Origin: Acetobacterium woodii DSM 1030
Lineage (GTDB): Bacteria > Bacillota > Clostridia > Eubacteriales > Eubacteriaceae
Length of the DNA: 64,000 nt
Direction of reading: 5' to 3'
NCBI RefSeq assembly: GCF_000247605.1
Contig: NC_016894.1
Coordinates: 558,001 to 622,000, forward strand
Shown: positions 1 to 64,000 of the stretch, in pieces
Layout of the letters: each line of letters opens with the position of its first letter
How positions within the stretch are numbered: the first letter of the stretch is position 1
Position numbers and translations under genes: made by a program
The notes under the pieces: generated by a model
Told to the model about the DNA's origin: nothing
What the model saw: only the letters and a program-made list of their open reading frames with translations
The model's database searches: none

Positions 1-227
1 TTGGAAAAGAAATAAAAAAGCAGCTTAATGCGGTGGGAATTAACACCCCTGAAGATCTGCTTGCGACAGGGAGTCGGGAAGCCTGGTTAAAGATCAGAGC
101 CATTGATGCATCGGCCTGTTATAATCGCTTATGTGGGTTGGAGGGCGCAATCCAGGGTATTCGCTGGCATTATTTAGATGACAATCTGAAAAAAGAATTG
201 AAATCTTTTTATGAAGCCAATCGATAA
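1..227 (+). CDS. TfoX C-terminal domain protein, 5' end outside window
   Basis: The reading frame is open from base 3 with no start inside the window, so this is the 3' end of a gene; about 74 residues are visible. They contain the pattern of the TfoX C-terminal domain: a helix-hairpin-helix-like stretch (AVGINTPEDLLATGS), then EAWLKIRAID, CYNRLCGLEGAIQGIRWH and a charged C-terminus. TfoX-type proteins are linked to competence regulation in Proteobacteria; in Firmicutes the isolated C-terminal domain is common and its job is unclear. An internal GTG at 33 could start a 64-residue protein, but the homologous stretch begins upstream of it and I see no ribosome binding site there. Confidence 0.75.
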   Translation, partial: GKEIKKQLNAVGINTPEDLLATGSREAWLKIRAIDASACYNRLCGLEGAIQGIRWHYLDDNLKKELKSFYEANR

Positions 228-278
228 CGCTTGTTCAGTAGTCGCAAAATAGCCATTACAAAAATTGAGGTGCGCTAA

Positions 279-1211
279 ATGATATTGAGTGTCAGCAGAA
301 GAACAGATATACCAAGTTATTATTCAGAATGGATTTACAATCGATTTAAGGAAGGCTTTCTATATGTCAGAAATCCGCTGAATAGTCATCAGATCAGCAA
401 AATAGATCTTTCACCCGAAATCGTCGATTGCATCGTCTTTTGGACAAAGAATCCGGAACCGATGATTGCGAGACTTGCTGAAATTGAAAAATATAAATAT
501 TATTTTCAATTTACGATAACCAGCTATGGTAGCGATATTGAAAAAAATCTTCCGAATAAAAATGAAATTGTACAAACATTTAAAGAGTTGTCGAAAAAAA
601 TTGGGAAAGAGAAAGTAATATGGCGTTATGACCCCATACTTATTTCAAATAAGTATACTTATGATTACCATCTAAAAGCATTTAGTGAAATGGCTCAAAT
701 GTTAAGTGGTTACACCGAAAAGGTGGTGATAAGTTTTGTTGATAGATACAAAAAAACGCGACGTAACATGAGTGAAATTCAGATGATGATAATTGACGAT
801 TCTTTAATGATGAAATTTGCATTGGGGTTGTCAAAAATTGCCGCAAAAAATAATATGATAATTGAAACATGCGCTGAAAATATTGATTTGTCTGAATATG
901 ATATTGAAAAAGGTCATTGCATTGACAAAAATCTTATCGAAAGAATCGTGGGGTGCCAAATAAAGGTTGGGAAAGATAAGAATCAGCGTCATGAATGCGG
1001 GTGTGTCGAAAGTATTGAGGTTGGCACTTATAATACCTGTTTAAATGGTTGTAAATATTGTTATGCAAATTTAAATAATGAAAAAGTTTTAGCAAATTAC
1101 AATAGGTATGATCCTTTTTCACCGCTATTATGTAGTAAAGTAACAGAATTAGATAAAATAACGGTAAGAAAAGTAAAATCGATCAAATGCAGACCATCAA
1201 AAACGGTGTGA
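279..1211 (+). CDS. DUF1848 family protein with C-terminal Cys cluster
   Basis: A 310-residue protein beginning MILSVSRRTDIPSYYSEW, which is the typical DUF1848 opening, followed by the conserved FWTKNPEPM and VIWRYDPI blocks. Near residues 240-265 lies a cysteine cluster, CGC then CLNGCKYCYAN. The C-x3-C-x2-C spacing is the same as a radical-SAM cluster motif but sits at the C-terminus, so an iron-sulfur cluster is plausible and unproven. The family has no established function as far as I know. The start is supported by GAGGTG seven bases upstream. The gene is monocistronic, followed by a small terminator hairpin near 1353-1373. Confidence 0.8.
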   Translation: MILSVSRRTDIPSYYSEWIYNRFKEGFLYVRNPLNSHQISKIDLSPEIVDCIVFWTKNPEPMIARLAEIEKYKYYFQFTITSYGSDIEKNLPNKNEIVQTFKELSKKIGKEKVIWRYDPILISNKYTYDYHLKAFSEMAQMLSGYTEKVVISFVDRYKKTRRNMSEIQMMIIDDSLMMKFALGLSKIAAKNNMIIETCAENIDLSEYDIEKGHCIDKNLIERIVGCQIKVGKDKNQRHECGCVESIEVGTYNTCLNGCKYCYANLNNEKVLANYNRYDPFSPLLCSKVTELDKITVRKVKSIKCRPSKTV

Positions 1212-1352
1212 TGAATTAAAACCGTTGCCGCATGAACACCTATGGAAAACCGGCAAGAGGGTTTGCTACGGTTGATTGTGATCAATGCAGAGTGATTGGT
1301 CCGATGAGATTCGACAGAACATAGGCAGGTAGCTCATTTTTATAAACTTATT

Positions 1353-1373
1353 AAATACAGATACTGTATTTTT
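1353..1373 (+). terminator. Small intrinsic terminator
   Basis: AATACAG and CTGTATT arms around a three-base loop, running into TTTTT. It lies between the converging DUF1848 gene and the minus-strand FGE-fold gene. Confidence 0.5.
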
Positions 1374-1383
1374 AAATTTAAAA

Positions 1384-2379
1384 TTATTCATTACGGTAAA
1401 GTGTTACTCTAAATCCTTGCTGATCATTTGCTCCAGGTGTACCCGAATTCGAATTTGCAGCGACTTTTGAAATGTTGTCATAATATCCGCCATAACCTTC
1501 AGGCCTTTTACCATTGACAAATTCGTTTAGGTTCCCAGCGAGATCATAAATATTATTTGTCATATGTTTACTCACGATTCCCGTAGCCAAGATTAAATTC
1601 TTATCCTCTTTTTCACCCGCTTCTTTAAAACGATAGGATTTTCCGTAATCTGACGAATATAAACCTGAAAAAGAATAATAGGTATTTGAATAATTTCCAA
1701 AACGATAACTATCATTATCAACATCATATCCTGCGTTTCTAAGCCATTGCATCGTAATATTCCAAAAAGCTTCGGAAATAATTTCACTATGAATATCTTC
1801 ATTTTCATACATTAGCATTGCATTTTTCTGGGCATTGTTAAAGGAAATATAATTCCAGGGTCTACTACCTTGTTGAGAAACCGGAATACCTGATACATCG
1901 TTGGTAGATTTATTTATATTTTCTAACTGTTCATTTTTTTCTTTTGGAACACCACACTCATAACGTGCGATATAGAAGCCACCATTTTCATCAATTTGAT
2001 TTCGATCTTTATCGGTAAGGATTATTTCTGTTGTTCCCGAGTTTTTTAAATTATTATAAGTAACTTCATTTTGATCAACAGGAACCCATACAAATTGATT
2101 CCCAGTTAAAAGATCTTCAATAACTAATCCTTTATTCCAATTCACATAGCCTTGATCATCTTTAGACCAGGTACTTTCCCCGACATCGATTGCTTTGAAA
2201 CCGTCTGGTAGATAAGGATTTTTATATAATTGTTCTTTTTCATTCGCGGTTACCGGATCGTTTATTTGGTTTACCTGAGTAATTCCATTATCTTTTTTGA
2301 TGATGAAAAAATAGTAGCAAACAATCGAAATAATAATGATTGCGACACTAAAATATATTATAAGGGTATGTTTTTTCAT
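1384..2379 (-). CDS. Membrane-anchored SUMF1/FGE-fold protein
   Basis: 331 residues. Residues 6-27 form one hydrophobic anchor; the rest is expected outside the membrane. The body has the marks of the formylglycine-generating-enzyme (SUMF1) fold: FVWVPV, GGFYIARYE, SRPWNYISF, an ITMQWLRNAGYD block, NIYDLAGNLNEFVNG and the terminal GFRVTLYRN. I do not see the cysteine pair used for catalysis by true sulfatase-activating enzymes; the only soluble-domain Cys is in RYECG. A structural or ligand-binding role is therefore more likely than formylglycine synthesis. The start follows a GGAGAACGT ribosome binding site (minus strand). No neighbouring sulfatase is present. Confidence 0.75.
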   Translation of the reverse strand: MKKHTLIIYFSVAIIIISIVCYYFFIIKKDNGITQVNQINDPVTANEKEQLYKNPYLPDGFKAIDVGESTWSKDDQGYVNWNKGLVIEDLLTGNQFVWVPVDQNEVTYNNLKNSGTTEIILTDKDRNQIDENGGFYIARYECGVPKEKNEQLENINKSTNDVSGIPVSQQGSRPWNYISFNNAQKNAMLMYENEDIHSEIISEAFWNITMQWLRNAGYDVDNDSYRFGNYSNTYYSFSGLYSSDYGKSYRFKEAGEKEDKNLILATGIVSKHMTNNIYDLAGNLNEFVNGKRPEGYGGYYDNISKVAANSNSGTPGANDQQGFRVTLYRNE

Positions 2380-2688
2380 TACGTTCTCCTTTCATATTGG
2401 AACCGCTCTGGTCATCAATTCTCGTGCTGATTAATCGATATTTAATGGGAATAGTCAGTAACCTTTCGACTATAGTTTGCGTCAGTCATAGGCCTCCATG
2501 GAGGATTATCTTTATTCGGTTGGGCTTTGTTATCTGGAAGTGTCTTTTATAGCATTATATACGATTTATTATAAAGTATCAAGGGAAAAGGAGCGTATTA
2601 AATCTGAGCGACCAGATCGTGTTAATGATATTTTTGGTACATCAAGGGTAAAAAAAATAACAAGGTTAATAATGAACAGGAGATTAAT
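2380..2688. other. Intergenic region, 309 bp
   Basis: Separates the minus-strand FGE-fold gene from the GAF gene. It holds a 64-codon open frame (2498-2692) whose TGA overlaps the ATG of the GAF gene, but that frame has no ribosome binding site and no recognisable domain. A perfect 12-bp palindrome CCTCCATGGAGG sits at its start. I see no confident promoter. Confidence 0.3.
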
Positions 2689-3213
2689 ATGAAAAAAGTG
2701 AAAGTTAAACTTCGTTCCGATGGTTCCTATCAGGATGTTTTGATAACCAGTGAGGACAAGCCTAAGATACCAGAAGAGATGAAAAAAAGTTGGCAGAATA
2801 TCGCCAATTTGATTGCTGTTTTTGCCAAGGTGCGGGCCGGTCTAATTATGGAGATTACTGAAAAAGCGATGCGTGTTTTTTTGATGAGTGACAACGAATC
2901 CAATCCCTATCAGGTTGGCGGAAATGACTATCTTTGTCACGGACTTTATTGCGAAACCGTTATTGGCACCGATGATGAATTATCGGTTGTAGATGCCAGA
3001 CAATTAGCGGCTTGGAAAGATAATCCCGATGTTGATATTGCGATGATTTCCTATTTTGGTCTTCCGCTTAAATGGCCGGATGGTGAATTTTTTGGGACAA
3101 TTTGCGTTTTAGATGATCAGCCAATGGTTTTAAGTGAGGATCAAAAACTGCTGTTAAGAGAATTTAAGGCTTCTATTGAAAAAGATTTAGCATTACTTGT
3201 GGTCAAAAACTAA
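2689..3213 (+). CDS. Single GAF-domain protein
   Basis: 174 residues. The GAF-type fold covers about residues 25-170: WQNIANLIAVFAKVRAGLIMEI, the loop with GLYCETVIG, then SYFGLPLKWPDGEFFGTICVLD, which is typical of small-molecule-sensing GAF domains. There is no output domain, so it may act alone or as a partner. The Cys in GLYCETV resembles the position seen in fRMsr-like or redox GAF proteins, but the full methionine-sulfoxide-reductase cysteine set is not evident. The start is supported by CAGGAGATTAAT. It is followed by a 171-bp mobile repeat. Confidence 0.7.
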   Translation: MKKVKVKLRSDGSYQDVLITSEDKPKIPEEMKKSWQNIANLIAVFAKVRAGLIMEITEKAMRVFLMSDNESNPYQVGGNDYLCHGLYCETVIGTDDELSVVDARQLAAWKDNPDVDIAMISYFGLPLKWPDGEFFGTICVLDDQPMVLSEDQKLLLREFKASIEKDLALLVVKN

Positions 3214-3299
3214 ACTGCCTAGCTGATTTAAGAGATCCCAAATTCGTGAATGTCGCAAGAAATAAAAGGTAGTGACTTTGTTTTTTAAGTACATACTCT

Positions 3300-3470
3300 T
3301 AGGCAATTGCGAAATTAAAAAACATCGAACAACGGTTGCTTTGGGTGCAGTTTCCACAAACGATTTCATAACGTGTAGGCGAACAGTTCATCGAACTGTC
3401 CGCCGTACAGTGTAGAAATTGTTTCGTGAGAAACTGAGCCCAAAGCTTATGGCACTTTCGCAATTGCCTA
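3300..3470 (-). mobile_element. Family-1 MITE, copy A (171 bp)
   Basis: A 171-bp element with TAGG...CCTA ends and GGCAATTGCGAAA terminal inverted repeats; the two arms pair over most of its length. It is inverted relative to copies at 5521, 7788, 9720 and 40734. Flanks ACATACTCT (left) and ATATAGTCT (right) match at 7 of 9 positions and look like an aged target duplication. Unlike the other copies it ends 63 nt, not 26-29 nt, before the next start codon. It encodes no transposase. Confidence 0.88.
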
Positions 3471-3533
3471 ATATAGTCTGAATGGGAGGAAGTGAAAGTA
3501 GTTTTGTTAGGGTGCTCGGAAAGGTAATTGTAA

Positions 3534-4583
3534 ATGCAAAAAAAGAAACGAATCGTAATAATAATCCGAATAATATTATTAAGTGGAACGATCATCTCAA
3601 TGTTTTTCGTACCCTGGATTTTAGTCAAGGCGTGGTTGATGCCATTACCCGATACAATTCCAGAACAATTAAATGAAGCAATTGGGCTTGGGTTTGATGG
3701 CATGATTGTTTATGTTGATCAAGGTGGAAAAGAACCTTCTTTTTACGCTGCCGGTTGGAAAAATAGGGAAAACAAAATACCGGCAGATCCGCATTCATTA
3801 TTCAAGATTGCAAGTATTGGCAAGTTATATGATGCTGTCGCAGTGACTAAATTAATTAATGCTAAACGTTTGTCTTTGGATAAAACGCTTGCAGATTATT
3901 TGCCTGAGCTTGTAGGAAGAATTGAAAATGCTGATAAAATTACGTTGAGAATGATGGTACAGCATCGCAGTGGTATTCCCAATTTGACGGACACTCCGAA
4001 TTTTTGGACCAATCCGCCGGAAAACAATAAAGAAGCGCTTGAACGTGTGCTTGATTTACCGGCCGATTTTGAACCAGACAAAAATTATGAGTATTCAAAC
4101 AGCAATTATTTATTGATAACCGAAATCATTGAAAAGGAGTTGGGATATCCCAAATTCCAATACATCAAGGAGAAAATTTTGACGCCGCTCGGACTAAAAA
4201 ATACGTTTGCTTCGATTCGAGAGGTGAATATGGACGATGTGATGAGTGGTTATTATGTTGGCATAGAAGATGATATCAAGAACGATTATTATGGCTCAAT
4301 GATAGCAACAGCAGAAGATGTGGGGATATTTTTACGGGCATTAAATGATGGTTCATTGTTGAGTGGCGGGGAACAGGAGATTTATGCTTCAATTTATAAA
4401 TACGACCATACCGGGTTGATTCCCGGCTATCAGAGTATCGCTAAATACTATCAAGATATTGACACCGTTGTTATTCAATTTGTGAATACAACTAATTTTG
4501 ATGGCTATACTTGGAATTTGTCGGAAATCATATATAATCGTATTATTCAGATTATCCGCAGGGAAACAAGCATGGATCACTAA
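3534..4583 (+). CDS. Serine hydrolase, beta-lactamase/class C PBP family (S12)
   Basis: 349 residues. An N-terminal membrane segment (about residues 5-30) is followed by an S12 peptidase-like domain. The SxxK motif is visible as SIGK in FKIASIGKLYDAVAV. The second motif YxN is YSN in YEYSNSNYLL, and the third (HTG) is HTGLIPGY near the C-terminus. Such proteins act on D-amino-acyl peptides or esters at the cell surface; resistance to beta-lactams is not implied. An in-frame TAA directly precedes the ATG at 3534, so the start cannot lie further upstream; GGAAAGG lies about 10 bases before it. Copy A of the family-1 repeat lies just upstream. Confidence 0.85.
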   Translation: MQKKKRIVIIIRIILLSGTIISMFFVPWILVKAWLMPLPDTIPEQLNEAIGLGFDGMIVYVDQGGKEPSFYAAGWKNRENKIPADPHSLFKIASIGKLYDAVAVTKLINAKRLSLDKTLADYLPELVGRIENADKITLRMMVQHRSGIPNLTDTPNFWTNPPENNKEALERVLDLPADFEPDKNYEYSNSNYLLITEIIEKELGYPKFQYIKEKILTPLGLKNTFASIREVNMDDVMSGYYVGIEDDIKNDYYGSMIATAEDVGIFLRALNDGSLLSGGEQEIYASIYKYDHTGLIPGYQSIAKYYQDIDTVVIQFVNTTNFDGYTWNLSEIIYNRIIQIIRRETSMDH

Positions 4584-4619
4584 ACATCCCTAATTTCATA
4601 GTTAGTGATCTGGAAAAAG

Positions 4620-4656
4620 CAGTGGACTTTACTCTGTTTAGTAAAGTCCGCTTTTA
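4620..4656 (+). terminator. Intrinsic terminator after serine hydrolase
   Basis: GGACTTTAC and GTAAAGTCC arms with a short loop, followed by a short T-rich stretch. It lies between converging genes. Confidence 0.7.
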
Positions 4657-4717
4657 AACCAGCTGATTGGAATGGCGTTACTTAATATCCATCTGAGCTG
4701 AATAAACAATCATTTAT

Positions 4718-5494
4718 TTAGTCAAGGCCATTTAAAACGCGATCAAGGGTATCGGCAATTACTTGATAACCGATACTACTGGGATGAAATCCATCGGCGG
4801 CCAGATAGGTTTTTAGATGCCCCTTAAACTGGTCATAGTTGGGGATATAGGCGGTTTTCAAGTCGGCATCGGCGATCAGTTGGGTTTTATAATTCCATTC
4901 GAAAAGTTTTGCGGATTTTTGCGGATCTTGTTCGGGATAGGGATTATACAAACCAATCAGAGCGATTTGGACCTCAGGATTAAGCGTTCGGATGCGGTTA
5001 AGGATTGCTTCAAGATTTTTTTTATATGTGCTGAAAGTTTCTTGAAAGGCGGTATCTAAAGACAGGGGATCTTCAGATTGAAGGCGATTCAAATCATTAC
5101 CGCCAATAGAGATAATAATTAAATTGGCGGTAGCAATAAAGGGGGCATTTTCGGGGCTTTCGACAAGGGTTGCCAATTCGGGGCTGATAGCTCCGGAGAC
5201 TGACAAATTAGTGACGTCGATGTTTTTTTCGGAATCGATTAGCGTTGCATAACGTTTGCCGATTCCCATATTTGGGTCATCACCGATGCCGTAACCGATT
5301 GAATCGCCAAGTACTAAGATTTTTTCATCGGCAGTCGAAGGTTCAACGGGAACGTTCTTAGTGGGTTCGGGAATTTCTTGCTGCTTTTTTCCGCCGCCGT
5401 TTGTGATGGTGATCGAAGTGATTAGTCCGGTCACAAAAGCAATAATCAGGGCGATCGATAATAATAAAATGAGAGGCCATATTTTTTTTAGCAT
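4718..5494 (-). CDS. SGNH/GDSL-family hydrolase, membrane anchored
   Basis: 258 residues. A single N-terminal hydrophobic segment (about residues 5-30) is followed by a proline-rich linker and an SGNH domain. Block I is LVLGDSIGYGIGDD with the nucleophile Ser; block III is SIGGNDLNR; block V is DGFHPSSIGYQ with the catalytic Asp/His. It is probably an extracytoplasmic lipase, esterase or acetylhydrolase. It is the third gene of a minus-strand operon after an ABC ATPase and permease. The AAAGGAG ribosome binding site lies directly before the ATG. A family-1 element was inserted between the permease stop and this site (see 5521). Confidence 0.85.
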   Translation of the reverse strand: MLKKIWPLILLLSIALIIAFVTGLITSITITNGGGKKQQEIPEPTKNVPVEPSTADEKILVLGDSIGYGIGDDPNMGIGKRYATLIDSEKNIDVTNLSVSGAISPELATLVESPENAPFIATANLIIISIGGNDLNRLQSEDPLSLDTAFQETFSTYKKNLEAILNRIRTLNPEVQIALIGLYNPYPEQDPQKSAKLFEWNYKTQLIADADLKTAYIPNYDQFKGHLKTYLAADGFHPSSIGYQVIADTLDRVLNGLD

Positions 5495-5520
5495 TGTTTG
5501 CTCCTTTTATACCAGAATAT

Positions 5521-5691
5521 TGGGTAATTGCGAAAATGCCGTGAGCTTTAGGCCCAGTTTCGCACGAAACAATTTCTACACTGTACGGCGGACAGTTCGA
5601 TGAACTGTTCGCCTACACGTTACAAAATTGTTTGTGGAAACTGCACCCAAAGCAATCGTTGTTCGATGTTTTTTAATTTCGCAATTTCCTA
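5521..5691 (+). mobile_element. Family-1 MITE, copy B, inserted inside an operon
   Basis: 171 bp with TGGG...CCTA ends. It is flanked by a perfect 11-bp duplication, TACCAGAATAT, at 5510-5520 and 5692-5702. It sits between the ABC permease and SGNH genes, both on the minus strand. Removing the element and one duplicate restores GTA TAA followed by the SGNH ribosome binding site, so the original gap was only about 17 bases. The element now supplies the permease stop codon (TAG from its CCTA end) and stands 26 nt before the SGNH start. Confidence 0.92.
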
Positions 5692-6690
5692 TACCAGAAT
5701 ATCTTTGTGATCAAAAATCCCAAACCCAATTATGAGAGCTAGTAGTCCCCAGATAAAAAGGGTGATAATTGAAAAATTTAAACTCATTCCCGGGATCGGC
5801 TGATAGGAGCCGGTTAAATAACGGGTGAGATCCAGATTGGTGACAAAGAAAAATTTGACGATGGGCCAATCCGATAGAAAAAGTTGGAGAAATTGCCCAC
5901 CGATGAGGGCCGCCATTAATATTCCAATAGCAGAGGCGGTATTATCAACGATAATTGAAATCAATAAGGTCAGCGAGGCAATCACAATCGAAACATACCA
6001 AGTTAATGAATAAATTAATAAGGTGTATTCAAAACGAGTAATTAAAATCACGGAATCGGCATTTAATTGCCCATCGATTAAACGAAAGCCGGTAATAATG
6101 GGCTCATTAAATCCCCATTGCCGAAAGAAAAGATAAGCGATCAGAATCGATAAAATTCCCATGATAAAAACGATTAAAGTGGTCATCAGAAACAAGGCAA
6201 TCAACTTGCTCAACAGAATTTTCCAGCGCGGGACAGCCCGCGTTAATAAGATTTTAATGGTACCGGTTGAGAATTCACCGGAGACCAGATCGGCGGCGAG
6301 GATCACAATGATTAAAGGAATTAACAACGAAATGCCCTGCTCGACAAAATCCACGCTAAATTTGGCAGCACTTGGAGTAATCGGGTTGATATCATTTTCG
6401 ATGAAATAACGTAATTGCTTAATTTCAATTTCAATCGAGGAAATCCCGCTATCGGGAATATAGGGATTATCGAGACGGTTTTCAAGATCACTTAGTTGTT
6501 GGGTGGCCAGGCTTTTCCAATCGTAATTACCGGTTCCTGAAAAATTTTCAAAGCGGTCAATATTTTTGTGATAAGTATATTGTTGACCATAGGAAAGTAA
6601 AGTGATAAAAATGATCAGGAGGCCGAAAATCAGAATTAATTTTTTCTTTAACAGCAGTTTTGTGACTTCATTACGAACGAGAATAAGCAC
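5689..6690 (-). CDS. ABC-2 type transporter permease
   Basis: 333 residues with an N-terminal membrane segment (about 18-35), a large outside loop, and five more hydrophobic segments from about residue 100 to the end. This is the usual ABC-2 permease layout of BcrB/LtnE-like exporters; SGEFSTGTIKILLTRAVPR is the typical coupling-helix block. It is encoded 13 bases after its ATPase partner (6704-7618). Its TAG stop is provided by the inserted family-1 element; the ancestral stop would have been TAA at the same codon. Substrate unknown; antimicrobial peptide export is common in the family. Confidence 0.85.
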   Translation of the reverse strand: MLILVRNEVTKLLLKKKLILIFGLLIIFITLLSYGQQYTYHKNIDRFENFSGTGNYDWKSLATQQLSDLENRLDNPYIPDSGISSIEIEIKQLRYFIENDINPITPSAAKFSVDFVEQGISLLIPLIIVILAADLVSGEFSTGTIKILLTRAVPRWKILLSKLIALFLMTTLIVFIMGILSILIAYLFFRQWGFNEPIITGFRLIDGQLNADSVILITRFEYTLLIYSLTWYVSIVIASLTLLISIIVDNTASAIGILMAALIGGQFLQLFLSDWPIVKFFFVTNLDLTRYLTGSYQPIPGMSLNFSIITLFIWGLLALIIGFGIFDHKDILV

Positions 6691-6703
6691 TGTAATATCC
6701 TTT

Positions 6704-7618
6704 CTACTGGATTGTTTGCTGGTTGGTCAGACTTAGGAAAAGGGCTTCTAAGGTGCTTTTTTTAGTAGCGACGGTTTGCAGTTCAAGGCCGGAAGTGACA
6801 AAGAGCTCATTGATTTTGGGCAGGACGTCAGGGTCGATGGCGGCAACCAGTTCGTTTTGATCAGTGATTTGAGAGTCAAGTTTAAAATGTTCGCTTAGAA
6901 TTTTTTGTCCTTGGGACGGATTATTTAAAGCCCAAACGATTTCATTGCTTGATAACAGATCGGTCACGGCATCGTCTCGAACAATGATTCCGTGATTGAT
7001 AATGCATACCCGATCGCACATCAATTGAATCTCGCTGATTAAGTGCGATGAAATGAGCACGGAAATACCGGCTTCTTTTGCTAAGGATTGGATAATCTCC
7101 CGAAATTCATGGATTCCCTGGGGGTCGAGACCATTGGTTGGTTCATCAAGAATAAGTAAATCGGGTTGATGAATCAGGGCTTGAGCTAAACCAATCCGCT
7201 GTTTCATTCCCATGGAGTAAATACGCACCTTATCATGGATGCGACTGGACATGCCAACGAGAGCAACGGCATGATCAATTGCTTCTTTGGTAACATGTTT
7301 TGACATGGCGCCTAAGAGTTCAAGGTTTTTATAGCCGCTCAGGTAGTCGTACAAATCAGGGCCTTCAATGATGCAACCGACATGAGACATAGCCTTGACG
7401 TAATCATCACGAATTGAATGGCCGCAGATTGAAATGGTTCCGGCGCTGGGTCGTGATAAGCCGACAAGCATTCTTAAAGTCGTCGATTTACCGGCGCCGT
7501 TAGCGCCTAAAAAACCGAGCACTTCACCCTTTTTTAGCTGAAAGCTGATGTTTTTGATAATTTCTTTTTTCTTAATGCTTTTAGATAGGTTTGAAACTTT
7601 TAAAATAGGCGTATCCAT
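6704..7618 (-). CDS. ABC transporter ATPase, BcrA-like
   Basis: 304 residues. Walker A is GANGAGKST (about residues 39-47), the signature is YSMGMKQR, and Walker B LLILDEPTNGLD is followed by the H-loop ISSHLISE. The C-terminal 80 residues form the accessory domain typical of ABC-2 drug or bacteriocin export ATPases. It is the first gene of a three-gene operon with the permease and the SGNH hydrolase. It is transcribed divergently from the DUF364 gene, and the region between them contains a palindromic promoter at 7723-7758. Confidence 0.9.
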   Translation of the reverse strand: MDTPILKVSNLSKSIKKKEIIKNISFQLKKGEVLGFLGANGAGKSTTLRMLVGLSRPSAGTISICGHSIRDDYVKAMSHVGCIIEGPDLYDYLSGYKNLELLGAMSKHVTKEAIDHAVALVGMSSRIHDKVRIYSMGMKQRIGLAQALIHQPDLLILDEPTNGLDPQGIHEFREIIQSLAKEAGISVLISSHLISEIQLMCDRVCIINHGIIVRDDAVTDLLSSNEIVWALNNPSQGQKILSEHFKLDSQITDQNELVAAIDPDVLPKINELFVTSGLELQTVATKKSTLEALFLSLTNQQTIQ

Positions 7619-7722
7619 AAAATCCTCGCTTTAGGGAATAGTTTCTATTTAAACTATATGCCCGGAATAATGACAACCAAACAAGTGATTTTTATAGATG
7701 GTTATGGCGCAACGACACCTAA

Positions 7723-7758
7723 CTACTTATTGACATATGTCAATAAGTAGTGTAATAT
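7723..7758 (+). promoter_or_regulatory. Promoter built into a 28-bp perfect palindrome
   Basis: TTGACA (7730-7735), 17-bp spacer, TAATAT (7753-7758). The -35 box sits in a perfect 28-bp palindrome (7723-7750) centred on TGACATATGTCA. This is the geometry of a repressor operator overlapping the promoter. A related TTGACATATG ... CATATGTCA pair occurs upstream of the MBL-fold gene (22473-22524). Confidence 0.8.
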
Positions 7759-7787
7759 GCTATTGCATATAAGTAGGTATAAAAGTT

Positions 7788-7958
7788 TAGGCAATTGCGA
7801 AAATGCCGTGAGCTTTGGGCCCAGTTTCGCACGAAACAATTTCTACACTGTACGGCGGACAGTTCGATGAACTATTTGCCTACACGTTACGAAATTGTTT
7901 GTGAAAACTGCACCCAAAGCAACCGTTGTTCGGTGTTTTTTACTTTCGCAATGACCTA
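7788..7958 (+). mobile_element. Family-1 MITE, copy C, in the DUF364 leader
   Basis: 171 bp with TAGG...CCTA ends. The perfect 10-bp duplication TATAAAAGTT is at 7778-7787 and 7959-7968. It lies downstream of the promoter at 7730-7758 and 27 nt before the DUF364 start, so it must be transcribed as part of the mRNA leader. Confidence 0.92.
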
Positions 7959-7985
7959 TATAAAAGTTGACAAGGAGATGCGAAA

Positions 7986-8723
7986 ATGCAATCAAACGAT
8001 TTATTTCAAGAACTTAAAAATAAATTCCGAATCATCGTTCAGGAAAAGGCATTGCTTGATGAACAGGTTGTCGTTAAAGGAAAAACTTTAGCAGTCGAAG
8101 ATGCAATCGGTAAGCCCAAACGTCAGGATTTTCCTTTGATTAAAGGCAAAGAGAAATTGATGCAGGCAACTTTTAAGGGGGTGTGCGGTCAGGCGTATAG
8201 CGATATGTCCGGCTCTTTTAGCGGCTCATTGGCAGAAATTATTGATAAACCATTGGAAACACATTTCGATATGGCGGTTTTCATTGCCACGTTAAATGCG
8301 GTGTTACGATATTTGGGCCTTGCTGAAAAAACGATCCATTGTAAAGATGAAGAACCTGAATTTTGCGCGGAAAAACTAATTGCTTTTATCCGGGAAAATT
8401 ATGGTAATCCTAAAATTGCTTTGATTGGATTTCAACCTTCATTTTTGGAGCGTCTGGCGTTACATTTCTCAGTACGTGTGCTTGATATGGACAAGGATCG
8501 TATTGACACGATTAAATTTGGGGTTCGGATTGAAGATGGTGAAAAAGACATGGCGGATGTATTGGACTGGTGTGATTTAATTTTTGCGACGGGAAGCACC
8601 GTAGCCAATGGGACGATCACTAATTTTACAAATCGGGATAAGCCCATTATTTTTTATGGAACGACCATTGCCGGCGCGGCCAGTCTTCTGGGATTTGAGC
8701 GTTATTGTGAATGTGCAAAATAA
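7986..8723 (+). CDS. DUF364 (putative heavy-metal chelation) protein
   Basis: 245 residues. An N-terminal DUF4213-like half contains VVVKGKTLAVEDAIG and a cysteine-containing GVCGQAYSDMSG. The C-terminal Rossmann-like half carries KIALIGFQPSFLERL, WCDLIFATGSTVANGT and PIIFYGTTIAGAASLLG, which are DUF364 marks. The family is often associated with metal or molybdenum-type cofactor handling, but no reaction is established. The ATG is preceded by AAGGAG nine bases upstream. Its palindromic promoter suggests tight control, and a related element precedes the MBL-fold gene at 22545, hinting at co-regulation. Confidence 0.8.
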   Translation: MQSNDLFQELKNKFRIIVQEKALLDEQVVVKGKTLAVEDAIGKPKRQDFPLIKGKEKLMQATFKGVCGQAYSDMSGSFSGSLAEIIDKPLETHFDMAVFIATLNAVLRYLGLAEKTIHCKDEEPEFCAEKLIAFIRENYGNPKIALIGFQPSFLERLALHFSVRVLDMDKDRIDTIKFGVRIEDGEKDMADVLDWCDLIFATGSTVANGTITNFTNRDKPIIFYGTTIAGAASLLGFERYCECAK

Positions 8724-8788
8724 ATGATCGAAAAAAGACACGGCTATATTCTGACTCCGGATTAAAGACGGTTTAACAAAGAGATTAT

Positions 8789-8839
8789 GAAAAGTGATGC
8801 CTTTATGTCATAAAAAGTGACAGAAGGGTATCACTTTTT
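8789..8839 (+). terminator. Intrinsic terminator after DUF364 gene
   Basis: AAAAGTGAT and ATCACTTTTT arms with additional CCTT/AAGG pairing around a long loop, ending in TTTTT. Confidence 0.7.
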
Positions 8840-8871
8840 GTATTTTAATCCTTCCGGAAACAGGTCTATTT

Positions 8872-8957
8872 AATTTAAGGTAGGATGGCCTAGCCAGATT
8901 GTATTATATAGTGGGGTGCAAACCCGTCTCGGGTAGAGTAAACTATCCGTTAATTTA
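8872..8957 (+). other. Possible structured leader before the kinase-like gene
   Basis: Compact, G/C-richer stretch in an AT-rich region. It holds two mutually exclusive hairpins (GGG-TGCAAA-CCC and CCCG-TCT-CGGG share the CCC), then GGGTAG/CTATCC, and roughly complementary TTAATTTAA-like ends. I do not recognise a known riboswitch class. Structure is seen; function is inference. Confidence 0.3.
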
Positions 8958-8993
8958 ATGGTGATATGGAATAAAAGAAAAGGAGTTAATAAA

Positions 8994-9575
8994 TTGAAAA
9001 AATTGATTTTAGTAACATCGCCTCCAGCAAGTGGGAAAACCTATGTCGCGAAGAAATTGGCAGAAGCATTAAGTCAGGTCGTTTATTTGGATAAAGATAC
9101 GCTCATACCACTTTCAAAACAGATTTTTGTTGTCGCTGGTGAAGAATATAACCGGAGTTCTGATTTTTTCGAAAAAAATATTCGCGATTATGAATACGAA
9201 ACCGTGGTAGCTCTGGCACTGGAAGCTCTCGATTATGACAATACGGTTTTGATTAATGCCCCGTTCACAAAAGAAGTACGAGATATCAATTATATCTATA
9301 ATCTTAAAGCAAAATTGAAGAAAAAAAAGGCGTCTTTAGTTGTTATCTGGGTGGAAACAGCAATCGAAGTAACGAGACAAAGAATGATTGCCAGAAACTC
9401 TGAACGAGATACCTGGAAACTTGCTCATTGGGATGAGTATCTTGCCGAGAGTAATTTTAATATTCCGATTGGGTTGGATAATCCTCATGTAAAAGATGAT
9501 TTGCTGATTTTTAAAAACTCAACCGACCAGGAATTCAAAACATCATTAAATGAGATCTTATCAATTCTTGAATAA
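8994..9575 (+). CDS. P-loop kinase/zeta-toxin-like ATP-binding protein
   Basis: 193 residues from the TTG at 8994, chosen because AAAGGAG lies eight bases upstream and the sequence then begins MKKLILVTSPPASGKTYVAK, as expected for a P-loop start. A longer frame begins at 8958 without a ribosome binding site. Walker A is PPASGKT; YLDKDTL follows at the usual second acidic position, and the lid region contains RQRMIARNSERD. This is the pattern of small nucleoside or metabolite kinases and zeta-like enzymes. The substrate is not identifiable, and no antitoxin-like neighbour is present, so a toxin role is not supported. Confidence 0.75.
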   Translation: MKKLILVTSPPASGKTYVAKKLAEALSQVVYLDKDTLIPLSKQIFVVAGEEYNRSSDFFEKNIRDYEYETVVALALEALDYDNTVLINAPFTKEVRDINYIYNLKAKLKKKKASLVVIWVETAIEVTRQRMIARNSERDTWKLAHWDEYLAESNFNIPIGLDNPHVKDDLLIFKNSTDQEFKTSLNEILSILE

Positions 9576-9719
9576 ATGTTTTGATTGGGGAAATCAGGAT
9601 GTTTTGAAATAGAAAAAAATAATGCTGGAAAAAAATATTAAAACAGTTAAAATAGTAGAGGTGCGAATTAGTTTGGAACGCAATCGGAACACGAGGGTGA
9701 GAAAAACTTAAAAAAGCAA

Positions 9720-9890
9720 TAGGTAATTGCAAAAGTGCCATGAGCTTTGGGCCCAGTTTCGCACAAAACAATTTCTACACGGTACGGCGGACAGTTCGAT
9801 GAACTGTTCGCCTGCACGTTACGAAATTGTTTGTGGAAACTGCACCCAAAGCAACCGTTGTTTGATGGTTTTTAATTTCGCAATTACCTA
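9720..9890 (+). mobile_element. Family-1 MITE, copy D, before the symporter gene
   Basis: 171 bp with TAGG...CCTA ends. Flanks at 9709-9719 and 9891-9901 match at 9 of 11 positions (TAAAAAAGCAA versus TGAAAAAGTAA), an aged duplication. It ends 28 nt before the GTG start of the symporter. It happens to be open in the symporter frame, which would add a false 64-residue N-terminal extension. Confidence 0.9.
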
Positions 9891-9918
9891 TGAAAAAGTA
9901 ATAGTTGGAGGAAATGGT

Positions 9919-11271
9919 GTGGATAAACGCAGTGAGTTTTCAAGTAAAATCGGGTTTGTGTTGGCTGCGGCCGGATCGGCAGTGGGGCTGGGAAATATCT
10001 GGCGGTTTCCGTATCTGGCCGCAAAGTATGGGGGCGGTCTCTTTCTGGTGATTTACCTGATTTTTGTAGCAACGCTGGGGTTTGCAATTATGACGGCCGA
10101 ATTGGCGATTGGTCGAAAAGCCCAGCTTAGCCCGGTGGGCGCTTATCGGGCCCTGGATAAACGATTCAGTTTTGTCGGGATTATTGCCTCATTGGTGGCA
10201 TTTCTGATTCTTCCCTATTACAGTGTTATTGGCGGTTGGGTGATAAAATATTTTGCGGTTTTTGTAACCGGCGGCGGAATGGCTACCGCCGGTACGGATT
10301 ATTTTACTGGTTACATAGCCAGACCTGTTGAACCGATTATATGGCAGTCTGTTTTTGTTTTAGCGACTACTTTTGTGGTGATTAGAGGGGTCAAGGACGG
10401 TGTTGAGAAAGCCAGTAAAATATTAATGCCGATATTGATTGTGATGTCCGTGTTTCTTTCGGTTTATTCGATCATGCAGCCCGGGGCAATGGCCGGGGTT
10501 TGGTATTTCCTTTATCCGGATTTGGCGAATTTTAGCTTTCAGGCCGTTTTAGCAGCCATGGGACAAATGTTTTATTCGTTATCGCTGGCAATGGGGATTA
10601 TGGTGACTTATGGCTCGTATCTTAGCAAAAAGGATGATCTGGAAGCTTCAGTCAAGCAAATTGAAGTGTTTGACGCCGGGATTGCGATACTAGCGGGCTT
10701 TATGATTATTCCGGCAGTGTTTGCTTTTTCCGGCGGGGATCCAACAATGCTTAATAAGGGGCCTGGTTTGATGTTTGTCACCCTACCCAAGGTATTTGAA
10801 AGCATGGGATTGGGCAGCATCATGGGAGGCGCTTTTTTTCTGCTGGTTTTATTTGCCGCACTGACATCTTCGATTTCACTGATGGAAGCTGTAGTGGCAA
10901 CCGTTTGCGATCAGTTTAAGTGGGAACGAAAAAAAGGGGTAATTATTGTCGCGCTGTTGACCGTTCTGATTGGAATACCATCTTCTTTGGGGCAAGGAGT
11001 ATGGAGTGGGATACATATTTTTGGATTCAATTTTCTGGATTTCTTTGATTTTATCACAAACTCTATTTTAATGCCGGTAGGGGCCTTTTTTACCTGTATC
11101 CTTGTGGGTCATGTTTTGGAAACAAAACTTATTGTTGATGAAGTTAAACTGTCTTCACCGTTTAAACGCGAAAAACTGTTTATCGTGATGATTAAATATA
11201 TTGCTCCCCTGTGTATAATTGGTATTCTCATCAGTTCAATTTTAGAAGCGCTGGGCGTTATAAAATATTGA
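9919..11271 (+). CDS. Na+-dependent amino-acid symporter (NSS/SNF family)
   Basis: 450 residues from the GTG at 9919; GGAGG lies seven bases upstream. The open frame extends back through the mobile repeat at 9720, but that extension is repeat sequence. The protein opens with the family hallmark IGFVLAAAGSAVGLGNIWRF (TM1, with the sodium and substrate binding unwound region) and has 11 predicted membrane segments, like the bacterial MhsT group. It imports amino acids with sodium, which suits an organism with a sodium-based membrane energetics such as an acetogen (inference). A terminator hairpin duplicated by a family-2 element follows the stop. Confidence 0.92.
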   Translation: MDKRSEFSSKIGFVLAAAGSAVGLGNIWRFPYLAAKYGGGLFLVIYLIFVATLGFAIMTAELAIGRKAQLSPVGAYRALDKRFSFVGIIASLVAFLILPYYSVIGGWVIKYFAVFVTGGGMATAGTDYFTGYIARPVEPIIWQSVFVLATTFVVIRGVKDGVEKASKILMPILIVMSVFLSVYSIMQPGAMAGVWYFLYPDLANFSFQAVLAAMGQMFYSLSLAMGIMVTYGSYLSKKDDLEASVKQIEVFDAGIAILAGFMIIPAVFAFSGGDPTMLNKGPGLMFVTLPKVFESMGLGSIMGGAFFLLVLFAALTSSISLMEAVVATVCDQFKWERKKGVIIVALLTVLIGIPSSLGQGVWSGIHIFGFNFLDFFDFITNSILMPVGAFFTCILVGHVLETKLIVDEVKLSSPFKREKLFIVMIKYIAPLCIIGILISSILEALGVIKY

Positions 11272-11284
11272 TGTGGCGACACAA

Positions 11285-11310
11285 AGTAATCTCCAAATCA
11301 GGAAATTGCT
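11285..11310 (+). terminator. Left copy of duplicated terminator hairpin (2a)
   Basis: AATCTCC ... GGAAATT hairpin without a T-run. It is a 23-of-26 match to the functional-looking copy at 11487-11512; the family-2 element lies between. Confidence 0.75.
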
Positions 11311-11486
11311 GAGGTTGTCACTAAACGACCGTACCGATCAATTGTTAATCTGTTGTATGCACGCAATTCTTACAGTTGCAAGCAAAGCTTTGGTTAAAGA
11401 TATCCTTTTCGCGGCAACTGTTCGCCTTGAGGCACACAACATGATCTAACAATTGTCGGTACTATGTTATCTTTTTTGACAGTCTG
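11311..11486 (+). mobile_element. Family-2 element, copy 2a, between duplicated terminator hairpins
   Basis: 176 bp, GAGGTTGTCA... to ...TTTTTTGACAGTCTGA. Long imperfect inverted arms are seen, with CGTACCGATCAATTGTTAAT at the left matched by an inverted AACAATTGTCGGTAC at the right. It shares sequence with copies at 28533, 30794 and 61749. No coding capacity. It is flanked by 26-bp repeats that are the symporter gene's terminator hairpin. Confidence 0.9.
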
Positions 11487-11519
11487 AGTAGTCTCTAAAT
11501 CAGGAGATTGCTTTTTTTA
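11487..11519 (+). terminator. Right copy of terminator (2a) with T-run
   Basis: TCTC-TAAATCA-GGAGATTGC followed by TTTTTTT. This copy keeps the T-run and is probably the working terminator for the symporter gene, now read through the inserted element. Confidence 0.75.
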
Positions 11520-11654
11520 TTTTTAAAGGATTTAAATTGAGAATCGTTAAAAAAAGCTGCATTAAGAATAAAAAAGCGTTAAAATAAAAGAAATTGGATT
11601 TTGCGGGATTAAAAAATACCCAATAAAACGAATTCTAGGGGCGAGGAGGTATTG

Positions 11655-13373
11655 ATGAAACGAATTATTACTGACTATTTAAAACCATTTTATGGTCGAA
11701 TGGCGTTTGGCGTTTTTTTTAAATTTACCGGTTCGATCCTGGATTTAGTCATTCCATCAATCCTGGCCTATATCATTGATAATGTAATCCCACTCAATCA
11801 AAAATTGCCAATTTTTTATTGGGGTGGGGTGATGCTGTTTTGTGCCATTATAGGGATGGTTTTTAATATTATTGCTAATCGGATGGCGGCCAGGGTGGCC
11901 AGTGATGCTACCGAAGTGATCCGCCATGATTTGTTTGCTAAGGTGATGTATTTTTCTAATCGTCAAATGGATGAAATAACGAAACCATCGGTGATTTCCC
12001 GCTTAACATCCGATACGTATATCATCCATCAGATGATTATTCGGATTCAGAGACTGGGAGTTCGGGCACCAATTATGTTTTTTGGCGGGATTATTGTTAC
12101 CTTGATGTTGGATCCGGTTTTGGCAACGGTTCTGATTGCGATTATGCCGGTATTAATGTTAATCATCATTTTGGTATCTAAAAAAAGTATGCCTATTTTT
12201 GCCGGATTGCAAAAGGCTTTTGATGGTTTTGTCAGATTGGTAAGAGAAGATATTAACGGCGTCCGGGTGATTAAAGCACTGTCAAAAATGGATTATGAAA
12301 AACGGCGTTTTGACGCGATCAATACCGATGTGGTTAATCGGGAGAAAAAAGCCCGGATGATGGTGGCAGTGATTAAACCGGTGATGAATATCTGCTTGAA
12401 TATGGGTTTGGTTTGTGTGATCCTGGTGGGTGCTTATGGGGTTAATAGAGGTACGTCAGAAGTGGGGGCGATTTTAGCTTTTATGACCTATTTTACCATT
12501 ATTTTGCATTCTGTTTTGTCGATTTCCAGATTATTTGAAATGTGGCCAAAGGTCACGGCTTCTGCGGATCGGATCATGCAGGCGATTGATGATGTGGATG
12601 TGATGGCGGTTCAGGAGTCGGAAAAAATAAAGGAGAATAAAAGCACCGCTTTAGTAGAATTTAAAAATGTTACTTTTTCTTACAATAAAGAGGAACCGAA
12701 TCTTGCCAATGTTTCTTTTGCACTAAAAAATGGCGAAACGTTGGGGATAATTGGTGAAACCGGTTCCGGCAAAACGACCTTGTTAAATCTCCTGATGCGT
12801 CTTTATGATGCCGATGCGGGAAATATTTTCATTGAGGGTAAGGATGTTAAAGCGATCGACCCTCGGGAATTGCATAAAAAGTTTGGCGTTGCTTTTCAAA
12901 ATGATATTATTTTTGAAGCGACCATCGAAGAAAATATTGATCTCGGTAGAAATCTTTCAAAAGAAGCCATTAAAGAAGCAATTATTTGTGCCGGTGCGGA
13001 GCAATTTGTGGACGAAAAGTCGGATAAGTCCGAGGAACAGTTAACCATTAAAGGTGCGAACCTCAGCGGCGGCCAAAAACAACGGATTCTGATTGCCAGA
13101 GCACTGGCTTCCCGGCCTGAAATATTGGTGTTAGACGATGCCTCAAGTGCCTTGGACTACAAGACGGATGCAACCTTTCGGAAGGCAATTAAGGCGCATT
13201 TTGCTGCGACAACGATTGTTATTGTGGCACAGCGAGTCAGTTCGATAAAACATGCCGATCATATTCTGGTACTTGAAAATGGCACCGTTATTGGTTATGG
13301 TAAACATAAACAATTAATGAAAAGCTGTGACGTGTATCGCGAAATCAGCCATTCCCAGATGGGGGTGTCCTGA
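11655..13373 (+). CDS. ABC exporter half-transporter A (degenerate catalytic site)
   Basis: 572 residues from the ATG at 11655, with GGAGG eight bases upstream. Six membrane segments (about residues 15-310) are followed by the nucleotide-binding domain. Walker A is GETGSGKTT (about 368), the signature is LSGGQKQR (about 470), and Walker B reads LVLDDASSALD with Asp in place of the catalytic Glu. The H-loop is also altered: VAQRVSS rather than a His-containing switch. These changes are known in the non-catalytic site of heterodimeric exporters such as TmrAB or LmrCD. The partner begins one base after its stop. Multidrug or lipid export is probable; substrate unknown. Confidence 0.9.
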   Translation: MKRIITDYLKPFYGRMAFGVFFKFTGSILDLVIPSILAYIIDNVIPLNQKLPIFYWGGVMLFCAIIGMVFNIIANRMAARVASDATEVIRHDLFAKVMYFSNRQMDEITKPSVISRLTSDTYIIHQMIIRIQRLGVRAPIMFFGGIIVTLMLDPVLATVLIAIMPVLMLIIILVSKKSMPIFAGLQKAFDGFVRLVREDINGVRVIKALSKMDYEKRRFDAINTDVVNREKKARMMVAVIKPVMNICLNMGLVCVILVGAYGVNRGTSEVGAILAFMTYFTIILHSVLSISRLFEMWPKVTASADRIMQAIDDVDVMAVQESEKIKENKSTALVEFKNVTFSYNKEEPNLANVSFALKNGETLGIIGETGSGKTTLLNLLMRLYDADAGNIFIEGKDVKAIDPRELHKKFGVAFQNDIIFEATIEENIDLGRNLSKEAIKEAIICAGAEQFVDEKSDKSEEQLTIKGANLSGGQKQRILIARALASRPEILVLDDASSALDYKTDATFRKAIKAHFAATTIVIVAQRVSSIKHADHILVLENGTVIGYGKHKQLMKSCDVYREISHSQMGVS

Positions 13374-13374
13374 A

Positions 13375-15141
13375 ATGAGACGATCACAAAAATTTGAAAA
13401 ACCCCAAAACAGAAAAGGCACATTGATCCAATTAGGTGGTTACTTGATGCGGTATAAGTGGCAGCTGTTTGTCGCCATCGCCTTAACCATCGGGAGTAAT
13501 CTGCTGGCCCTGGTAGGCCCGCTGTTATCAGGATATGCCATCGATGCCATTGAATTAGGGATGGGTAAAGTCAATTTTAATCAGGTTTTTTATTATGCTT
13601 TTTGGATGGCTGTTTTTTATCTGGCATCAGCGGGGCTGACCTATGTATTGGAAGTGTTGATGATTCGAATCAGTCGCCAGGTCACCTATGCGATGCGTAA
13701 AGATGTCTTTAATAAATTGTTAGATCTGCCGGTCGGATATTTTGATGTGCATCAGACGGGGGATGTCATCAGCCGGATTACCTATGACATTGATACCGTT
13801 AATAGCTCAATTTCCAGTGATTTGATTCAGGTATCATCGACGCTGATCACTGTCTTGGGCTCATTTTTTATGATGTTTGCGATTTCCCCTCCCTTGGTAC
13901 TGATTTTTGCGGTTACCGTCCCGGCATCGATCCTTGTATCACGATATCTGGTTAAGAAAACACGTCCTCTTTTTCGAAGGCGATCCCGAAAATTAGGGGA
14001 ACTCAATGGCTTCGTCGAAGAAATGGTGTCGGGTCAGAAGACATTAAAAATGTATGATCAGGAAGAAAATACGATTAGCAATTTTAATATCCGAAATAAA
14101 GCGGCAGTAGATGCGTATTATCATGCCGAATATTACGGGAGTATGATTTACCCGACGATTAATTTAATTAACAATGCAACATTGGCCGGCATTAGTGTGT
14201 TTGGTGCGCTTTTATATCTGGCCGGATCGATGTCAATCGGGCAAATTTCGTCGTTTGTATTGTATTCACGCAAATTTTCCGGTCCCATTAATGAAATGGC
14301 TAATATTATGAATGACCTCCAATCATCGTTGGCCGCGGCAGAGCGGGTTTTCGCCTTATTAAATGAATTGTCGGAGGCTAAAGATACTGAAAGAATGGCA
14401 AATTTAGAAAATGTCAACGGTGATATCGGGTTGGAGAATGTTCAATTCAGTTATGATGCCAATCAGGTGATTATAAAAGACCTCAGTTTGCAGGTTGAGG
14501 CGGGAAAACTAATTGCCATTGTTGGGCCTACCGGAGCGGGAAAAACGACGATTATCAATTTGTTGATGCGTTTTTATGATGTTGGGGCCGGTAATATTTA
14601 TGTCGATGGCAATGAAGTTAAGGAAGTGACCCGGGAAAGTTTGCGAAAATCCTTTGCGATGGTGCTTCAGGATACCTGGATTTTTCATGGCAGCATTTAC
14701 GAAAATCTGGCTTACGGAAAAGAAAATGCGACCATGGAAGAGGTCGTTCAAGCAGCTAAAGCAGCCCGAATCCATACCTTTATTGAACATCTTCCCGATG
14801 GTTATGAAACCATTTTAAGTGATGAAGGAACCAATATCTCAAAAGGTCAAAAGCAACTGTTAACAATCGCCCGGGCAATGCTTCTGGACGCTAAAATGTT
14901 AATTTTGGATGAAGCCACATCCAACGTGGATACCCGCACTGAGAAAAAGATCCAGGAGGCAATGCGTTATCTGATGAAAGATAAAACCTGTTTTGTAATT
15001 GCCCATCGGCTTTCGACGATCCAGAATGCCGATTTGATTTTGGTGGTAGAGCAGGGGAATGTGGTTGAACAAGGCACCCATGAAGAACTGATGGCAAAAG
15101 GCGGCAGTTACTGGCAGATGTATCAGTCTCAATTTGAGTGA
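13375..15141 (+). CDS. ABC exporter half-transporter B (catalytic)
   Basis: 588 residues from the ATG at 13375, one base after the stop of subunit A; GGGGGTG within the end of the upstream gene serves as ribosome binding site. Six membrane segments are followed by an ATPase domain with Walker A GPTGAGKTT (about 383), Walker B LILDEATSNVD with the catalytic Glu, and the switch His in IAHRLST. The signature is the unusual ISKGQKQ rather than LSGGQ. In a heterodimer the composite site formed by A's LSGGQ and B's Walker motifs would be active, and the other degenerate, exactly as seen here. Confidence 0.92.
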   Translation: MRRSQKFEKPQNRKGTLIQLGGYLMRYKWQLFVAIALTIGSNLLALVGPLLSGYAIDAIELGMGKVNFNQVFYYAFWMAVFYLASAGLTYVLEVLMIRISRQVTYAMRKDVFNKLLDLPVGYFDVHQTGDVISRITYDIDTVNSSISSDLIQVSSTLITVLGSFFMMFAISPPLVLIFAVTVPASILVSRYLVKKTRPLFRRRSRKLGELNGFVEEMVSGQKTLKMYDQEENTISNFNIRNKAAVDAYYHAEYYGSMIYPTINLINNATLAGISVFGALLYLAGSMSIGQISSFVLYSRKFSGPINEMANIMNDLQSSLAAAERVFALLNELSEAKDTERMANLENVNGDIGLENVQFSYDANQVIIKDLSLQVEAGKLIAIVGPTGAGKTTIINLLMRFYDVGAGNIYVDGNEVKEVTRESLRKSFAMVLQDTWIFHGSIYENLAYGKENATMEEVVQAAKAARIHTFIEHLPDGYETILSDEGTNISKGQKQLLTIARAMLLDAKMLILDEATSNVDTRTEKKIQEAMRYLMKDKTCFVIAHRLSTIQNADLILVVEQGNVVEQGTHEELMAKGGSYWQMYQSQFE

Positions 15142-15268
15142 GATAATTAAATAAACCCGGATAACAAGAATGATATTAAGCTTAATAGAAAAATTTATTA
15201 ATTATTACAATTGCGTTAAGCTAAGAAGATTTTATTTATCGGCATGAAGATACAAGTATATACAGCTA

Positions 15269-15297
15269 TTGACAAGAGTATGAAATTGTAGTATTAT
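15269..15297 (+). promoter_or_regulatory. Sigma-70-type promoter for importer operon
   Basis: TTGACA, 17-bp spacer, TATTAT. It points toward the family-5 ABC importer operon. Confidence 0.75.
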
Positions 15298-15463
15298 GTT
15301 GAATATTCATAAACAGAGATCGATTACAAAGCGAATTTATAATTAAAGTTATTAATTTAACCGTGAAGGTTGATAATCTTGCAGTAGCAGGTATCAGTCT
15401 TTGCGTTTTTTTTTGAAAAAATTGGCAGAATTTAAAACCGCCAATATTTAACTTAAATAGGTA

Positions 15464-15483
15464 AGGTAAAGTTAGCTTTACCT
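15464..15483 (+). promoter_or_regulatory. Palindromic operator, DtxR-like
   Basis: AGGTAAAG-TTAG-CTTTACCT, a perfect inverted repeat 28 bases before the first gene of the importer operon. Its AGGTWA...TWACCT form resembles operators of the DtxR/IdeR/MntR group. Assignment to a metal regulator is inference; it could also form an RNA hairpin next to the ribosome binding site. Confidence 0.5.
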
Positions 15484-15511
15484 AAAATAAAAAAAGAGAG
15501 AGGAAGATATT

Positions 15512-17107
15512 TTGAAAAATTTGTTAAAAAAATGGATAGCGTTATTTTTGGCGCTGTCGATGATCGTGATGTTGCCTGGATGTGGGAGTTCTCAGGCAAA
15601 AGCCGAAGAAGAAAACAATCTGGAAGCACAAAAACAAGTGGAGGTTATTAAACTGGCTGGGGGAGATTGGGGTTATCCCACACCTTATGGAATCTATCCG
15701 AGAGGACCCGGATCCAGAAAGATGGCACTGATTTTTGATGCCCTGGTCACAACCGATGTTGATGGAAATATCATCCCCCGTTTGGCTACGGAATGGCAGG
15801 CAAGCGAAGATGGGTTGGTTTATACATTGAAACTGCGACCGGATGTTAAATGGAATGATGGGGAAGCATTAACAGCAGAGGATGTGGTTTTCAGCTACGA
15901 TTATCAGAAAACCTATATTCCAGTGAATGCGGTCGATTTTTCGAAAGTCGTTAGTATGGAAGCTACAGAATCGCAAACGGTCAACATTACAATTACAGAG
16001 CCGGATCCAAAATTTATGTCAACGCTGACCAGCTTTAACATTATTCCAAAACATGTTTGGGAGACAGTAATCGATCCCAATAATTATCAGGATGCCAAGG
16101 CGGTTGTGGGAACAGGACCTTACAAATTAACGGATTACAGCAAGGAACATGGGACTTATCGATTTGAAATCAACGAAGAGTTTTGGGGAAATGAACCAAA
16201 GGTTAAAGAGATTAAGTTTATTCCGGTCAGTGAAGAAATTCTTGCCTTTGAACAAGGAGAAGTAGATCGAATTAGTATTACACCAGACGTTTTGGATCGG
16301 TTTGAAAGCAATGATGAATATGAAGTTATGCAGTATGTGACCTCCTGGGCCTATCGACTATACTACAATATGAATAACGAATCGGATTTTGCCAATGTAA
16401 CCTTTCGTCAGGCATTGGCTTATGCCATCAATCGGGATCAACTAGTGGAAAAAATCGAACGGGGAGCTGCCGTGCCCGGTAATCCTGGAGTGCTCCATCC
16501 GACTAATAAATTGTATAACGGAGCAGTGGAACAGTATGCCAATGATCCCCAAAAAGCTGAAGAATTATTAGATAGTATCGGTTTTAAAGATACCGATGGT
16601 GATAAGATAAGAGAAAATGACAGTGGTGAAAAACTGAGCTTCACATTGTTAGCCGATGAAGGCAGTACGAGATTAGCCGAACTGATTAAACAGGATCTTG
16701 CTTTAGTTGGAGTGGAGGTCAATGTTCAAACCACCGACACAAAAAGTAGAGATGCCCGTTTTGCAGCAGGTGATTTTGAAATGGTTATTAATGGAAGCGG
16801 TGGAGGAGAAGACCTCAGTGAAGTTACTAATGTAAAAAAATCAGCAAAAGCCACATCAACGACTGCAGAGGTGATCGGTTATAACAATCCGGAAGTTGAT
16901 CGATTATATACTGCACAATTAAAAGCGACCGGCCCGGAAGAACAGCTCAAACTTAGCGGTGAACTTCAGAATCTTGTGGCTCAGGAATTGCCGAAGTTGA
17001 CCCTTTATTATACAAACACGATTGCAGTGCATCGGCCCAAAGTTTACAATGGATGGAGTGCAGATACTTACCATAATGATGCCCGAATAAATTTTGTAGC
17101 AGATTAA
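15512..17107 (+). CDS. ABC importer substrate-binding lipoprotein (family 5, Opp/Nik type)
   Basis: 531 residues, TTG start with AGAGAGG upstream. The signal peptide ends in the lipobox LPGC (Cys about residue 27), so the mature protein is lipid-anchored outside. The body is a solute-binding protein family 5: RLATEWQASEDGLVYTLKLR, VKWNDGEALTAEDVVFSY and FRQALAYAINRDQ. Family 5 proteins carry peptides, nickel, or metal-metallophore complexes. The operator upstream and the methyltransferase downstream favour a metal or metallophore substrate, but peptide import cannot be excluded. A hairpin directly after the gene probably lets it be expressed above the membrane genes. Confidence 0.88.
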   Translation: MKNLLKKWIALFLALSMIVMLPGCGSSQAKAEEENNLEAQKQVEVIKLAGGDWGYPTPYGIYPRGPGSRKMALIFDALVTTDVDGNIIPRLATEWQASEDGLVYTLKLRPDVKWNDGEALTAEDVVFSYDYQKTYIPVNAVDFSKVVSMEATESQTVNITITEPDPKFMSTLTSFNIIPKHVWETVIDPNNYQDAKAVVGTGPYKLTDYSKEHGTYRFEINEEFWGNEPKVKEIKFIPVSEEILAFEQGEVDRISITPDVLDRFESNDEYEVMQYVTSWAYRLYYNMNNESDFANVTFRQALAYAINRDQLVEKIERGAAVPGNPGVLHPTNKLYNGAVEQYANDPQKAEELLDSIGFKDTDGDKIRENDSGEKLSFTLLADEGSTRLAELIKQDLALVGVEVNVQTTDTKSRDARFAAGDFEMVINGSGGGEDLSEVTNVKKSAKATSTTAEVIGYNNPEVDRLYTAQLKATGPEEQLKLSGELQNLVAQELPKLTLYYTNTIAVHRPKVYNGWSADTYHNDARINFVAD

Positions 17108-17129
17108 AAATTAATAAGCAATATTAAAC

Positions 17130-17173
17130 GGATGGCGATGGAAATACTCAATGAGTTGCCATCCTGATTTTTT
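17130..17173 (+). terminator. Intra-operon attenuating terminator
   Basis: GGATGGC and GCCATCC arms then TGATTTTTT, between the binding-protein gene and the first permease. This is a common way to make more binding protein than permease. Confidence 0.65.
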
Positions 17174-17203
17174 ATCAAATTACTCAAGCGAAAGGGAGAG
17201 AAC

Positions 17204-18208
17204 GTGAAACGGAATAGAAGAATGAAATGGTTTGAATACGGGTTGACTATTTGGATTATTATTACTTTGAATTTTCTTCTGCCAAGATTACTTCCCGGGG
17301 ATCCCTTTCTTATAATTTCATCAGACAGTGCTCAGGATGAAGAAATTGTTTTGACTCAGGAGCAACAGGATTATTATAAAAGTTATTATGGCTTGGATAA
17401 ATCGATGGGAGAACAGTATGTAGCTTATATCGGGCAGCTCGCTCATGGTGATTTAGGGTACAGTATTTATTACAAGGAGCCGGTGAGTCAGATTATTTTT
17501 CGGCGTTTGGGATGGACGACTTTTATCGTGGTATCGGCATTGGTTATCAGTACCGGTATCGGGGTGATTCTGGGAAGTATATCAGCCTGGTATCGAGAAA
17601 AATGGCCGGATAAGCTTCTGTTTTTTCAAATGATTTTATTATCTGAAATTCCGGTTTTTCTTGTTGGACTCATTATTCTGTTTGTATTTTCAGCCTGGTT
17701 GAGGCTTTTTCCGTTGTCCGGAGCGATGACTCATTTCGAAGATTATAACAGCTGGTGGGACAAGCTATTTGACATTCTCAATCATGCTTTTCTGCCAATT
17801 GTGGTTTTATCTATTTCTCAATTGGGGGGGATATACCTGTTGGTGAGAAATAGTATGACCACTGTTCTGGAAAAAGATTATCTGCGGACAGCAAAAGCGA
17901 AGGGGCTTAATCAGCGTCGGATCATCTTTCATCATGCCCTGAGAAATGCACTGTTACCGGTGGTAACGCGGATATTTTTGAGTTTAGGCGCTTTAGTCGG
18001 CGGAGCTATTCTGGTTGAGAATGTCTTTTCTTATCCTGGCTTGGGTCGCTTAATGCGGGAATGCATTAAGGTTCACGATTACCAGGTGGTGCAGGGAATT
18101 TTTCTGGTGGTGACTATATTTGTTTTATTGGCAAATTTTCTGGCTGATACGGTGTATAAAAAATTGGATCCCCGGGTAAAAGATTGTGCAACAAGTCAGG
18201 GAGGATGA
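17204..18208 (+). CDS. ABC importer permease, DppB/OppB type
   Basis: 334 residues, GTG start with AAAGGGAGAG upstream. An N-terminal membrane segment ends in the LPRLLPGDPF block typical of DppB/NikB permeases, and there are six membrane segments. The EAA-type coupling loop is RTAKAKGLNQRRIIFHHALRNALLP. It pairs with the DppC-type permease that starts three bases after its stop. Confidence 0.9.
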   Translation: MKRNRRMKWFEYGLTIWIIITLNFLLPRLLPGDPFLIISSDSAQDEEIVLTQEQQDYYKSYYGLDKSMGEQYVAYIGQLAHGDLGYSIYYKEPVSQIIFRRLGWTTFIVVSALVISTGIGVILGSISAWYREKWPDKLLFFQMILLSEIPVFLVGLIILFVFSAWLRLFPLSGAMTHFEDYNSWWDKLFDILNHAFLPIVVLSISQLGGIYLLVRNSMTTVLEKDYLRTAKAKGLNQRRIIFHHALRNALLPVVTRIFLSLGALVGGAILVENVFSYPGLGRLMRECIKVHDYQVVQGIFLVVTIFVLLANFLADTVYKKLDPRVKDCATSQGG

Positions 18209-18210
18209 CG

Positions 18211-19080
18211 GTGACGGGAATAAAAAAAAAGATGCTGAAATCATGGGAAATTATTAAGGATTTTTCAATTCAGGGAAAAATTAGCATGATGATTCTGGTG
18301 CTGGTTATTTTAATGGCAGTGTTTGCGACAAGCCTATCGATTTATTCGTATAATTTATCTTCAGGAGATGCTCTTTTGGCTCCGGGAGAGGGACATTTTC
18401 TGGGGACTGATGATCTGGGTATTGATCTCTGGGCGCAGATCTGTTATGGGGCACGAATCAGTTTGGTGGTAGGTTTTGGAACTGCATTGTTGGCTGCTTT
18501 TGGGGGAGGATTGATTGGTATCTTTTCCGGTTATGTTGGGGGCATAGCGGATAAAATTATTATGCGGATCATTGATATTATGATTGTTATTCCGGACTTC
18601 CCATTGATGGTTTTATTGGCGGCGCTACTAGGACCCAGCCTTCTTAATGTTATCATTGTGCTGGCTTTATTTTCCTGGGTGACTCCGGCCAGAATTGTTC
18701 GCTCACAAGTAATGATGCTCAAAGAACAGACCTATATCAAGGTAGCAGAAACCTATGGGGCAAGCGTTTGGTATCTTATATGGCGTCATTTTCTGCCAGC
18801 CGTCTTTCCTATTCTTGCGGTAAACATCATCCGTTTAACGGGGCGAGCCATTGTTTCGGAAGCCGGGTTGTCATTTCTGGGGTTGGGAGATCCTACCTCA
18901 AAAAGTTGGGGATTGATTATCCATTATGCTACCAGTTTTGAAGGAATTTATTATACTAATTTCTGGCAATGGTGGTTGTTGTACCCTTGGCTGATTTTAA
19001 CGCTTGTGGTTATGTCATTGGCATTTTTAAGTCGGGAACTGGAACGAATTGTTGATCCGCGGCTTAAAGCAGGTGTTTGA
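18211..19080 (+). CDS. ABC importer permease, DppC/OppC type
   Basis: 289 residues from the GTG at 18211, chosen because GGAGG lies six bases upstream; an earlier in-frame codon at 18184 has no such site. It carries the family's GEGHFLGTDDLGIDLWAQ block after the first membrane segment and the coupling loop KVAETYGASVWYLIWRHFLP. The second permease of the operon. Confidence 0.9.
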   Translation: MTGIKKKMLKSWEIIKDFSIQGKISMMILVLVILMAVFATSLSIYSYNLSSGDALLAPGEGHFLGTDDLGIDLWAQICYGARISLVVGFGTALLAAFGGGLIGIFSGYVGGIADKIIMRIIDIMIVIPDFPLMVLLAALLGPSLLNVIIVLALFSWVTPARIVRSQVMMLKEQTYIKVAETYGASVWYLIWRHFLPAVFPILAVNIIRLTGRAIVSEAGLSFLGLGDPTSKSWGLIIHYATSFEGIYYTNFWQWWLLYPWLILTLVVMSLAFLSRELERIVDPRLKAGV

Positions 19081-19105
19081 ATTCACTAGGGTATAGGAGG
19101 ACATA

Positions 19106-19153
19106 ATGCAGATTGTTCAAAAAGCGACCTTAACTAAGGAGGGATTGTATTGA
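19106..19153 (+). CDS. Possible 15-residue leader peptide
   Basis: ATG preceded by TAGGAGG at ideal spacing, encoding MQIVQKATLTKEGLY. Its TGA overlaps the TTG start of the following ATPase gene, a layout that fits translational coupling. Could equally be a remnant of the original start region. Translation is not shown. Confidence 0.35.
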   Translation: MQIVQKATLTKEGLY

Positions 19154-20871
19154 CGGGTGAAAATCAGTTTTTATTGGAGCTTAAAAATTTTTCGGTGAAT
19201 TATGTTTCGGTGCAACCATTAGTAAGGGCGGTTGACGACATTGGACTAAAGCTTATTAAAAACGAAACACTAGGAATTATTGGGGAATCCGGCTGCGGAA
19301 AAAGTTCTTTGGCCTTGGGGATCATGGGACTGATCAAGCAAGCAGAAGTAAAAGGGGAAGTTATTTACAAAGGGCAGAATTTAAATGGATTGCCGGAAAA
19401 AGAAATGCGAAAATTTCGGTGGAAAGAAATTGCGTTGGTCTTTCAGAATTCTCTGGAGGTGCTTAATCCGGTCCTTACCGTCGGTGACCAGATTGGCGAG
19501 CCAATCAAAATCCATTATCATGCGACCGCCGCAGAAATCGAGGAAAAGGTAATAAAACTGATGGAAAAGGTGCATTTGGATTCTAAGTGGCGGCATGCTT
19601 ATCCCCACCAGCTGTCCGGGGGGATGCGTCAGCGAGTACTGGTGGCCATGGCTTTGTCCTGTAATCCGGAATTACTGATTGTTGATGAACCTACCACCGC
19701 ATTGGATGTTCTCAGTAAAAATGAAATTCTGCAGATGTTGCAGCAATTGCAGAAAGAAATTGGTTTTACGATGGTAATTATTTCTCATGACTTGGGGGTG
19801 ATTAAGAAACTTACTAATCGTGTAGCCGCGATGTACTGTGGGCGGATCATCGAAAAAGGCTTAACATCAGAGGTTCTAAAAAACCCCTTGCACTGTTATA
19901 CCAGAGGGTTACTGAATTCTTCGCCAAATCTTTTTAAATATAAAGATCTGTGGGGGATTGAGGGTGAACCATCCTCGGGCAATTCGACAATCGGATGTGC
20001 TTTTTATCCTCGCTGCTGTCAGCATGAGGAAAGTTGCTCTTTAGATAAACCTTCATTAGAGTACGTCGCTCTGGAACATATGGTGGCTTGTCATAAAGGC
20101 GGCATTGAAACTTTCCTCAGTGCAGCTAATATAAGAAAAACTTATAAACTGAAGGATATGGAGATTGTGGCAGTCAAGGATGCCAGCATGGAAATAAAAA
20201 GCGGAGAAATTGTGGCACTGGTTGGAGAGTCCGGCTCAGGTAAATCCACTTTAGCACAGGTATTGGCAGGCGTCTGGAAATCGGACAAGGGGGAAGCCTT
20301 TTTCAAAAATAAGAAGCTTGAAGGCCATTGGGCGACAAAAATGATGGGTGGGATGCAGATTGTATTTCAAGACCCCTTTTCTGCCACCAGTCAGCGGATG
20401 AAAGTGATAGACATTGTAAAAGAACCTTTGGACATTATTAAATGGGGAAATAGTAATGATCGGGATAAGGCAGGTATTAATGCGTTGCGGGCAGTGCAAC
20501 TACCTACGTCCGCAGAATTTCAGCAGCGTTATTGCCACGCCTTGAGCGGTGGCCAGCGTCAGCGTCTGGCAATTGCCAGGGCATTGGTTACTAAACCCAA
20601 ACTGTTGATTGCAGATGAGGTGACCTCCATGTTGGATCCTTCTACTCAGGCCAATCTTTTAAGAGAACTCAAAGGACTTCAGAACCGGCAGGGGTTTGCC
20701 ATGTTGTATATTACTCATGATATGCATTTGGCCAGAAAAGTTGCGGATAAGGTTTATGTCATGTATGAAGGAGAAATTGTGGAACATGGGGTATCTGGTG
20801 ATATCTTTAAGAATCCGAAACACATCTATACCAAGCAGCTAATGAAGGAATCTTTCAGAGATTTGATTTAA
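19150..20871 (+). CDS. Fused two-domain ABC importer ATPase (DppD-DppF type)
   Basis: 573 residues; TTG start with AAGGAGG upstream. Two complete ATPase domains sit in one chain. The first has GESGCGKSS (about 45), LSGGMRQR (about 154) and LIVDEPTTALD. The second has GESGSGKST (about 358), LSGGQRQR (about 466) and LIADEVTSMLD. Between them is the C-terminal oligopeptide-transporter domain with the Cys pattern CAFYPRC...C...C, thought in DppD-like proteins to bind an iron-sulfur cluster. Separate dppD and dppF genes are more usual; here one chain energises both permeases. Confidence 0.9.
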   Translation: MTGENQFLLELKNFSVNYVSVQPLVRAVDDIGLKLIKNETLGIIGESGCGKSSLALGIMGLIKQAEVKGEVIYKGQNLNGLPEKEMRKFRWKEIALVFQNSLEVLNPVLTVGDQIGEPIKIHYHATAAEIEEKVIKLMEKVHLDSKWRHAYPHQLSGGMRQRVLVAMALSCNPELLIVDEPTTALDVLSKNEILQMLQQLQKEIGFTMVIISHDLGVIKKLTNRVAAMYCGRIIEKGLTSEVLKNPLHCYTRGLLNSSPNLFKYKDLWGIEGEPSSGNSTIGCAFYPRCCQHEESCSLDKPSLEYVALEHMVACHKGGIETFLSAANIRKTYKLKDMEIVAVKDASMEIKSGEIVALVGESGSGKSTLAQVLAGVWKSDKGEAFFKNKKLEGHWATKMMGGMQIVFQDPFSATSQRMKVIDIVKEPLDIIKWGNSNDRDKAGINALRAVQLPTSAEFQQRYCHALSGGQRQRLAIARALVTKPKLLIADEVTSMLDPSTQANLLRELKGLQNRQGFAMLYITHDMHLARKVADKVYVMYEGEIVEHGVSGDIFKNPKHIYTKQLMKESFRDLI

Positions 20872-20914
20872 TATTGAATTAATATAAAACGACGAACAGT
20901 AGAAAGGTGGAACA

Positions 20915-21784
20915 ATGATAGAAGATGTATTGAAATTAAGAGATGCAGCATATTGGGAAGCGATTTGGGAGCAATCAAAAATGGATGGTCATAAGCCTGG
21001 AAGTGATGGTCCGGCTAATAGCGTTGATTTGTGGGAAAAACGGGCGGACCAGTTTAAGTCTACTGCAAAAGGGGAACGCGGGAAAAAGCGAACCGAAGAA
21101 GTGCTTTGCTGGCTTGAAAATCAGGGCGTTTGCTTTGAAGGCTTGAAGATTCTGGATATTGGCGCTGGACCTGGGGTTTATTCCTTTGCTTTTGCGGAAA
21201 AAAATGCGGAGGTAACAGCACTGGAACCGACAACAGCGATGTCATCTTTTATTAAGGAACAAATCCAGAATGAAGGAAAAGTTGGCGTGACAGTTGTCCA
21301 AATGGCATGGGAAGATGTTGATATTGAAAAGATGGGCTGGACACAGGCTTTTGATTTGGTTTTTATTTCGATGTGCCCAGGGGTTCGCAACGCCAAACTT
21401 TTCAAGAAAGCCATGTCTTGTTCGAAAAAATATGTGTATTACAGCGGTTGGGCAGGCAGAAGAGATAGTGAAGCGTTTGGAGAACTGTGGAAAGAACTGT
21501 ACGGAGATGAAACGCCAATATGGAGAAGTGACATTATTTACAACTTAAACTGGCTTTACACGCAGGAGTATGATCTGGCCTTTGACGTGCAGCGAGAGGC
21601 CAGATCGGAAGAACTAAGTTTGGAAAGTGCCGTCGAGGAATTTATGGCCCGCTTGAGTTTTTATGGAAAAGGCACGACACAGGTAAAAAAAGCGGTGGAG
21701 CAATTTGTTAAAGATAATTCTGAAAATGGGATTCTCAAGACAAAAGCGATATCCCGAAGAGGAAAAATTTTGGTCAAGTTTTAA
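20915..21784 (+). CDS. Class I SAM-dependent methyltransferase in importer operon
   Basis: 289 residues; start preceded by AGAAAGGTGG. Motif I is ILDIGAGPGVYSFAFA (about residue 77), followed by VTALEPTTAMSSFI and VFISMCPGVRN. An N-terminal helical part begins WEAIWEQSKMDGHKPG. Such methyltransferases recur next to family-5 ABC importers in anaerobic Firmicutes (recollection, not checked). A role in modifying an imported metallophore or cofactor is possible. The substrate cannot be read from sequence. It is 43 bases after the ATPase gene. Confidence 0.8.
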   Translation: MIEDVLKLRDAAYWEAIWEQSKMDGHKPGSDGPANSVDLWEKRADQFKSTAKGERGKKRTEEVLCWLENQGVCFEGLKILDIGAGPGVYSFAFAEKNAEVTALEPTTAMSSFIKEQIQNEGKVGVTVVQMAWEDVDIEKMGWTQAFDLVFISMCPGVRNAKLFKKAMSCSKKYVYYSGWAGRRDSEAFGELWKELYGDETPIWRSDIIYNLNWLYTQEYDLAFDVQREARSEELSLESAVEEFMARLSFYGKGTTQVKKAVEQFVKDNSENGILKTKAISRRGKILVKF

Positions 21785-21844
21785 ATAGCGATTAAGGATG
21801 AATAATTTGAGAAAATATTAAAAACTGAAAAAGGAAGTACTAAG

Positions 21845-22357
21845 ATGAAAATAACAATTCTATATTTCAGCAAAACCGGTAATACTGAAAAAGCAGCTAG
21901 CTATATTAAAGAGGGTTTGATGGAAACCGGCGATTTTGAAATTAAATTGATGAACTTAAATGAGGATTCAACGATTGATAAAGCTTTTATCAACGAAAGT
22001 GAAACGGTGATCATGGGAACGCCAACCTATGCGGCGAATATATGTTGGCAATTTAAGAAATGGTTTGATACTGATTGGGATTGTCAGTTGGGCGGAAAAT
22101 TGGGAGCTGCTTTTGCAACAGCCAATGCCATGCATGGTGGTGGGGATATCGCTTTGCAGGCGATGATTAGTCATATGCTGGTCAGAGGTATGCTGGTTTA
22201 TTCTTCAGGCGCTGGTTGTGGAAGACCATTTATTCATCTTGGCCCAATTGGGATTGGGATTGATAATGGTGTGGAACAGCGAAAAAATATGTTTAATATT
22301 TTTGGTAAACGTGTTGGTGAGCAGAGTATTCGATTGTTTGGAAACGTTAAGAAATGA
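21845..22357 (+). CDS. Flavodoxin / NADPH-dependent FMN-reductase-like protein
   Basis: 170 residues. The FMN phosphate loop is YFSKTGNTEKAASYI near the N-terminus. GTPTYAANICWQFKKWFDT and the later FATANAMHGGGDIALQ are the WrbA/flavodoxin-like second and third loops. It is likely a cytoplasmic electron carrier or quinone/iron reductase. As the last gene of the importer operon it could reduce an imported ferric or cobalt complex; this is inference. A terminator follows at 22393. Confidence 0.85.
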   Translation: MKITILYFSKTGNTEKAASYIKEGLMETGDFEIKLMNLNEDSTIDKAFINESETVIMGTPTYAANICWQFKKWFDTDWDCQLGGKLGAAFATANAMHGGGDIALQAMISHMLVRGMLVYSSGAGCGRPFIHLGPIGIGIDNGVEQRKNMFNIFGKRVGEQSIRLFGNVKK

Positions 22358-22392
22358 TTGGTTAATAAATTGTATTGAATGTGAAATAAGCT

Positions 22393-22430
22393 CAGAATCA
22401 GAATTCTCTATAACTGATTCTGGGTTTTTT
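22393..22430 (+). terminator. Intrinsic terminator after flavodoxin
   Basis: CAGAATCAG and CTGATTCTG arms, then GGTTTTTT. Confidence 0.85.
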
Positions 22431-22472
22431 AGGTTAAACGGTTGATGAACTTAAAACGATTAAAAATAATTA

Positions 22473-22524
22473 TTGACATATGTTTGATAAGACTTATAAT
22501 AAGAAGTATAAATAACATATGTCA
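22473..22524 (+). promoter_or_regulatory. Promoter with TTGACATATG/CATATGTCA half-sites
   Basis: TTGACA (22473-22478), 16-bp spacer, TATAAT (22495-22500). The -35 region reads TTGACATATG and its inverted partner CATATGTCA follows at 22516. The same TGACATATGTCA core forms the palindrome at the DUF364 promoter (7723), suggesting a shared regulator. Confidence 0.65.
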
Positions 22525-22544
22525 TTAATCGAAGAGGTGGCTAA

Positions 22545-23369
22545 ATGAAAGTTCTAACGTTGGCTGAAAATACATCGCTATCGGATGAATTTAAAAATGA
22601 ACATGGCTTGAGTTTATATATTGAAACAGAAACACATCGATTATTGTTTGATGTCGGTGCCAGTAGTTTATTCGCTGAGAATGCCGAAAAGCTAGGCGTA
22701 GATCTTGCTAAGGTAGATACATTGATCATCAGTCATGGGCATAATGATCATGGTGGCGGTTTGAAAACATTTTTGGCACTTAATGATCAGGCGCTGATTT
22801 ATATTAACCGCCAAGCCTTTGAAAAGCATTACTCCAGAAGAGATAATGATGAAAACGCAGATATTGGTTTGGATCAGGAATTATTGTCCAATCAACGTTT
22901 TATTTTTTTAGCAGATGATTTTGTAATTGATGATGCTTTGTGCGTGTTTTCGAATGTTCAGGCTAAACGGTATCAATCTCCGGCTAATACCGATTTACTG
23001 ATGGAAAAAGAAGGCGAATTGATAAGTGATGATTTTAGCCATGAACAGAATCTGATTATTCGGGAAAAAAATCAGGTGGTATTGTTGTCCGGTTGTGCTC
23101 ATAAGGGAATTGTTAATATTCTGGATCACATGGCGGTAAACTTTAATATTTATCCGACCACGGTAATTAGTGGATTCCATCTTTGTAATCGAGCGCGCAA
23201 AAAATTGGAATCACCGGAATTGGTTGAAAACATTGGCGCGGAACTTTTAAAAACACAAGCTGAATTTTATACCTGTCATTGTACAGGGGCCGAACCCTAT
23301 CAAATACTCAAAAGCGTTATGGGAGATCGGGTAAATTATTTGTCGACGGGAAGTCAAGTTGAGATCTAA
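22545..23369 (+). CDS. MBL-fold metallo-hydrolase, MptA/dihydropterin-synthase-like group
   Basis: 274 residues; GAAGAGGTGG precedes the ATG. The metal-binding motif HGHNDHGGG is at about residues 64-72, with later ligands in LLSGCAHKGIVN and GFHL. The C-terminus FYTCHCTGAEPY is typical of the subgroup annotated as 7,8-dihydropterin-6-methyl-4-(aminobenzene) ribofuranosyl 5'-phosphate synthase-like proteins. In bacteria the reaction is uncertain, and these genes often accompany DUF364 or iron-molybdenum-cofactor-type proteins. The shared promoter motif with the DUF364 gene supports such a link. The stop is followed after five bases by a family-1 element. Confidence 0.8.
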   Translation: MKVLTLAENTSLSDEFKNEHGLSLYIETETHRLLFDVGASSLFAENAEKLGVDLAKVDTLIISHGHNDHGGGLKTFLALNDQALIYINRQAFEKHYSRRDNDENADIGLDQELLSNQRFIFLADDFVIDDALCVFSNVQAKRYQSPANTDLLMEKEGELISDDFSHEQNLIIREKNQVVLLSGCAHKGIVNILDHMAVNFNIYPTTVISGFHLCNRARKKLESPELVENIGAELLKTQAEFYTCHCTGAEPYQILKSVMGDRVNYLSTGSQVEI

Positions 23370-23374
23370 ATAAT

Positions 23375-23545
23375 TAGGTAATGGCGAAATTAAAAAACAT
23401 CGAACAACGGTTGCTTTGGGCGCAGTTTCCACAAACTATTTTGTAATGTGTAGGCGAACAGTTCATCGAACTGTCCGCCGTACCGTGTAGAAATTGTTTC
23501 GTGAGAAACTGGGCCCGAAGCTCACGGCATTTTCGCAATTGCCTA
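23375..23545 (-). mobile_element. Family-1 MITE, copy E, between MBL and flavin reductase genes
   Basis: 171 bp with TAGG...CCTA ends, inverted relative to copy C. Flanks ATCTAAATAAT and AGCTAAATAAA match at 9 of 11 positions. The left duplicate contains the MBL stop codon. It ends 27 nt before the flavin reductase start. Without it the two genes would be about 30 bases apart, so an operon was probably split. Confidence 0.92.
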
Positions 23546-23572
23546 AGCTAAATAAACAGAAGGAGAGCAATT

Positions 23573-24064
23573 ATGAGTAAATCTGAAGGAAATAAACGGA
23601 CGTGTTTAAATCCGGTAGCAAAGGTATTGGTATCGTGTCGGGGTTTAAATGGTGAAAACAACGCTTTGGCAGTGGGTTATTGCGGAAATTGCAGTTATGA
23701 TCCACCGATGGTGATGGTGGGGATTGTACCCTCGCGGTATTCTTACCATCTGATTAAAGAGTCCGGTTGCTTTGTGGTTAATCTGGTTGATAAAGCTTAC
23801 CAGGAAACGTTTAATTATCTGGGTAGCCATAGTAAACGGGATGAAGACAAACTGGCAGTTATGAAAGTTAATTTGGCGGAAGCAAAATTTGTCAACGCTC
23901 CAATTCTGGCAGATTGCCCCGTTAATATTGAGTGCAAAATTGTGGATTCGATTGTCACGGGTTCGCATGAAATGTTTATCGGAAAAGTTGAATATGTTCA
24001 TGCCGATGCCAAGATGATCAGTGATAAAGGGGATATTGATTTTTCACAAATAAACTTTTTATAA
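23573..24064 (+). CDS. Flavin reductase-like (flavoredoxin-type) protein
   Basis: 163 residues; AGAAGGAGAG precedes the ATG. It has the FMN-binding split-barrel signature: PVAKVLVSC near the start, YDPPMVMVGIVPSRYSYHLI, then GCFVVNLV and a terminal HEMFIGKVEYVHAD. Members bind FMN and act as flavoredoxins or flavin reductases. It was probably co-transcribed with the MBL-fold gene before the intervening mobile element arrived. Confidence 0.85.
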   Translation: MSKSEGNKRTCLNPVAKVLVSCRGLNGENNALAVGYCGNCSYDPPMVMVGIVPSRYSYHLIKESGCFVVNLVDKAYQETFNYLGSHSKRDEDKLAVMKVNLAEAKFVNAPILADCPVNIECKIVDSIVTGSHEMFIGKVEYVHADAKMISDKGDIDFSQINFL

Positions 24065-24125
24065 AACAGGTTAAAAATGACAACATGCCGAATAAGATAA
24101 AGCAGGGTAATAAAATAATAGCGAA

Positions 24126-24290
24126 TTCAAGGTGCCGATTATGAATATCGGAGAATAGGGAAGCTTAGAAAGCACGGACCCACCACTGTGAACAGGGACG
24201 AAGTCTTAATAACCACTGAGCATAAGCTTGGGAAGGTGAGAATAGGATGAACTGTTAGTCAGGAGACCTGCCTTGATGTGAGAAAAAGGC
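24126..24290 (+). ncRNA. Cobalamin riboswitch
   Basis: Contains the class hallmarks in order: AATAGGGAAG near the 5' side, CCACTGTGAACAGGGACGAA, then CCACTGAG, GGGAAGG, and the B12-box-like TAGTCAGGAGACCTGCC. A terminator hairpin lies downstream (24333-24369), so control is probably by transcription termination when cobalamin is bound. It precedes the FecCD/BtuCDF-type importer genes. Confidence 0.92.
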
Positions 24291-24332
24291 CAGGGGATAT
24301 GTGGTTGCTTTACGAGGATACCTGAAGATGGG

Positions 24333-24369
24333 AAGAGGTTCTTTTATTTATAAAAGAAGCTCTTTTTTC
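24333..24369 (+). terminator. Riboswitch expression-platform terminator
   Basis: AAGAG-TTCTTTTA and TAAAAGAA-CTCTT arms followed by TTTTTT, just downstream of the cobalamin aptamer. Confidence 0.85.
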
Positions 24370-24410
24370 TTTGTCCAAAATATAAAAATTAGCTAAAAAA
24401 GGAGAATTAA

Positions 24411-24518
24411 ATGGTCAAAAATCACTTCGGAAGAAATGGAAAAAGGGAATCTGATCATGCGAAAAATGATAAAAAAAATGGTCGATTTTTATGGGGAATG
24501 CAGGTTGCAAGACGATGA
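24411..24518 (+). CDS. Small ORF (35 aa) between riboswitch and permease
   Basis: ATG preceded by AAAAAAGGAG at good spacing. The frame ends with TGA overlapping the permease ATG (ATGA), suggesting coupling. The peptide is basic and has no recognisable domain. A second frame, open from 24397 to 24549, encodes a more protein-like sequence (MEKGNLIMRKMIKKMVDFYG from 24436) in a different phase. One of the two may be the real, possibly frameshifted, gene. Confidence 0.35.
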   Translation: MVKNHFGRNGKRESDHAKNDKKNGRFLWGMQVARR

Positions 24519-25612
24519 AGCGATTAAGAAAGCCACAAGTTGCTATTGAAGTTGATGAGGATTGTCTGGAACGATATCAGAAGTTTACGGCTAAAAAAGC
24601 GGGGCTAATTATTATCCTTTGTGTATTTTTATTGGTTGTCGCGATATTTGCAATGAATAGCGGTGCCATGGAATTAGACCCGACCGATATTGTAAAGACA
24701 TTGATGAGCATTGGTACCGAAATTTCCAGCGTGGTTGTATGGCGGATTCGTTTGCCACGAATTCTGGCAGCGGTAATTGCGGGTGCTGGTTTGGCTGTCG
24801 CTGGATGTGTAATGCAAAACAATTTAAAAAATCCTTTGGCATCACCGTCAACATTGGGGATTTCCAGTGCGGCCGCTTTTGGAGCGAATATTGCCATTAT
24901 TGTGTTGGGGGCGGGAACCGTTCAGAGTTCATCGACGCAGCCAATAATCGTTAACAATCCTTATCTGGTGACAAGCTTTGCCTTTGCTTTTTCGATGGGC
25001 GCAACGATGGTCATTCTGTTGCTGGCTCGAATGAAAAGTTTTTCACCAGAAGCTATCGTTTTAGCCGGGGTCGCGTTAAGTTCACTTTTTGCAGCGGGAA
25101 CCACCCTGATTCAATACTTTGCGGAATCGGTGCAAATTGCCGCCGCCGTATTTTGGACTTTTGGTGATCTGGGGCGGGCAGCTTGGACAGAAGTGTTTAT
25201 CTTGGCGGTGGTAGTGGGCCTGGCAATTATTTATTTTATGATGAAACGTTGGGATTATAATGCTTTGGATAACGGGGCCGATGCGGCTAAAAGTTTAGGC
25301 GTAAATGTTGAAAGAACCCGACTGGGAGGAATGTTAGTCGCTTCAATGATTACGGCGGTGACCGTTTCATTTCTTGGCGTAATCGGCTTTATCGGGTTGG
25401 TGGCACCACAAATGGTAAGGCGGCTGATTGGTGGGGATCATCGTTTTCTCATTCCGATTTCGGCATTGATGGGGTCGTTGTTATTATTAGTTTCGGATAC
25501 CTTTGCCCGAACGATTGTCTCGCCAATTATTCTACCGGTGGGAGCCATCACATCGTTTCTGGGGGCGCCATTATTTCTTTATTTATTACTGAAAGGAGGC
25601 AAACGAAGTTGA
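24515..25612 (+). CDS. btuC: FecCD/BtuC-family ABC permease (corrinoid importer)
   Basis: 365 residues from the ATG at 24515, preferred because it overlaps the upstream small ORF's stop; an in-frame ATG at 24491 has no ribosome binding site. About ten membrane segments. It carries VVVWRIRLPRILAAVIAGAGLAVAG, LGISSAAAFGAN and GFIGLVAPQMVRRLIGGDHR, the FecCD-family blocks including the ATPase-coupling loop. Sequence alone does not separate iron-siderophore from cobalamin importers, but the cobalamin riboswitch makes corrinoid uptake the best call. Corrinoid supply matters to the methyltransferase systems in this window. Confidence 0.88.
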   Translation: MKRLRKPQVAIEVDEDCLERYQKFTAKKAGLIIILCVFLLVVAIFAMNSGAMELDPTDIVKTLMSIGTEISSVVVWRIRLPRILAAVIAGAGLAVAGCVMQNNLKNPLASPSTLGISSAAAFGANIAIIVLGAGTVQSSSTQPIIVNNPYLVTSFAFAFSMGATMVILLLARMKSFSPEAIVLAGVALSSLFAAGTTLIQYFAESVQIAAAVFWTFGDLGRAAWTEVFILAVVVGLAIIYFMMKRWDYNALDNGADAAKSLGVNVERTRLGGMLVASMITAVTVSFLGVIGFIGLVAPQMVRRLIGGDHRFLIPISALMGSLLLLVSDTFARTIVSPIILPVGAITSFLGAPLFLYLLLKGGKRS

Positions 25613-26361
25613 ATTTACAAGTCGATGGATTAGCCTTTAAATATCCCTGTCAAAAGGTTTTAAAAGGAATCTCTTTTTCGATGAAAAAGGGCGAATGTTT
25701 AGCGGTTTTGGGGACAAATGGAGCGGGCAAATCGACACTACTCAAATGTATCAATAAAATTCTCAAACCGCAGCATGGAAACGTCTTAATTGAGCAGGAA
25801 AATGTTCGGGATTTTAAACAGATTGATCTGGCCAAAAAGGTAGCTTATGTCTCACAAAGTAACCAAAGTACAACGACCACCGTTTTTGATTCTATTTTGA
25901 TTGGTCGAAAACCGTATATTAAATGGGATGTGAGCAAAAATGATTTAAGAATTGTGAATGAGACCATAAAAATGCTGGATCTCGAAAAATTTGCATTAAA
26001 AAATGTTGATGAGTTGAGTGGCGGTGAATACCAAAAAGTGCTAATTGGCAGGGCGTTAGCCCAGGAAACCGGGGTGCTGATGCTGGATGAACCAACCAGC
26101 AGCTTGGATTTAAAAAATCAGCTGGAGGTACTCCAGTTAATTAAAGAAATTACCGCGCTTAAGAATATCACGGCGGTGGTGACAATTCATGATCTAAACT
26201 TGGCGTTACGCTTTGCAGATAAATTTATTTTATTAAAAAACGGTGTTATTCATGCCGCGGGTGGAAAGGAGGTCATTACAGCTGATAATATAGCCCAAGT
26301 TTATGATGTTGTGGTAACGGTTGAACAGGTTAACAATCAGATGATTGTGGTTCCAAAATAA
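25609..26361 (+). CDS. btuD: BtuD/FecE-family ABC ATPase
   Basis: 250 residues; TTG start overlapping the permease stop, with AAAGGAGG upstream. Walker A GTNGAGKST, signature LSGGEYQK, Walker B VLMLDEPTSSLD and the H-loop TIHDLNLA. It energises the riboswitch-controlled importer together with the permease and binding protein. Confidence 0.9.
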   Translation: MNLQVDGLAFKYPCQKVLKGISFSMKKGECLAVLGTNGAGKSTLLKCINKILKPQHGNVLIEQENVRDFKQIDLAKKVAYVSQSNQSTTTTVFDSILIGRKPYIKWDVSKNDLRIVNETIKMLDLEKFALKNVDELSGGEYQKVLIGRALAQETGVLMLDEPTSSLDLKNQLEVLQLIKEITALKNITAVVTIHDLNLALRFADKFILLKNGVIHAAGGKEVITADNIAQVYDVVVTVEQVNNQMIVVPK

Positions 26362-26384
26362 AATAATAACATGAGGAGAAAATT

Positions 26385-27488
26385 ATGAAGAAAAAACGAG
26401 TTTGGGTATTGGTAGTAAGCATTGCCTTGGTTTTAATCGTGGTTGGAGGGTGCGCGACGCAGGCTGAAACCGGGACTAAAACGGCGCAACAGATTACGGT
26501 AACGGACACCTTGGGACGGACGGTCGAATTAACCGGAAATGCCCAAAAAATTGTGGCTACTGGGGTTGGAGCCTTACGTTTATACACTTATGTTGGCGCT
26601 GTCGATAAAATTGCCGGTATTGAAGGAATCGACCAAAAATCTTCAATTGGAAAACCTTATGTGATTGTCAATCCGGAGTTTGCGAATTTGCCGACAATTG
26701 GTGCTGGGGGACCCAATAGCTCCCCAGATCCGGAACAAATTCTTAAAGTTGAACCGGATGTTATTTTCACCACAACGGCTACTGACACAGCCACGGCAGA
26801 TGAACTTCAAAATAAAACCGGAATCCCGGTTATTGCGTTAAGTAGTGGTTCAACCGGGTTGTTTGATGAGACGTTGTATCAGTCGTTGACAATTATTGGC
26901 CAGGTAATGGGAACAGAAGCAAGAGCCACCGAAGTCGTGGATTTTATAAAAGCGTATGAAGCTGATTTAAAACAGCGAACAACTGGGATTGACGAGGCTG
27001 CTAAGGTTACCTCATATGTGGGGGCGTTGGGATCTAAAGGCGCTCAGGGAATTGAAAGTACACGGGCGCAATATCCGCCATTTATTGCCGTCGATGCTAA
27101 AAACGTTGTCGATCAGACGGGAAAATCCGGAAGTATGATGATCGATAAGGAGCAATTATTGCAATGGAATCCGCAAAAAATATTTATCGATTTTGATGGG
27201 ATTGAAAAAGTGAAGGCGGATCTGTCAGCCAATCCAGAATATTATGCAAGTCTCAATGCCTTTAAAGATAACGAAGTTTATATGATTTTACCTTACATTT
27301 TATATGGAACAAATATCGAAGTTGCCATTGCGGATGCTTATTCAATTGGCAAAGTCCTTTATCCGGAACAATTTAGTGATGTCGAACCGGGTGATATTAT
27401 GGATGAAGCATCGGAAGAATTGTTGGGAGCCAAGGTTTATGATCAAATGGTCGCTGATTATGGCACCTTTGGAAAATTTGCACAGTAA
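26385..27488 (+). CDS. btuF: BtuF/FecB-family substrate-binding lipoprotein
   Basis: 367 residues. The signal peptide ends in the lipobox VGGC (about residue 23). The body has the TroA/BtuF-type fold: ITVTDTLGRTVELTGNAQKIV at the start, then PDPEQILKVEPDVIFTT, and a long helix linking the two lobes. It is longer than E. coli BtuF (about 266 aa) and closer in size to many Firmicute corrinoid or iron-complex binders. Third gene of the riboswitch-controlled operon. Confidence 0.88.
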   Translation: MKKKRVWVLVVSIALVLIVVGGCATQAETGTKTAQQITVTDTLGRTVELTGNAQKIVATGVGALRLYTYVGAVDKIAGIEGIDQKSSIGKPYVIVNPEFANLPTIGAGGPNSSPDPEQILKVEPDVIFTTTATDTATADELQNKTGIPVIALSSGSTGLFDETLYQSLTIIGQVMGTEARATEVVDFIKAYEADLKQRTTGIDEAAKVTSYVGALGSKGAQGIESTRAQYPPFIAVDAKNVVDQTGKSGSMMIDKEQLLQWNPQKIFIDFDGIEKVKADLSANPEYYASLNAFKDNEVYMILPYILYGTNIEVAIADAYSIGKVLYPEQFSDVEPGDIMDEASEELLGAKVYDQMVADYGTFGKFAQ

Positions 27489-27554
27489 GACTGATAACAT
27501 CGGGAACTTCACTTGATGAATTGGTTAAATCTGATATAATAATAAGCAAAGATA

Positions 27555-27651
27555 AAAACACAGTTCTGGTTGGTAGTCCAGACGCAACTTAAAGTTGTCA
27601 GTAACCTGCCTCCTAAGGTTGTCCGTTCTTTGTCAGTATCTATTTAGGAGG
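27555..27651 (+). ncRNA. yjdF-type riboswitch leader
   Basis: Structured leader directly before a yjdF-family gene. Visible stems include CAACTT/AAGTTG and AACC...GGTT. CCTCCTAA at 27609-27616 is perfectly complementary to TTAGGAGG at 27644-27651, which contains the Shine-Dalgarno sequence. This is a ready-made on/off switch for translation. The yjdF RNA class, which binds azaaromatic compounds, is known to occur in this position; membership is inferred from the gene and layout, not from a covariance search. Confidence 0.7.
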
Positions 27652-27659
27652 AATTGAAT

Positions 27660-28079
27660 ATGGACAAAGTAATGGTTAAATTGACAGTTTTTTTTGAGGA
27701 CCCTTTCTGGGTTGGCGTTTTTGAACGCAGCGATGAGGGGACTTTAAAAGTCGCAAAAGTAACTTTTGGTGGAGAACCCAAAGATAGTGAGATCTATCAA
27801 TTTTTACTTAAAAATTACGATCACCTGCAATTTAGTCAAGCGGTTGTGGATGAAAAAACCACTGCAAAACGAATTAATCCCAAACGGATGCAGCGAGATA
27901 TTCACCGGCAATTGGATCAAAAAAGTATTGGCACCAAGGCACAGCAAGCGCTCAAAGAAGAGCAGGAACAAAAAAAGCTTATCAGGAAAGCGTTTAATCG
28001 CCAGAAAACAGAAACCGAAAAAATGCTGTTATTCAAATTAAAACAGGAGCAGAAAAAACAAAAACATCGCGGTCGATAA
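27660..28079 (+). CDS. yjdF: YjdF family (DUF2992) protein
   Basis: 139 residues; start at the ATG at 27660 with TAGGAGG eight bases upstream. It opens with KLTVFFEDPFWVGVFER, the YjdF signature, followed by KVTFGGEPKDSEIYQFLL. The C-terminal half is a long, highly charged helix rich in K, Q, E and R that probably contacts nucleic acid or forms a coiled coil. YjdF is controlled by the yjdF riboswitch in other Firmicutes and is suspected of handling aromatic heterocycles, but its activity is unknown. Confidence 0.85.
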   Translation: MDKVMVKLTVFFEDPFWVGVFERSDEGTLKVAKVTFGGEPKDSEIYQFLLKNYDHLQFSQAVVDEKTTAKRINPKRMQRDIHRQLDQKSIGTKAQQALKEEQEQKKLIRKAFNRQKTETEKMLLFKLKQEQKKQKHRGR

Positions 28080-28182
28080 TCGTTCAGATCGTTTTTGGTT
28101 GTGTGATTAAGTTACGGTATTAAATTTCAGAATGGCTATAATTAAGTTATAAAATAAATTAGCTATTAAGGAGATAAATAAA

Positions 28183-28494
28183 ATGAGTGCATTAGTAATC
28201 ACCAAAGATAATTTTGAACAGGAAGTTATGAAGTCGGATAAACCCGTATTATTGGATTTTTGGGCACCTTGGTGTGGTCCTTGCAAAATGGTTTCGCCGA
28301 TCGTTGATGAAATCGCGGGAGAAGTTACCGATTCAAAAGTTTGCAAAATCAATGTTGATGAACAACCAGAGTTGGCTGCTAATTTTAGAGTAATGAGTAT
28401 TCCAACCTTAGCCGTGATTAAAGATGGGAAAGTTGTAAAAACTTCAGTTGGGGCAAAACCCAAAGCCGATATTTTAAAAATGCTGGATGTATAA
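28183..28494 (+). CDS. trxA: Thioredoxin
   Basis: 103 residues, the usual thioredoxin length. The active site is WCGPCK at about residues 29-34, with the cis-proline in SIPTLAVIKDG. AAGGAG precedes the ATG. It is monocistronic, ending at a terminator hairpin duplicated around a family-2 element. Confidence 0.95.
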   Translation: MSALVITKDNFEQEVMKSDKPVLLDFWAPWCGPCKMVSPIVDEIAGEVTDSKVCKINVDEQPELAANFRVMSIPTLAVIKDGKVVKTSVGAKPKADILKMLDV

Positions 28495-28509
28495 AAATCA
28501 GAGAAGAAA

Positions 28510-28532
28510 AGCAACAGTGAAAGCTGGTGCTT
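28510..28532 (+). terminator. Left copy of duplicated trxA terminator hairpin (2b)
   Basis: AGCAAC-AGTGAAAGCTG-GTGCTT; 21 of 23 bases match the copy at 28710-28732. It has lost the T-run and one stem pair. Confidence 0.75.
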
Positions 28533-28709
28533 GGGATTGTTGATAAACGACCGTACCGATCAATTGTTAATCTGTTGTATGCACGCAATTCGTACAGTTG
28601 CAAGTAAAGCTTTGGCTAAAGACAGCCTTTTCGTTGCAACTGTTCGCCTTGAGGCACACAACATGATCGAACAATTGTCGGTACTACGTTATCTTTTTTG
28701 ACAGTCTGA
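28533..28709 (+). mobile_element. Family-2 element, copy 2b, between duplicated terminator hairpins
   Basis: 177 bp, same sequence family as 11311-11486. Left end GGGATTGTTGATAAACG, right end TTTTTTGACAGTCTGA. The flanking repeats are the two halves of the trxA terminator. Starts of the flanking repeats are exactly 200 bases apart. Confidence 0.92.
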
Positions 28710-28738
28710 AGCAACGGTGAAAGCTGTTGCTTTTTTTT
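28710..28738 (+). terminator. Right copy of trxA terminator (2b) with T-run
   Basis: AGCAAC-GGTGAAAGCT-GTTGCTTTTTTTT, a complete intrinsic terminator. Confidence 0.85.
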
Positions 28739-28759
28739 GCGAAGAATTTGGGGTAAGGG

Positions 28760-29434
28760 CTAAATGATATCGCGTAATTGAACTTTGTCGATCACTTCAA
28801 TTTTTCCGCGGGACAGGTGCACATACCCTTCGTTCTCAAAATATTTCAACATCCGGGAAACAACTTCCCGGGCGGAACCGATATATTTAGCAATTTGTTC
28901 ATGGGTCATCACGATGGTGTTTGAACCGGTTCGAGCGACTTCGTCTAATAGAAAAATGGTCAAACGTTTGTCAAAGCTCATAAAGAGAATTTGTTGCATT
29001 GCCCACATGACGTCAGAAAAACGATCAATTGCGGCTTTATAGGAAAAATTTTCAGCATAAATATTTTCATTACATATTTTTTGAAAGATCGCCGAATTAA
29101 TAAGGATAATTTCGCAGTCTTGTTCAGCATCGATATGGACATCAAAGGTAATATTTTGTAAGATGCAGGACGCGGATAAAATACAAAATTCGTTAGCTCC
29201 GATGCGATAAAGCGTGATATCGCGGCCATCCTCTGATAAAATATAAGTACGTAATTCACCTGATTTAATGAGTAGCACACCAACACAGTCATTTTCACCC
29301 TGGTGGATAGTTTCCCCTCTTTGATAATTCATCAGCATCGCATTTTCTAAAAGCATTGACTTTTGCTGGGAATTTAAGTGATCCCAAAAAGTCAGGATGG
29401 TTTCGATGAATTGACTATCTTGTTTATTTAGCAT
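28760..29434 (-). CDS. Crp/Fnr-family transcription regulator
   Basis: 224 residues from the ATG at 29434, chosen because GAGGTG lies eight bases upstream and the protein then has normal length; the open frame continues upstream without a start signal. A cyclic-nucleotide-binding-type barrel (about 25-120) contains GETIHQGENDCVGVLLIKSGELR. The C-terminal winged helix carries MTHEQIAKYIGSAREVVSRML. There is no N-terminal Fnr four-Cys cluster, so it is more like the Crp or CooA-neighbour groups sensing a small ligand. It is divergent from the Eis-like acetyltransferase and could regulate it. Confidence 0.88.
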   Translation of the reverse strand: MLNKQDSQFIETILTFWDHLNSQQKSMLLENAMLMNYQRGETIHQGENDCVGVLLIKSGELRTYILSEDGRDITLYRIGANEFCILSASCILQNITFDVHIDAEQDCEIILINSAIFQKICNENIYAENFSYKAAIDRFSDVMWAMQQILFMSFDKRLTIFLLDEVARTGSNTIVMTHEQIAKYIGSAREVVSRMLKYFENEGYVHLSRGKIEVIDKVQLRDII

Positions 29435-29546
29435 GTTAACACCTCGCTGATTAGAATGATTAAAGTATAGCATAACAAAATAGTGATTATACTTTAATTT
29501 GGGGGTACCAATAAAAAAAAGGTGAAGCAATATAAGGAGCTTTCTA

Positions 29547-30764
29547 ATGAAAAAAGAAATAAAAAAAGATCTGGAATTGAGAAATCTGGAAGCCAAAGAT
29601 TTAACGCAGTTTAATGATATTTTGAGATATGCATTTCAGGTTACGGATGAACAATTATTAAAGGTTGGCTGGAAACATGATGAAATTAAACGGTCAAAGT
29701 TTCCGATTTTGGAAAAAGCCGAAGTGATTGGTTGGTTTGAAGATGGTCGGCTAGCTGCTCAGATCGCCGTTTATCCGCTTCAGGTTAATATCAGCGGCAA
29801 CATTTACGAAATGGGATACATTACCGGAGTAGCTACGTATCCGGAATATATGGGCTTGGGACTGATGTCCGGGCTGATGAAAAAAAGTTTGGAAACGATG
29901 CATCAGCGAAATCAATGTATTTCTTTTTTATTTCCCTATTCGCATCCACTTTATCGGCATAAAGGCTGGGAGATCGTTTCGGATAAGATGACTTTTTGTA
30001 TTCAGGATCATCAATTGCCCCGGGATATTGATGTGCCGGGACGAATCAAGCGGGTGCCGGAGAATAATCCCGATCTGATTAAATTACATCAGGAGTTTGC
30101 ACAAAAAACCCATGGCTGTCTGATCCGCAACGACCTGGTTTGGGAAGAATATTGGCGCTGGGAGGTGGAAGATGTTACGGTAGCCATTTATTATAGTGAG
30201 AATGATCGCGCGTTAGGTTATCTGGTCTACCTGATCGAAAATGACGTGTTTCATGTCAAGGAAATGGTCTATCTCAACCAGGAAGCCAGAAAAGGGTTAT
30301 GGGCTTATATTGCCGCTCATGAATCGATGATTAATGAGGTTGTTGGCAATAATTATAACAATCATACCATCTCGTTTTTATTTGGCGACAGCGATATGAA
30401 AGAAACGATTCGCCCTTATATAATGGCGCGAATTGTTGATTTTGAAGGGTTTATTAAACAATATAATTTTGAAAATGCCGATCTTGATGAAACGATTACC
30501 TTTGAAATTATTGATACCGTGTTAGAATGGAACAATCAGATTTTTACGATACAATTCAGTCAGGACAATAAACCCATTTTAATTGACCAACCATCGCCTA
30601 ATTGGGTCAAAGTGGAAATTAGTATTTTGACCTGTATGTTACTGGGTTATAAGCGGCCGACATATTTGCAACAGATCGAACGAATCGCGGCGAATAAAAA
30701 AACCGTATCAATTCTGGAACGGATTATCCCGAATGAGAAGGTTTATTTTTCAGATTATATTTAA
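29547..30764 (+). CDS. Eis-like GNAT acetyltransferase
   Basis: 405 residues. Double GNAT fold with a C-terminal SCP2-like domain, the Eis layout. The first GNAT has MGYITGVATYPEYMGLGLMSGLMKK (acetyl-CoA loop) and FLFPYSHPLYRHKGWE. The protein ends in a free carboxylate (FSDYI), as in Eis, where it acts in catalysis. Family members acetylate amines, including aminoglycosides in mycobacteria; the substrate here is unknown. It ends in a terminator hairpin split by a family-2 element. Confidence 0.85.
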   Translation: MKKEIKKDLELRNLEAKDLTQFNDILRYAFQVTDEQLLKVGWKHDEIKRSKFPILEKAEVIGWFEDGRLAAQIAVYPLQVNISGNIYEMGYITGVATYPEYMGLGLMSGLMKKSLETMHQRNQCISFLFPYSHPLYRHKGWEIVSDKMTFCIQDHQLPRDIDVPGRIKRVPENNPDLIKLHQEFAQKTHGCLIRNDLVWEEYWRWEVEDVTVAIYYSENDRALGYLVYLIENDVFHVKEMVYLNQEARKGLWAYIAAHESMINEVVGNNYNNHTISFLFGDSDMKETIRPYIMARIVDFEGFIKQYNFENADLDETITFEIIDTVLEWNNQIFTIQFSQDNKPILIDQPSPNWVKVEISILTCMLLGYKRPTYLQQIERIAANKKTVSILERIIPNEKVYFSDYI

Positions 30765-30772
30765 TGAGCAAA

Positions 30773-30793
30773 AAGCGATCAATATGATCACTT
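30773..30793 (+). terminator. Left copy of duplicated terminator hairpin (2c)
   Basis: AAGCGATCAATATGATCACTT; 20 of 21 bases match the copy at 30970. The mismatch breaks one stem pair, and the T-run is missing. Confidence 0.75.
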
Positions 30794-30969
30794 CAGACTG
30801 TCAAAAAAGATAACGTAGTACCGACAATGGTTCGATCATGTTGTGTGCCTCAAGGCGAACAGTTGCAACGAAAAGGCTGTCTTTAGCCAAAGCTTTACTT
30901 GCAACTGTACGAATTGCGTGCATGCAACAGATTAACAATTGGTCGGTACGGTCGTTTATTGACAACCTC
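30794..30969 (-). mobile_element. Family-2 element, copy 2c (inverted), between duplicated hairpins
   Basis: 176 bp in the opposite orientation to copies 2a, 2b and 2d: CAGACTGTCAAAAAAG at the left and TTATTGACAACCTC at the right. Shows that insertion into terminators happens in both orientations. Confidence 0.92.
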
Positions 30970-30996
30970 AAGCGATCAATATGATCGCTTTTTATA
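30970..30996 (+). terminator. Right copy of terminator (2c) with T-run
   Basis: AAGCGATC-AATAT-GATCGCTT followed by TTTAT; works for the acetyltransferase gene and partly for the converging operon. Confidence 0.8.
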
Positions 30997-31013
30997 AAAG
31001 GGAAAGGGACTTT

Positions 31014-31580
31014 TTAATTGTTCATAAATTTAATATATTCGCCTGAAATAGTTGATACCGGGCAAATAGTACACCATGTTCGCGGCTTGAAGATCAGTGA
31101 CAGACTGACGCCAAGAATAGTAGTGGTCATCATCATTGAATAAAAACGATAGGATAAATGACTTATCCAGGGCGATAACCCCTCAAATTCGATCAATTGC
31201 GGAAGTTCAAAGGGAATTGGAATAATGATCAAAAACCGCAGATATTCAAGTGGGGGCTTAAGACCGCGCCCCACGGCAATGGTCGTTAGGGTAATAAATA
31301 GGAGGCTGATGCCGAAATAAATTAACATGATCCATTTCATCTGGCCCTTAATAAAAAACTTGGGTGTTTTAAAAGAAAATTTAGCGGTCGTTTTACCGGT
31401 AGTGGAAATAAGGCTGGCCCGGGGGCAGTAACCTTGACACCAGGTTTTTTTACGGTTACGGACTAATAATATAAAAGGGAGCATCATACAGACAAGACCC
31501 AAAAGTGCAAAATGAATATTAATAAAACCTAAAAGAAAATAAGTGATGACGATGAGAAATAAATATTTGTTATTTTTCAT
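31014..31580 (-). CDS. 4Fe-4S membrane protein, NapH/CcoG-like
   Basis: 188 residues with about four membrane segments. Two Cys clusters face the same side: WCQGYCPRAS (about residue 50) and WCTICPVS (about 170). This is a reduced version of the NapH/polyferredoxin membrane proteins, which normally have full CxxCxxCxxxCP motifs; here each cluster keeps only two to three Cys. Last gene of the ferredoxin-CcdA-TlpA-DUF6132 operon, so electron transfer across the membrane is a reasonable guess. Confidence 0.75.
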   Translation of the reverse strand: MKNNKYLFLIVITYFLLGFINIHFALLGLVCMMLPFILLVRNRKKTWCQGYCPRASLISTTGKTTAKFSFKTPKFFIKGQMKWIMLIYFGISLLFITLTTIAVGRGLKPPLEYLRFLIIIPIPFELPQLIEFEGLSPWISHLSYRFYSMMMTTTILGVSLSLIFKPRTWCTICPVSTISGEYIKFMNN

Positions 31581-31603
31581 AGTGCGATGAACCTCCTGTT
31601 GGA

Positions 31604-31768
31604 TTAAAATGAAGAACTGAGCATAAAGCCTAAAATGGCTCCATAAATAGCCGTTCGATGGGGTTTGGCGGTAATTGGACAGCTGCCGTTGGGACAGCCG
31701 ACCAATTTGTAATAAAGAAGGCCCAGAGCCGCGCCGACAATGGTTCCGATAAGCAGTCGAAGATACAT
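31604..31768 (-). CDS. DUF6132-like small membrane protein (54 aa)
   Basis: 54 residues beginning MYLRLLIGTIVGAALGLLYY, then a GCPNGSCPITAKPHRTAIYG block and a second membrane segment. Two hydrophobic hairpin halves surround a Cys pair (C-x4-C). The start is supported by TAGGAGTTTATT. It sits inside the thiol-redox operon, ten bases from tlpA. The call to DUF6132 is from recall of the GCxxGxCPI pattern. Confidence 0.7.
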   Translation of the reverse strand: MYLRLLIGTIVGAALGLLYYKLVGCPNGSCPITAKPHRTAIYGAILGFMLSSSF

Positions 31769-31777
31769 AATAAACTC

Positions 31778-32323
31778 CTAATTTTTAATTAAGTTAATGC
31801 CCTCTAATAAGGCACTTTCATCAAGGGCGCCACGATATCCACTGACAATCTTTCCTTCCGGGTTGATAAAGAGGGTGGTGGGAATCGATGATACACCATA
31901 AGCGATACTGGCTTCTGATTTGCTATCAAAGTAAATGGGAAAGTCAAAACCCTGAGCCGTGACGAATTGCTGCGCTTTTTCATTGGTTTCTCGTTCACCA
32001 TCAGCTTGATCCACCATTAAAAAAACGACATCATCTTTTTGATCCTGATAGACGGCATTAAAATGGGGCATTTCACTTTTACAGGGCGGACACCAGGATG
32101 CCCAGAAATTAAGGACTACTGGTTTTCCTGAAAAATCGGAAAGTTTTACCGGATTGCCGTCTTGATCATAGATGGTAAAATCCGGAGCGGTTTGCAGCTC
32201 GTCAGTTTGGGATGACTGACTGGGATTAAAAGTGGCCGATAAAAACGTATAGCCCCAATAGGCAAGACCGAGAAAGATCGCAAAAGCGACGAGACCAATG
32301 ATTGTTTTGGTTTTATTTGTCAT
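31778..32323 (-). CDS. TlpA/ResA-like thiol-disulfide reductase
   Basis: 181 residues. An N-terminal membrane anchor (about 7-28) is followed by an exported thioredoxin fold: APDFTIYDQDGNPVKLSDFSG, active site WCPPCK and the cis-proline in SSIPTTLFINPEG. It would receive electrons from the CcdA protein encoded just upstream and reduce disulfides or heme-ligand cysteines outside the cell. Acetobacterium-like organisms have been described both with and without cytochromes, so the partner is not clear. Confidence 0.9.
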   Translation of the reverse strand: MTNKTKTIIGLVAFAIFLGLAYWGYTFLSATFNPSQSSQTDELQTAPDFTIYDQDGNPVKLSDFSGKPVVLNFWASWCPPCKSEMPHFNAVYQDQKDDVVFLMVDQADGERETNEKAQQFVTAQGFDFPIYFDSKSEASIAYGVSSIPTTLFINPEGKIVSGYRGALDESALLEGINLIKN

Positions 32324-32333
32324 GATACACTCC

Positions 32334-33005
32334 TTAAAAAGTTAACAATGAAAGAAAATAACCCATTAAACCGGTTGCCATTAAAATCCCAAGGAGAATC
32401 AAAAATCCCCCGGAAATGCGATTGACTATTTTAAAATGCCGTTTAATAAAATTGAAGGTTGATTTTAGCTGATCAATTAAAACGGCACTGAGAATAAAAG
32501 GAATCCCTAATCCAATCGAAAACGAAAATAGCATCAGGATGCCTTTTGCAACCGCGCCAGTGGATGCGGCCAGCATTAACGCCGAACCTAAAAACGCACC
32601 AACGCAAGGCGTCCAGCCAATGGAAAAAACAATTCCAAAAAGCAGGGAAGAAAAAAAGCCAATCCGAGAATGATTCAAACTTATTTGTCGATTAACATTT
32701 AGAAACGGCAGATGCAGGATATCCATAAAATTCAAACCAAAAATGATGATAATAATTCCCCCAATGAGATTGACGGCGGTGTTATATTTAATTAAAAGGC
32801 TGCCGATACTGCCGGCAAAGGCCCCGAGTAAAACAAAGATCAGCGTAAAACCAAGAACAAATCCAAGAGCATTAAAGAGCGCGGTATGATGATTTTCATC
32901 GTGGGTTTGGCCTGCAAAGTAGGAAATATAGATGGGCAGCATGGGCAAAAGACAAGGTGAAACAAAGGTGATAATACCTTCGAGAAAAGCGATAAAATAT
33001 TCCAT
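32334..33005 (-). CDS. ccdA: CcdA-type thiol/disulfide transporter
   Basis: 223 residues, six membrane segments. It carries the CcdA pair: one Cys in SPCLLPMLPIYISYFAG and one in GWTPCVGAFLGSALM. It passes electrons from cytoplasmic thioredoxin to extracytoplasmic TlpA. Encoded between ferredoxin and tlpA in a five-gene operon. Confidence 0.92.
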   Translation of the reverse strand: MEYFIAFLEGIITFVSPCLLPMLPIYISYFAGQTHDENHHTALFNALGFVLGFTLIFVLLGAFAGSIGSLLIKYNTAVNLIGGIIIIIFGLNFMDILHLPFLNVNRQISLNHSRIGFFSSLLFGIVFSIGWTPCVGAFLGSALMLAASTGAVAKGILMLFSFSIGLGIPFILSAVLIDQLKSTFNFIKRHFKIVNRISGGFLILLGILMATGLMGYFLSLLTF

Positions 33006-33045
33006 ACAACCTCCATTAATTTATTTCAGACACTTATGTTTCAGA

Positions 33046-33285
33046 TCATTTTAAGGTCAAAACAAGGGCATTCATTGGACAAAAATTGACACACTTGCCG
33101 CAACCGATACATTTATTCATATCAACTTCCGGGGCCGCAAACCCAACTTGAGATAAAGCGTCGACCGGACAAACCGATACTGATGGACAAGGATGGTTTT
33201 GGGGACAACGTTCTTTTTTAACACTTAAAGTAACTTTGTTAACGGCTGCTTTATTTTTTGGTGCTGAATGAGTTGACTCAATCAT
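33046..33285 (-). CDS. Ferredoxin, 4Fe-4S
   Basis: 79 residues. The C-terminal half has a canonical cluster motif CIGCGKCVNFCP; the N-terminal half has CPQNHPCPSVSVCP, an irregular second cluster that may bind another centre. The N-terminal 25 residues are charged and lack a cluster. First gene of the redox operon; a stop-to-start gap of 40 bases separates it from ccdA. An operator-like palindrome lies upstream. Confidence 0.85.
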   Translation of the reverse strand: MIESTHSAPKNKAAVNKVTLSVKKERCPQNHPCPSVSVCPVDALSQVGFAAPEVDMNKCIGCGKCVNFCPMNALVLTLK

Positions 33286-33315
33286 TTTTTATACCTCCAT
33301 TGTGTGTAATAGTAG

Positions 33316-33331
33316 ATCTAATTGATTAGAT
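33316..33331. promoter_or_regulatory. 16-bp palindrome upstream of ferredoxin operon
   Basis: ATCTAATTGATTAGAT, a perfect inverted repeat 31 bases before the ferredoxin start. With TTATAAT-like sequence just upstream on the minus strand (33336-33346) it fits a repressor site near the -10 region. Confidence 0.45.
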
Positions 33332-33351
33332 TTTTATTATTATAACAAACG

Positions 33352-33396
33352 CTTTAGAGGTGTCTCTGTGATTAAATCACAGAGACACCTCTAAAG
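33352..33396. repeat. 45-bp perfect inverted repeat
   Basis: Arms of 22 bp (CTTTAGAGGTGTCTCTGTGATT at the left) with a single central base. No T-run follows on either strand, so it is not a standard terminator. It lies upstream of the ferredoxin operon and before the thiamin leader. Confidence 0.9.
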
Positions 33397-33610
33397 GAGG
33401 GTATTTTGGCAATGTAATCGAAAGGCAGAAATCAAGTTAAAAAAAAACAGCAGATCCGGATGATCACACTGTTCTTTTTTATATTAGGAATGAAAAGAAA
33501 AAGAGGAGATATTTATCTCTTGTTGTTATGTTAGTCCGTGAACCTTTAGTGAAGCTTTGAATTCAGTTAAGTTTAAGTTAAATTAAGATTTCGGGGCGAA
33601 TAAGTCGGCA

Positions 33611-33639
33611 TTGACAAAAATCTGGGCCTATGATAATCT
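33611..33639 (+). promoter_or_regulatory. Promoter of thiamin operon
   Basis: TTGACA, 17-bp spacer, TAATCT, ending about 15 bases before the TPP riboswitch. Confidence 0.75.
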
Positions 33640-33654
33640 TTATTTTAATTAGAG

Positions 33655-33752
33655 AGTTGGGGAGCTTATGCATTTAGGCTGAGAGGAAGTAAATGGCTAC
33701 TTCGACCCATGTACCTGATACGGATAATGCCGGCGGAGGGAAAAACAGGTTG
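33655..33752 (+). ncRNA. TPP riboswitch (thi element)
   Basis: Has the conserved GGGGAGC, GGCTGAGAGG, ACCTGATACGGATAATGCCGGCG and GGAGGGAA blocks in order. A terminator follows at 33757. It precedes thiM-thiE-HAD-thiD. Confidence 0.95.
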
Positions 33753-33756
33753 AGTT

Positions 33757-33784
33757 GCTGCGCATTAATGTGCAGCTTTTTTTG
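33757..33784 (+). terminator. TPP riboswitch terminator
   Basis: GCTGCGCAT-TA-ATGTGCAGC stem followed by TTTTTTT. Confidence 0.85.
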
Positions 33785-33900
33785 TTTAAAGATTTAGTGG
33801 TATCAAAAAGTGAGGTTGTTTTATTAACGGTTGCGGGTTTTTAGCCTTGCAAGCGCGACCAGAAAATAAATATTAATCAGGAATTGTAAAACGGACAAAA

Positions 33901-33925
33901 CTCACGGCATTTTTGCAATTACCTA
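33901..33925 (-). repeat. Family-1 MITE remnant (one end), before thiM
   Basis: CTCACGGCATTTTTGCAATTACCTA matches one terminus of family 1 (compare 59345-59368), but the other end is gone. It ends 29 nt before the thiM start, the same spacing as the intact copies. Confidence 0.8.
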
Positions 33926-33954
33926 TGAATAAGAAGAGAAAGAGGTATTATGTT

Positions 33955-34779
33955 ATGTTTGAAAAAATCTTGGAAAATGTTAATGCCAAGCCGCCGCTGG
34001 TTCATTGTATCACAAATTATGTGACGGTAAATGATTGTGCCAATATGGTTTTGGCTTGTGGCGGTTCGCCTATTATGGCCGATGATATCAATGAGGTTGA
34101 AGAAATTACGGCTATTTGCAATGCTTTGGTCATTAATATTGGAACCCTCAATGAACGGACTGTGAGATCAATGATTAAAGCTGGCCAAAAAGCCAATCGC
34201 TTGGGTTTACCGGTGATCCTTGATCCGGTTGGAGCAGGTGCTTCATCACTGCGAACCAAAACGGTATTCGAATTATTAAAGGAAGTAAAATTTAGTGTTA
34301 TTCGCGGCAATGTTTCAGAAATTAAGACCATTCAGCTGGGAAACGGCACGACCAAGGGTGTGGATGCTGATCTTAGCGATGCCGTGACAGATGATAACCT
34401 TGATCAGATGGTTGCTTTTGCTAAAACGCTTAGCGAGAAAACCGGAGCGATAATTGCCATTACCGGGGCGATCGATATTGTGGCGGATAACCAAAAAGCG
34501 CTTATCATTCGTAATGGACACGCGATGATGTCACGGATTACCGGGACTGGATGTATGCTGACGACGGTTGTTGGCAGCTATTGCGGGGCTAATCCGGAAG
34601 ATATATTGATGGCGACGGCAGCAGCGGTAAGTAACATGGGGTTGTGCGGCGAATTGGCGTTTGAAAAAATTCAGAACCAAAATGGCGGAACCGCATCGTT
34701 TAGAATCGCTCTGATTGACTTTATGAGTCAGATGGATATGGGAACATTAAGAGGAGGAATCAAGGTTGAAACTCGATAA
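33955..34779 (+). CDS. thiM: Hydroxyethylthiazole kinase
   Basis: 274 residues from the ATG at 33955; AAAGAGG lies upstream. An open frame reaches back to 33913 through the mobile-element remnant and is not likely used. It begins FEKILENVNAKPPLVHCITNYVT, and has the ThiM marks GGSPIMADD, ILDPVGAGAS and RITGTGCMLT. It phosphorylates 5-(2-hydroxyethyl)-4-methylthiazole for salvage into thiamin phosphate. Confidence 0.95.
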   Translation: MFEKILENVNAKPPLVHCITNYVTVNDCANMVLACGGSPIMADDINEVEEITAICNALVINIGTLNERTVRSMIKAGQKANRLGLPVILDPVGAGASSLRTKTVFELLKEVKFSVIRGNVSEIKTIQLGNGTTKGVDADLSDAVTDDNLDQMVAFAKTLSEKTGAIIAITGAIDIVADNQKALIIRNGHAMMSRITGTGCMLTTVVGSYCGANPEDILMATAAAVSNMGLCGELAFEKIQNQNGGTASFRIALIDFMSQMDMGTLRGGIKVETR

Positions 34780-35404
34780 ACAGGCAATGCTTTTGTATGC
34801 GGTTACTGATCGTTCCTGGCTGGGCACCCGAACCCTGGTTGAACAGGTAGAAGAAACTTTAAAAGGCGGGGCCACTTTTATTCAGCTGCGAGAAAAAGAT
34901 CTGGATTTTTTAGACTTTGTTGATGAAGCAAAAGAAATTAAAAAACTGACCGATACTTACCAGATTCCATTTGTCATTAACGATAATGTCGAAGTCGCAC
35001 TGGCAGTCGATGCCGATGGCGTTCATGTGGGTCAGGATGATCTCGATGCCGGTGAATTAAGAAAGCGACTGGGCGATAAAATCATCGGCGTGTCGGCCGA
35101 CACGGTGGCGCTGGCACTAAAGGCTGAAGCCGATGGGGCCGATTATATTGGGGTTGGTGCGATCTATTCCACAGCAACAAAAACCGATGCGGAGGTGGTC
35201 GACTTTGAAACCATTGCCGCTATTTGTAAAAGTGTCACCATTCCGGTTGTTGCCATCGGCGGTCTTAATGAAAATAATATTTTATCGTTGCGGGGTACCG
35301 GTGTCGACGGCGTCGCGTTGGTATCAGCGATTTTTTCGAAAACGGATATTGTGAAAGCAACGCAGGTATTAAGGCGTTTATCGGAGGACATGGTAAAGGC
35401 ATGA
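34766..35404 (+). CDS. thiE: Thiamin-phosphate synthase
   Basis: 212 residues; TTG start with AGGAGG upstream, overlapping thiM by 14 bases. Signature blocks: GGATFIQLREKD, VINDNVEVALAVDADGVHVGQ, and GVGAIYSTATKTDA. It joins HMP-PP and HET-P to form thiamin phosphate. Confidence 0.95.
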   Translation: MKLDKQAMLLYAVTDRSWLGTRTLVEQVEETLKGGATFIQLREKDLDFLDFVDEAKEIKKLTDTYQIPFVINDNVEVALAVDADGVHVGQDDLDAGELRKRLGDKIIGVSADTVALALKAEADGADYIGVGAIYSTATKTDAEVVDFETIAAICKSVTIPVVAIGGLNENNILSLRGTGVDGVALVSAIFSKTDIVKATQVLRRLSEDMVKA

Positions 35405-36042
35405 AATCCCAAGGAAACATCTTTGATCTGGATGGAACTCTGCTTGATTCGATGCCGGCATGGGAAAATATTGGGACTGATTTTTTAACAAAACATGGTG
35501 TGAATCCACCGGCTGACTTAAATAAAATTATTAAAACAATGAGTTTTGTTGAGTCATCCCGCTATTTTATTGATTTTTTTGGTGTTGACATGACAGTTGA
35601 ACAGGTTAATGATGAAATTAATGCGATGATCCAGGATAACTATGCTAAACATCTTCAACTAAAACCTTTTGTCAAAGAAGTTCTCGATCAACAACGAGCT
35701 AAAGGGATCAAAATGGGGATTTTAACGGCAACACATAAATCGTTGGTGGAATTGGTATTGGCTCGCTTTGGCCTGTTGAACCATTTTCAGTTTATTCTCA
35801 CATCGGGAATGGCCGGATTACCCAAAAGTGATCCGGAAATTTATCATAAAGCGATCAAAAGTTTGCGACTGCCAGTTGATCAAATTACTATTTTTGAGGA
35901 TGCCTTATATTGTATTCAAGCCGCCAGGAATACGGGCTGTCATATTGTTGGTGTTTATGATGAATCATCAAAAGCTGATTGGGCGGAGATTCAAAAAAAT
36001 GCAGATGATACGATTTTAAGTTTTAAGGAGTTGTTAAAATGA
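35401..36042 (+). CDS. HAD-family phosphatase in thiamin operon
   Basis: 213 residues, start overlapping the thiE stop. Motif I FDLDGTLLDSMP, motif II ILTATHK, motif III and IV GLPKSDPEIYHKAI and FEDALYCIQAA. The cap domain and layout are those of beta-phosphoglucomutase-like HADs. Its position between thiE and thiD suggests a phosphatase for thiamin phosphate or a pyrimidine intermediate; no family assignment proves this. Confidence 0.85.
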   Translation: MKSQGNIFDLDGTLLDSMPAWENIGTDFLTKHGVNPPADLNKIIKTMSFVESSRYFIDFFGVDMTVEQVNDEINAMIQDNYAKHLQLKPFVKEVLDQQRAKGIKMGILTATHKSLVELVLARFGLLNHFQFILTSGMAGLPKSDPEIYHKAIKSLRLPVDQITIFEDALYCIQAARNTGCHIVGVYDESSKADWAEIQKNADDTILSFKELLK

Positions 36043-36836
36043 AAAAGGTTTTATCGATCGCCGGATCGGATTGCAGCGGCGGCGCCGGTATTCAGGCGGA
36101 TATTAAAACGATCGCGGCGCATCAAATGTACGCGATGACCGTAATTACGGTCTTAACGGCCCAAAATACTACCGGGGTTTACGGTATTGCCGAAGTGGCA
36201 AGCGAATTTGTCGCAAAGCAGATGGATTGTGTATTTAGTGATATTTTTCCTGATGCGGTAAAAATTGGAATGGTTTATAATGCTGAAATTATCAGGACGA
36301 TTGCCGCAAAATTGAAACAATACCAGGCTCAAAACATTATTCTGGATCCGGTTATGGTTGCGACCAGTGGGGGAAATTTACTCAGTGCCGATAGTATCGA
36401 AAGTTTAAAAACCGAACTGATGCCACTGGCCGATCTCATTACCCCGAATATTCCCGAAGCAGAATATTTGTGTGGCTTTGCCATTCAGACCAAATCTGAC
36501 ATGGTTCGTGCGGCAAAAAAAATGGCCGAAAATTATCAGGGCAGTATTTTAATTAAGGGGGGGCATCGTCTTGACAGTGCCGATGATTTTTTGTTGATTC
36601 ACAAAGACCAAAGCAGTCAAGAAAGATGGTTTCCCGGGGCGAAAATTGCCAACCCTAACTCCCATGGAACCGGTTGTACCCTTTCTTCGGCTATTGCTTG
36701 TGGTCTGGCTGCTGGCGCCGAGATCGAGCAGGCGGTCAGAAACGCTAAAGATTATGTCAGTGGGGCGTTGTCTGCTAATCTGGATTTAGGCAAAGGTAGC
36801 GGTCCTTTGGATCATGGCTATAAAATGAAGCAATAA
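36039..36836 (+). CDS. thiD: Hydroxymethylpyrimidine (phosphate) kinase
   Basis: 265 residues, overlapping the HAD stop. It begins KKVLSIAGSDCSGGAGIQAD, with ILDPVMVATSGG and the ATP/anion loop NPNSHGTGCTLSSAIA. It phosphorylates HMP to HMP-PP. With thiM and thiE it forms a salvage pathway; de novo genes thiC, thiG, thiF and thiS are not in this window. Confidence 0.95.
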   Translation: MKKVLSIAGSDCSGGAGIQADIKTIAAHQMYAMTVITVLTAQNTTGVYGIAEVASEFVAKQMDCVFSDIFPDAVKIGMVYNAEIIRTIAAKLKQYQAQNIILDPVMVATSGGNLLSADSIESLKTELMPLADLITPNIPEAEYLCGFAIQTKSDMVRAAKKMAENYQGSILIKGGHRLDSADDFLLIHKDQSSQERWFPGAKIANPNSHGTGCTLSSAIACGLAAGAEIEQAVRNAKDYVSGALSANLDLGKGSGPLDHGYKMKQ

Positions 36837-36879
36837 AAAGCATTAAAATTATTAATTTCGATAGAAAGGTCATGTAATA

Positions 36880-37926
36880 ATGAAAACCAATTATTCGGTA
36901 ATTTATGCAATCTTGGCCGCAGTGCTTTTTGGTATCAATGCACCGTTTTCAAAAATTTTGGTTAATCAGATCAATCCTTTATTTTTGGCCGCTCTTTTAT
37001 ATCTGGGCGCTGGGATTGGGATGACGGTGCTGACCGTTTTAAATAAAAAACGGCGCTCTGAATCACGTGAAGCTAAACTCACCAAAGGCGAATGGCCTTA
37101 TGTGATACTGATGATTTTATTGGATATTGCCGCGCCGATTTTTTTATTAATTGGCATTAGCATGACGAGTTCCAGTACTGCGGCGTTGTTGGGCACTTTT
37201 GAAATTGCGGCGACTTCGATTGTAGCAATGATTTTTTTTAAAGAAGCGATTGGCAAGCGTCTGTGGCTCGCGATTATTTTTATTACGCTGGCCAGTATTT
37301 TATTGACCGTTACCGATATGTCCACAATCAATTTGTCGATGGGGGCAATTTTTGTGATGTTATCTTGTCTGTGCTGGGGGTTTGAGAATAATTGCACAAG
37401 AAATTTATCGCTTAAAGACCCGGTGCAGGTGGTTATCTTAAAAGGTTTCGGTTCGGGACTGGGAGCATTGTTGATTGCCTTTATTTGGGGCGAAATATCC
37501 GGAACGATTTTTTATATTGTCATGGCAATGGTATTAGGGTTTGTTGCTTATGGGTTAAGTATCTTTTTTTATGTCAAAGCCCAACGGGGTTTAGGTGCCG
37601 CCCGGACCAGTGCCTATTATGCCGCGGCACCTTTTATGGGGGTGCTGATATCCTGGCTGGTGCTCCGAGACCCGATTAGTCTTTCTTTTTTGGTTGCCTT
37701 GGGAATCATGATTCTGGGGACATGGCTGGCATTGTCGGAAAACCATGAACATGTTCACACCCATGAAGAAGAAACCCATAATCATAGTCATTCTCACGAG
37801 GATATCCATCATTGCCATGATCCGCACCAGATAGTATCCGGGGAGCATTGCCATGAGCATACACACCAGAAAACAGTCCACGAACATCACCATTTGCCGG
37901 ATGTTCATCATCGCCATCAACATTAA
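36880..37926 (+). CDS. EamA/DMT transporter with His-rich tail
   Basis: 348 residues. Ten membrane segments in two EamA repeats occupy residues 1-285 (opening VIYAILAAVLFGINAPFSKIL). The last 60 residues are an unusual tail with more than 20 His plus two Cys, which is typical of a metal buffer or sensor. Its place after thiD first suggests export or uptake of a thiamin precursor, while the tail suggests zinc, nickel or cobalt. Both readings are inference. A terminator at 37983 follows. Confidence 0.8.
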   Translation: MKTNYSVIYAILAAVLFGINAPFSKILVNQINPLFLAALLYLGAGIGMTVLTVLNKKRRSESREAKLTKGEWPYVILMILLDIAAPIFLLIGISMTSSSTAALLGTFEIAATSIVAMIFFKEAIGKRLWLAIIFITLASILLTVTDMSTINLSMGAIFVMLSCLCWGFENNCTRNLSLKDPVQVVILKGFGSGLGALLIAFIWGEISGTIFYIVMAMVLGFVAYGLSIFFYVKAQRGLGAARTSAYYAAAPFMGVLISWLVLRDPISLSFLVALGIMILGTWLALSENHEHVHTHEEETHNHSHSHEDIHHCHDPHQIVSGEHCHEHTHQKTVHEHHHLPDVHHRHQH

Positions 37927-37982
37927 TAACGCAGCCGTAACTGGTGATTTTAGGTTGCTACATCAAAAACTAAAAGAAAAAA

Positions 37983-38030
37983 AGAACTTTATCAATTGAT
38001 TAAAGTCAAATTGATAAAGTTCTTTTTTGT
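37983..38030 (+). terminator. Intrinsic terminator
   Basis: AAGAACTTTATCAATT and AATTGATAAAGTTCTT arms followed by TTTTTT. Serves the thiamin operon and, in reverse, the tetR-like gene. Confidence 0.9.
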
Positions 38031-38061
38031 TATTGTTTAAATGTGAAAAAATAGTGTCGAA

Positions 38062-38727
38062 TTATATAACTTGGAAATAAGGTTTGATCTCAAAGGGGAT
38101 CATTTCTAAAATATATTTGCTTTCTTCGATAATTTCATTAATTCGCTTTTCATCAATATGCATCAGGACAAAATGTGCGCTGGTTAAATAATCGAGACAT
38201 TCTTCCAATGAACAGTTAAATTCACCATTTGCATAAGCTAATTTTACGGATAATGAGGTAGCAATGGCGGCTCTGGCAATCATTGATATTTCGTCGGGAC
38301 AACGTGTTAAATTTAAACCGTAGCGGCGATCATGAATTTGATAAAGACGAACTTTGTTTGCAGAAAAAGTATCCTCATATTTTTCATCGGCATGTTCCTT
38401 AACAAAGCGCATGACATTTGGATCATACAAGTGTAACATGTCGTATAAACGAATTTCAACAGCAGTACTTACCTGAAGATCAGTGGGGTTTTCTTTGAAA
38501 TATTCTAAATATAATTTTAAAGCAATTCTGTTTTTATGTTCATATAAAAATCGCTCGGACACTTCTCGTGCTAAATTCGATTTTGATTTAAAATAATAGG
38601 TAATTAAAGGTTTAGTGATCCCGCAAATAGCGGCAATTTGATCCAGATAGGTGTTTTTATAGCCCTGCTCATAAAAAAGTTTAGTAGCAACCTGAAGGAT
38701 ATTTTCTTTTTGATTTTTCATATACAT
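38062..38727 (-). CDS. TetR/AcrR-family regulator
   Basis: 221 residues. The N-terminal helix-turn-helix reads ILQVATKLFYEQGYKNTYLDQIAAICGITKPLITYYF split over residues 9-45, which is typical TetR. The C-terminal ligand domain is unassigned. It is divergent from the corrinoid methyltransferase operon, and the space between holds two TTTACCGGTAAA operators, so it very probably represses that operon until the methyl donor or a related signal is present. Confidence 0.9.
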   Translation of the reverse strand: MYMKNQKENILQVATKLFYEQGYKNTYLDQIAAICGITKPLITYYFKSKSNLAREVSERFLYEHKNRIALKLYLEYFKENPTDLQVSTAVEIRLYDMLHLYDPNVMRFVKEHADEKYEDTFSANKVRLYQIHDRRYGLNLTRCPDEISMIARAAIATSLSVKLAYANGEFNCSLEECLDYLTSAHFVLMHIDEKRINEIIEESKYILEMIPFEIKPYFQVI

Positions 38728-38793
38728 CTCTCTTTGTTATCGATTTAGTTATTGTATCGCGTTATATAGGTTAGAGCAAGCTCAAAATGTGAG

Positions 38794-38835
38794 ATTGTCA
38801 ATAAAAATTTTACCGGTAAAATTTTTATTGACAAT
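38794..38835. promoter_or_regulatory. 42-bp perfect palindrome: operator 1 plus -35 box
   Basis: Perfect inverted repeat centred on TTTTACCGGTAAAA, with ends ATTGTCAATAAAAA/TTTTTATTGACAAT. The right end contains the TTGACA -35 box of the methyltransferase promoter, and the left end mirrors it on the other strand toward the tetR-like gene. Confidence 0.9.
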
Positions 38836-38856
38836 TCGTAAAAATAACGATATACT
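38828..38856 (+). promoter_or_regulatory. Promoter of methyltransferase operon
   Basis: TTGACA (38828-38833), 17-bp spacer, TATACT (38851-38856). It is embraced by operator 1 upstream and operator 2 at 38865-38876. Confidence 0.85.
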
Positions 38857-38864
38857 TTAGTCAC

Positions 38865-38876
38865 TTTACCGGTAAA
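38865..38876. promoter_or_regulatory. Operator 2, TTTACCGGTAAA
   Basis: Perfect 12-bp palindrome identical to the core of operator 1, placed at the expected transcription start. Confidence 0.8.
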
Positions 38877-39093
38877 ATTTCCATCAAGTAGATAAACACA
38901 TTACTGATAGGAAACTTAGATCATTTATCAAGTGACTGAAAACAAGCAAAATAGTAGGACTAAGCAGCCGATGTAAACGATGTACGGTAATTACTGAAAT
39001 TAAACTTTGATAGGGCGGTTAGCAATCGGAAATATTGTCAATAGGGCGATTGATTTCGCGGCTATTAACGACCAAAACGAAAAGGAGAAAAAA

Positions 39094-39891
39094 ATGATTA
39101 TTATTGGCGAAAAAATTAATGGTGCAATCCCTTCAACAGCAAAGGCAATTGCGGCAAAAGATTCAGAATTTATTAAAAACCTGGCAATTAAGCAAGCAGA
39201 AGCGGGAGCAGATTATATTGATGTCTGTGCTTCAGTAGATGATGATATTGAACTGGAAACAATGAAATGGTTAATCGATATCGTTCAGGATGCAACTGAT
39301 GTTCCAATCGCAGTGGACAGTCCTAATGTTTATACGTGCATTGAATCAATGAAATATTGCAACAAACCAGGATTATTTAATTCCGTATCATTGGAAGGCG
39401 ACAAAGTTGACGTAGCTTTTAAAGTAATCGCGGATACAAAATGGGAATGTGTAGCATTACTTAACAGCGACAAGGGGATTCCTAAAACAGCTAAGGATCG
39501 TCTGGATGTTTTCACTGATTTGATGGCAAAATGTAAAGAATATAACATTGATCCATCCCGTATGCATATCGATCCATTGATTGAAATGCTTTGTACATCG
39601 GAAGATGGAATCGCAATGGTCACCGAAGTAATTCGAGAAATTAAAAAACAATATCCATCTATTCATGTTACTGGCGCAGTTAGCAACATTTCATTTAACC
39701 TGCCAGCCCGACGAATTGCCAATCAGGCGTTTGCTGTTTTAGCGATGAGTGCCGGAATGGATAGTTTCATTCTTGATCCGCTAAATAAAGACATGATGGG
39801 GATGCTTTTTGCCACCGAAGCCATGATGGGTGAAGATGAATATTGTATGGAATACATTGGTGCATTCCGAGAAGGCGTTTTCGTTAAATAA
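39094..39891 (+). CDS. Methyltetrahydrofolate:corrinoid methyltransferase (MtvA/OdmD-like)
   Basis: 265 residues from the ATG at 39094 with AAAGGAG upstream; the frame is open earlier without a start signal. It is a DHPS/MeTr-like TIM barrel: IIIGEKINGAIPSTAKAI, EAGADYIDVCAS, VPIAVDSPN, GAVSNISFNLPARR and the C-terminal DPLNKDMMGMLFATEAMMG. In acetogen O-demethylase systems this component (methyltransferase II) moves the methyl group from the corrinoid protein to tetrahydrofolate, feeding the Wood-Ljungdahl pathway. Confidence 0.9.
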   Translation: MIIIGEKINGAIPSTAKAIAAKDSEFIKNLAIKQAEAGADYIDVCASVDDDIELETMKWLIDIVQDATDVPIAVDSPNVYTCIESMKYCNKPGLFNSVSLEGDKVDVAFKVIADTKWECVALLNSDKGIPKTAKDRLDVFTDLMAKCKEYNIDPSRMHIDPLIEMLCTSEDGIAMVTEVIREIKKQYPSIHVTGAVSNISFNLPARRIANQAFAVLAMSAGMDSFILDPLNKDMMGMLFATEAMMGEDEYCMEYIGAFREGVFVK

Positions 39892-40004
39892 TTTAAAAAG
39901 TTCAGAAATATTAAATACTAACTGATTTTAATGCGTTCTGACTCATCACACAGAGAAAGAATTAAACAATTAAAATAATTAATAGCAAAAATAAGGAGAT
40001 AAAA

Positions 40005-40634
40005 ATGTCTAAAATTGAAGATGTAAAAGTATTGGTCGAAACTGGTAAATCAAAAAAAGTTGCAGCAGCTGTTCAGGAAGCTCTGGATGCTGGCGATAAA
40101 GCACAGGATATTCTGGATGCGATGATCGCTTCCATGGGTGTTGTTGGTGATAAGTTCTCGACTGGTGAAATTTTTGTTCCAGAAATGTTAATTGCTGCAA
40201 AAGCAATGTCAAAAGGGGTAGACGTGTTAAAACCAATTATGGCTGGCGACACATCAAACTCATTAGGAACCTGTATCATGGGTACAGTAGCTGGAGATTT
40301 ACATGATATTGGTAAAAATCTGGTTATTATGATGCTTGAAAGCTCAGGATTTGATATGGTTGATTTAGGCGTTGACGTTCCTGCTGAAAAATTTGTTGAA
40401 GCAGTTAAAGAAAATGACAATGTTGTATTGGTTGCTTGTTCAGGCTTGTTAACTACAACGATGCCAGCATTAAAAGAAGCTGTACAAACAATCAAAGCTG
40501 CTTGTCCAGAAATGAAAGTAATTGTTGGTGGAGCACCTGTTACGCAAGAATATGCTGATGAAATCGGTGCTGATGGTTATGCACCAGATGCCGGAAGTTC
40601 AGCAGCAAAAGCCAAAGAACTTATTGGCGCTTAA
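40005..40634 (+). CDS. Methyltransferase corrinoid protein (MtvC/OdmA-like)
   Basis: 209 residues. An N-terminal helical cap domain (about 1-85) is followed by a cobalamin-binding Rossmann domain with the DxHxxG motif, GDLHDIGKN, at about residue 100 (His is the lower cobalt ligand), then VDLGVDVP and the VACSGLLTTTMP block. It carries the methyl group on cobalt between the two methyltransferases encoded on either side. AAGGAG precedes the start; the length is normal for the family. Confidence 0.95.
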   Translation: MSKIEDVKVLVETGKSKKVAAAVQEALDAGDKAQDILDAMIASMGVVGDKFSTGEIFVPEMLIAAKAMSKGVDVLKPIMAGDTSNSLGTCIMGTVAGDLHDIGKNLVIMMLESSGFDMVDLGVDVPAEKFVEAVKENDNVVLVACSGLLTTTMPALKEAVQTIKAACPEMKVIVGGAPVTQEYADEIGADGYAPDAGSSAAKAKELIGA

Positions 40635-40702
40635 TTTCGAAACGGTTTTTAAAATAAACTAATAAAATTTTAAAATAACCATAAAGTAATCATTGTTTGT
40701 AG

Positions 40703-40722
40703 ATTTTAAATTTCGCAATTAC
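40703..40722 (+). repeat. Solo family-1 terminus beside copy F
   Basis: AATTTCGCAATTACC equals the right end of family 1 and lies 12 bases before intact copy F. It is a leftover of an older insertion at the same spot. Confidence 0.65.
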
Positions 40723-40733
40723 CAAACCTATAA

Positions 40734-40906
40734 TAGGTAATTGCGAAAGTGCTGTGAGCTTTGAGCCCAGTTTCGCACGAAACAATTTCTACACTGAAAG
40801 GCGGACAGTTCGATAAACTGTTCGCTCCTCCACATTATGAAATCGTTTGCAGAAGTGACATACAAAGCAACCGTGTTTCGATGCTCTTTAATTTCGCAAT
40901 TACCTA
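40734..40906 (+). mobile_element. Family-1 MITE, copy F, inside the methyltransferase operon
   Basis: 173 bp with TAGG...CCTA ends. Flanking AACCTATAA and AACATATAA match at 8 of 9 positions. More diverged internally than other copies (for example CACATTATGAAATCGTTTGC). It lies 26 nt before the third operon gene and separates it from the corrinoid protein. Confidence 0.9.
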
Positions 40907-40932
40907 AACATATAAACTTAAAAGGAGTGAAC

Positions 40933-41913
40933 ATGCTAACAATAAAACAAAATTTATTAGAAACTATTAATGGTGGTAATCCTGATCGTTTTGTAAAACA
41001 ATATGAGTTTATGGACTTAATCATGGAAGTGCCATTGGGTGTGGAATTCAATTATGGCCAGACCTGGAAAGATCATTGGGGAATTACCTGGCAATGGCCA
41101 GAAGGACAACTGGGGATGTTTCCAGTACATCATGATGGCTTGGCAGTTATTAAAGATATTACTAAGTGGAAAGACGTCGTTAAGAAGCCATTAATTGAAA
41201 CTTCAGATGAAATGTGGGCACCCGCGATTGCGCATGCCAATGCAATAGATCGCAACGAAAAATTTGTTAGTGCATTTTATGCTCCGGGTATTTTTGAAAT
41301 GACGCATCATCTGATGGGGATGGAAAATGCCCTAATGGCTTTATATGAAGAACCAGAAGCAATGCAGGAATTGATTGACTACTTAACAGAATATGAGCTG
41401 GATTTTGCGGCAGTGCTTATTGATAAACTTCACCCCGAAGCATTACTCCATCATGATGACTGGGGTAGTCAAATTTCTTCTTTTGTATCACCAGACATGT
41501 TTGAAGAATTCTTCCTGCCAGCTTACAAAAAAATCTATCAATTCTATAAAGACAATGGCGTGCAACTGATTGTACATCATAGTGACTCTTACGCTGCCAA
41601 TTTAGTACCATTTATGATTGAAATGGGGATCGACATCTGGCAGGGCGTTATGAATACCAATGATATTCCGGAATTACTTAAAGAGTATGGCGGAAAAATT
41701 TCCTTCATGGGCGGTCTTCATAGTGGCTTGGTTGACTATCCTGGTTGGACTAAAGAAGTGGTTAAAAAACAAGTTGAAGAAACTTGCCGCGCTAATGGTT
41801 ATAAATACTTTATTCCATGCCAGACATCAGGTTTACCGATTGAGAATTTTGAAGGCTGTAATGCTTATATCGATGAATGTATCGATGAAATGAGCAAAGA
41901 AGTATTTAAATAA
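40933..41913 (+). CDS. Uroporphyrinogen-decarboxylase-type substrate methyltransferase (MtvB/OdmB-like)
   Basis: 326 residues from the ATG at 40933 with AAAGGAG upstream; an open frame continues back through copy F and is not real. URO-D-fold methyltransferase I: HHDDWGSQISSFVSPDMFEEF, IVHHSDSYAANLVPFMIEMG and a late Cys in IPCQTSGLP that with His could hold the catalytic zinc. It would demethylate the substrate and methylate the corrinoid protein. Methoxylated aromatics are the usual substrates of this type in acetogens, but other methyl donors are possible. Confidence 0.88.
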   Translation: MLTIKQNLLETINGGNPDRFVKQYEFMDLIMEVPLGVEFNYGQTWKDHWGITWQWPEGQLGMFPVHHDGLAVIKDITKWKDVVKKPLIETSDEMWAPAIAHANAIDRNEKFVSAFYAPGIFEMTHHLMGMENALMALYEEPEAMQELIDYLTEYELDFAAVLIDKLHPEALLHHDDWGSQISSFVSPDMFEEFFLPAYKKIYQFYKDNGVQLIVHHSDSYAANLVPFMIEMGIDIWQGVMNTNDIPELLKEYGGKISFMGGLHSGLVDYPGWTKEVVKKQVEETCRANGYKYFIPCQTSGLPIENFEGCNAYIDECIDEMSKEVFK

Positions 41914-41962
41914 TAGCGGTCTTTGTAGTAACTAAAATTTATTAAAATAAATAGCCGCTTTA

Positions 41963-42003
41963 AATAGTCAATCGTAGAGAGATCTTGGATTGGCTATTTT
42001 TGT
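41963..42003 (+). terminator. Terminator of methyltransferase operon
   Basis: AATAGTCAATC and GATTGGCTATT arms followed by TTTTTG. Confidence 0.75.
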
Positions 42004-42258
42004 GCACTCGGCATGGGCGTAATCTAACGGGTGAAAATATCGAGTATCGGCCGGGAATCAAGCTGATATTAGTGTTCTGCCCCTGGTTTTGACAAAGCGT
42101 TGATTAATTTCATGTTATGATAGGTATCCGTTAGGTAAAGCGGTTAAATTGATAATTATGAGTTAAGAGCATCCCAGGGCGAGGTGGTACTGGTTCAAGA
42201 TCTTGGTCATGAAATTACCTAGTTAACAATTGATGTAGGAATAGTGGGATTTCACAGC
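42004..42258. other. Unassigned region before the marR-like gene
   Basis: About 250 bases without a convincing gene. It has a GC-richer patch (GCATCCCAGGGCGAGGTGG, near 42170) with possible pairings such as CAAGATCTTG at 42199. Function unknown. Confidence 0.3.
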
Positions 42259-42287
42259 TTGACAAAATTGGAAAACTTGAATACAAT
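42259..42287 (+). promoter_or_regulatory. Promoter of marR-like gene
   Basis: TTGACA, 17-bp spacer, TACAAT. Followed at 42291 by a presumed operator. Confidence 0.75.
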
Positions 42288-42290
42288 ATA

Positions 42291-42309
42291 TGTTAGGATG
42301 CGAACAATA
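42291..42309 (+). promoter_or_regulatory. Presumed MarR operator, site 1
   Basis: TGTTAGGATGCGAACAATA, just downstream of the -10 box. A second copy with 17 of 19 identities is at 42808-42826 upstream of the kinase-MATE pair. Confidence 0.6.
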
Positions 42310-42327
42310 ATTGAAAAAGGAGGGAGT

Positions 42328-42759
42328 ATGGAACATGATAAAAGGGTCGGGCTTGCGGTCCGGATTTTTTCAAATCATATTGGCCGCGAAATCGAGCATC
42401 AAATAACGAACAATCTTCCGAATGGCATTACCGGGTTGCAGGGGCGCGTCATTTGTTTTATAAAGAGCAGAGCGGATGATGTTTTTCAAAAAGATATTGA
42501 AGAGGAATACGACATCAGACGTTCCACGGCGACAGGTATGTTGCAGCTGATGGAAAAAAACGGTCTTCTTATCCGGGAAGCTGTTTCCTACGATGCCAGA
42601 CTGAAAAAGATTGTTTTAACTGATAAAGCCCTGAAAATTCATGATCAGATTATCGAAGAAATAGACCGGATTGAAAATCAGCTGATCAACGATTTGACAG
42701 AAGATGAAATAAATACATTTTTTTCGATCATCAAAAAAATTACCAATAATATTAAATAG
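42328..42759 (+). CDS. MarR-family regulator
   Basis: 143 residues from the ATG at 42328 with AAAGGAGGGAG upstream. Winged helix: ITGLQGRVICFIKSRADDVF, then DIRRSTATGMLQLMEKNGLL and the wing EAVSYDARLKKIVLTDKA. It probably represses itself and the following cytidylate-kinase-like/MATE genes, since both regions share the same operator-like sequence. Confidence 0.9.
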   Translation: MEHDKRVGLAVRIFSNHIGREIEHQITNNLPNGITGLQGRVICFIKSRADDVFQKDIEEEYDIRRSTATGMLQLMEKNGLLIREAVSYDARLKKIVLTDKALKIHDQIIEEIDRIENQLINDLTEDEINTFFSIIKKITNNIK

Positions 42760-42791
42760 TCAATCGGAGATACAAAGATAACGAGCGACTA

Positions 42792-42839
42792 TTAATTTTA
42801 CAGATATTGTTAGGTTACGAACAATATCTGTAAAATTAA
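42792..42839. promoter_or_regulatory. Inverted repeat containing MarR site 2
   Basis: Two 20-bp arms, TTAATTTTACAGATATTGTT and its exact complement, with an 8-base loop; the centre reads TGTTAGGTTACGAACAATA, matching site 1. No T-run follows, so it is more likely an operator than a terminator, although RNA folding is also possible. Confidence 0.75.
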
Positions 42840-43088
42840 ATTTGATTGTTGTGAGGTCCAGATTTTGTTTTGAAATGATTAAACGTATTGAGGTGTCGTA
42901 AAATTGTTGTTTGACGTGTAAAGTATGATTTAAAGGCGTTCGCCATCAGGCGATGGAAGAAGTACAGCAGTGATCCAGTGCTAATTATTTTATAATGATA
43001 GTTAGCTTTATGGATAACGTAATAAAAAATAAATATGTTCAGACCGATAAATTAGTGGTTTTAGACATATTATACAAGGAGTAGAATG
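42840..43088. other. Leader of kinase-MATE operon
   Basis: No gene seen. Contains a GGCGTTCGCCATCAGGCGATGG stem-loop-like patch near 42938-42958 and AT-rich promoter-like sequence (TTTATAATGAT near 42990). Confidence 0.35.
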
Positions 43089-43688
43089 ATGAACGATTTT
43101 GTTATTGCAATTGCCAGAGAATTTGGCTCGGGTGGAAGGATTGTTGGAGAGTTGCTGGCGCAGGAACTCAAGGTCCCTTTTTATGATAAGGAGCTTGTCT
43201 CACTGGCGGCTAAAGAAAGTGGCTTTGCGGAGGAATTTATTCAAGAAATGGAGCAAAAAAGAAGAATCGATTTTTTAAACAACATGTATATGACCAGTCA
43301 AGAATTACCGCTTTCAGAACAGGTTTTTTTAGCTCAATCCAAAGCAATTCAAGAAATAGCTAAAAATCAGTCTTGTGTGATTGTAGGCAGATGTGCCGAT
43401 TATGTGTTGCGAGATAAGAAAAATTGTATCCGCGTCTTTATCCATGCCCCTTTAGAGCTAAGGATAAAACGTGTAAAAGAAGAATACCACATAAATAAAC
43501 TCAATTTACATGAGTATGTGAAAAAAGAAGATAAAAATCGGGGCACTTACTACAATTATTTTACGCAAGAGAAATGGGGAGATGTACAAAATTATCATCT
43601 TACCATCGATAGCAGTGTTGGGATTCCAATTGTTGTTGATGTCATCAAAACGTTGTTAACGGCTTTGCCGGGAGGTGTGGTTAAATGA
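43089..43688 (+). CDS. Cytidylate kinase-like protein
   Basis: 199 residues from the second of two adjacent ATGs; the first (43086) is closer than usual to AAGGAG. It opens with FVIAIAREFGSGGRIVGELLA, the P-loop variant (GSGG instead of GxxxxGK) of the cytidylate-kinase-like family found widely in Clostridia. SCVIVGRCADYVLRDK follows. The lack of the P-loop Lys makes CMP kinase activity uncertain. Its gene overlaps the MATE gene by four bases, so the two are probably co-translated. Confidence 0.85.
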   Translation: MNDFVIAIAREFGSGGRIVGELLAQELKVPFYDKELVSLAAKESGFAEEFIQEMEQKRRIDFLNNMYMTSQELPLSEQVFLAQSKAIQEIAKNQSCVIVGRCADYVLRDKKNCIRVFIHAPLELRIKRVKEEYHINKLNLHEYVKKEDKNRGTYYNYFTQEKWGDVQNYHLTIDSSVGIPIVVDVIKTLLTALPGGVVK

Positions 43689-45061
43689 GACAAGGGGACC
43701 AAAAAAGTGAAAATAAAATGGGCGTTATGCCCATCAATAAATTGCTCATAACGATGTCAGTACCAATGATCCTGTCAATGTTGGTACAAGCACTTTACAA
43801 CGTTGTGGATAGTATTTTTGTGGCCCAGATCAATGAAAGTGCGTTGACAGCTGTTTCATTGTCATTTCCGATACAGAGTTTAATGATTGCGATCGGCGCC
43901 GGGACCGGTGTGGGGATTAATGCCCTGCTATCAAAAAGTCTTGGTGAAAAAGATCAGAAAAAAGCCAATAAAGCTGCCAATAACGGCGTTTTTTTGGGAA
44001 TACTCAGTGTTATTATCTTTATCATTTTTGGCCTTTTCGGAGCACGATTCTTTTTTGAATCACAAATAGATATCCCCGAAATTATTGCGTACGGGCAGCA
44101 GTATCTATCAATCATTTCAATCTTTTCTTTTGGGTTATTTGGACAATTGACTTTTGAGCGATTGCTGCAATCCACTGGGAAAACTATTTATACGATGTTT
44201 ACACAGTCATTAGGTGCCATCATCAATATTATTTTAGATCCAATTTTGATTTTTGGGTTACTTGGATTTCCTCAAATGGGGGTTGCCGGGGCGGCTATTG
44301 CCACGGTGGTAGGACAATGTACGGCGATGTTGTTGGCGATTTATTTTAATCTCACTAAAAATCATGAAATTAAGCTCTCCATTAAAGAATTCAAGCCTGA
44401 TTGGAAGATCATTAAAGTTATTTATTCGGTCGGATTTCCTTCAATCTTGATGATGGCGATCGGATCTATTATGAATTACGGACTGAATAGTATTCTGATG
44501 GGATTCACGGCTACAGCCGCGGCCGTATTTGGTGTTTATTTTAAACTGCAAAGCTTCGTATTTATGCCTGTTATCGGGTTAAACAATGGGATGGTACCAA
44601 TTATCGCCTACAACTATGGGGCCAGAAATAAAGACCGGGTGACGAAGACCATCAAGTGGAGCATCTTTTATGCCGTTACGATTATGTTAATTGGGCTGGC
44701 CATTTTTCAGTTGATGCCAGAGAAGTTACTGTTGATGTTTAATGCATCCGACGACATGCTGGCAATCGGTATTCCGGCGCTACGGACGATCAGCTTTAGT
44801 TTCTTGTTCGCAGGATTTTGTATCGTGATGATATCTTCATTCCAAGCGTTGGGAAACGGTTTATTAAGTTTGATTATTTCCGTAGTAAGGCAGCTTGTTG
44901 TGCTTTTACCAGTGGCTTATTTGCTTTCTTTGAGCGGTTCTTTGGATGCCGTCTGGTGGTCTTTTCCGATTGCGGAATTAGCGGCCTTTATTTTGAGTGC
45001 TTTATTCATGAAGTATCTCCTGAATAAAGAAACGGCTAAATTTAAAGAAGCAAAAAAATAA
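43685..45061 (+). CDS. MATE-family efflux pump
   Basis: 458 residues, twelve membrane segments in two halves. Opening PINKLLITMSVPMILSMLVQ and ALYNVVDSIFVAQ match the NorM/DinF-related MATE group. Start overlaps the kinase stop (ATGA). It exports cationic compounds using a sodium or proton gradient. Regulation by the upstream MarR protein is inferred from the shared operator. Confidence 0.92.
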   Translation: MRQGDQKSENKMGVMPINKLLITMSVPMILSMLVQALYNVVDSIFVAQINESALTAVSLSFPIQSLMIAIGAGTGVGINALLSKSLGEKDQKKANKAANNGVFLGILSVIIFIIFGLFGARFFFESQIDIPEIIAYGQQYLSIISIFSFGLFGQLTFERLLQSTGKTIYTMFTQSLGAIINIILDPILIFGLLGFPQMGVAGAAIATVVGQCTAMLLAIYFNLTKNHEIKLSIKEFKPDWKIIKVIYSVGFPSILMMAIGSIMNYGLNSILMGFTATAAAVFGVYFKLQSFVFMPVIGLNNGMVPIIAYNYGARNKDRVTKTIKWSIFYAVTIMLIGLAIFQLMPEKLLLMFNASDDMLAIGIPALRTISFSFLFAGFCIVMISSFQALGNGLLSLIISVVRQLVVLLPVAYLLSLSGSLDAVWWSFPIAELAAFILSALFMKYLLNKETAKFKEAKK

Positions 45062-45103
45062 AATCATGGCAAAAACGGTGTCGCAATTAAATGATGCAAG
45101 TTT

Positions 45104-45682
45104 TTATTTTTGATGAACGATATTTAAAAAGTATTTGTGAACAGTAAGATCATCAGTCAGTTCCGGGTGAAAGGAAGTCACCACGATATTTTCCTGCCGG
45201 GCAGCGACAATATGATGATTAACTTTAGCTAGAATTTCTACATGGGTGTCCACGCTTTCAATATAGGGCGCCCGGATAAAAACCATTGGGATTTTTCCAC
45301 ACTGAGCGAATTTCTGTTCAGTTTGAAAACTTCCCGACTGTCGCCCATAGGCATTTCTTCTGGCCATAATATGCATATTTCCCAAATGTACGGTATCGTA
45401 CTCCGCAATTTCTTCGGCCAGCAGAATTAAGCCGGCACAGGTTCCTAAAACGGGAAGACCGTCATCAATCTGTTTCTTGATCGGATCAAATAGCTCCAGT
45501 TCCCGTAATAATTTTCCCATCACCGTGCTTTCGCCCCCAGGCAATACCAGACCATTCAACGAAGAGCTCTCCAGATCAGCTTTTTTTCTGATTTCAATGC
45601 AGTGAACGTCCAGTTTCTGTAGTACTCGAATATGCTCCGCAAAAGCTCCTTGGACGGCCAGTACACCAATTTTTTTTTGCAT
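45104..45682 (-). CDS. pdxT: Pyridoxal phosphate synthase glutaminase subunit
   Basis: 192 residues. Opens GVLAVQGAFAEHIRVL; PGGESTVMGKLL and the nucleophile Cys in GTCAGLILLAEE; catalytic His-x-Glu in SFHPELTDD. It supplies ammonia to PdxS. Encoded 11 bases after pdxS. Confidence 0.96.
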   Translation of the reverse strand: MQKKIGVLAVQGAFAEHIRVLQKLDVHCIEIRKKADLESSSLNGLVLPGGESTVMGKLLRELELFDPIKKQIDDGLPVLGTCAGLILLAEEIAEYDTVHLGNMHIMARRNAYGRQSGSFQTEQKFAQCGKIPMVFIRAPYIESVDTHVEILAKVNHHIVAARQENIVVTSFHPELTDDLTVHKYFLNIVHQK

Positions 45683-45693
45683 AAAGGGCTCCT

Positions 45694-46566
45694 TTATATT
45701 CCGCGTTGGGCCATTAATAATTCAATTTCCTGTTCATTAATCCCGACCATCGCTTCACCCAGATCGGCAGATAACTCAGCAAGAAGTTTGGCATCATTGA
45801 AATTGGTGACGGCTTTAACAATCGCCTGGGCCCGTTTGGTGGGATTTCCGGATTTGAAAATACCGGAGCCAACAAAAACACCTTCCGCCCCCAACTGCAT
45901 CATTAAAGCAGCATCGGCCGGGGTTGCAATACCACCAGCAGCAAAGTTGACTACCGGTAGCTTGCCGGTTTTATTGACGATCTGCACTAATTCATAGGGT
46001 ACCTGTAAATCTTTGGCTACCTGAAAAAGTTCATCTTCGCTGGTGTTTTGAATAGTGCGAAGCTGCTGATTGATCAGTCGCATGTGACGCACGGCCTGGA
46101 CTACATCGCCGGTGCCCGGCTCACCCTTAGTACGGATCATTGCGGCTCCTTCGCTGATTCTTCTTAAAGCTTCCCCTAAATCTTTGGCTCCACACACAAA
46201 AGGAACGGAAAATTTTGTTTTATTAATATGGTAGGTATCATCAGCCGGCGATAGTACTTCACTTTCGTCAATATAATCAATTTCAATGGCTTCGAGAATC
46301 TGGGCTTCGGCAAAATGGCCGATCCGAACCTTGGCCATCACCGGAATAGAAACCGCCGCTTGAATGGTTTTGATCATTTGGGGGTCGCTCATCCGGGAAA
46401 CACCCCCAGCAGATCGGATGTCAGCCGGAATTCGTTCCAGTGCCATTACTGCACAGGCACCAGCTTCCTGGGCAATGCGTGCCTGGTCAGCAGTGGTAAC
46501 ATCCATAATCACTCCGCCTTTTAACATCTGGGCAAGATTTTTGTTTAATTCATAGCGATTATTCAT
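45694..46566 (-). CDS. pdxS: Pyridoxal phosphate synthase subunit
   Basis: 290 residues. Opens with [22 protein letters not shown], with [16 protein letters not shown], the Schiff-base Lys region [18 protein letters not shown] and [20 protein letters not shown]. It forms PLP from ribose 5-phosphate, glyceraldehyde 3-phosphate and ammonia. PLP is needed by the decarboxylases SpeA and NspC encoded later in the window. GGAGATAACG precedes the ATG. Confidence 0.97.
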
Positions 46567-46838
46567 TTTCGTTATCTCCTTGGTTTATTTTTCATTTTGT
46601 TAATTTTATTGGCCCTATTGTAATACAAGACTGATATCGTTAAAAGTATCAAAAAATAATAAATTGATAGTATCAGAATTAAAATGCCTAAAATTGATTT
46701 GAATGATCGCAGGTCGGGGATATTAATTTTTTAGTTTGAATGTGCATATTGATTAGAAAATCATGTTTAATCTGGGAAGAAGGGGTAAAAATTAATAATG
46801 ACTCGTTATTTAATTTTTAACTTCAAGGAGCGGGAAAT

Positions 46839-47972
46839 ATGAAAAAACAGGAAATCTCGATTGTCGATGATGAACCGATCAATTTGATGATCTTAAAAAA
46901 ATTATTGAGTCCCTCTTTTCTTATTCGGGCTTATAAATCAGGGAGTGACTTGCTTCAGGCTGTTGAAAAAGGAATTAAACCAGATCTCATTCTAATGGAT
47001 ATTATGATGCCGGGAATGGATGGCTATGAAACATTGGCAAAATTACGGAAAAATCCCGATAATCATGGGATTCCAGTTATCTATATTTCGGCATTGGATA
47101 GCCTTGTTGATGAAGAGAAAGGTTTCAGTCTGGGGGCTGTTGATTATATCACAAAACCTTTCCGACTGGGGATTGTATTAGCCAGAGTAAATGCCCATCT
47201 AGAGCTAAAACAAGCCAGAGATCGACTTAAAAATCAGAATGAATGGTTGGAAGCGGAAGTCAAACGACGGATGGTAGAAAATCAGTTGATCCAGGATACC
47301 ACCTTGAATGTTTTTGCAGAATTGGTTGAAACCAGGGATAATGATACAGCCAATCATGTTTTGCGGACTCAGAATTATGTGCGCATTATTGCAAAACGAT
47401 TACAAAAAAACAAGACCGATATAAACTGTTTGGATGATGATGACATCGAACGAATTGTTAAAGCGGCACCACTCCATGACATTGGAAAAATTGGGATTCC
47501 CGATGCCATCTTATTAAAACCGGGGAAACTGAGCGCTGAAGAATACGAGATTATGAAAACACATTGTAAAATTGGTGGCAATGCGATTCGTCTGGCGATC
47601 AATAAAACCTTATCGGTTAATGAAACCAAAAATGAAGAAGGGGAAATAACCGCTTTGTTTTTTTTAGAAGAAGCTGAAAAAATCATGAATTATCACCACG
47701 AGCGTTGGGATGGAAAAGGTTACCCCGAAGAATTAACCGGAGATGAGATTCCGATATCCGCACGGATCATGGCTTTGGCCGACGTTTTTGACGCATTGAC
47801 CACGGTGCGGCCGTATAAAAAAGCTTGGAATATGGAAACCGTAGTTACGTATATTTTGGAACAAAAGGGCTTGCAGTTTGATCCGAATGTGGTGGAAGCT
47901 TTTGAAAAAGAAATTGACGCGTTTGCGCAGATATTAAATCATTATAAACCAATTTATGCGGATGGCAAATAA
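46839..47972 (+). CDS. Response regulator with HD-GYP phosphodiesterase domain
   Basis: 377 residues. Receiver domain about 5-120: SIVDDEPINL, phospho-Asp in LILMDIMMPGMDG (about residue 55), ITKPF. A coiled linker leads to an HD-GYP domain: the HD pair in PLHDIGKIGIPD, then NYHHERWDGKGYPE and ISARIMALADVFDALTT. Such proteins hydrolyse cyclic di-GMP or related dinucleotides when phosphorylated. A 20-residue insertion (NETKNEEGEITALFFLEE) lies before the second His motif. It is 27 bases upstream of the hybrid kinase, its likely partner. Confidence 0.93.
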   Translation: MKKQEISIVDDEPINLMILKKLLSPSFLIRAYKSGSDLLQAVEKGIKPDLILMDIMMPGMDGYETLAKLRKNPDNHGIPVIYISALDSLVDEEKGFSLGAVDYITKPFRLGIVLARVNAHLELKQARDRLKNQNEWLEAEVKRRMVENQLIQDTTLNVFAELVETRDNDTANHVLRTQNYVRIIAKRLQKNKTDINCLDDDDIERIVKAAPLHDIGKIGIPDAILLKPGKLSAEEYEIMKTHCKIGGNAIRLAINKTLSVNETKNEEGEITALFFLEEAEKIMNYHHERWDGKGYPEELTGDEIPISARIMALADVFDALTTVRPYKKAWNMETVVTYILEQKGLQFDPNVVEAFEKEIDAFAQILNHYKPIYADGK

Positions 47973-47999
47973 TAATAATGTGGGAAGGGTGAAGCGACC

Positions 48000-50900
48000 G
48001 TGAATCAAAATCATTCTGATCAGGGAAGACAGCAAGGAATGCTAGAGGCTTATTTAAAAATGATCCCAGATCTGCTTTTTTTAATCGACGATCAAGGGGT
48101 CATTTTGGAGTATCGCGCTAAAGATATATCAGATCTTTACATAACACCAGAGATGTTTTTGGGAAAAATGATTAATTCGGTACTGCCGTCAAATGCCAAT
48201 CTGATCTTTGCAGAGCGGATCAAAACAGCCCAAATTACCGGTGAAATGCAGACCTTTGAATACGATTTACCATATCAAAAAGGTTGTCGTCATTTTGAGT
48301 GTCGTTTGAGCTGGCTCAAAGAGAGTAACTGTTTTGTGGCTATTGTACGCGATATTACAAAACGGAATCAGATGGAATTGGATTTGAAAAACGAACGTAA
48401 AATGCTCAAAAAACGCCTTAAAGAAAGGATCTGCAGTCAGAACGTTTTGCAGATAACCGCTGATACCAGCAGTCCAATCGAAAAAGTGATTGAAAAAGTG
48501 ATAGAGGTTCTTGGTGCCGGTTGGCAATATCCAAAGCTAACCCAAGTCCAGATCAAGTGGAATAAACAAGTATTTCAAACCCCGAATTTTGTTGAAACAC
48601 CATGGAAGCAGATCGAAACGGGTCATTTAAACGCGGGTGATTCGATTGGGATAACTGTTTCTTACACGCGGGAAGTTCCCAGTGAAGATGAAGGACCGTT
48701 TTTTAAAGAAGAACGTTATTTATTAAAAAGTATTCGAGATCGAATTGTCGATGTTATTAATCATCGCCGGATTGCGGCAGAGAATCAGGAAAGTCAGGAA
48801 TTAGTAAATGCGATGTTTGCAATGACTACCGATGGGATTGCTCTGGTTGACCCACTAACAGCTAAACTCATTATATTTAATGAAGCAGCATATAAAAATT
48901 TGGGCTATAAAAAAACCGAATTTGAAAACTTGTCATTGTTTGATATTAAAGTTGATCTTTCCCGTGAAAAAGTGATCGAGATTCTTCAAGTCGCGGCTGA
49001 TGGAGAAACTAAGGCGTTTGAAACCCGGCATCGTTCTAAAGATGGTCAATTTCTGGATGTTTCAGTTTTTCTAAAACCAATTAATCACAAAGGTCGAACT
49101 TTAGTTTGTGATGTCTGGACGGATATGACGGTGATTAAGAAAAAAGAACGCGAACAGCGAGCACTAATGAATCAATTAAGGCTTCATACACGATTAATTA
49201 GCGAAATTGGTTTAATGGAAGCAGGCATTAATGGTGAGGTTGAGCGGTTTACTGAAAAAATAACGGAGCTTTTAGGTGAACAGTTACAGATCGATCGCAT
49301 TTCGGTGTGGTTATACAATGATGATCAGAGCAAGCTGAGTTGTCTGGATTTATATGAAAAGCAGCAAAAAGCCCATTTAAAAAATATGACGATGAATAAA
49401 CAGGATTATCCCATTACCTTTGATGAGCTGATTAGCAATCGTTATCTGATTATTGACAAAAATTCCGATCAAACGCAAAAAAAAGACTTCTGGAATCACT
49501 ACATAAAACCATTGGGAGGCAAGTCTTTGTTAATCTGTAGTGTTTTGTTTTATGGTCAGGTAATTGGTTCACTGGGGTTTATGCATATTAATCATAATCA
49601 TAAGTGGAACAGTGAGGAAATTACCTTTGGTTGTCAATTGGCTGATCAAATCGGAATGGTTTTTTTAAACCGGGAGCGGATGGAAATTACCCGGACCTTG
49701 AGTCAGAATGAGGCTATTTTAAACCGTGCTCAGGAGGTTTCAAAAATCGGACACTGGCGTTATGATATTCAAAAGAACAAGCTCATCTGGTCTAAGGAAA
49801 TTTATCGTATTTTTGGCAAAAAAAATAACTCTGAGCAAAATTTTGAAACGTTTATGGCGGCTGTCCATCCTGAAGATCGTCAGAAAATGCAGGATATTTG
49901 GAACGAAAATAAAAAAGAAGGTCAACCATTTTCGATTTTACATCGGATTATTGTCGGCGATGAAATCCGTTGGGTGGAAGAGCATTCAGAGTTTGAGTTT
50001 GATGATAGCGGTCGACCTTGCTTTAGTTGGGGAACATTACAGGATCTGACCGAAAAAATGGCGTATATGAATGAGCTTGAGATCTATCAAAAACATCTGG
50101 AGGAAATGGTTTTTTCCCGAACAGCCGAGTTAGAAACCGCAAAACTGGAAGCAGAAGCAGCCAATCAGGCGAAAAGTGCGTTTTTGTCAAATATGAGCCA
50201 TGAAATTCGGACTCCGATGAATGCCATTATTGGTCTTGCGCATCTGATTAAACGAGATCCATTGACAATGCGGCAAGAAGGACAGATTAATAAATTAATT
50301 GAAGCGACGAATCACTTATTGGAAATAATTAATAATGTGTTGGATCTGTCCAAAATTGAGGCCGGCAAAATGAGAGTCGATGTTCATGATTTTGAACCAG
50401 CCCGAGAAATTGATCGGGTCTGCAATATTTTAGGAAATGAGGTTGCCAAAAAAAATCTTTTACTGCTTGTGGATGTCGATCATATTCCCCGCGTAGTAAA
50501 AGGTGATTCGGTTCGATTTGGTCAAATTTTGCTCAATCTGATGAGCAATGCCGTGAAGTTTACGCCTAAAGGACGCGTGAAAATTGTTTCCAGAATTATC
50601 GAACAACATTTAGATCAGATCCGCTTACGATTTGAAATCATTGATACGGGCATTGGCATGTCACAAGATCAGATGAAACATCTTTTTCAGGATTTTGTCC
50701 AGGCGGATGATTCAATGACCCGTTTTTATGGTGGAACGGGATTAGGTTTGGCAATTAGTGCGCGCTTAGCTGAATTTTTGGGAGGCGAAATCGGAGTCGA
50801 AAGTGAGTTGGCGAAAGGGAGTAAATTTTGGTTTGAGTTGCCTTTTGAAATGTCAACCGTACTTCCCCAAAATAGAGTTGAACTTAAATTAGCGAAAAAG

Positions 50901-52397
50901 ATGCGCGTTCTCGTGATTGATGATGTATTGGAAGCTCAGGAAATATTGATTTGTTTATTATCAGATTTTGGGATTCCCTGTGATGCAGTCAGTTCGGGAC
51001 GGGAAGGACTGGAAGCAATCGAAAAGGCTGATCAAACGATGAATCCTTATTCTTTAGTTTTGGTGGATTGGAAAATGCCGGATATCGATGGGATTGATAC
51101 CAGTATCATGATTAAAGCCTTGGATTTAAAAAATATCCCGACGGTTTATCTGATAACCGGTTATGGCCAGCAAATATCCTATGAAGAAGCGTGTCGCGCC
51201 GGGATTAGTCAGGTTTTGTTAAAACCGATTACGCCATCGATTCTTAATGATGCGTTAATGGAATTACTGGAAAGTAATACGGATGGAGAAGAAGTATCAA
51301 CACAATATGAATTTGAAAAGATGTTAAAGCAATATGATCAGGTTCGGCTATTGATTGTTGAAGATAATCGGATTAATCAGGAGATTATTCAACAAATTCT
51401 GGAACCGTTAAATTTTCATATTGAGTTAGCAGAAAATGGACAGGAAGCGATAAATAAGATTACGCAAACTTGTTTTGATTTGATCTTGATGGATATTCAG
51501 ATGCCAGTTATGGATGGACTTGAAGCTACAACAATGATCAGAAAAATGCCAGGTTATGAAGCGGTGCCAATTTTGGCGATGACCGCCAATGCTTTCGAAG
51601 AAGATCGGCGCAAATGTATGGAAGTCGGGATGAATGATCATCTGGTTAAACCGGTGGAACCGGAAATTTTATATCAAGGTTTGATCAAATGGCTGCCGGC
51701 TAAAAAAAACAACCGCAAAAACGAAAGGTTAAATAAAAGCGAAGACGAGAAAAAAAGCAAAAGCGATCCTATTGTAGTTGGGGAAGAGGAACAAAAATTA
51801 AGTACGCTCCGGCACGTGGACGGTTTAAATGTCGAAGTTGGACTGAAGATTTTAGGCGGTGACAGTTCCGTTTATCTACGATTGATTAAACAATTTATTC
51901 AAAAATGTCAAGAGACTGCAATTTTTATTTTGAAACAGTGTGCAGATGACGATTATCAGGGGTTGATCAATACGATCCATTCGATTAAAGGAGTGGCCGG
52001 AAATTTAGGAGCCCAAAAAATCCAAACGTTGGCAGCGGAACTGGATTGGATTATTCGCTCAGGATCGGATAAAAATCAAATAAAAAAACAGCTTGAAGAT
52101 TTTGTTGCAGCCATTAATCAATTGGTATTGGCGTTAGAATCAGCTGAAAAAGCGCCCTCAAGTGAAGCTGTCGGCAAGATTGATCGGGAAAAAGCGGAGC
52201 AGATCATGATAGAATTGATAGCGTTACTTGAAAAGAATAATACCGACGCGGATGACGTTTTTGAAGAGCACCGTGAATTAATGCTGTTAAGCCTTGGCGA
52301 GACCGGACGTAAGCTGGAAAGACAGATCCATGAATTTGATTATAGTGACGCATTGGAAACGTTAAGATTAACGCTTGAAAAGAATGAAAGAGCATAA
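48000..52397 (+). CDS. Hybrid sensor histidine kinase with two receivers and HPt
   Basis: 1465 residues, GTG start preceded by GGGAAGGG. Domain order: PAS (about 10-125); an uncharacterised block (about 150-260); PAS (about 265-385); GAF (about 390-560); PAS (about 575-695, ending in a coiled coil); HisKA with His734 in [13 protein letters not shown]; HATPase (GTGLGLAIS); receiver 1 with Asp1023 (VLVDWKMPD); receiver 2 with Asp1165 ([13 protein letters not shown]); HPt with His1327 ([13 protein letters not shown]). No transmembrane segment is seen, so it is a cytoplasmic multi-input phosphorelay hub. Its output is probably the adjacent HD-GYP regulator. Confidence 0.95.
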
Positions 52398-52433
52398 AAA
52401 TCAGGAGCGATTAAAGCGGATAATAAAATGATG

Positions 52434-52474
52434 CCCTCGCAGAAAAAAATAAAATCCTGCGAGGGATTTTTTAT
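52434..52474 (+). terminator. Intrinsic terminator after hybrid kinase
   Basis: CCCTCGCAG and CTGCGAGGG arms around an A-rich loop, then ATTTTTT. Confidence 0.92.
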
Positions 52475-52616
52475 TTTGGGGCGACTAACCTATTAAATCA
52501 TGATGATGACAATAAAGGCGTTTTTTTGCTAGAATAAAAGAAACATAAATCACGAAATTCAGTAATAAGGCCGTTATTAAATTGTCGAATTGATAAATTG
52601 TTAAAAGGAGCAGATA

Positions 52617-53048
52617 ATGAAAAATTTGAAAACAAGTGCGATTCCAAAAGGAAAACGGTTAGTCATGAGTTTGATAATCGGTGGGGCGATACTTTTTTTA
52701 TTGACCGGATGCGGTGAATCGTCTCCAATTGCAGGAATGGTTGTTTCCGATCAACCTTATGCAAAGGCCGCGGAAATTGAGAGTGCCGAACAACCGGTGG
52801 AGTTAAAGGCGGGGGCGACGATATATGCCAGTGTCAGTTTTATCGAATCGCCAAAAGGGATGACGTATCAGGCTAAATGGCTGATCGATGACAAAGCGAT
52901 TAAGACAGATGAAAAAGCGATGGCGACCGACAAAAAAGGAGAACTTGTTTTTCCGTTGGAAGCAGAAGAAGTAACAGCGGGAAGACTTAAACTGCAAATA
53001 CTTTATAAGGATGAAGTTTTAGCGGAAAAAGAAGTTTTAATTAAATAA
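52617..53048 (+). CDS. Lipoprotein of unknown function
   Basis: 143 residues. A signal peptide with a long positive start ends in the lipobox LTGC (about residue 32). The rest is a single small beta-rich domain: KAGATIYASVSFIESPKGMTYQAKWLIDD and a C-terminal GRLKLQILYKDEVLAEKEVLI. I recognise no family. AAGGAG precedes the ATG. It is 26 bases upstream of the ECF sigma gene and probably belongs to the same operon, perhaps as part of a cell-envelope signal. Confidence 0.75.
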   Translation: MKNLKTSAIPKGKRLVMSLIIGGAILFLLTGCGESSPIAGMVVSDQPYAKAAEIESAEQPVELKAGATIYASVSFIESPKGMTYQAKWLIDDKAIKTDEKAMATDKKGELVFPLEAEEVTAGRLKLQILYKDEVLAEKEVLIK

Positions 53049-53073
53049 TGGCTTTGGATATTGAGGTAGCTAA

Positions 53074-53616
53074 ATGAGCAAGGGAAACAGTGAAGCGCAA
53101 TTTAAAAAAATATATACACAATATGTTGATGAGATCTATCAGTATGTATTTTTGCGAACTGGCTTAAATGCCGAAATCGCGGAGGATCTTACCCAAGATA
53201 TCTTTTTAAATGTTTTTAAAGGCCTCAAACAATTCAAAGGGTTGTGTTCCGAGCGAACCTGGGTGTTTAAGATTACCAAAAATAAGATTAATGATTTTTA
53301 CCGAAAGCATTATCGGCAAGGCCTGGAACCGCTTCCAATTGAGGATGAAGGGATCATGCAAATAAGTGATCCCCAACAAGATATCAGTACTTTTATGGAC
53401 AAAGTTCTAACACGTGAGGACATCGTTGATTGCCTGAATCAATTGCCGGAGCATTATAAGTTGGTGCTATTACTAAAATATATTGATGGCAGAAGTGTTA
53501 AGGAAATTGCCATGATGACTAATAAATCGACCAAAGCCATCGAAAATATTTTATTGCGGGCCAAGGGTAGTTTTATTAAAGCTTACCAAACCTTTAAGAT
53601 GGAGGAGACACAATGA
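53074..53616 (+). CDS. ECF-type RNA polymerase sigma factor
   Basis: 180 residues. Region 2 (about 10-80) has YQYVFLRTGLNAEIAEDLTQDIFLNVF and FKGLCSERTWVFKITKNKINDFYRK split across it. Region 4 (about 115-170) has LPEHYKLVLLLKYIDGRSVKEIAM. Length is normal for ECF factors. Its gene overlaps the next by four bases, and that gene may encode a membrane anti-sigma factor. Confidence 0.93.
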   Translation: MSKGNSEAQFKKIYTQYVDEIYQYVFLRTGLNAEIAEDLTQDIFLNVFKGLKQFKGLCSERTWVFKITKNKINDFYRKHYRQGLEPLPIEDEGIMQISDPQQDISTFMDKVLTREDIVDCLNQLPEHYKLVLLLKYIDGRSVKEIAMMTNKSTKAIENILLRAKGSFIKAYQTFKMEETQ

Positions 53617-53885
53617 AAAATAATACCGATGATTTTATCGAAAAAGCCTTAAATTCCCTGACAGAAGGATCACAACCAAGTCAAAATCAAAAACAACGGA
53701 TGTTGGAAGATCTGCTTTTTCAAATACAAACGGAGGAAGATTCAAAAGTTGGCCGATTTAGAAATATGGTGACTGTTTATCCCTGGCGCTTTGGATTTGG
53801 GGTCTCGGCCCTTCAGGCGGTTTTGTTGACACTGATGTTTGGCTCAAACTATACAAATTTTATTTTGCAATTTTTAGGGAGGTAA
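53613..53885 (+). CDS. Small membrane protein, possible anti-sigma factor
   Basis: 90 residues: a soluble N-terminal part (NTDDFIEKALNSLTEG...) and one membrane segment near residues 60-85. The gene overlaps the ECF sigma stop (ATGA). The size, topology and coupling fit a minimal anti-sigma factor, but it lacks a zinc HxxxCxxC motif. Not assigned to a family. Confidence 0.7.
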   Translation: MKNNTDDFIEKALNSLTEGSQPSQNQKQRMLEDLLFQIQTEEDSKVGRFRNMVTVYPWRFGFGVSALQAVLLTLMFGSNYTNFILQFLGR

Positions 53886-53888
53886 ATA

Positions 53889-54458
53889 ATGGCGGATTTT
53901 TTAGAAGTTCTTAATCGACCGGCAGAAGCGTTCAAACGTGGGAATGTCAAAATTTCTGCAATTTTGGTGGGGATAACGATTGTCATCGTGACTATTTTTG
54001 ATGCCATGATGCATTATCTGGTGAATGGCAAAGATTACCCAGTCGATATTAATATCTTTAAATTGTTATTACTGGCGAGTTTGGGCGTAGTGACCTATCT
54101 GGCCATCTGTGGAATATTCTGGGGTATTGGCAAAATATTTGGCAGTCAAACGCAACTGCGGGTTTATCTTAAAACCTGGGGTTTGACTTATATTCCGACG
54201 ATGATCTGTGGCGCGATCGTTGTGCTGGTGGAAACGTATTTTACACTTTTCTGGAATAATTCTATTTGGGGATTATTGCTTAATATCGTTTTTGGCGGCA
54301 TTTTGATCTGGAAAACCATTCTTTATGTGGTGTTTTTAAAAGAAGTGACCGGTCTGCGGGGAAAAAAATTGATGGGCGCATTTTTGCTTTGTGGGATCGG
54401 GATTCTGGTACTTGCTTTTTTAAATCTGTATGTGGGATTAAAAACCCCGATTCTATAA
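53889..54458 (+). CDS. YIP1-family membrane protein
   Basis: 189 residues, five membrane segments. The opening ADFLEVLNRPAEAFKR and the central LAICGIFWGIGKIFGSQTQLRVYLKTWGLTYIP match the Yip1 domain. Function in bacteria is unknown. It is the last gene of the lipoprotein/sigma/anti-sigma-like operon. Confidence 0.8.
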   Translation: MADFLEVLNRPAEAFKRGNVKISAILVGITIVIVTIFDAMMHYLVNGKDYPVDINIFKLLLLASLGVVTYLAICGIFWGIGKIFGSQTQLRVYLKTWGLTYIPTMICGAIVVLVETYFTLFWNNSIWGLLLNIVFGGILIWKTILYVVFLKEVTGLRGKKLMGAFLLCGIGILVLAFLNLYVGLKTPIL

Positions 54459-54547
54459 GATTTCAGGCGTCATCATCGGGCTTCCTGATAAAGAACTTAA
54501 GACCCCGAGGGATTATGTTAGAAAGCGGTTAAATTTGTAAATACTGC

Positions 54548-54576
54548 TTGATTTTGATAATCTTTTATAGTACAAT
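54548..54576 (+). promoter_or_regulatory. Promoter of presumed non-coding RNA / spe leader
   Basis: TTGATT, 17-bp spacer, TACAAT. The only clear promoter between the YIP1 gene and speD. Confidence 0.6.
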
Positions 54577-54582
54577 TCGAAA

Positions 54583-54997
54583 CGAATGATAGAATTAGAT
54601 TTAAGTCTATTTTGCATATTCATAGATTAAGTTTATGGATAGTGTAAAGAATTATTTTGACCATTTCTTTACCGGCTTTAATGCCCGGGGATAGAAATCG
54701 AAGGCCATACGGACAGCTAGGTCAAATGCCGATTGGCAACTTTCGTTGCCTTATTGATTGAGTTTTGACTCAAATTTTATAAGTTGGTTACTTAAAACCG
54801 TGTGCCGGAATGCACATCACACTTGTGAAACAATCAATAAGAGTAGTAAAAGTAAGTTCTTGCTATATAGACTCTAGTTTCTACGTTTGGGATCATGAAC
54901 AAATGGTGCGCTTAGGCACTTAATTTGAAATAACAAATCAGTAGAAATAAACTCAAGTGGATGAACAGCAAATGCTGAAGGATCACTTGAGTTTTTT
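54583..54997 (+). ncRNA. Candidate structured RNA, about 415 nt, unassigned
   Basis: A long region without a coding frame, lying between a promoter (54548-54576) and a strong terminator (54951-54997). It contains several good stems: GGCAAC-TTTC-GTTGCC, TTGAGT-TT-GACTCAA and GTGTG...CACAC. It could be an independent small RNA or a terminating leader (attenuator or riboswitch) for the polyamine genes that begin 58 bases later. I find no tmRNA, RNase P, 6S or SRP marks and no known riboswitch core. Confidence 0.4.
54951..54997 (+). terminator. Terminator upstream of speD
   Basis: ACTCAAGTG and CACTTGAGT arms around a 24-base loop that contains AGCA/TGCT pairing, then TTTTTT. It would either end a separate RNA or attenuate the spe operon. 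Confidence 0.85.
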
Positions 54998-55054
54998 GTT
55001 TTATTAAAACGTTGTGGCACAATGATCAGACAAAAAATGGAAACGGGGTGGATT

Positions 55055-55849
55055 ATGGATAATAAATTAAAGTTGAATGGTTTTAACAATTTAACCAAGT
55101 CGTTAAGCTTTAATATTTATGATGTATGTTATGCCAAAAGTGAACGGGAACAACGTGATTATATTGCCTATATTGATGAACAATATAATTCGGATCGGTT
55201 AACCAATATTTTAAATCATGTAACTGAAATGATCGGGGCCAGGGTACTCAATGTATCCAAACAAGATTATGATCCGCAAGGGGCCAGTGTCACCTTTTTA
55301 ATAGCTGAAGAAACATTTTTGCGGGAATACCGGGAAGAAAATGTTGAGAAAAGCAATTTGCAAGGCGATACAATCGTAGCTCATTTAGATAAAAGTCATG
55401 TCACTGTGCATACCTATCCGGAGTTTCATCCGGATACTTCGATTGCGACTTTTCGGGTAGATATTGATGTCGCTACCTGCGGCGAAATTACCCCTTTAAG
55501 TACCCTCGATTATTTAATTGGAAGTTTCGATTCGGATATCATCACCATGGATTATCGTGTGAGAGGGTTTACCCGGGATGTCAGCGGAAAAAAACTATTT
55601 ATGGATCATAAGATTTGTTCAATTCAGGATTATATTGATGACAATACCCTGAGAGAATATGATGCCATTGATATTAATGTATATCAATCCAATCTGTTTC
55701 ATACAAAAATGATGCTTAAGGAAATTTGTCTCCAGAATTATTTATTTAATACCGATGCGTATGAGCTGCCGCCGCGAACACGACTGCAGATCACCGAAAA
55801 CATTCGGCGTGAAATGATCGAAATTTTCAGCGGCAGTAACGTGTATTAA
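55055..55849 (+). CDS. speD: S-adenosylmethionine decarboxylase (E. coli-type)
   Basis: 264 residues from the ATG at 55055, where the sequence matches the E. coli-type start ([20 protein letters not shown]); an open frame extends 33 bases earlier. The self-cleavage site is [13 protein letters not shown] (Ser makes the pyruvoyl group). The length matches the class 1 long form (about 264 aa), not the short Bacillus SpeH. It provides decarboxylated SAM, the aminopropyl donor for SpeE. Confidence 0.95.
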
Positions 55850-55868
55850 AAACTTATGAGGGTGGCGA

Positions 55869-55922
55869 GGAAGACCGTATCAAGCAATTGTTAATCAGTT
55901 GTCGGTACGACTGATTTTTTTG
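55869..55922 (+). repeat. Collapsed family-2 remnant acting as terminator
   Basis: GACCGTATCAAGCAATTGTT and TTGTCGGTAC are the left and right ends of family 2 with the interior deleted. The product folds as AATCAG...CTGATT followed by TTTTTTT, making an intrinsic terminator between speD and speA. Confidence 0.6.
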
Positions 55923-56004
55923 TTCATCTGTTTAAAGTATCATAACACTTTCAAAAATCATGTCAGTTTAGATGATTAGATTTACATTTGGGAAGGAAAA
56001 AAAC

Positions 56005-57465
56005 GTGCCAAAACTAAATCAAGAACGGATGCCTATCATGGAGGCACTCAATGAGTTTAAGCGAAATCGTCTGGTTCCCTTTGATGTGCCCGGCCATAAA
56101 CGCGGTAAGGGAAACTCAGAATTAACAGAATTTTTAGGGGAACGCTGCATGTCACTCGACGTCAATTCGATGAAACCGCTGGATAATCTTTGTCACCCGG
56201 TTTCGGTAATCAAAGAAGCAGAGGCTTTGGCGGCGGAGGCTTTTGGTGCCAAGCAGGTGTTTTTTATGGTCAACGGGACCACCTCAGCGGTTCAGACAAT
56301 GGTATTGTCCGCTTGTAAAAAAGGAGAAAAAATTATTTTGCCCAGAAATGTTCATCGCAGTGTTATCAATGCGATGATTCTGGGGGGCGCGATTCCGGTT
56401 TATGTGAACCCCGAAACCAATAATGAAATTGGCATCTCATTAGGAATGACCCTCGCGGCAGTGGCCCAGGCGATTCGGGAGAATCCTGATGCCAAAGCGA
56501 TTCTGGTTAATAATCCCACCTATTACGGGGTTTGTTCGAACTTAAAGGCAATTACCGAAATGGCTCACGAACATGGCATGCTGGTGCTGGTCGATGAAGC
56601 GCATGGGACACACTTCTATTTTGGTGAAAATATGCCTATCAGTGGGATGGCGGCTGGGGCGGATCTGGCTTCGGTAAGTATGCATAAATCGGGAGGTTCG
56701 TTAACCCAAAGCTCCTTTTTGTTAGTCGGAGAAAGTGAACGAATAAATCCTGGCTATGTCCGCCAAATTATTAATTTGACTCAGACTACCAGCGGCTCTT
56801 ATCTGTTGCTGTCCAGTTTGGATATTTCGCGTAAAAATCTGGCAGTGAATGGGAAGGCCATCTTTAAAAAAGTAACCGAAATGGCCCAATATGCCAGAGA
56901 CGAAATTAACCAGATTGGTGATTATTACGCCTATTCCAGAGAGTTGATTAATGGTGATACGATTTATGATTTTGATGTCACCAAACTTTCGGTTAATACT
57001 TTAAATGTCGGCTTGGCCGGGATTGAGGTTTATAGTATTTTACGGGATGAATACGATATTCAGGTCGAATTTGGTGATGTCGGCAATATTTTAGCCTATA
57101 TTTCGGTCGGTGACAGTCAGCGAAATTTAGAACGGCTGGTCAGTGCCTTAGCTGAAATCCGGCGGATCTACAAAAAAAGCAAAGCTGGGATGCTGCAATA
57201 TGAATACATAAATCCCGAGGTTGCAGTAGCCCCGCAGGAAGCTTTTTATGCCGAAAAAGAAGCGTTATTACTGGAAAAAAGCGGTGGTCGAATCTGTAGT
57301 GAATTTGTCATGGCGTATCCTCCGGGGATTCCAATTTTGGCACCGGGGGAAAAAATAACGCAAGAAATTTTGGATTCGATTGAATATGTTAAAGATAAGG
57401 GCTGCTTTTTGACCGGACCCGAAGACATGGAAATCAAATATCTCAAGGTGCTGAAGGAGGATTAA
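56005..57465 (+). CDS. speA: Arginine decarboxylase, Orn/Lys/Arg decarboxylase class I fold
   Basis: 486 residues from the GTG at 56005 with GGGAAGG upstream; a frame from 55972 (ATG) has no ribosome binding site. It is of the short Bacillus-type fold III-related AAT-like family: VPFDVPGHKRGKGN, MVNGTTSAVQTM, VDEAHGTHF and the PLP Lys in SVSMHKSGGSLTQSS. Arginine is the most probable substrate because agmatinase (SpeB) follows; lysine decarboxylation cannot be excluded by eye. Confidence 0.88.
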   Translation: MPKLNQERMPIMEALNEFKRNRLVPFDVPGHKRGKGNSELTEFLGERCMSLDVNSMKPLDNLCHPVSVIKEAEALAAEAFGAKQVFFMVNGTTSAVQTMVLSACKKGEKIILPRNVHRSVINAMILGGAIPVYVNPETNNEIGISLGMTLAAVAQAIRENPDAKAILVNNPTYYGVCSNLKAITEMAHEHGMLVLVDEAHGTHFYFGENMPISGMAAGADLASVSMHKSGGSLTQSSFLLVGESERINPGYVRQIINLTQTTSGSYLLLSSLDISRKNLAVNGKAIFKKVTEMAQYARDEINQIGDYYAYSRELINGDTIYDFDVTKLSVNTLNVGLAGIEVYSILRDEYDIQVEFGDVGNILAYISVGDSQRNLERLVSALAEIRRIYKKSKAGMLQYEYINPEVAVAPQEAFYAEKEALLLEKSGGRICSEFVMAYPPGIPILAPGEKITQEILDSIEYVKDKGCFLTGPEDMEIKYLKVLKED

Positions 57466-57466
57466 G

Positions 57467-58318
57467 ATGGAATTATGGTTTACCGAAAAACACACCCCCA
57501 GCGTCAAGTTTTCCATTCAGGTGGATCGCCAGCTTTATTGCGGACAAAGCGAGTTTCAGCGGATCGATGTTTTTGATTCAAAAGAGTTTGGCCGTTTTTT
57601 AACATTGGACGGATTTATGATGCTGACTGAAAAAGATGAATTTATTTATCATGAAATGATGGTACATATTCCGATGGCGGTTCATCCGGCCCCTAAAAAA
57701 GTGTTGATTATCGGCGGCGGTGACGGCGGCGCAATCCGGGAACTGGTACGTTATCCGCTGGTGGAACACATTGATCTGGTCGAAATTGATGAGCTGGTGG
57801 TGGCGGTGTGCAAAAAGCATTTACCGCAAACCGCTTGTTGCTTTAGCGATGAGCGGGTGACGGTTCATTACCAGGACGGGCTGAAATTTATCCGTCGCTG
57901 CGAAAATGAATACGATCTGATTATTGTCGATTCAACAGATCCTTTTGGACCGGGAGAAGGTCTGTTTACCAAAGAATTTTATGGCAATTGTTATAAGGCC
58001 CTTAAGGAAGACGGGATTATGGTTAATCAACATGAAAGTGCTTTTTATCGCGATGATGCCGAGGCCATGCAACGGGCCCATAAACGCATTGTTGAGTCGT
58101 TTCCGATTAGCCGGGTTTATCAGGCTCATATTCCGACTTATCCGTCGGGCCATTGGTTATTTGGTTTTGCATCCAAAAAATACCATCCTATCGAGGATTT
58201 GAAAGCCGTAAAATGGAATGCGCTGGGGTTCAAAACCCGTTATTATAACACCCAATTGCATGTGGGCGCTTTTGCCTTGCCAAATTATGTGGAGGAATTA
58301 CTAAAAGATGTTGAATAA
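57467..58318 (+). CDS. speE: Spermidine synthase-family aminopropyltransferase
   Basis: 283 residues; AAGGAGG precedes the ATG, one base after the speA stop. Opens with ELWFTEKHTPSVKFSIQVDR; SAM-like fold with IIGGGDGGAIRELVRYP, VEIDELVV, and DSTDPFGPGEGLF for catalysis. It transfers aminopropyl from decarboxylated SAM to putrescine or, given the speA-speE-speB order, possibly to agmatine. Confidence 0.92.
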   Translation: MELWFTEKHTPSVKFSIQVDRQLYCGQSEFQRIDVFDSKEFGRFLTLDGFMMLTEKDEFIYHEMMVHIPMAVHPAPKKVLIIGGGDGGAIRELVRYPLVEHIDLVEIDELVVAVCKKHLPQTACCFSDERVTVHYQDGLKFIRRCENEYDLIIVDSTDPFGPGEGLFTKEFYGNCYKALKEDGIMVNQHESAFYRDDAEAMQRAHKRIVESFPISRVYQAHIPTYPSGHWLFGFASKKYHPIEDLKAVKWNALGFKTRYYNTQLHVGAFALPNYVEELLKDVE

Positions 58319-59156
58319 AAATATCGATACCTTTTTAGGTTGTGATAATAGCTATTCGGAAGCGCAAGTGGTTGTTTTTGGAGCGCCGTTTGACTCAACC
58401 ACATCGTTTCGGCCGGGAACCCGATTTGCCAGCCGGACGATGCGGGGCGAATCGTATGGATTGGAAACTTATAGCCCTTATCAGGATAAAGACCTTGAAG
58501 ACTTTGCCGTTTTTGACGGTGGTGATTTGGAACTTTGTTTTGGTGATACCGAGAAAGCTTTGGCGGCGATTGAAACCTATACCACCGCTATTTTAAGCGA
58601 TAACAAACTGCCGGTGATGATTGGGGGCGAACATCTGGTGACGTTGGGGGCGGTGCGGGCAGTGGCCCGAAAATACCCGGATTTGCAGGTGGTTCATTTT
58701 GATGCGCATGCCGATTTACGAGATGATTACCTGGGGACAACCCTTTCTCATGCAACCGTGTTACATCGAGTTTGGGACATCATTGGCGATAACCGAATCT
58801 ATCAGTTTGGAATCAGGTCTGGGGAGCGCCGTGAGTTTGTTTGGGGAAAAAATCATGTTACCACCCAGAAATTCAATTTTGATGGGCTGGCAGCAGTAGT
58901 TGATAAACTTCAAGCTAAACCGATTTATTTCACCCTCGATCTGGATGTGTTGGACCCTTCGGTATTTCCCGGCACCGGTACTCCGGAACCTGGCGGCGTC
59001 AGTTTTATCGAACTACTGGAGGCGATGTTGCAAGTTACCAAGCTGAATATTGTCGGCTGTGATATCAACGAGTTATCACCAGTGTATGACCAGAGCGGAG
59101 CATCGACCGCGGTGGCTTGCAAGGTTTTAAGAGAACTATTATTGGCGATTGTTTAA
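58308..59156 (+). CDS. speB: Agmatinase / ureohydrolase
   Basis: 282 residues, overlapping speE by 11 bases with GGAGG upstream. Manganese-binding motifs GGEHLVTLGAVRA, HFDAHADLRDDY and DLDVLDPSVFPGTGTPEPGG. It hydrolyses agmatine to putrescine and urea, or N1-aminopropylagmatine to spermidine if SpeE acts first. Confidence 0.93.
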   Translation: MLNKNIDTFLGCDNSYSEAQVVVFGAPFDSTTSFRPGTRFASRTMRGESYGLETYSPYQDKDLEDFAVFDGGDLELCFGDTEKALAAIETYTTAILSDNKLPVMIGGEHLVTLGAVRAVARKYPDLQVVHFDAHADLRDDYLGTTLSHATVLHRVWDIIGDNRIYQFGIRSGERREFVWGKNHVTTQKFNFDGLAAVVDKLQAKPIYFTLDLDVLDPSVFPGTGTPEPGGVSFIELLEAMLQVTKLNIVGCDINELSPVYDQSGASTAVACKVLRELLLAIV

Positions 59157-59197
59157 AAGTGATCAAACATTAAATCGACTAAAATAATAAAAAGCAT

Positions 59198-59368
59198 TAG
59201 GTAATGGCGAAATTAAAAAACATCGAACAACGGTTGCTTGGGGTGCAGTTTCCACAAACAATTTTGTAACGTGTAGGCGAACAGTTCATCGAACTGTCCG
59301 CCGTACAGTGTAGAAATTGTTTCGTGCGAAACTGGACCCAAAGCACACGGCATTTTTGCAATTACCTA
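59198..59368 (-). mobile_element. Family-1 MITE, copy G, inside the polyamine cluster
   Basis: 171 bp with TAGG...CCTA ends. It is flanked by a perfect 11-bp duplication ATAAAAAGCAT (59187-59197 and 59369-59379). It ends 29 nt before the next start codon. The perfect duplication suggests the most recent insertion in the window. Confidence 0.95.
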
Positions 59369-59397
59369 ATAAAAAGCATATTAAGGAGGAATAAATT

Positions 59398-60597
59398 ATG
59401 GGAAAAGCATTAATTATCGGTTGCGGTGGCGTGGCCAGTGTGGCCATCCATAAATGTTGTCAGAATAGCGATGTGTTTACGGAAATTTGTATCGCCAGCC
59501 GGACTAAAAGTAAATGTGATGCATTAAAAGCGAAACTAGATGGCGGTGCTACCAAAATTACTACGGCGCAGGTGAATGCCGATAATGTTGATGAACTGAT
59601 TACGTTAATAGAAACAGTCAAGCCGGATGTGGTGCTGAATCTGGCCTTGCCATATCAGGATTTGACAATTATGGATGCTTGTCTGGCGACGAAAACCAAT
59701 TATGTCGATACTGCCAATTACGAGCCAATCGATACCGCCAAATTTGAATACAAATGGCAATGGGATTATCACGAGCGGTTTGAGAAGGCTGGAATTACGG
59801 CACTTTTGGGAAGTGGTTTTGATCCTGGGGTGACTGGCGTTTTTTCCGCTTATGCGATGAAACATCAATTTGATGAAATTAATTATATTGATATTCTTGA
59901 TGCCAATGCCGGCGATCATGGTTATCCTTTTGCAACCAATTTTAATCCTGAAATTAATATCCGGGAAGTCAGTGCGAATGGGAGTTATTGGGAAGAGGGC
60001 GAATGGATTGAAACGAAACCAATGGAAATCAAACGGGTCTACAATTTCCCGGAAATTGGTGAAAAGGATATGTATCTGCTTCATCATGAAGAGCTGGAGT
60101 CATTAGGCCAAAATATTAAAGGGATTAAACGGATTCGCTTTTTTATGACCTTTGGCGAGAGTTATCTAACTCACCTGAAATGCCTGGAAAATGTTGGCAT
60201 GACTTCAATCGAACCGATTGAATTTGACGGTAAGATGATCGTCCCGCTGCAATTTTTAGCGGCTGTTTTGCCAGATCCATCAACATTAGGCCCCCGCACC
60301 AAAGGAAAAACCAATATTGGTTGTATTTTCCGGGGAAAAAAAGACGGACAGGATAAAACTTATTATCTCTACAATGTTTGTGATCATCAAAAATGTTATC
60401 AGGAAGTCGGCTCGCAGGCTATTTCTTATACCACCGGAGTTCCGGCGATGATCGGGGCGATGATGGTAATGACGGGAGAATGGCAAAAACCGGGGGTTTA
60501 CAATATTGAAGAGTTCGATCCGGACCCTTTTATGGAAGCTTTAAACAAATGGGGATTGCCGTGGCAGGAAAGTTTTGATCCCGAGCTGGTCGACTAA
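59398..60597 (+). CDS. Carboxy(nor)spermidine dehydrogenase (saccharopine-dehydrogenase family)
   Basis: 399 residues; AAGGAGGAATAAATT precedes the ATG. N-terminal NAD(P) fold MGKALIIGCGGVASVAIHKC; TNYVDTANYEP, GSGFDPGVTGVFSAYA and the C-terminal SYTTGVPAMIGAMMVMTGEW. It joins aspartate semialdehyde with putrescine (or diaminopropane) reductively to carboxyspermidine. Two bases separate it from the decarboxylase gene. Confidence 0.92.
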   Translation: MGKALIIGCGGVASVAIHKCCQNSDVFTEICIASRTKSKCDALKAKLDGGATKITTAQVNADNVDELITLIETVKPDVVLNLALPYQDLTIMDACLATKTNYVDTANYEPIDTAKFEYKWQWDYHERFEKAGITALLGSGFDPGVTGVFSAYAMKHQFDEINYIDILDANAGDHGYPFATNFNPEINIREVSANGSYWEEGEWIETKPMEIKRVYNFPEIGEKDMYLLHHEELESLGQNIKGIKRIRFFMTFGESYLTHLKCLENVGMTSIEPIEFDGKMIVPLQFLAAVLPDPSTLGPRTKGKTNIGCIFRGKKDGQDKTYYLYNVCDHQKCYQEVGSQAISYTTGVPAMIGAMMVMTGEWQKPGVYNIEEFDPDPFMEALNKWGLPWQESFDPELVD

Positions 60598-60599
60598 AG

Positions 60600-61736
60600 A
60601 TGGAGTTAAAAGATGCGTTCAACGAACTTCCAACGCCGTGTTATATAGTTGACGAAACTCGCCTTATTAACAACTTGGAAATCCTTGATGAAGTTCAAAA
60701 CGAGACGGGTTGTAAGATCTTATTGGCCCAGAAAGCTTTTTCGATGTTTTCGCTTTACCCCCTGATTGGAAAATATCTGGCCGGGACGACCGCCAGTGGT
60801 TTATTCGAAGCGCGATTAGGTTATGAGAAAATGAAAAAGGAAAACCATGTGTTTGCGACCGCTTACCGGGAAGATGAGTTTGATGAGATTGTGAAATTTT
60901 GTGATCACATTGTATTTAATTCCTTCAATCAATGGCTGAAATATAAAAATCAGGCGCTGGCCGCGGGACGGGAATGCGGCATCCGGATTAATCCCGAATA
61001 TTCGACGCAGGATCACGCTATTTATGATCCTTGCGCACCGGGATCACGGATGGGGGTAACGCTGCAGCAATTTCGGCCCGAATTGTTAAAAGAAATAAAG
61101 GGACTTCATTTTCATACTCTTTGTGAACAGGATGCCGATGCTCTGGAGTCTACGCTGGCAGCCGTGGTAGATAAGTTCGGACACTATTTAAAGCAAATGG
61201 AATGGTTGAATTTTGGCGGCGGACATCACATTACCCGGGAAGATTACGATATTGATAAGCTGATTTCCTGTATCAATCGAACACAGGAAAATTATCAACT
61301 CAAAGTTTATCTGGAACCGGGTGAAGCGGTGGCTTTGAACACCGGATTTTTAGTGGCAAGGGTATTGGATATTGTTGAGAATGGCATAAAAAATGTTATC
61401 CTTGATACATCAGCCGCTTGTCATATGCCGGATGTTCTGGAAATGCCTTATCGACCCGAAATAATCGGTTCGGGATTGCCTTTAGAAAAACCGTTTACCT
61501 ATCGTCTCGGCGGACCAACTTGTTTGGCTGGCGATATTATTGGTGATTATGCGTTTTCGCAACCATTAAAGATTGGTGATCGCGTGGTGTTTCGGGATAT
61601 GGCTATTTATTCGATGGTGAAAAATAACACCTTTAACGGAATGAACCTCCCTGCCATTGCCATCTTTACCAAAGATAAGAAAATCCAAATCGTAAAAAAG
61701 TTTAGCTATGAAGATTTTAAAAACCGCTTATCCTAA
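60600..61736 (+). CDS. nspC: Carboxynorspermidine/carboxyspermidine decarboxylase
   Basis: 378 residues. Alanine-racemase-type barrel: TPCYIVDETRLINNLEIL, the PLP Lys in LLAQKAFSMFSLYP, WLNFGGGHHITREDYD, and the C-terminal GGPTCLAGDIIGDYAF. It decarboxylates carboxyspermidine to spermidine. The stop codon (AAC CGC TTA TCC TAA) lies inside a terminator hairpin that has been duplicated by family-2 copy 2d. Confidence 0.94.
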   Translation: MELKDAFNELPTPCYIVDETRLINNLEILDEVQNETGCKILLAQKAFSMFSLYPLIGKYLAGTTASGLFEARLGYEKMKKENHVFATAYREDEFDEIVKFCDHIVFNSFNQWLKYKNQALAAGRECGIRINPEYSTQDHAIYDPCAPGSRMGVTLQQFRPELLKEIKGLHFHTLCEQDADALESTLAAVVDKFGHYLKQMEWLNFGGGHHITREDYDIDKLISCINRTQENYQLKVYLEPGEAVALNTGFLVARVLDIVENGIKNVILDTSAACHMPDVLEMPYRPEIIGSGLPLEKPFTYRLGGPTCLAGDIIGDYAFSQPLKIGDRVVFRDMAIYSMVKNNTFNGMNLPAIAIFTKDKKIQIVKKFSYEDFKNRLS

Positions 61737-61748
61737 TGGATAACTGGT
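61722..61748 (+). terminator. Left copy of duplicated terminator hairpin (2d), overlapping nspC stop
   Basis: AACCGCTTATCC-TAAT-GGATAACTGGT; 25 of 27 bases match the copy at 61925. It encodes the last codons of nspC. Confidence 0.8.
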
Positions 61749-61924
61749 AGAGGTTGCCAATAAACGACCGTACCGACCAATTGTTAATCTGTTGTATGCA
61801 CACAATTCGTACAGTTGCAATCAAAGCTATGGCTAAAGAGAGTCTTTTAGGGGCAACTGTTCGCCTTGAGGCACACAACATGATCGAACAATTGTCGGTA
61901 CGAGGTTATCTTTGTTGACTATCT
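61749..61924 (+). mobile_element. Family-2 element, copy 2d, between duplicated terminator hairpins
   Basis: 176 bp, same orientation as 2a and 2b: AGAGGTTGCCAATAAACG to TTTGTTGACTATCT. Slightly more diverged at its ends than the others. Confidence 0.9.
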
Positions 61925-61958
61925 AACCGCTTATCCTAACGGATAACCGGTTTTTTTT
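61925..61958 (+). terminator. Right copy of nspC terminator (2d) with T-run
   Basis: AACCGCTTATCC-TAAC-GGATAACCGGTT followed by TTTTTT, a complete terminator. Confidence 0.88.
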
Positions 61959-62054
61959 CAAAAATTTTCCTGAGCGCTTAAACCTTGGTTATGATATAAT
62001 AGCCAAAATCGAAACGTTGGTAAGAATTAAAATCATTAATAAAAGGAGCAAACC

Positions 62055-62624
62055 ATGGCACACAAATTTAACCCGATTAACATAAAAAAACTCGATAATG
62101 AATGGCGACGAGAAAATCTGCCGCCGTTTGAAACATTGCAAAAACTGGGCGTGGAAGCAACTGATGTTTTTGCCGATATTGGCTGTGGAATTGGTTATTT
62201 TACTATTCCGGCGGCAACAATGACAAAAAATAATGTTTATGCGCTCGACACTTCAGCGGCAATGCTGGAAGAACTAAAAATACGAGCAAATGAAGCCGAT
62301 CTGGAAAATGTTGTGTTGACTCAAACCGCTGAATATGATTTAAAACTTCCAAATGAATCAGTAACTTTTGCACTGCTGGTTAATGTGATTCATGAAATTG
62401 ACAACAAGGAAAAGTTTTTAAATGAAATTAACCGCATCTTAAAAACGGGGGGGAAACTGGCAGTGATTGATTGGGAAAAGGCTGAACTGGAAATGGGGCC
62501 GCCGATTAGTCACCGGCTTGGTAAAGATACGTTAGCCAAAATGTTAAAAGAAATCAAGTTTGATTGTCAAAAAACAATGAGTTTTACGGAAAATTTTTAT
62601 GGCTTGGTATTTATAAAAAATTAG
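62055..62624 (+). CDS. Class I SAM-dependent methyltransferase
   Basis: 189 residues; AAGGAGC precedes the ATG. Motif I is VFADIGCGIGYFTIPAA (about residue 38), then VYALDTSAAMLEELK and LVNVIHEIDNKEKFLNEI. UbiE-like small methyltransferase. The substrate is not identifiable; related proteins are often linked to metalloid methylation, but the arsenite-binding Cys set is absent. Confidence 0.85.
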   Translation: MAHKFNPINIKKLDNEWRRENLPPFETLQKLGVEATDVFADIGCGIGYFTIPAATMTKNNVYALDTSAAMLEELKIRANEADLENVVLTQTAEYDLKLPNESVTFALLVNVIHEIDNKEKFLNEINRILKTGGKLAVIDWEKAELEMGPPISHRLGKDTLAKMLKEIKFDCQKTMSFTENFYGLVFIKN

Positions 62625-62647
62625 GATCGAACGAAGAGGTAACGGGA

Positions 62648-63037
62648 ATGGAAAAAGAAATGTTAAAGATTATTGACAATGATCAGTTTGCTAAACTTGT
62701 CGGTTTAGAACTCATTAAGGTAGAGATCGGTTATGCCGAAGTAAAAATGAAGATTGAAGATAAACATCTTAATGGGATTGGGATTGTTCAGGGCGGAGCT
62801 TTGTTTACTTTGGCAGATTATGCCTTTGCGGCGGCTTCCAACGCTGGTGGAAAAATAACGGTCGGGATCAATGCAAACATTACCTATTCAAAACCGGCGA
62901 AAGGCAAGTATCTTTTGGCAAAAGCCTCCGAGACGTCAGCAAGTCGAAGTTTATGCAATTATACAGTGGATATTTATGATATCGATAATGATACCCTGGT
63001 TGCAAAATTTACGGCGACTGGTTTTATCAAGAATTAA
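62648..63037 (+). CDS. PaaI-type hotdog thioesterase
   Basis: 129 residues from the ATG at 62648, with GAAGAGG upstream; a frame reaching back to 62564 overlaps the upstream gene. Hotdog-fold marks: HLNGIGIVQGGALFTLADYAFA with the catalytic Asp, then INANITYSKPAKGKYLLAKA. It hydrolyses acyl- or aryl-CoA esters, such as phenylacetyl-CoA in the best-known members. Confidence 0.88.
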   Translation: MEKEMLKIIDNDQFAKLVGLELIKVEIGYAEVKMKIEDKHLNGIGIVQGGALFTLADYAFAAASNAGGKITVGINANITYSKPAKGKYLLAKASETSASRSLCNYTVDIYDIDNDTLVAKFTATGFIKN

Positions 63038-63042
63038 AATAA

Positions 63043-63084
63043 AAATCCCATCGTTAAGCTTTGATCGTAACGATGGGGGTTTTT
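63043..63084. terminator. Bidirectional terminator
   Basis: CCCATCGTTA and TAACGATGGG arms, TTTTT to the right and AAAAT to the left. Between converging genes. Confidence 0.88.
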
Positions 63085-63116
63085 ATTTAGGTAAATTGCC
63101 GAATTCAGAACCAGCA

Positions 63117-63806
63117 TTATGAACAGGTAGCACCAGAGACACGGCAGGATTTATGCAGTGAGCAAAAATCGCAGGGGTTTAAATCATTGGTTTGATTTTG
63201 ATTTAAGACGCCCATTATTCCAGATACCGATTTGATCGGGTTCATCTTCATACTTGGGGCGAGCTGAACTCCAATTTCTTCAGGGGCTAAGAGGTTAAAG
63301 AGACATCGTTGATTTTTTAATTCAAATTGATGTTGCCCGGGGCTCCACACATGCGTACGTTTTAAGGTTAATTCGGCTAATTCTTGGGCGATATAATCTT
63401 TCAACCATCGTTCAGCATTTTCAATAAAGGCAGTTCCCCAGATATCCAAAAAGTAGTTTTCCAGGGAAGCGGTTAAGACATGAGACTTATCGTCGAAATT
63501 TCGGATGGTTACAACAAAACATAAAACCTGTTTTGAATCTTTTAAGATTCGCCCCGGCATTTCCCCCAAGAAAGATTCGCCATTACACAAAAGAACATGA
63601 TCTTCATGGATTTCCGAAATCTCAAAACTCTGAAGGAGTGCCAGGATTTCCAAGTCTTTTATCAAAAAATCATAGGCATTATTAACGGCCATTCCATATT
63701 TTTTAGGCACTTCCGGATAATCGATATTAGTATGCTTTTTAAAGTAGTCATTCACTTGGGTTAGATTGGCAGCGGGAACATTAAGAATGTGTTTTTTAGT
63801 TAACAT
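63117..63806 (-). CDS. MetH activation-domain-like protein
   Basis: 229 residues. It has the C-terminal marks of the vitamin B12-dependent methionine synthase activation domain as a free-standing protein: RTHVWSPGQHQFELKNQRCLF, IGVQLAPSMKMNPIKSVSG, then a Cys-rich end CDFCSLHKSC...C. In acetogens and other anaerobes such proteins accompany corrinoid methyltransferases or MetH lacking its own activation domain. The extra Cys cluster could hold an iron-sulfur centre. It ends a minus-strand transcript shared with the gene at the window edge. Confidence 0.82.
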   Translation of the reverse strand: MLTKKHILNVPAANLTQVNDYFKKHTNIDYPEVPKKYGMAVNNAYDFLIKDLEILALLQSFEISEIHEDHVLLCNGESFLGEMPGRILKDSKQVLCFVVTIRNFDDKSHVLTASLENYFLDIWGTAFIENAERWLKDYIAQELAELTLKRTHVWSPGQHQFELKNQRCLFNLLAPEEIGVQLAPSMKMNPIKSVSGIMGVLNQNQTNDLNPCDFCSLHKSCRVSGATCS

Positions 63807-63826
63807 TGTTTTATCCTTTCGCGTTA

Positions 63827-64000
63827 TTAAATAGAATCGAGAATAAACATATTCAGCGATTTTATCGTTTTTATTTCATCAGTGGTTAAGGTTAAACGAT
63901 CAGCGGTGATTTCTTCATTTTCCAGTGGATTGGAAGACATCAAAAATTTTAAAGAAAAAGGGGCAATCGGACGATAAGAGATACCAAACATCAGACCCCA
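63827..64000 (-). CDS. Unidentified protein, C-terminal end only
   Basis: 57 codons and a stop are visible on the minus strand; the rest lies beyond base 64000. The readable part includes GISYRPIAPFSLKFLM and ends NMFILDSI. I cannot assign it. It lies 20 bases upstream of the MetH-activation-like gene and is probably co-transcribed, so a folate or corrinoid enzyme is possible. Confidence 0.55.
   Translation of the reverse strand, partial: WGLMFGISYRPIAPFSLKFLMSSNPLENEEITADRLTLTTDEIKTIKSLNMFILDSI

Follow-up and report, generated by a model that had tools for sequence, protein, structure and literature searches.

The only proven spermidine riboswitch found in the searched literature is a rare variant of the SAM-I riboswitch. 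According to the accessible text of that report, it is a close four-stem variant of SAM-I with 13 representatives from a few Gram-positive genera, located upstream of polyamine genes (ldcC, speB, speE, and speD) and using a terminator/antiterminator platform with a predicted OFF logic; its authors stated that more polyamine riboswitch classes are surely still to be found (PMC10853860). The odc1 and potE motifs are likewise candidate RNA elements at polyamine-related genes, the former an alphaproteobacterial hairpin with a uORF and the latter a weak candidate that lies some 200 nt away from its gene; judged by description alone, from the accessible text, neither resembles the core described below (PMC8632094).

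In Streptococcus pneumoniae, the accessible text of a previous study described SN20, a 318-nt transcript with promoter and terminator located between SP0915 and SP0916, which was reported as an sRNA and in which a sequence motif led the authors to suggest an FMN switch (PMC2887815). F59, the namesake of Rfam family RF02440, lies inside the SN20 coordinates according to the accessible text of PMC3395615, and SP0916 is an arginine decarboxylase gene, as given in that of PMC7531197. Going by the Rfam name and these published coordinates, the SN20 locus (SN20/F59/srn235) is likely a homologue of the RNA investigated here, which also possesses a promoter and a terminator in front of polyamine genes. 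Only the small RF02440 piece of this RNA had been catalogued, as an unexplained small RNA.

The leader upstream of speD in Acetobacterium woodii

The window, i.e., the whole stretch of 64,000 nucleotides of A. woodii DNA that was analysed, contains a gene-free leader between the end of an ORF at 54458 and the speD start at 55055 (window positions; all features below are on the + strand). The upstream ORF is predicted from its sequence to encode a membrane protein and has no NCBIfam match; for SpeD, the ATG at 55055 is the best reading of the start, and an ATG at 55022 opens the frame too. A promoter (TTGATT-17-TACAAT, 54548..54576, 9/12 consensus match) places the predicted transcription start near 54583, and an intrinsic terminator (54949..54998; stem 54949-54962/54982-54994 plus U-tract) is supported by sequence, fold, and homologues, so that the predicted transcript covers about 54583-54998 (416 nt). 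This terminator was not listed by the scan, probably because its loop is longer than the scan allows.

The first-pass annotation had described the region as running from its own promoter to a strong terminator before speD, with stable stems and no open frame, and these boundaries hold. By number, promoter matches as good as this one are at chance level (eight found versus 7.2 expected in the scan); the promoter was nevertheless accepted, because its hexamers, spacing, and place are identical in four congeneric loci (L009, L011, L015, and L019). The stems are borne out by a folding energy of -118 kcal/mol for 54580-55010 (z = -5.35; none of 100 shuffles as good), the terminator stem and U-tract are plain in both sequence and fold, and the ORFs within the leader are all short. 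Directly before the leader, 53074-54458 holds an ECF sigma factor gene, a short ORF (possibly an anti-sigma gene, which is a guess), and the membrane-protein-like ORF. Elsewhere in the window, three riboswitches above cut-off were observed, namely Cobalamin (24113-24289), azaaromatic (yjdF; 27542-27642), and TPP (33648-33759).

The genes behind the leader encode S-adenosylmethionine decarboxylase (speD, 55055..55849; TIGR03331), an Orn/Lys/Arg decarboxylase (56029..57465, start possibly 55972; LdcC and arginine decarboxylase models match weakly, under their cut-offs), spermidine synthase (speE, 57467..58318; TIGR00417 and NF002010), agmatinase (speB, 58308..59156; TIGR01230), a carboxynorspermidine synthase-like protein (CASDH, 59398..60597; NF043000 at 417 bits, below the cut-off of 800), and a probable carboxynorspermidine decarboxylase (CASDC, 60600..61736), an ORF which we take to be CASDC from its neighbourhood. 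The operon (55055-61736) apparently combines two routes to spermidine, one via SpeD/SpeE and one via CASDH/CASDC.

Comparison with Rfam showed that 54658-54732 matches RF02440 (SpF59_sRNA, "ldcC RNA") at 56.9 bits against a gathering score of 37.2, across the whole model (positions 1-54 of 54). The claim of the first-pass annotation that no known RNA hallmark is present was thus wrong, and its suggestion of a new non-coding RNA survives in part: the 54-position fragment is RF02440, while most of the RNA is uncatalogued. The Rfam comparison that it had proposed as a check therefore did return a known family, over a fragment only. RF02440, typed 'Gene; sRNA' in Rfam, represents roughly one third of the conserved RNA; its model pairs P1 and P2 only, ends in a conserved tail, leaves P3 unpaired, and contains neither P4-P10 and P0 nor the terminator and antiterminator. 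No mention of RF02440, 'ldcC motif', or 'ldcC RNA' was found in the open-licence PMC literature searched, nor any description of the full RNA or its mechanism, and term search of the accessible text of PMC6429828, PMC8632094, PMC11477304, PMC12323649, and PMC7990898 did not find the full RNA either. The source of the Rfam label 'ldcC RNA' was not found, so an earlier description elsewhere is possible.

RF02440 is the only family above cut-off in 54400-55100, five other listed matches being far below theirs, and up to E 10 this interval gave neither a SAM-family nor a T-box match; known families apart from RF02440, SAM-I and T-box among them, were rejected on this basis. The leader could still be thought a member of the SAM-I-variant spermidine class, since the same kinds of genes follow both RNAs, but the missing SAM-family match and the close four-stem SAM-I architecture published for that class make the chance virtually nil. 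Compared via the SAM families and the published description, the two cores are unrelated.

Homologues and their gene context

Searches for RF02440 homologues in overlapping genome sets gave 20 of 101 relatives, 40 of 391 genomes of the class, and 11 of 299 genomes of the phylum, and an exact-pattern scan of genome contigs gave at least 118 stretches; the same pattern had no match in viral contigs. One match (L128, Actinomycetes MAG), which by eye seems to have arisen by chance in coding DNA, was removed on account of its score; loci ending near the core (such as L009, L050, and L106) and loci without anchors (L015, L019, and L175) were dropped from the counts. Some genomes are present in both collections, and duplicates were removed for counts of distinct loci. 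From 154 loci, 107 (below 90% identity, 185-330 nt) were kept, and 67 of these plus the window formed alignment A1, which leans towards well-behaved members because they were chosen for clean ends.

A covariance model, R1, recovers the window copy as the sole copy in its genome (167.2 bits, E 4.9e-52), though the alignment from which it was built includes that copy. R1 also matches in 30 of 299 genomes of the class to which genome G503 belongs, including four loci (L201-L204; E 1.6e-23 to 3.7e-17) in a single genus with genomes of 1.8-2.1 Mb, probably the streptococci. Weaker R1 matches (L205-L207, E 1.4e-8 to 1.6e-4; L206 belongs to the same genus as L201-L204) by eye lack the GACC/ACGGACAG domain and keep much of the P5-P10 half, together with a terminator and a decarboxylase-like gene. 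All three show a GGGGCUUUCGCGCCC-like hairpin near the place of the missing RF02440 domain and form a divergent subtype. Named carriers include Acetobacterium, Paenibacillus, Bacillus, Neobacillus, Lactococcus, Kurthia, Blautia, Faecalibacterium, Acidaminococcus, and Phascolarctobacterium, which we take to represent Clostridia, Bacilli, and Negativicutes; further carriers are two MAGs labelled Spirochaetes and Synergistaceae. Two copies (L004 and L021) occur in genome G006, which is of the same genus as the window; one of them is divergent and lies on a 7.1-kb contig, being either a second operon or contamination.

A polyamine-related operon lies behind the RNA in all 158 collected loci with more than 700 nt downstream, just as the SAM-I variant precedes polyamine genes. 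Within 900 nt, the first operon-protein match is SpeD in 56, a decarboxylase in 45, and CASDH in 18 of them. The other 39 carry a PotA homologue, with 50.6-93.3% identity to a query that is itself one of the 39; at one of these loci (L132) a short ORF stands between the RNA and the PotA homologue. When eight of the 39 PotA proteins were scanned, spermidine/putrescine transporter ATPase was the best NCBIfam match in each, three of them above the model cut-off. After removal of duplicates, 152 loci remained (SpeD 52, decarboxylase 44, CASDH 17, PotA 39), so that this RNA occurs in at least 152 distinct loci, in contrast to the 13 examples in the accessible description of the SAM-I variant (PMC10853860). 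The open frames upstream, picked by a mechanical rule, are for the most part unrelated: 102 of 156 are singletons and the largest cluster has seven members, with 96 frames in the same direction as the RNA and 60 in the opposite one.

A conserved core of about 220 nt

Homologous sequences stay alike over about 220 nt, corresponding in the window to a conserved core (54658..54875, P1-P10) that we regard as an aptamer candidate on the basis of the R1 match and covariation. RNAalifold on A1 (68 sequences) gave 39 pairs, 13 of them with two-sided changes. In a 56-pair structure, 93.5% of cells are paired across the 68 sequences, against 88.2% after shuffling and 33-44% in slid controls, and 27 pairs have two-sided changes against 12.6 shuffled, with a covariation score of 0.195 versus 0.102; none of 500 shuffles equalled the structure in any of these three values, although the shuffled and slid controls lean towards the structure because it was drawn from these same, related sequences. 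Covariance analysis, which the first-pass annotation had suggested as a check, is in favour of a structured RNA.

Two-sided changes occur in every pair of P2, P4, and P7 and in some of P1, P3, and P6. P1 (54658-54662/54720-54724) has 35 two-sided changes in its outer pair, P2 (54663-54668/54693-54698) has five covarying pairs, and P3 (54703-54705/54716-54718) changes from GC to CG in four sequences. The P4 hairpin (54735-54740/54745-54750; five covarying pairs, 86.6% paired) is followed by P5 (54751-54759/54832-54840; 97.4% paired and near invariant), which encloses P6 (54760-54762/54769-54771) and the P7-P9 junction. The latter is made up of P7 (54786-54789/54796-54799; 85.6% paired), P8 (54800-54805/54812-54817; 63.9% paired), whose columns are poorly aligned because two loop arrangements exist, and P9 (54776-54784/54821-54829; 98.5% paired). 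P10 (54841-54844/54871-54874; 97.8% paired) is near invariant, with no two-sided change. Except for one P9 pair, the pairs of P5, P9, and P10 hardly vary or change on one side, and many unpaired bases of the core are near invariant as well.

A further helix, P0, would close the core: its 5' strand (54647..54653) pairs with 54855-54861 in the P10 loop, forming a pseudoknot with P10, and these pairs were verified in the sequence of the window. In 76 distinct loci (67 others were not parsed), the P0 pairing has -7.71 kcal/mol for own versus -5.52 +/- 0.20 kcal/mol for permuted partners (0/2000), while the reversed-flank control gave -2.72 versus -2.67 kcal/mol. P0 competes with the inner P10 pairing AGUAA/UUGCU, as both use the 3' side of inner P10; the mean own-locus energies are -7.7 (P0) and -2.8 kcal/mol (inner P10), a rough comparison with a fixed octamer and differing lengths. 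We prefer P0 over the inner P10 pairing, which is kept within the 56-pair structure. Many loci (e.g., L069, L121, and L141) also have an AGAGUCUUUYC-like stretch on the 5' side of P0; P10 may have this 5' stretch as a second partner, because it is complementary to the GACUCU of P10.

Some polyamine genes are controlled by leader-peptide attenuators, and a uORF of this kind was considered here, since an ATG lies within the motif (54726-54728 in the window, opening an 11-codon frame) and 68 of the 152 distinct homologues have ATGCCG, 27 of these likewise with an 11-codon frame. The ATG is, however, missing in the other 84, the frame ranges from 5 to 100 codons where present, and conservation follows base pairs; the leader peptide was rejected on these grounds as extremely improbable.

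The proposed terminator/antiterminator switch and its candidate ligand

The 3' strands of P8 and P9 contain a stretch (54815..54825) complementary to 54954-54963 in the 5' arm of the terminator. Checked base by base, CAUC-A-CACUUG pairs with CAAGUG-GAUG in the window, and the same single-base bulge is common in other loci. Of 169 loci considered, the P9 strand could be parsed in all but 11. Among the remaining 158 (not the same 158 as in the gene-context set), 151 have a terminator by the rule applied, and three of the seven without one have incomplete sequence. In a sample of 60 of the 151 terminators, 55 reach -15 kcal/mol, versus 3 of 180 dinucleotide shuffles. The 5' arm often starts with CAAG or CAGG and can pair with the P8/P9 strand of the same locus. 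When each leader was scanned without bias for the site that pairs best with the arm, this site fell on the P8/P9 strand at 96 of the 151 loci, compared with 13.3 for shuffled arms (90 of 145 distinct loci, 11.9 expected); the other 55 arms pair best elsewhere, some of them, judged by eye, owing to a wrong terminator call.

Own and permuted arms were compared in 96 of the 151 loci (CARG anchor in the arm, duplicates removed), giving -10.14 versus -8.29 +/- 0.21 kcal/mol (0/2000), whereas the reversed-arm control gave -6.40 versus -6.22 kcal/mol; among 21 loci less than 70% identical, the values were -9.55 versus -7.39 kcal/mol (0/5000). The complement is often common to several loci, as the own arm has a median rank of 0.22 when compared with all arms. 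The antiterminator thus appears to be kept by covariation, and by sequence comparison the predicted expression platform is mutually exclusive with the core. The ensemble of the window without ligand already favours the core: P9 has a probability of about 0.85, and the antiterminator reaches 2-5% in the nascent RNA while the terminator is still unfinished. In the window, thermodynamic folding alone does not show the switch, and kinetics or unmodelled factors would therefore be needed. One locus (L113; spirochaete MAG, 8000-base locus, near 3404) uses another platform, in which a Shine-Dalgarno-hiding hairpin (-15.1 kcal/mol) replaces the terminator and, through its 5' side, pairs with the strand from the core (-18.9 kcal/mol).

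A stand-alone, trans-acting small RNA, with the terminated leader as its product, would agree with the Rfam type of RF02440 and with the presence of SN20 and F59 on S. pneumoniae sRNA lists, as far as the accessible text of these goes. Against it, the RNA is upstream of and co-oriented with polyamine genes in every one of the 158 loci, upstream frames are mostly unrelated, the antiterminator covaries with its own locus, and the L113 platform hides a Shine-Dalgarno sequence; the terminated RNA of a switch would resemble an sRNA anyway. We consider a trans-acting role very unlikely and take the leader, as far as comparison of homologues can tell, to be a real, conserved RNA that acts in cis on polyamine genes. 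Its core, helices, terminator, antiterminator complementarity, and polyamine gene context are all established by such comparison, and a conserved structured domain in a 5' leader is what riboswitches generally have; an orphan riboswitch class is very likely.

In the mechanism that we propose, transcription starts near 54583 and the nascent RNA can fold into the core P0-P10. When the P8/P9 strand (54815-54825) is held in the core, the 5' arm of the terminator would be free, the terminator (54949-54998) would form, and transcription would stop before speD. When the core is unstabilised, the same strand would pair with 54954-54963 as the antiterminator, and speD and the rest of the operon would be made. 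Because core and off-hairpin compete for one strand, a stabilised core should mean OFF, and its stabilisation by polyamine binding would amount to end-product feedback. We infer direct ligand binding, spermidine as the ligand, and this direction of switching from the design of the leader and its gene context.

The same terminator/antiterminator leader might be sensed by a protein or another factor, with no small molecule involved. Protein-controlled attenuators work by the same logic, and ligand binding by the core is putative. No upstream frame, however, is common widely enough to be a dedicated regulator, and the core, with its length of about 220 nt and its many unpaired bases that hardly vary, looks like an aptamer, which leaves a protein sensor unlikely. 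That the riboswitch binds some other small molecule, be it putrescine, agmatine, cadaverine, arginine, SAM, or decarboxylated SAM, is possible though doubtful: decarboxylase and SpeD operons are compatible with several of these compounds, but the CASDH-first and PotA operons carry the same RNA. The CASDH/CASDC and Pot routes use no SAM, and SAM, dcSAM, and MTA consequently do not fit as ligands. The product common to all RNA-bearing operons is spermidine, and because SpeD, CASDH, and uptake operons share the RNA, spermidine, not SAM, is the likeliest ligand. Of the two senses suggested by the first-pass annotation, polyamine sensing is strongly supported by structure, gene context, and terminator/antiterminator design, with direct sensing as the presumed step, and SAM sensing is disfavoured for the reason just given.

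Published pneumococcal data, in the accessible parts of the reports, on balance fit polyamine feedback. Deletion of potABCD lowers putrescine and spermidine and raises speA 16.9-fold and speE 14.4-fold by qRT-PCR, a rise that RNA-seq in the same study did not confirm (PMC8540371). The uptake inhibitor AMXT 1501 raises five pathway genes 1.4-1.9-fold, while DFMO lowers two pathway genes 1.5-fold, which does not agree with feedback (PMC10887117). The actual signal could be a protein or another polyamine.

Taken together, we think it likely that the leader acts in cis to switch off transcription of the genes for polyamine synthesis and uptake, and that it is most probably a spermidine riboswitch. 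It is also somewhat more probable than otherwise that it represents a second spermidine riboswitch class, structurally unrelated to the first and far more widespread, in which a pseudoknotted aptamer of more than 200 nt, found from Bacillota to Spirochaetes- and Synergistaceae-labelled MAGs, coordinates polyamine synthesis with uptake through transcriptional and translational platforms, and which has been hidden in Rfam as a 54-position 'sRNA'. If this is true, the Rfam sRNA entry becomes a cis-regulator, and the RNA shows how one polyamine can be picked despite the general stickiness of polyamines. As a strong and common candidate for a polyamine riboswitch, it might account for feedback control of how many gut and soil Bacillota make and import polyamines.
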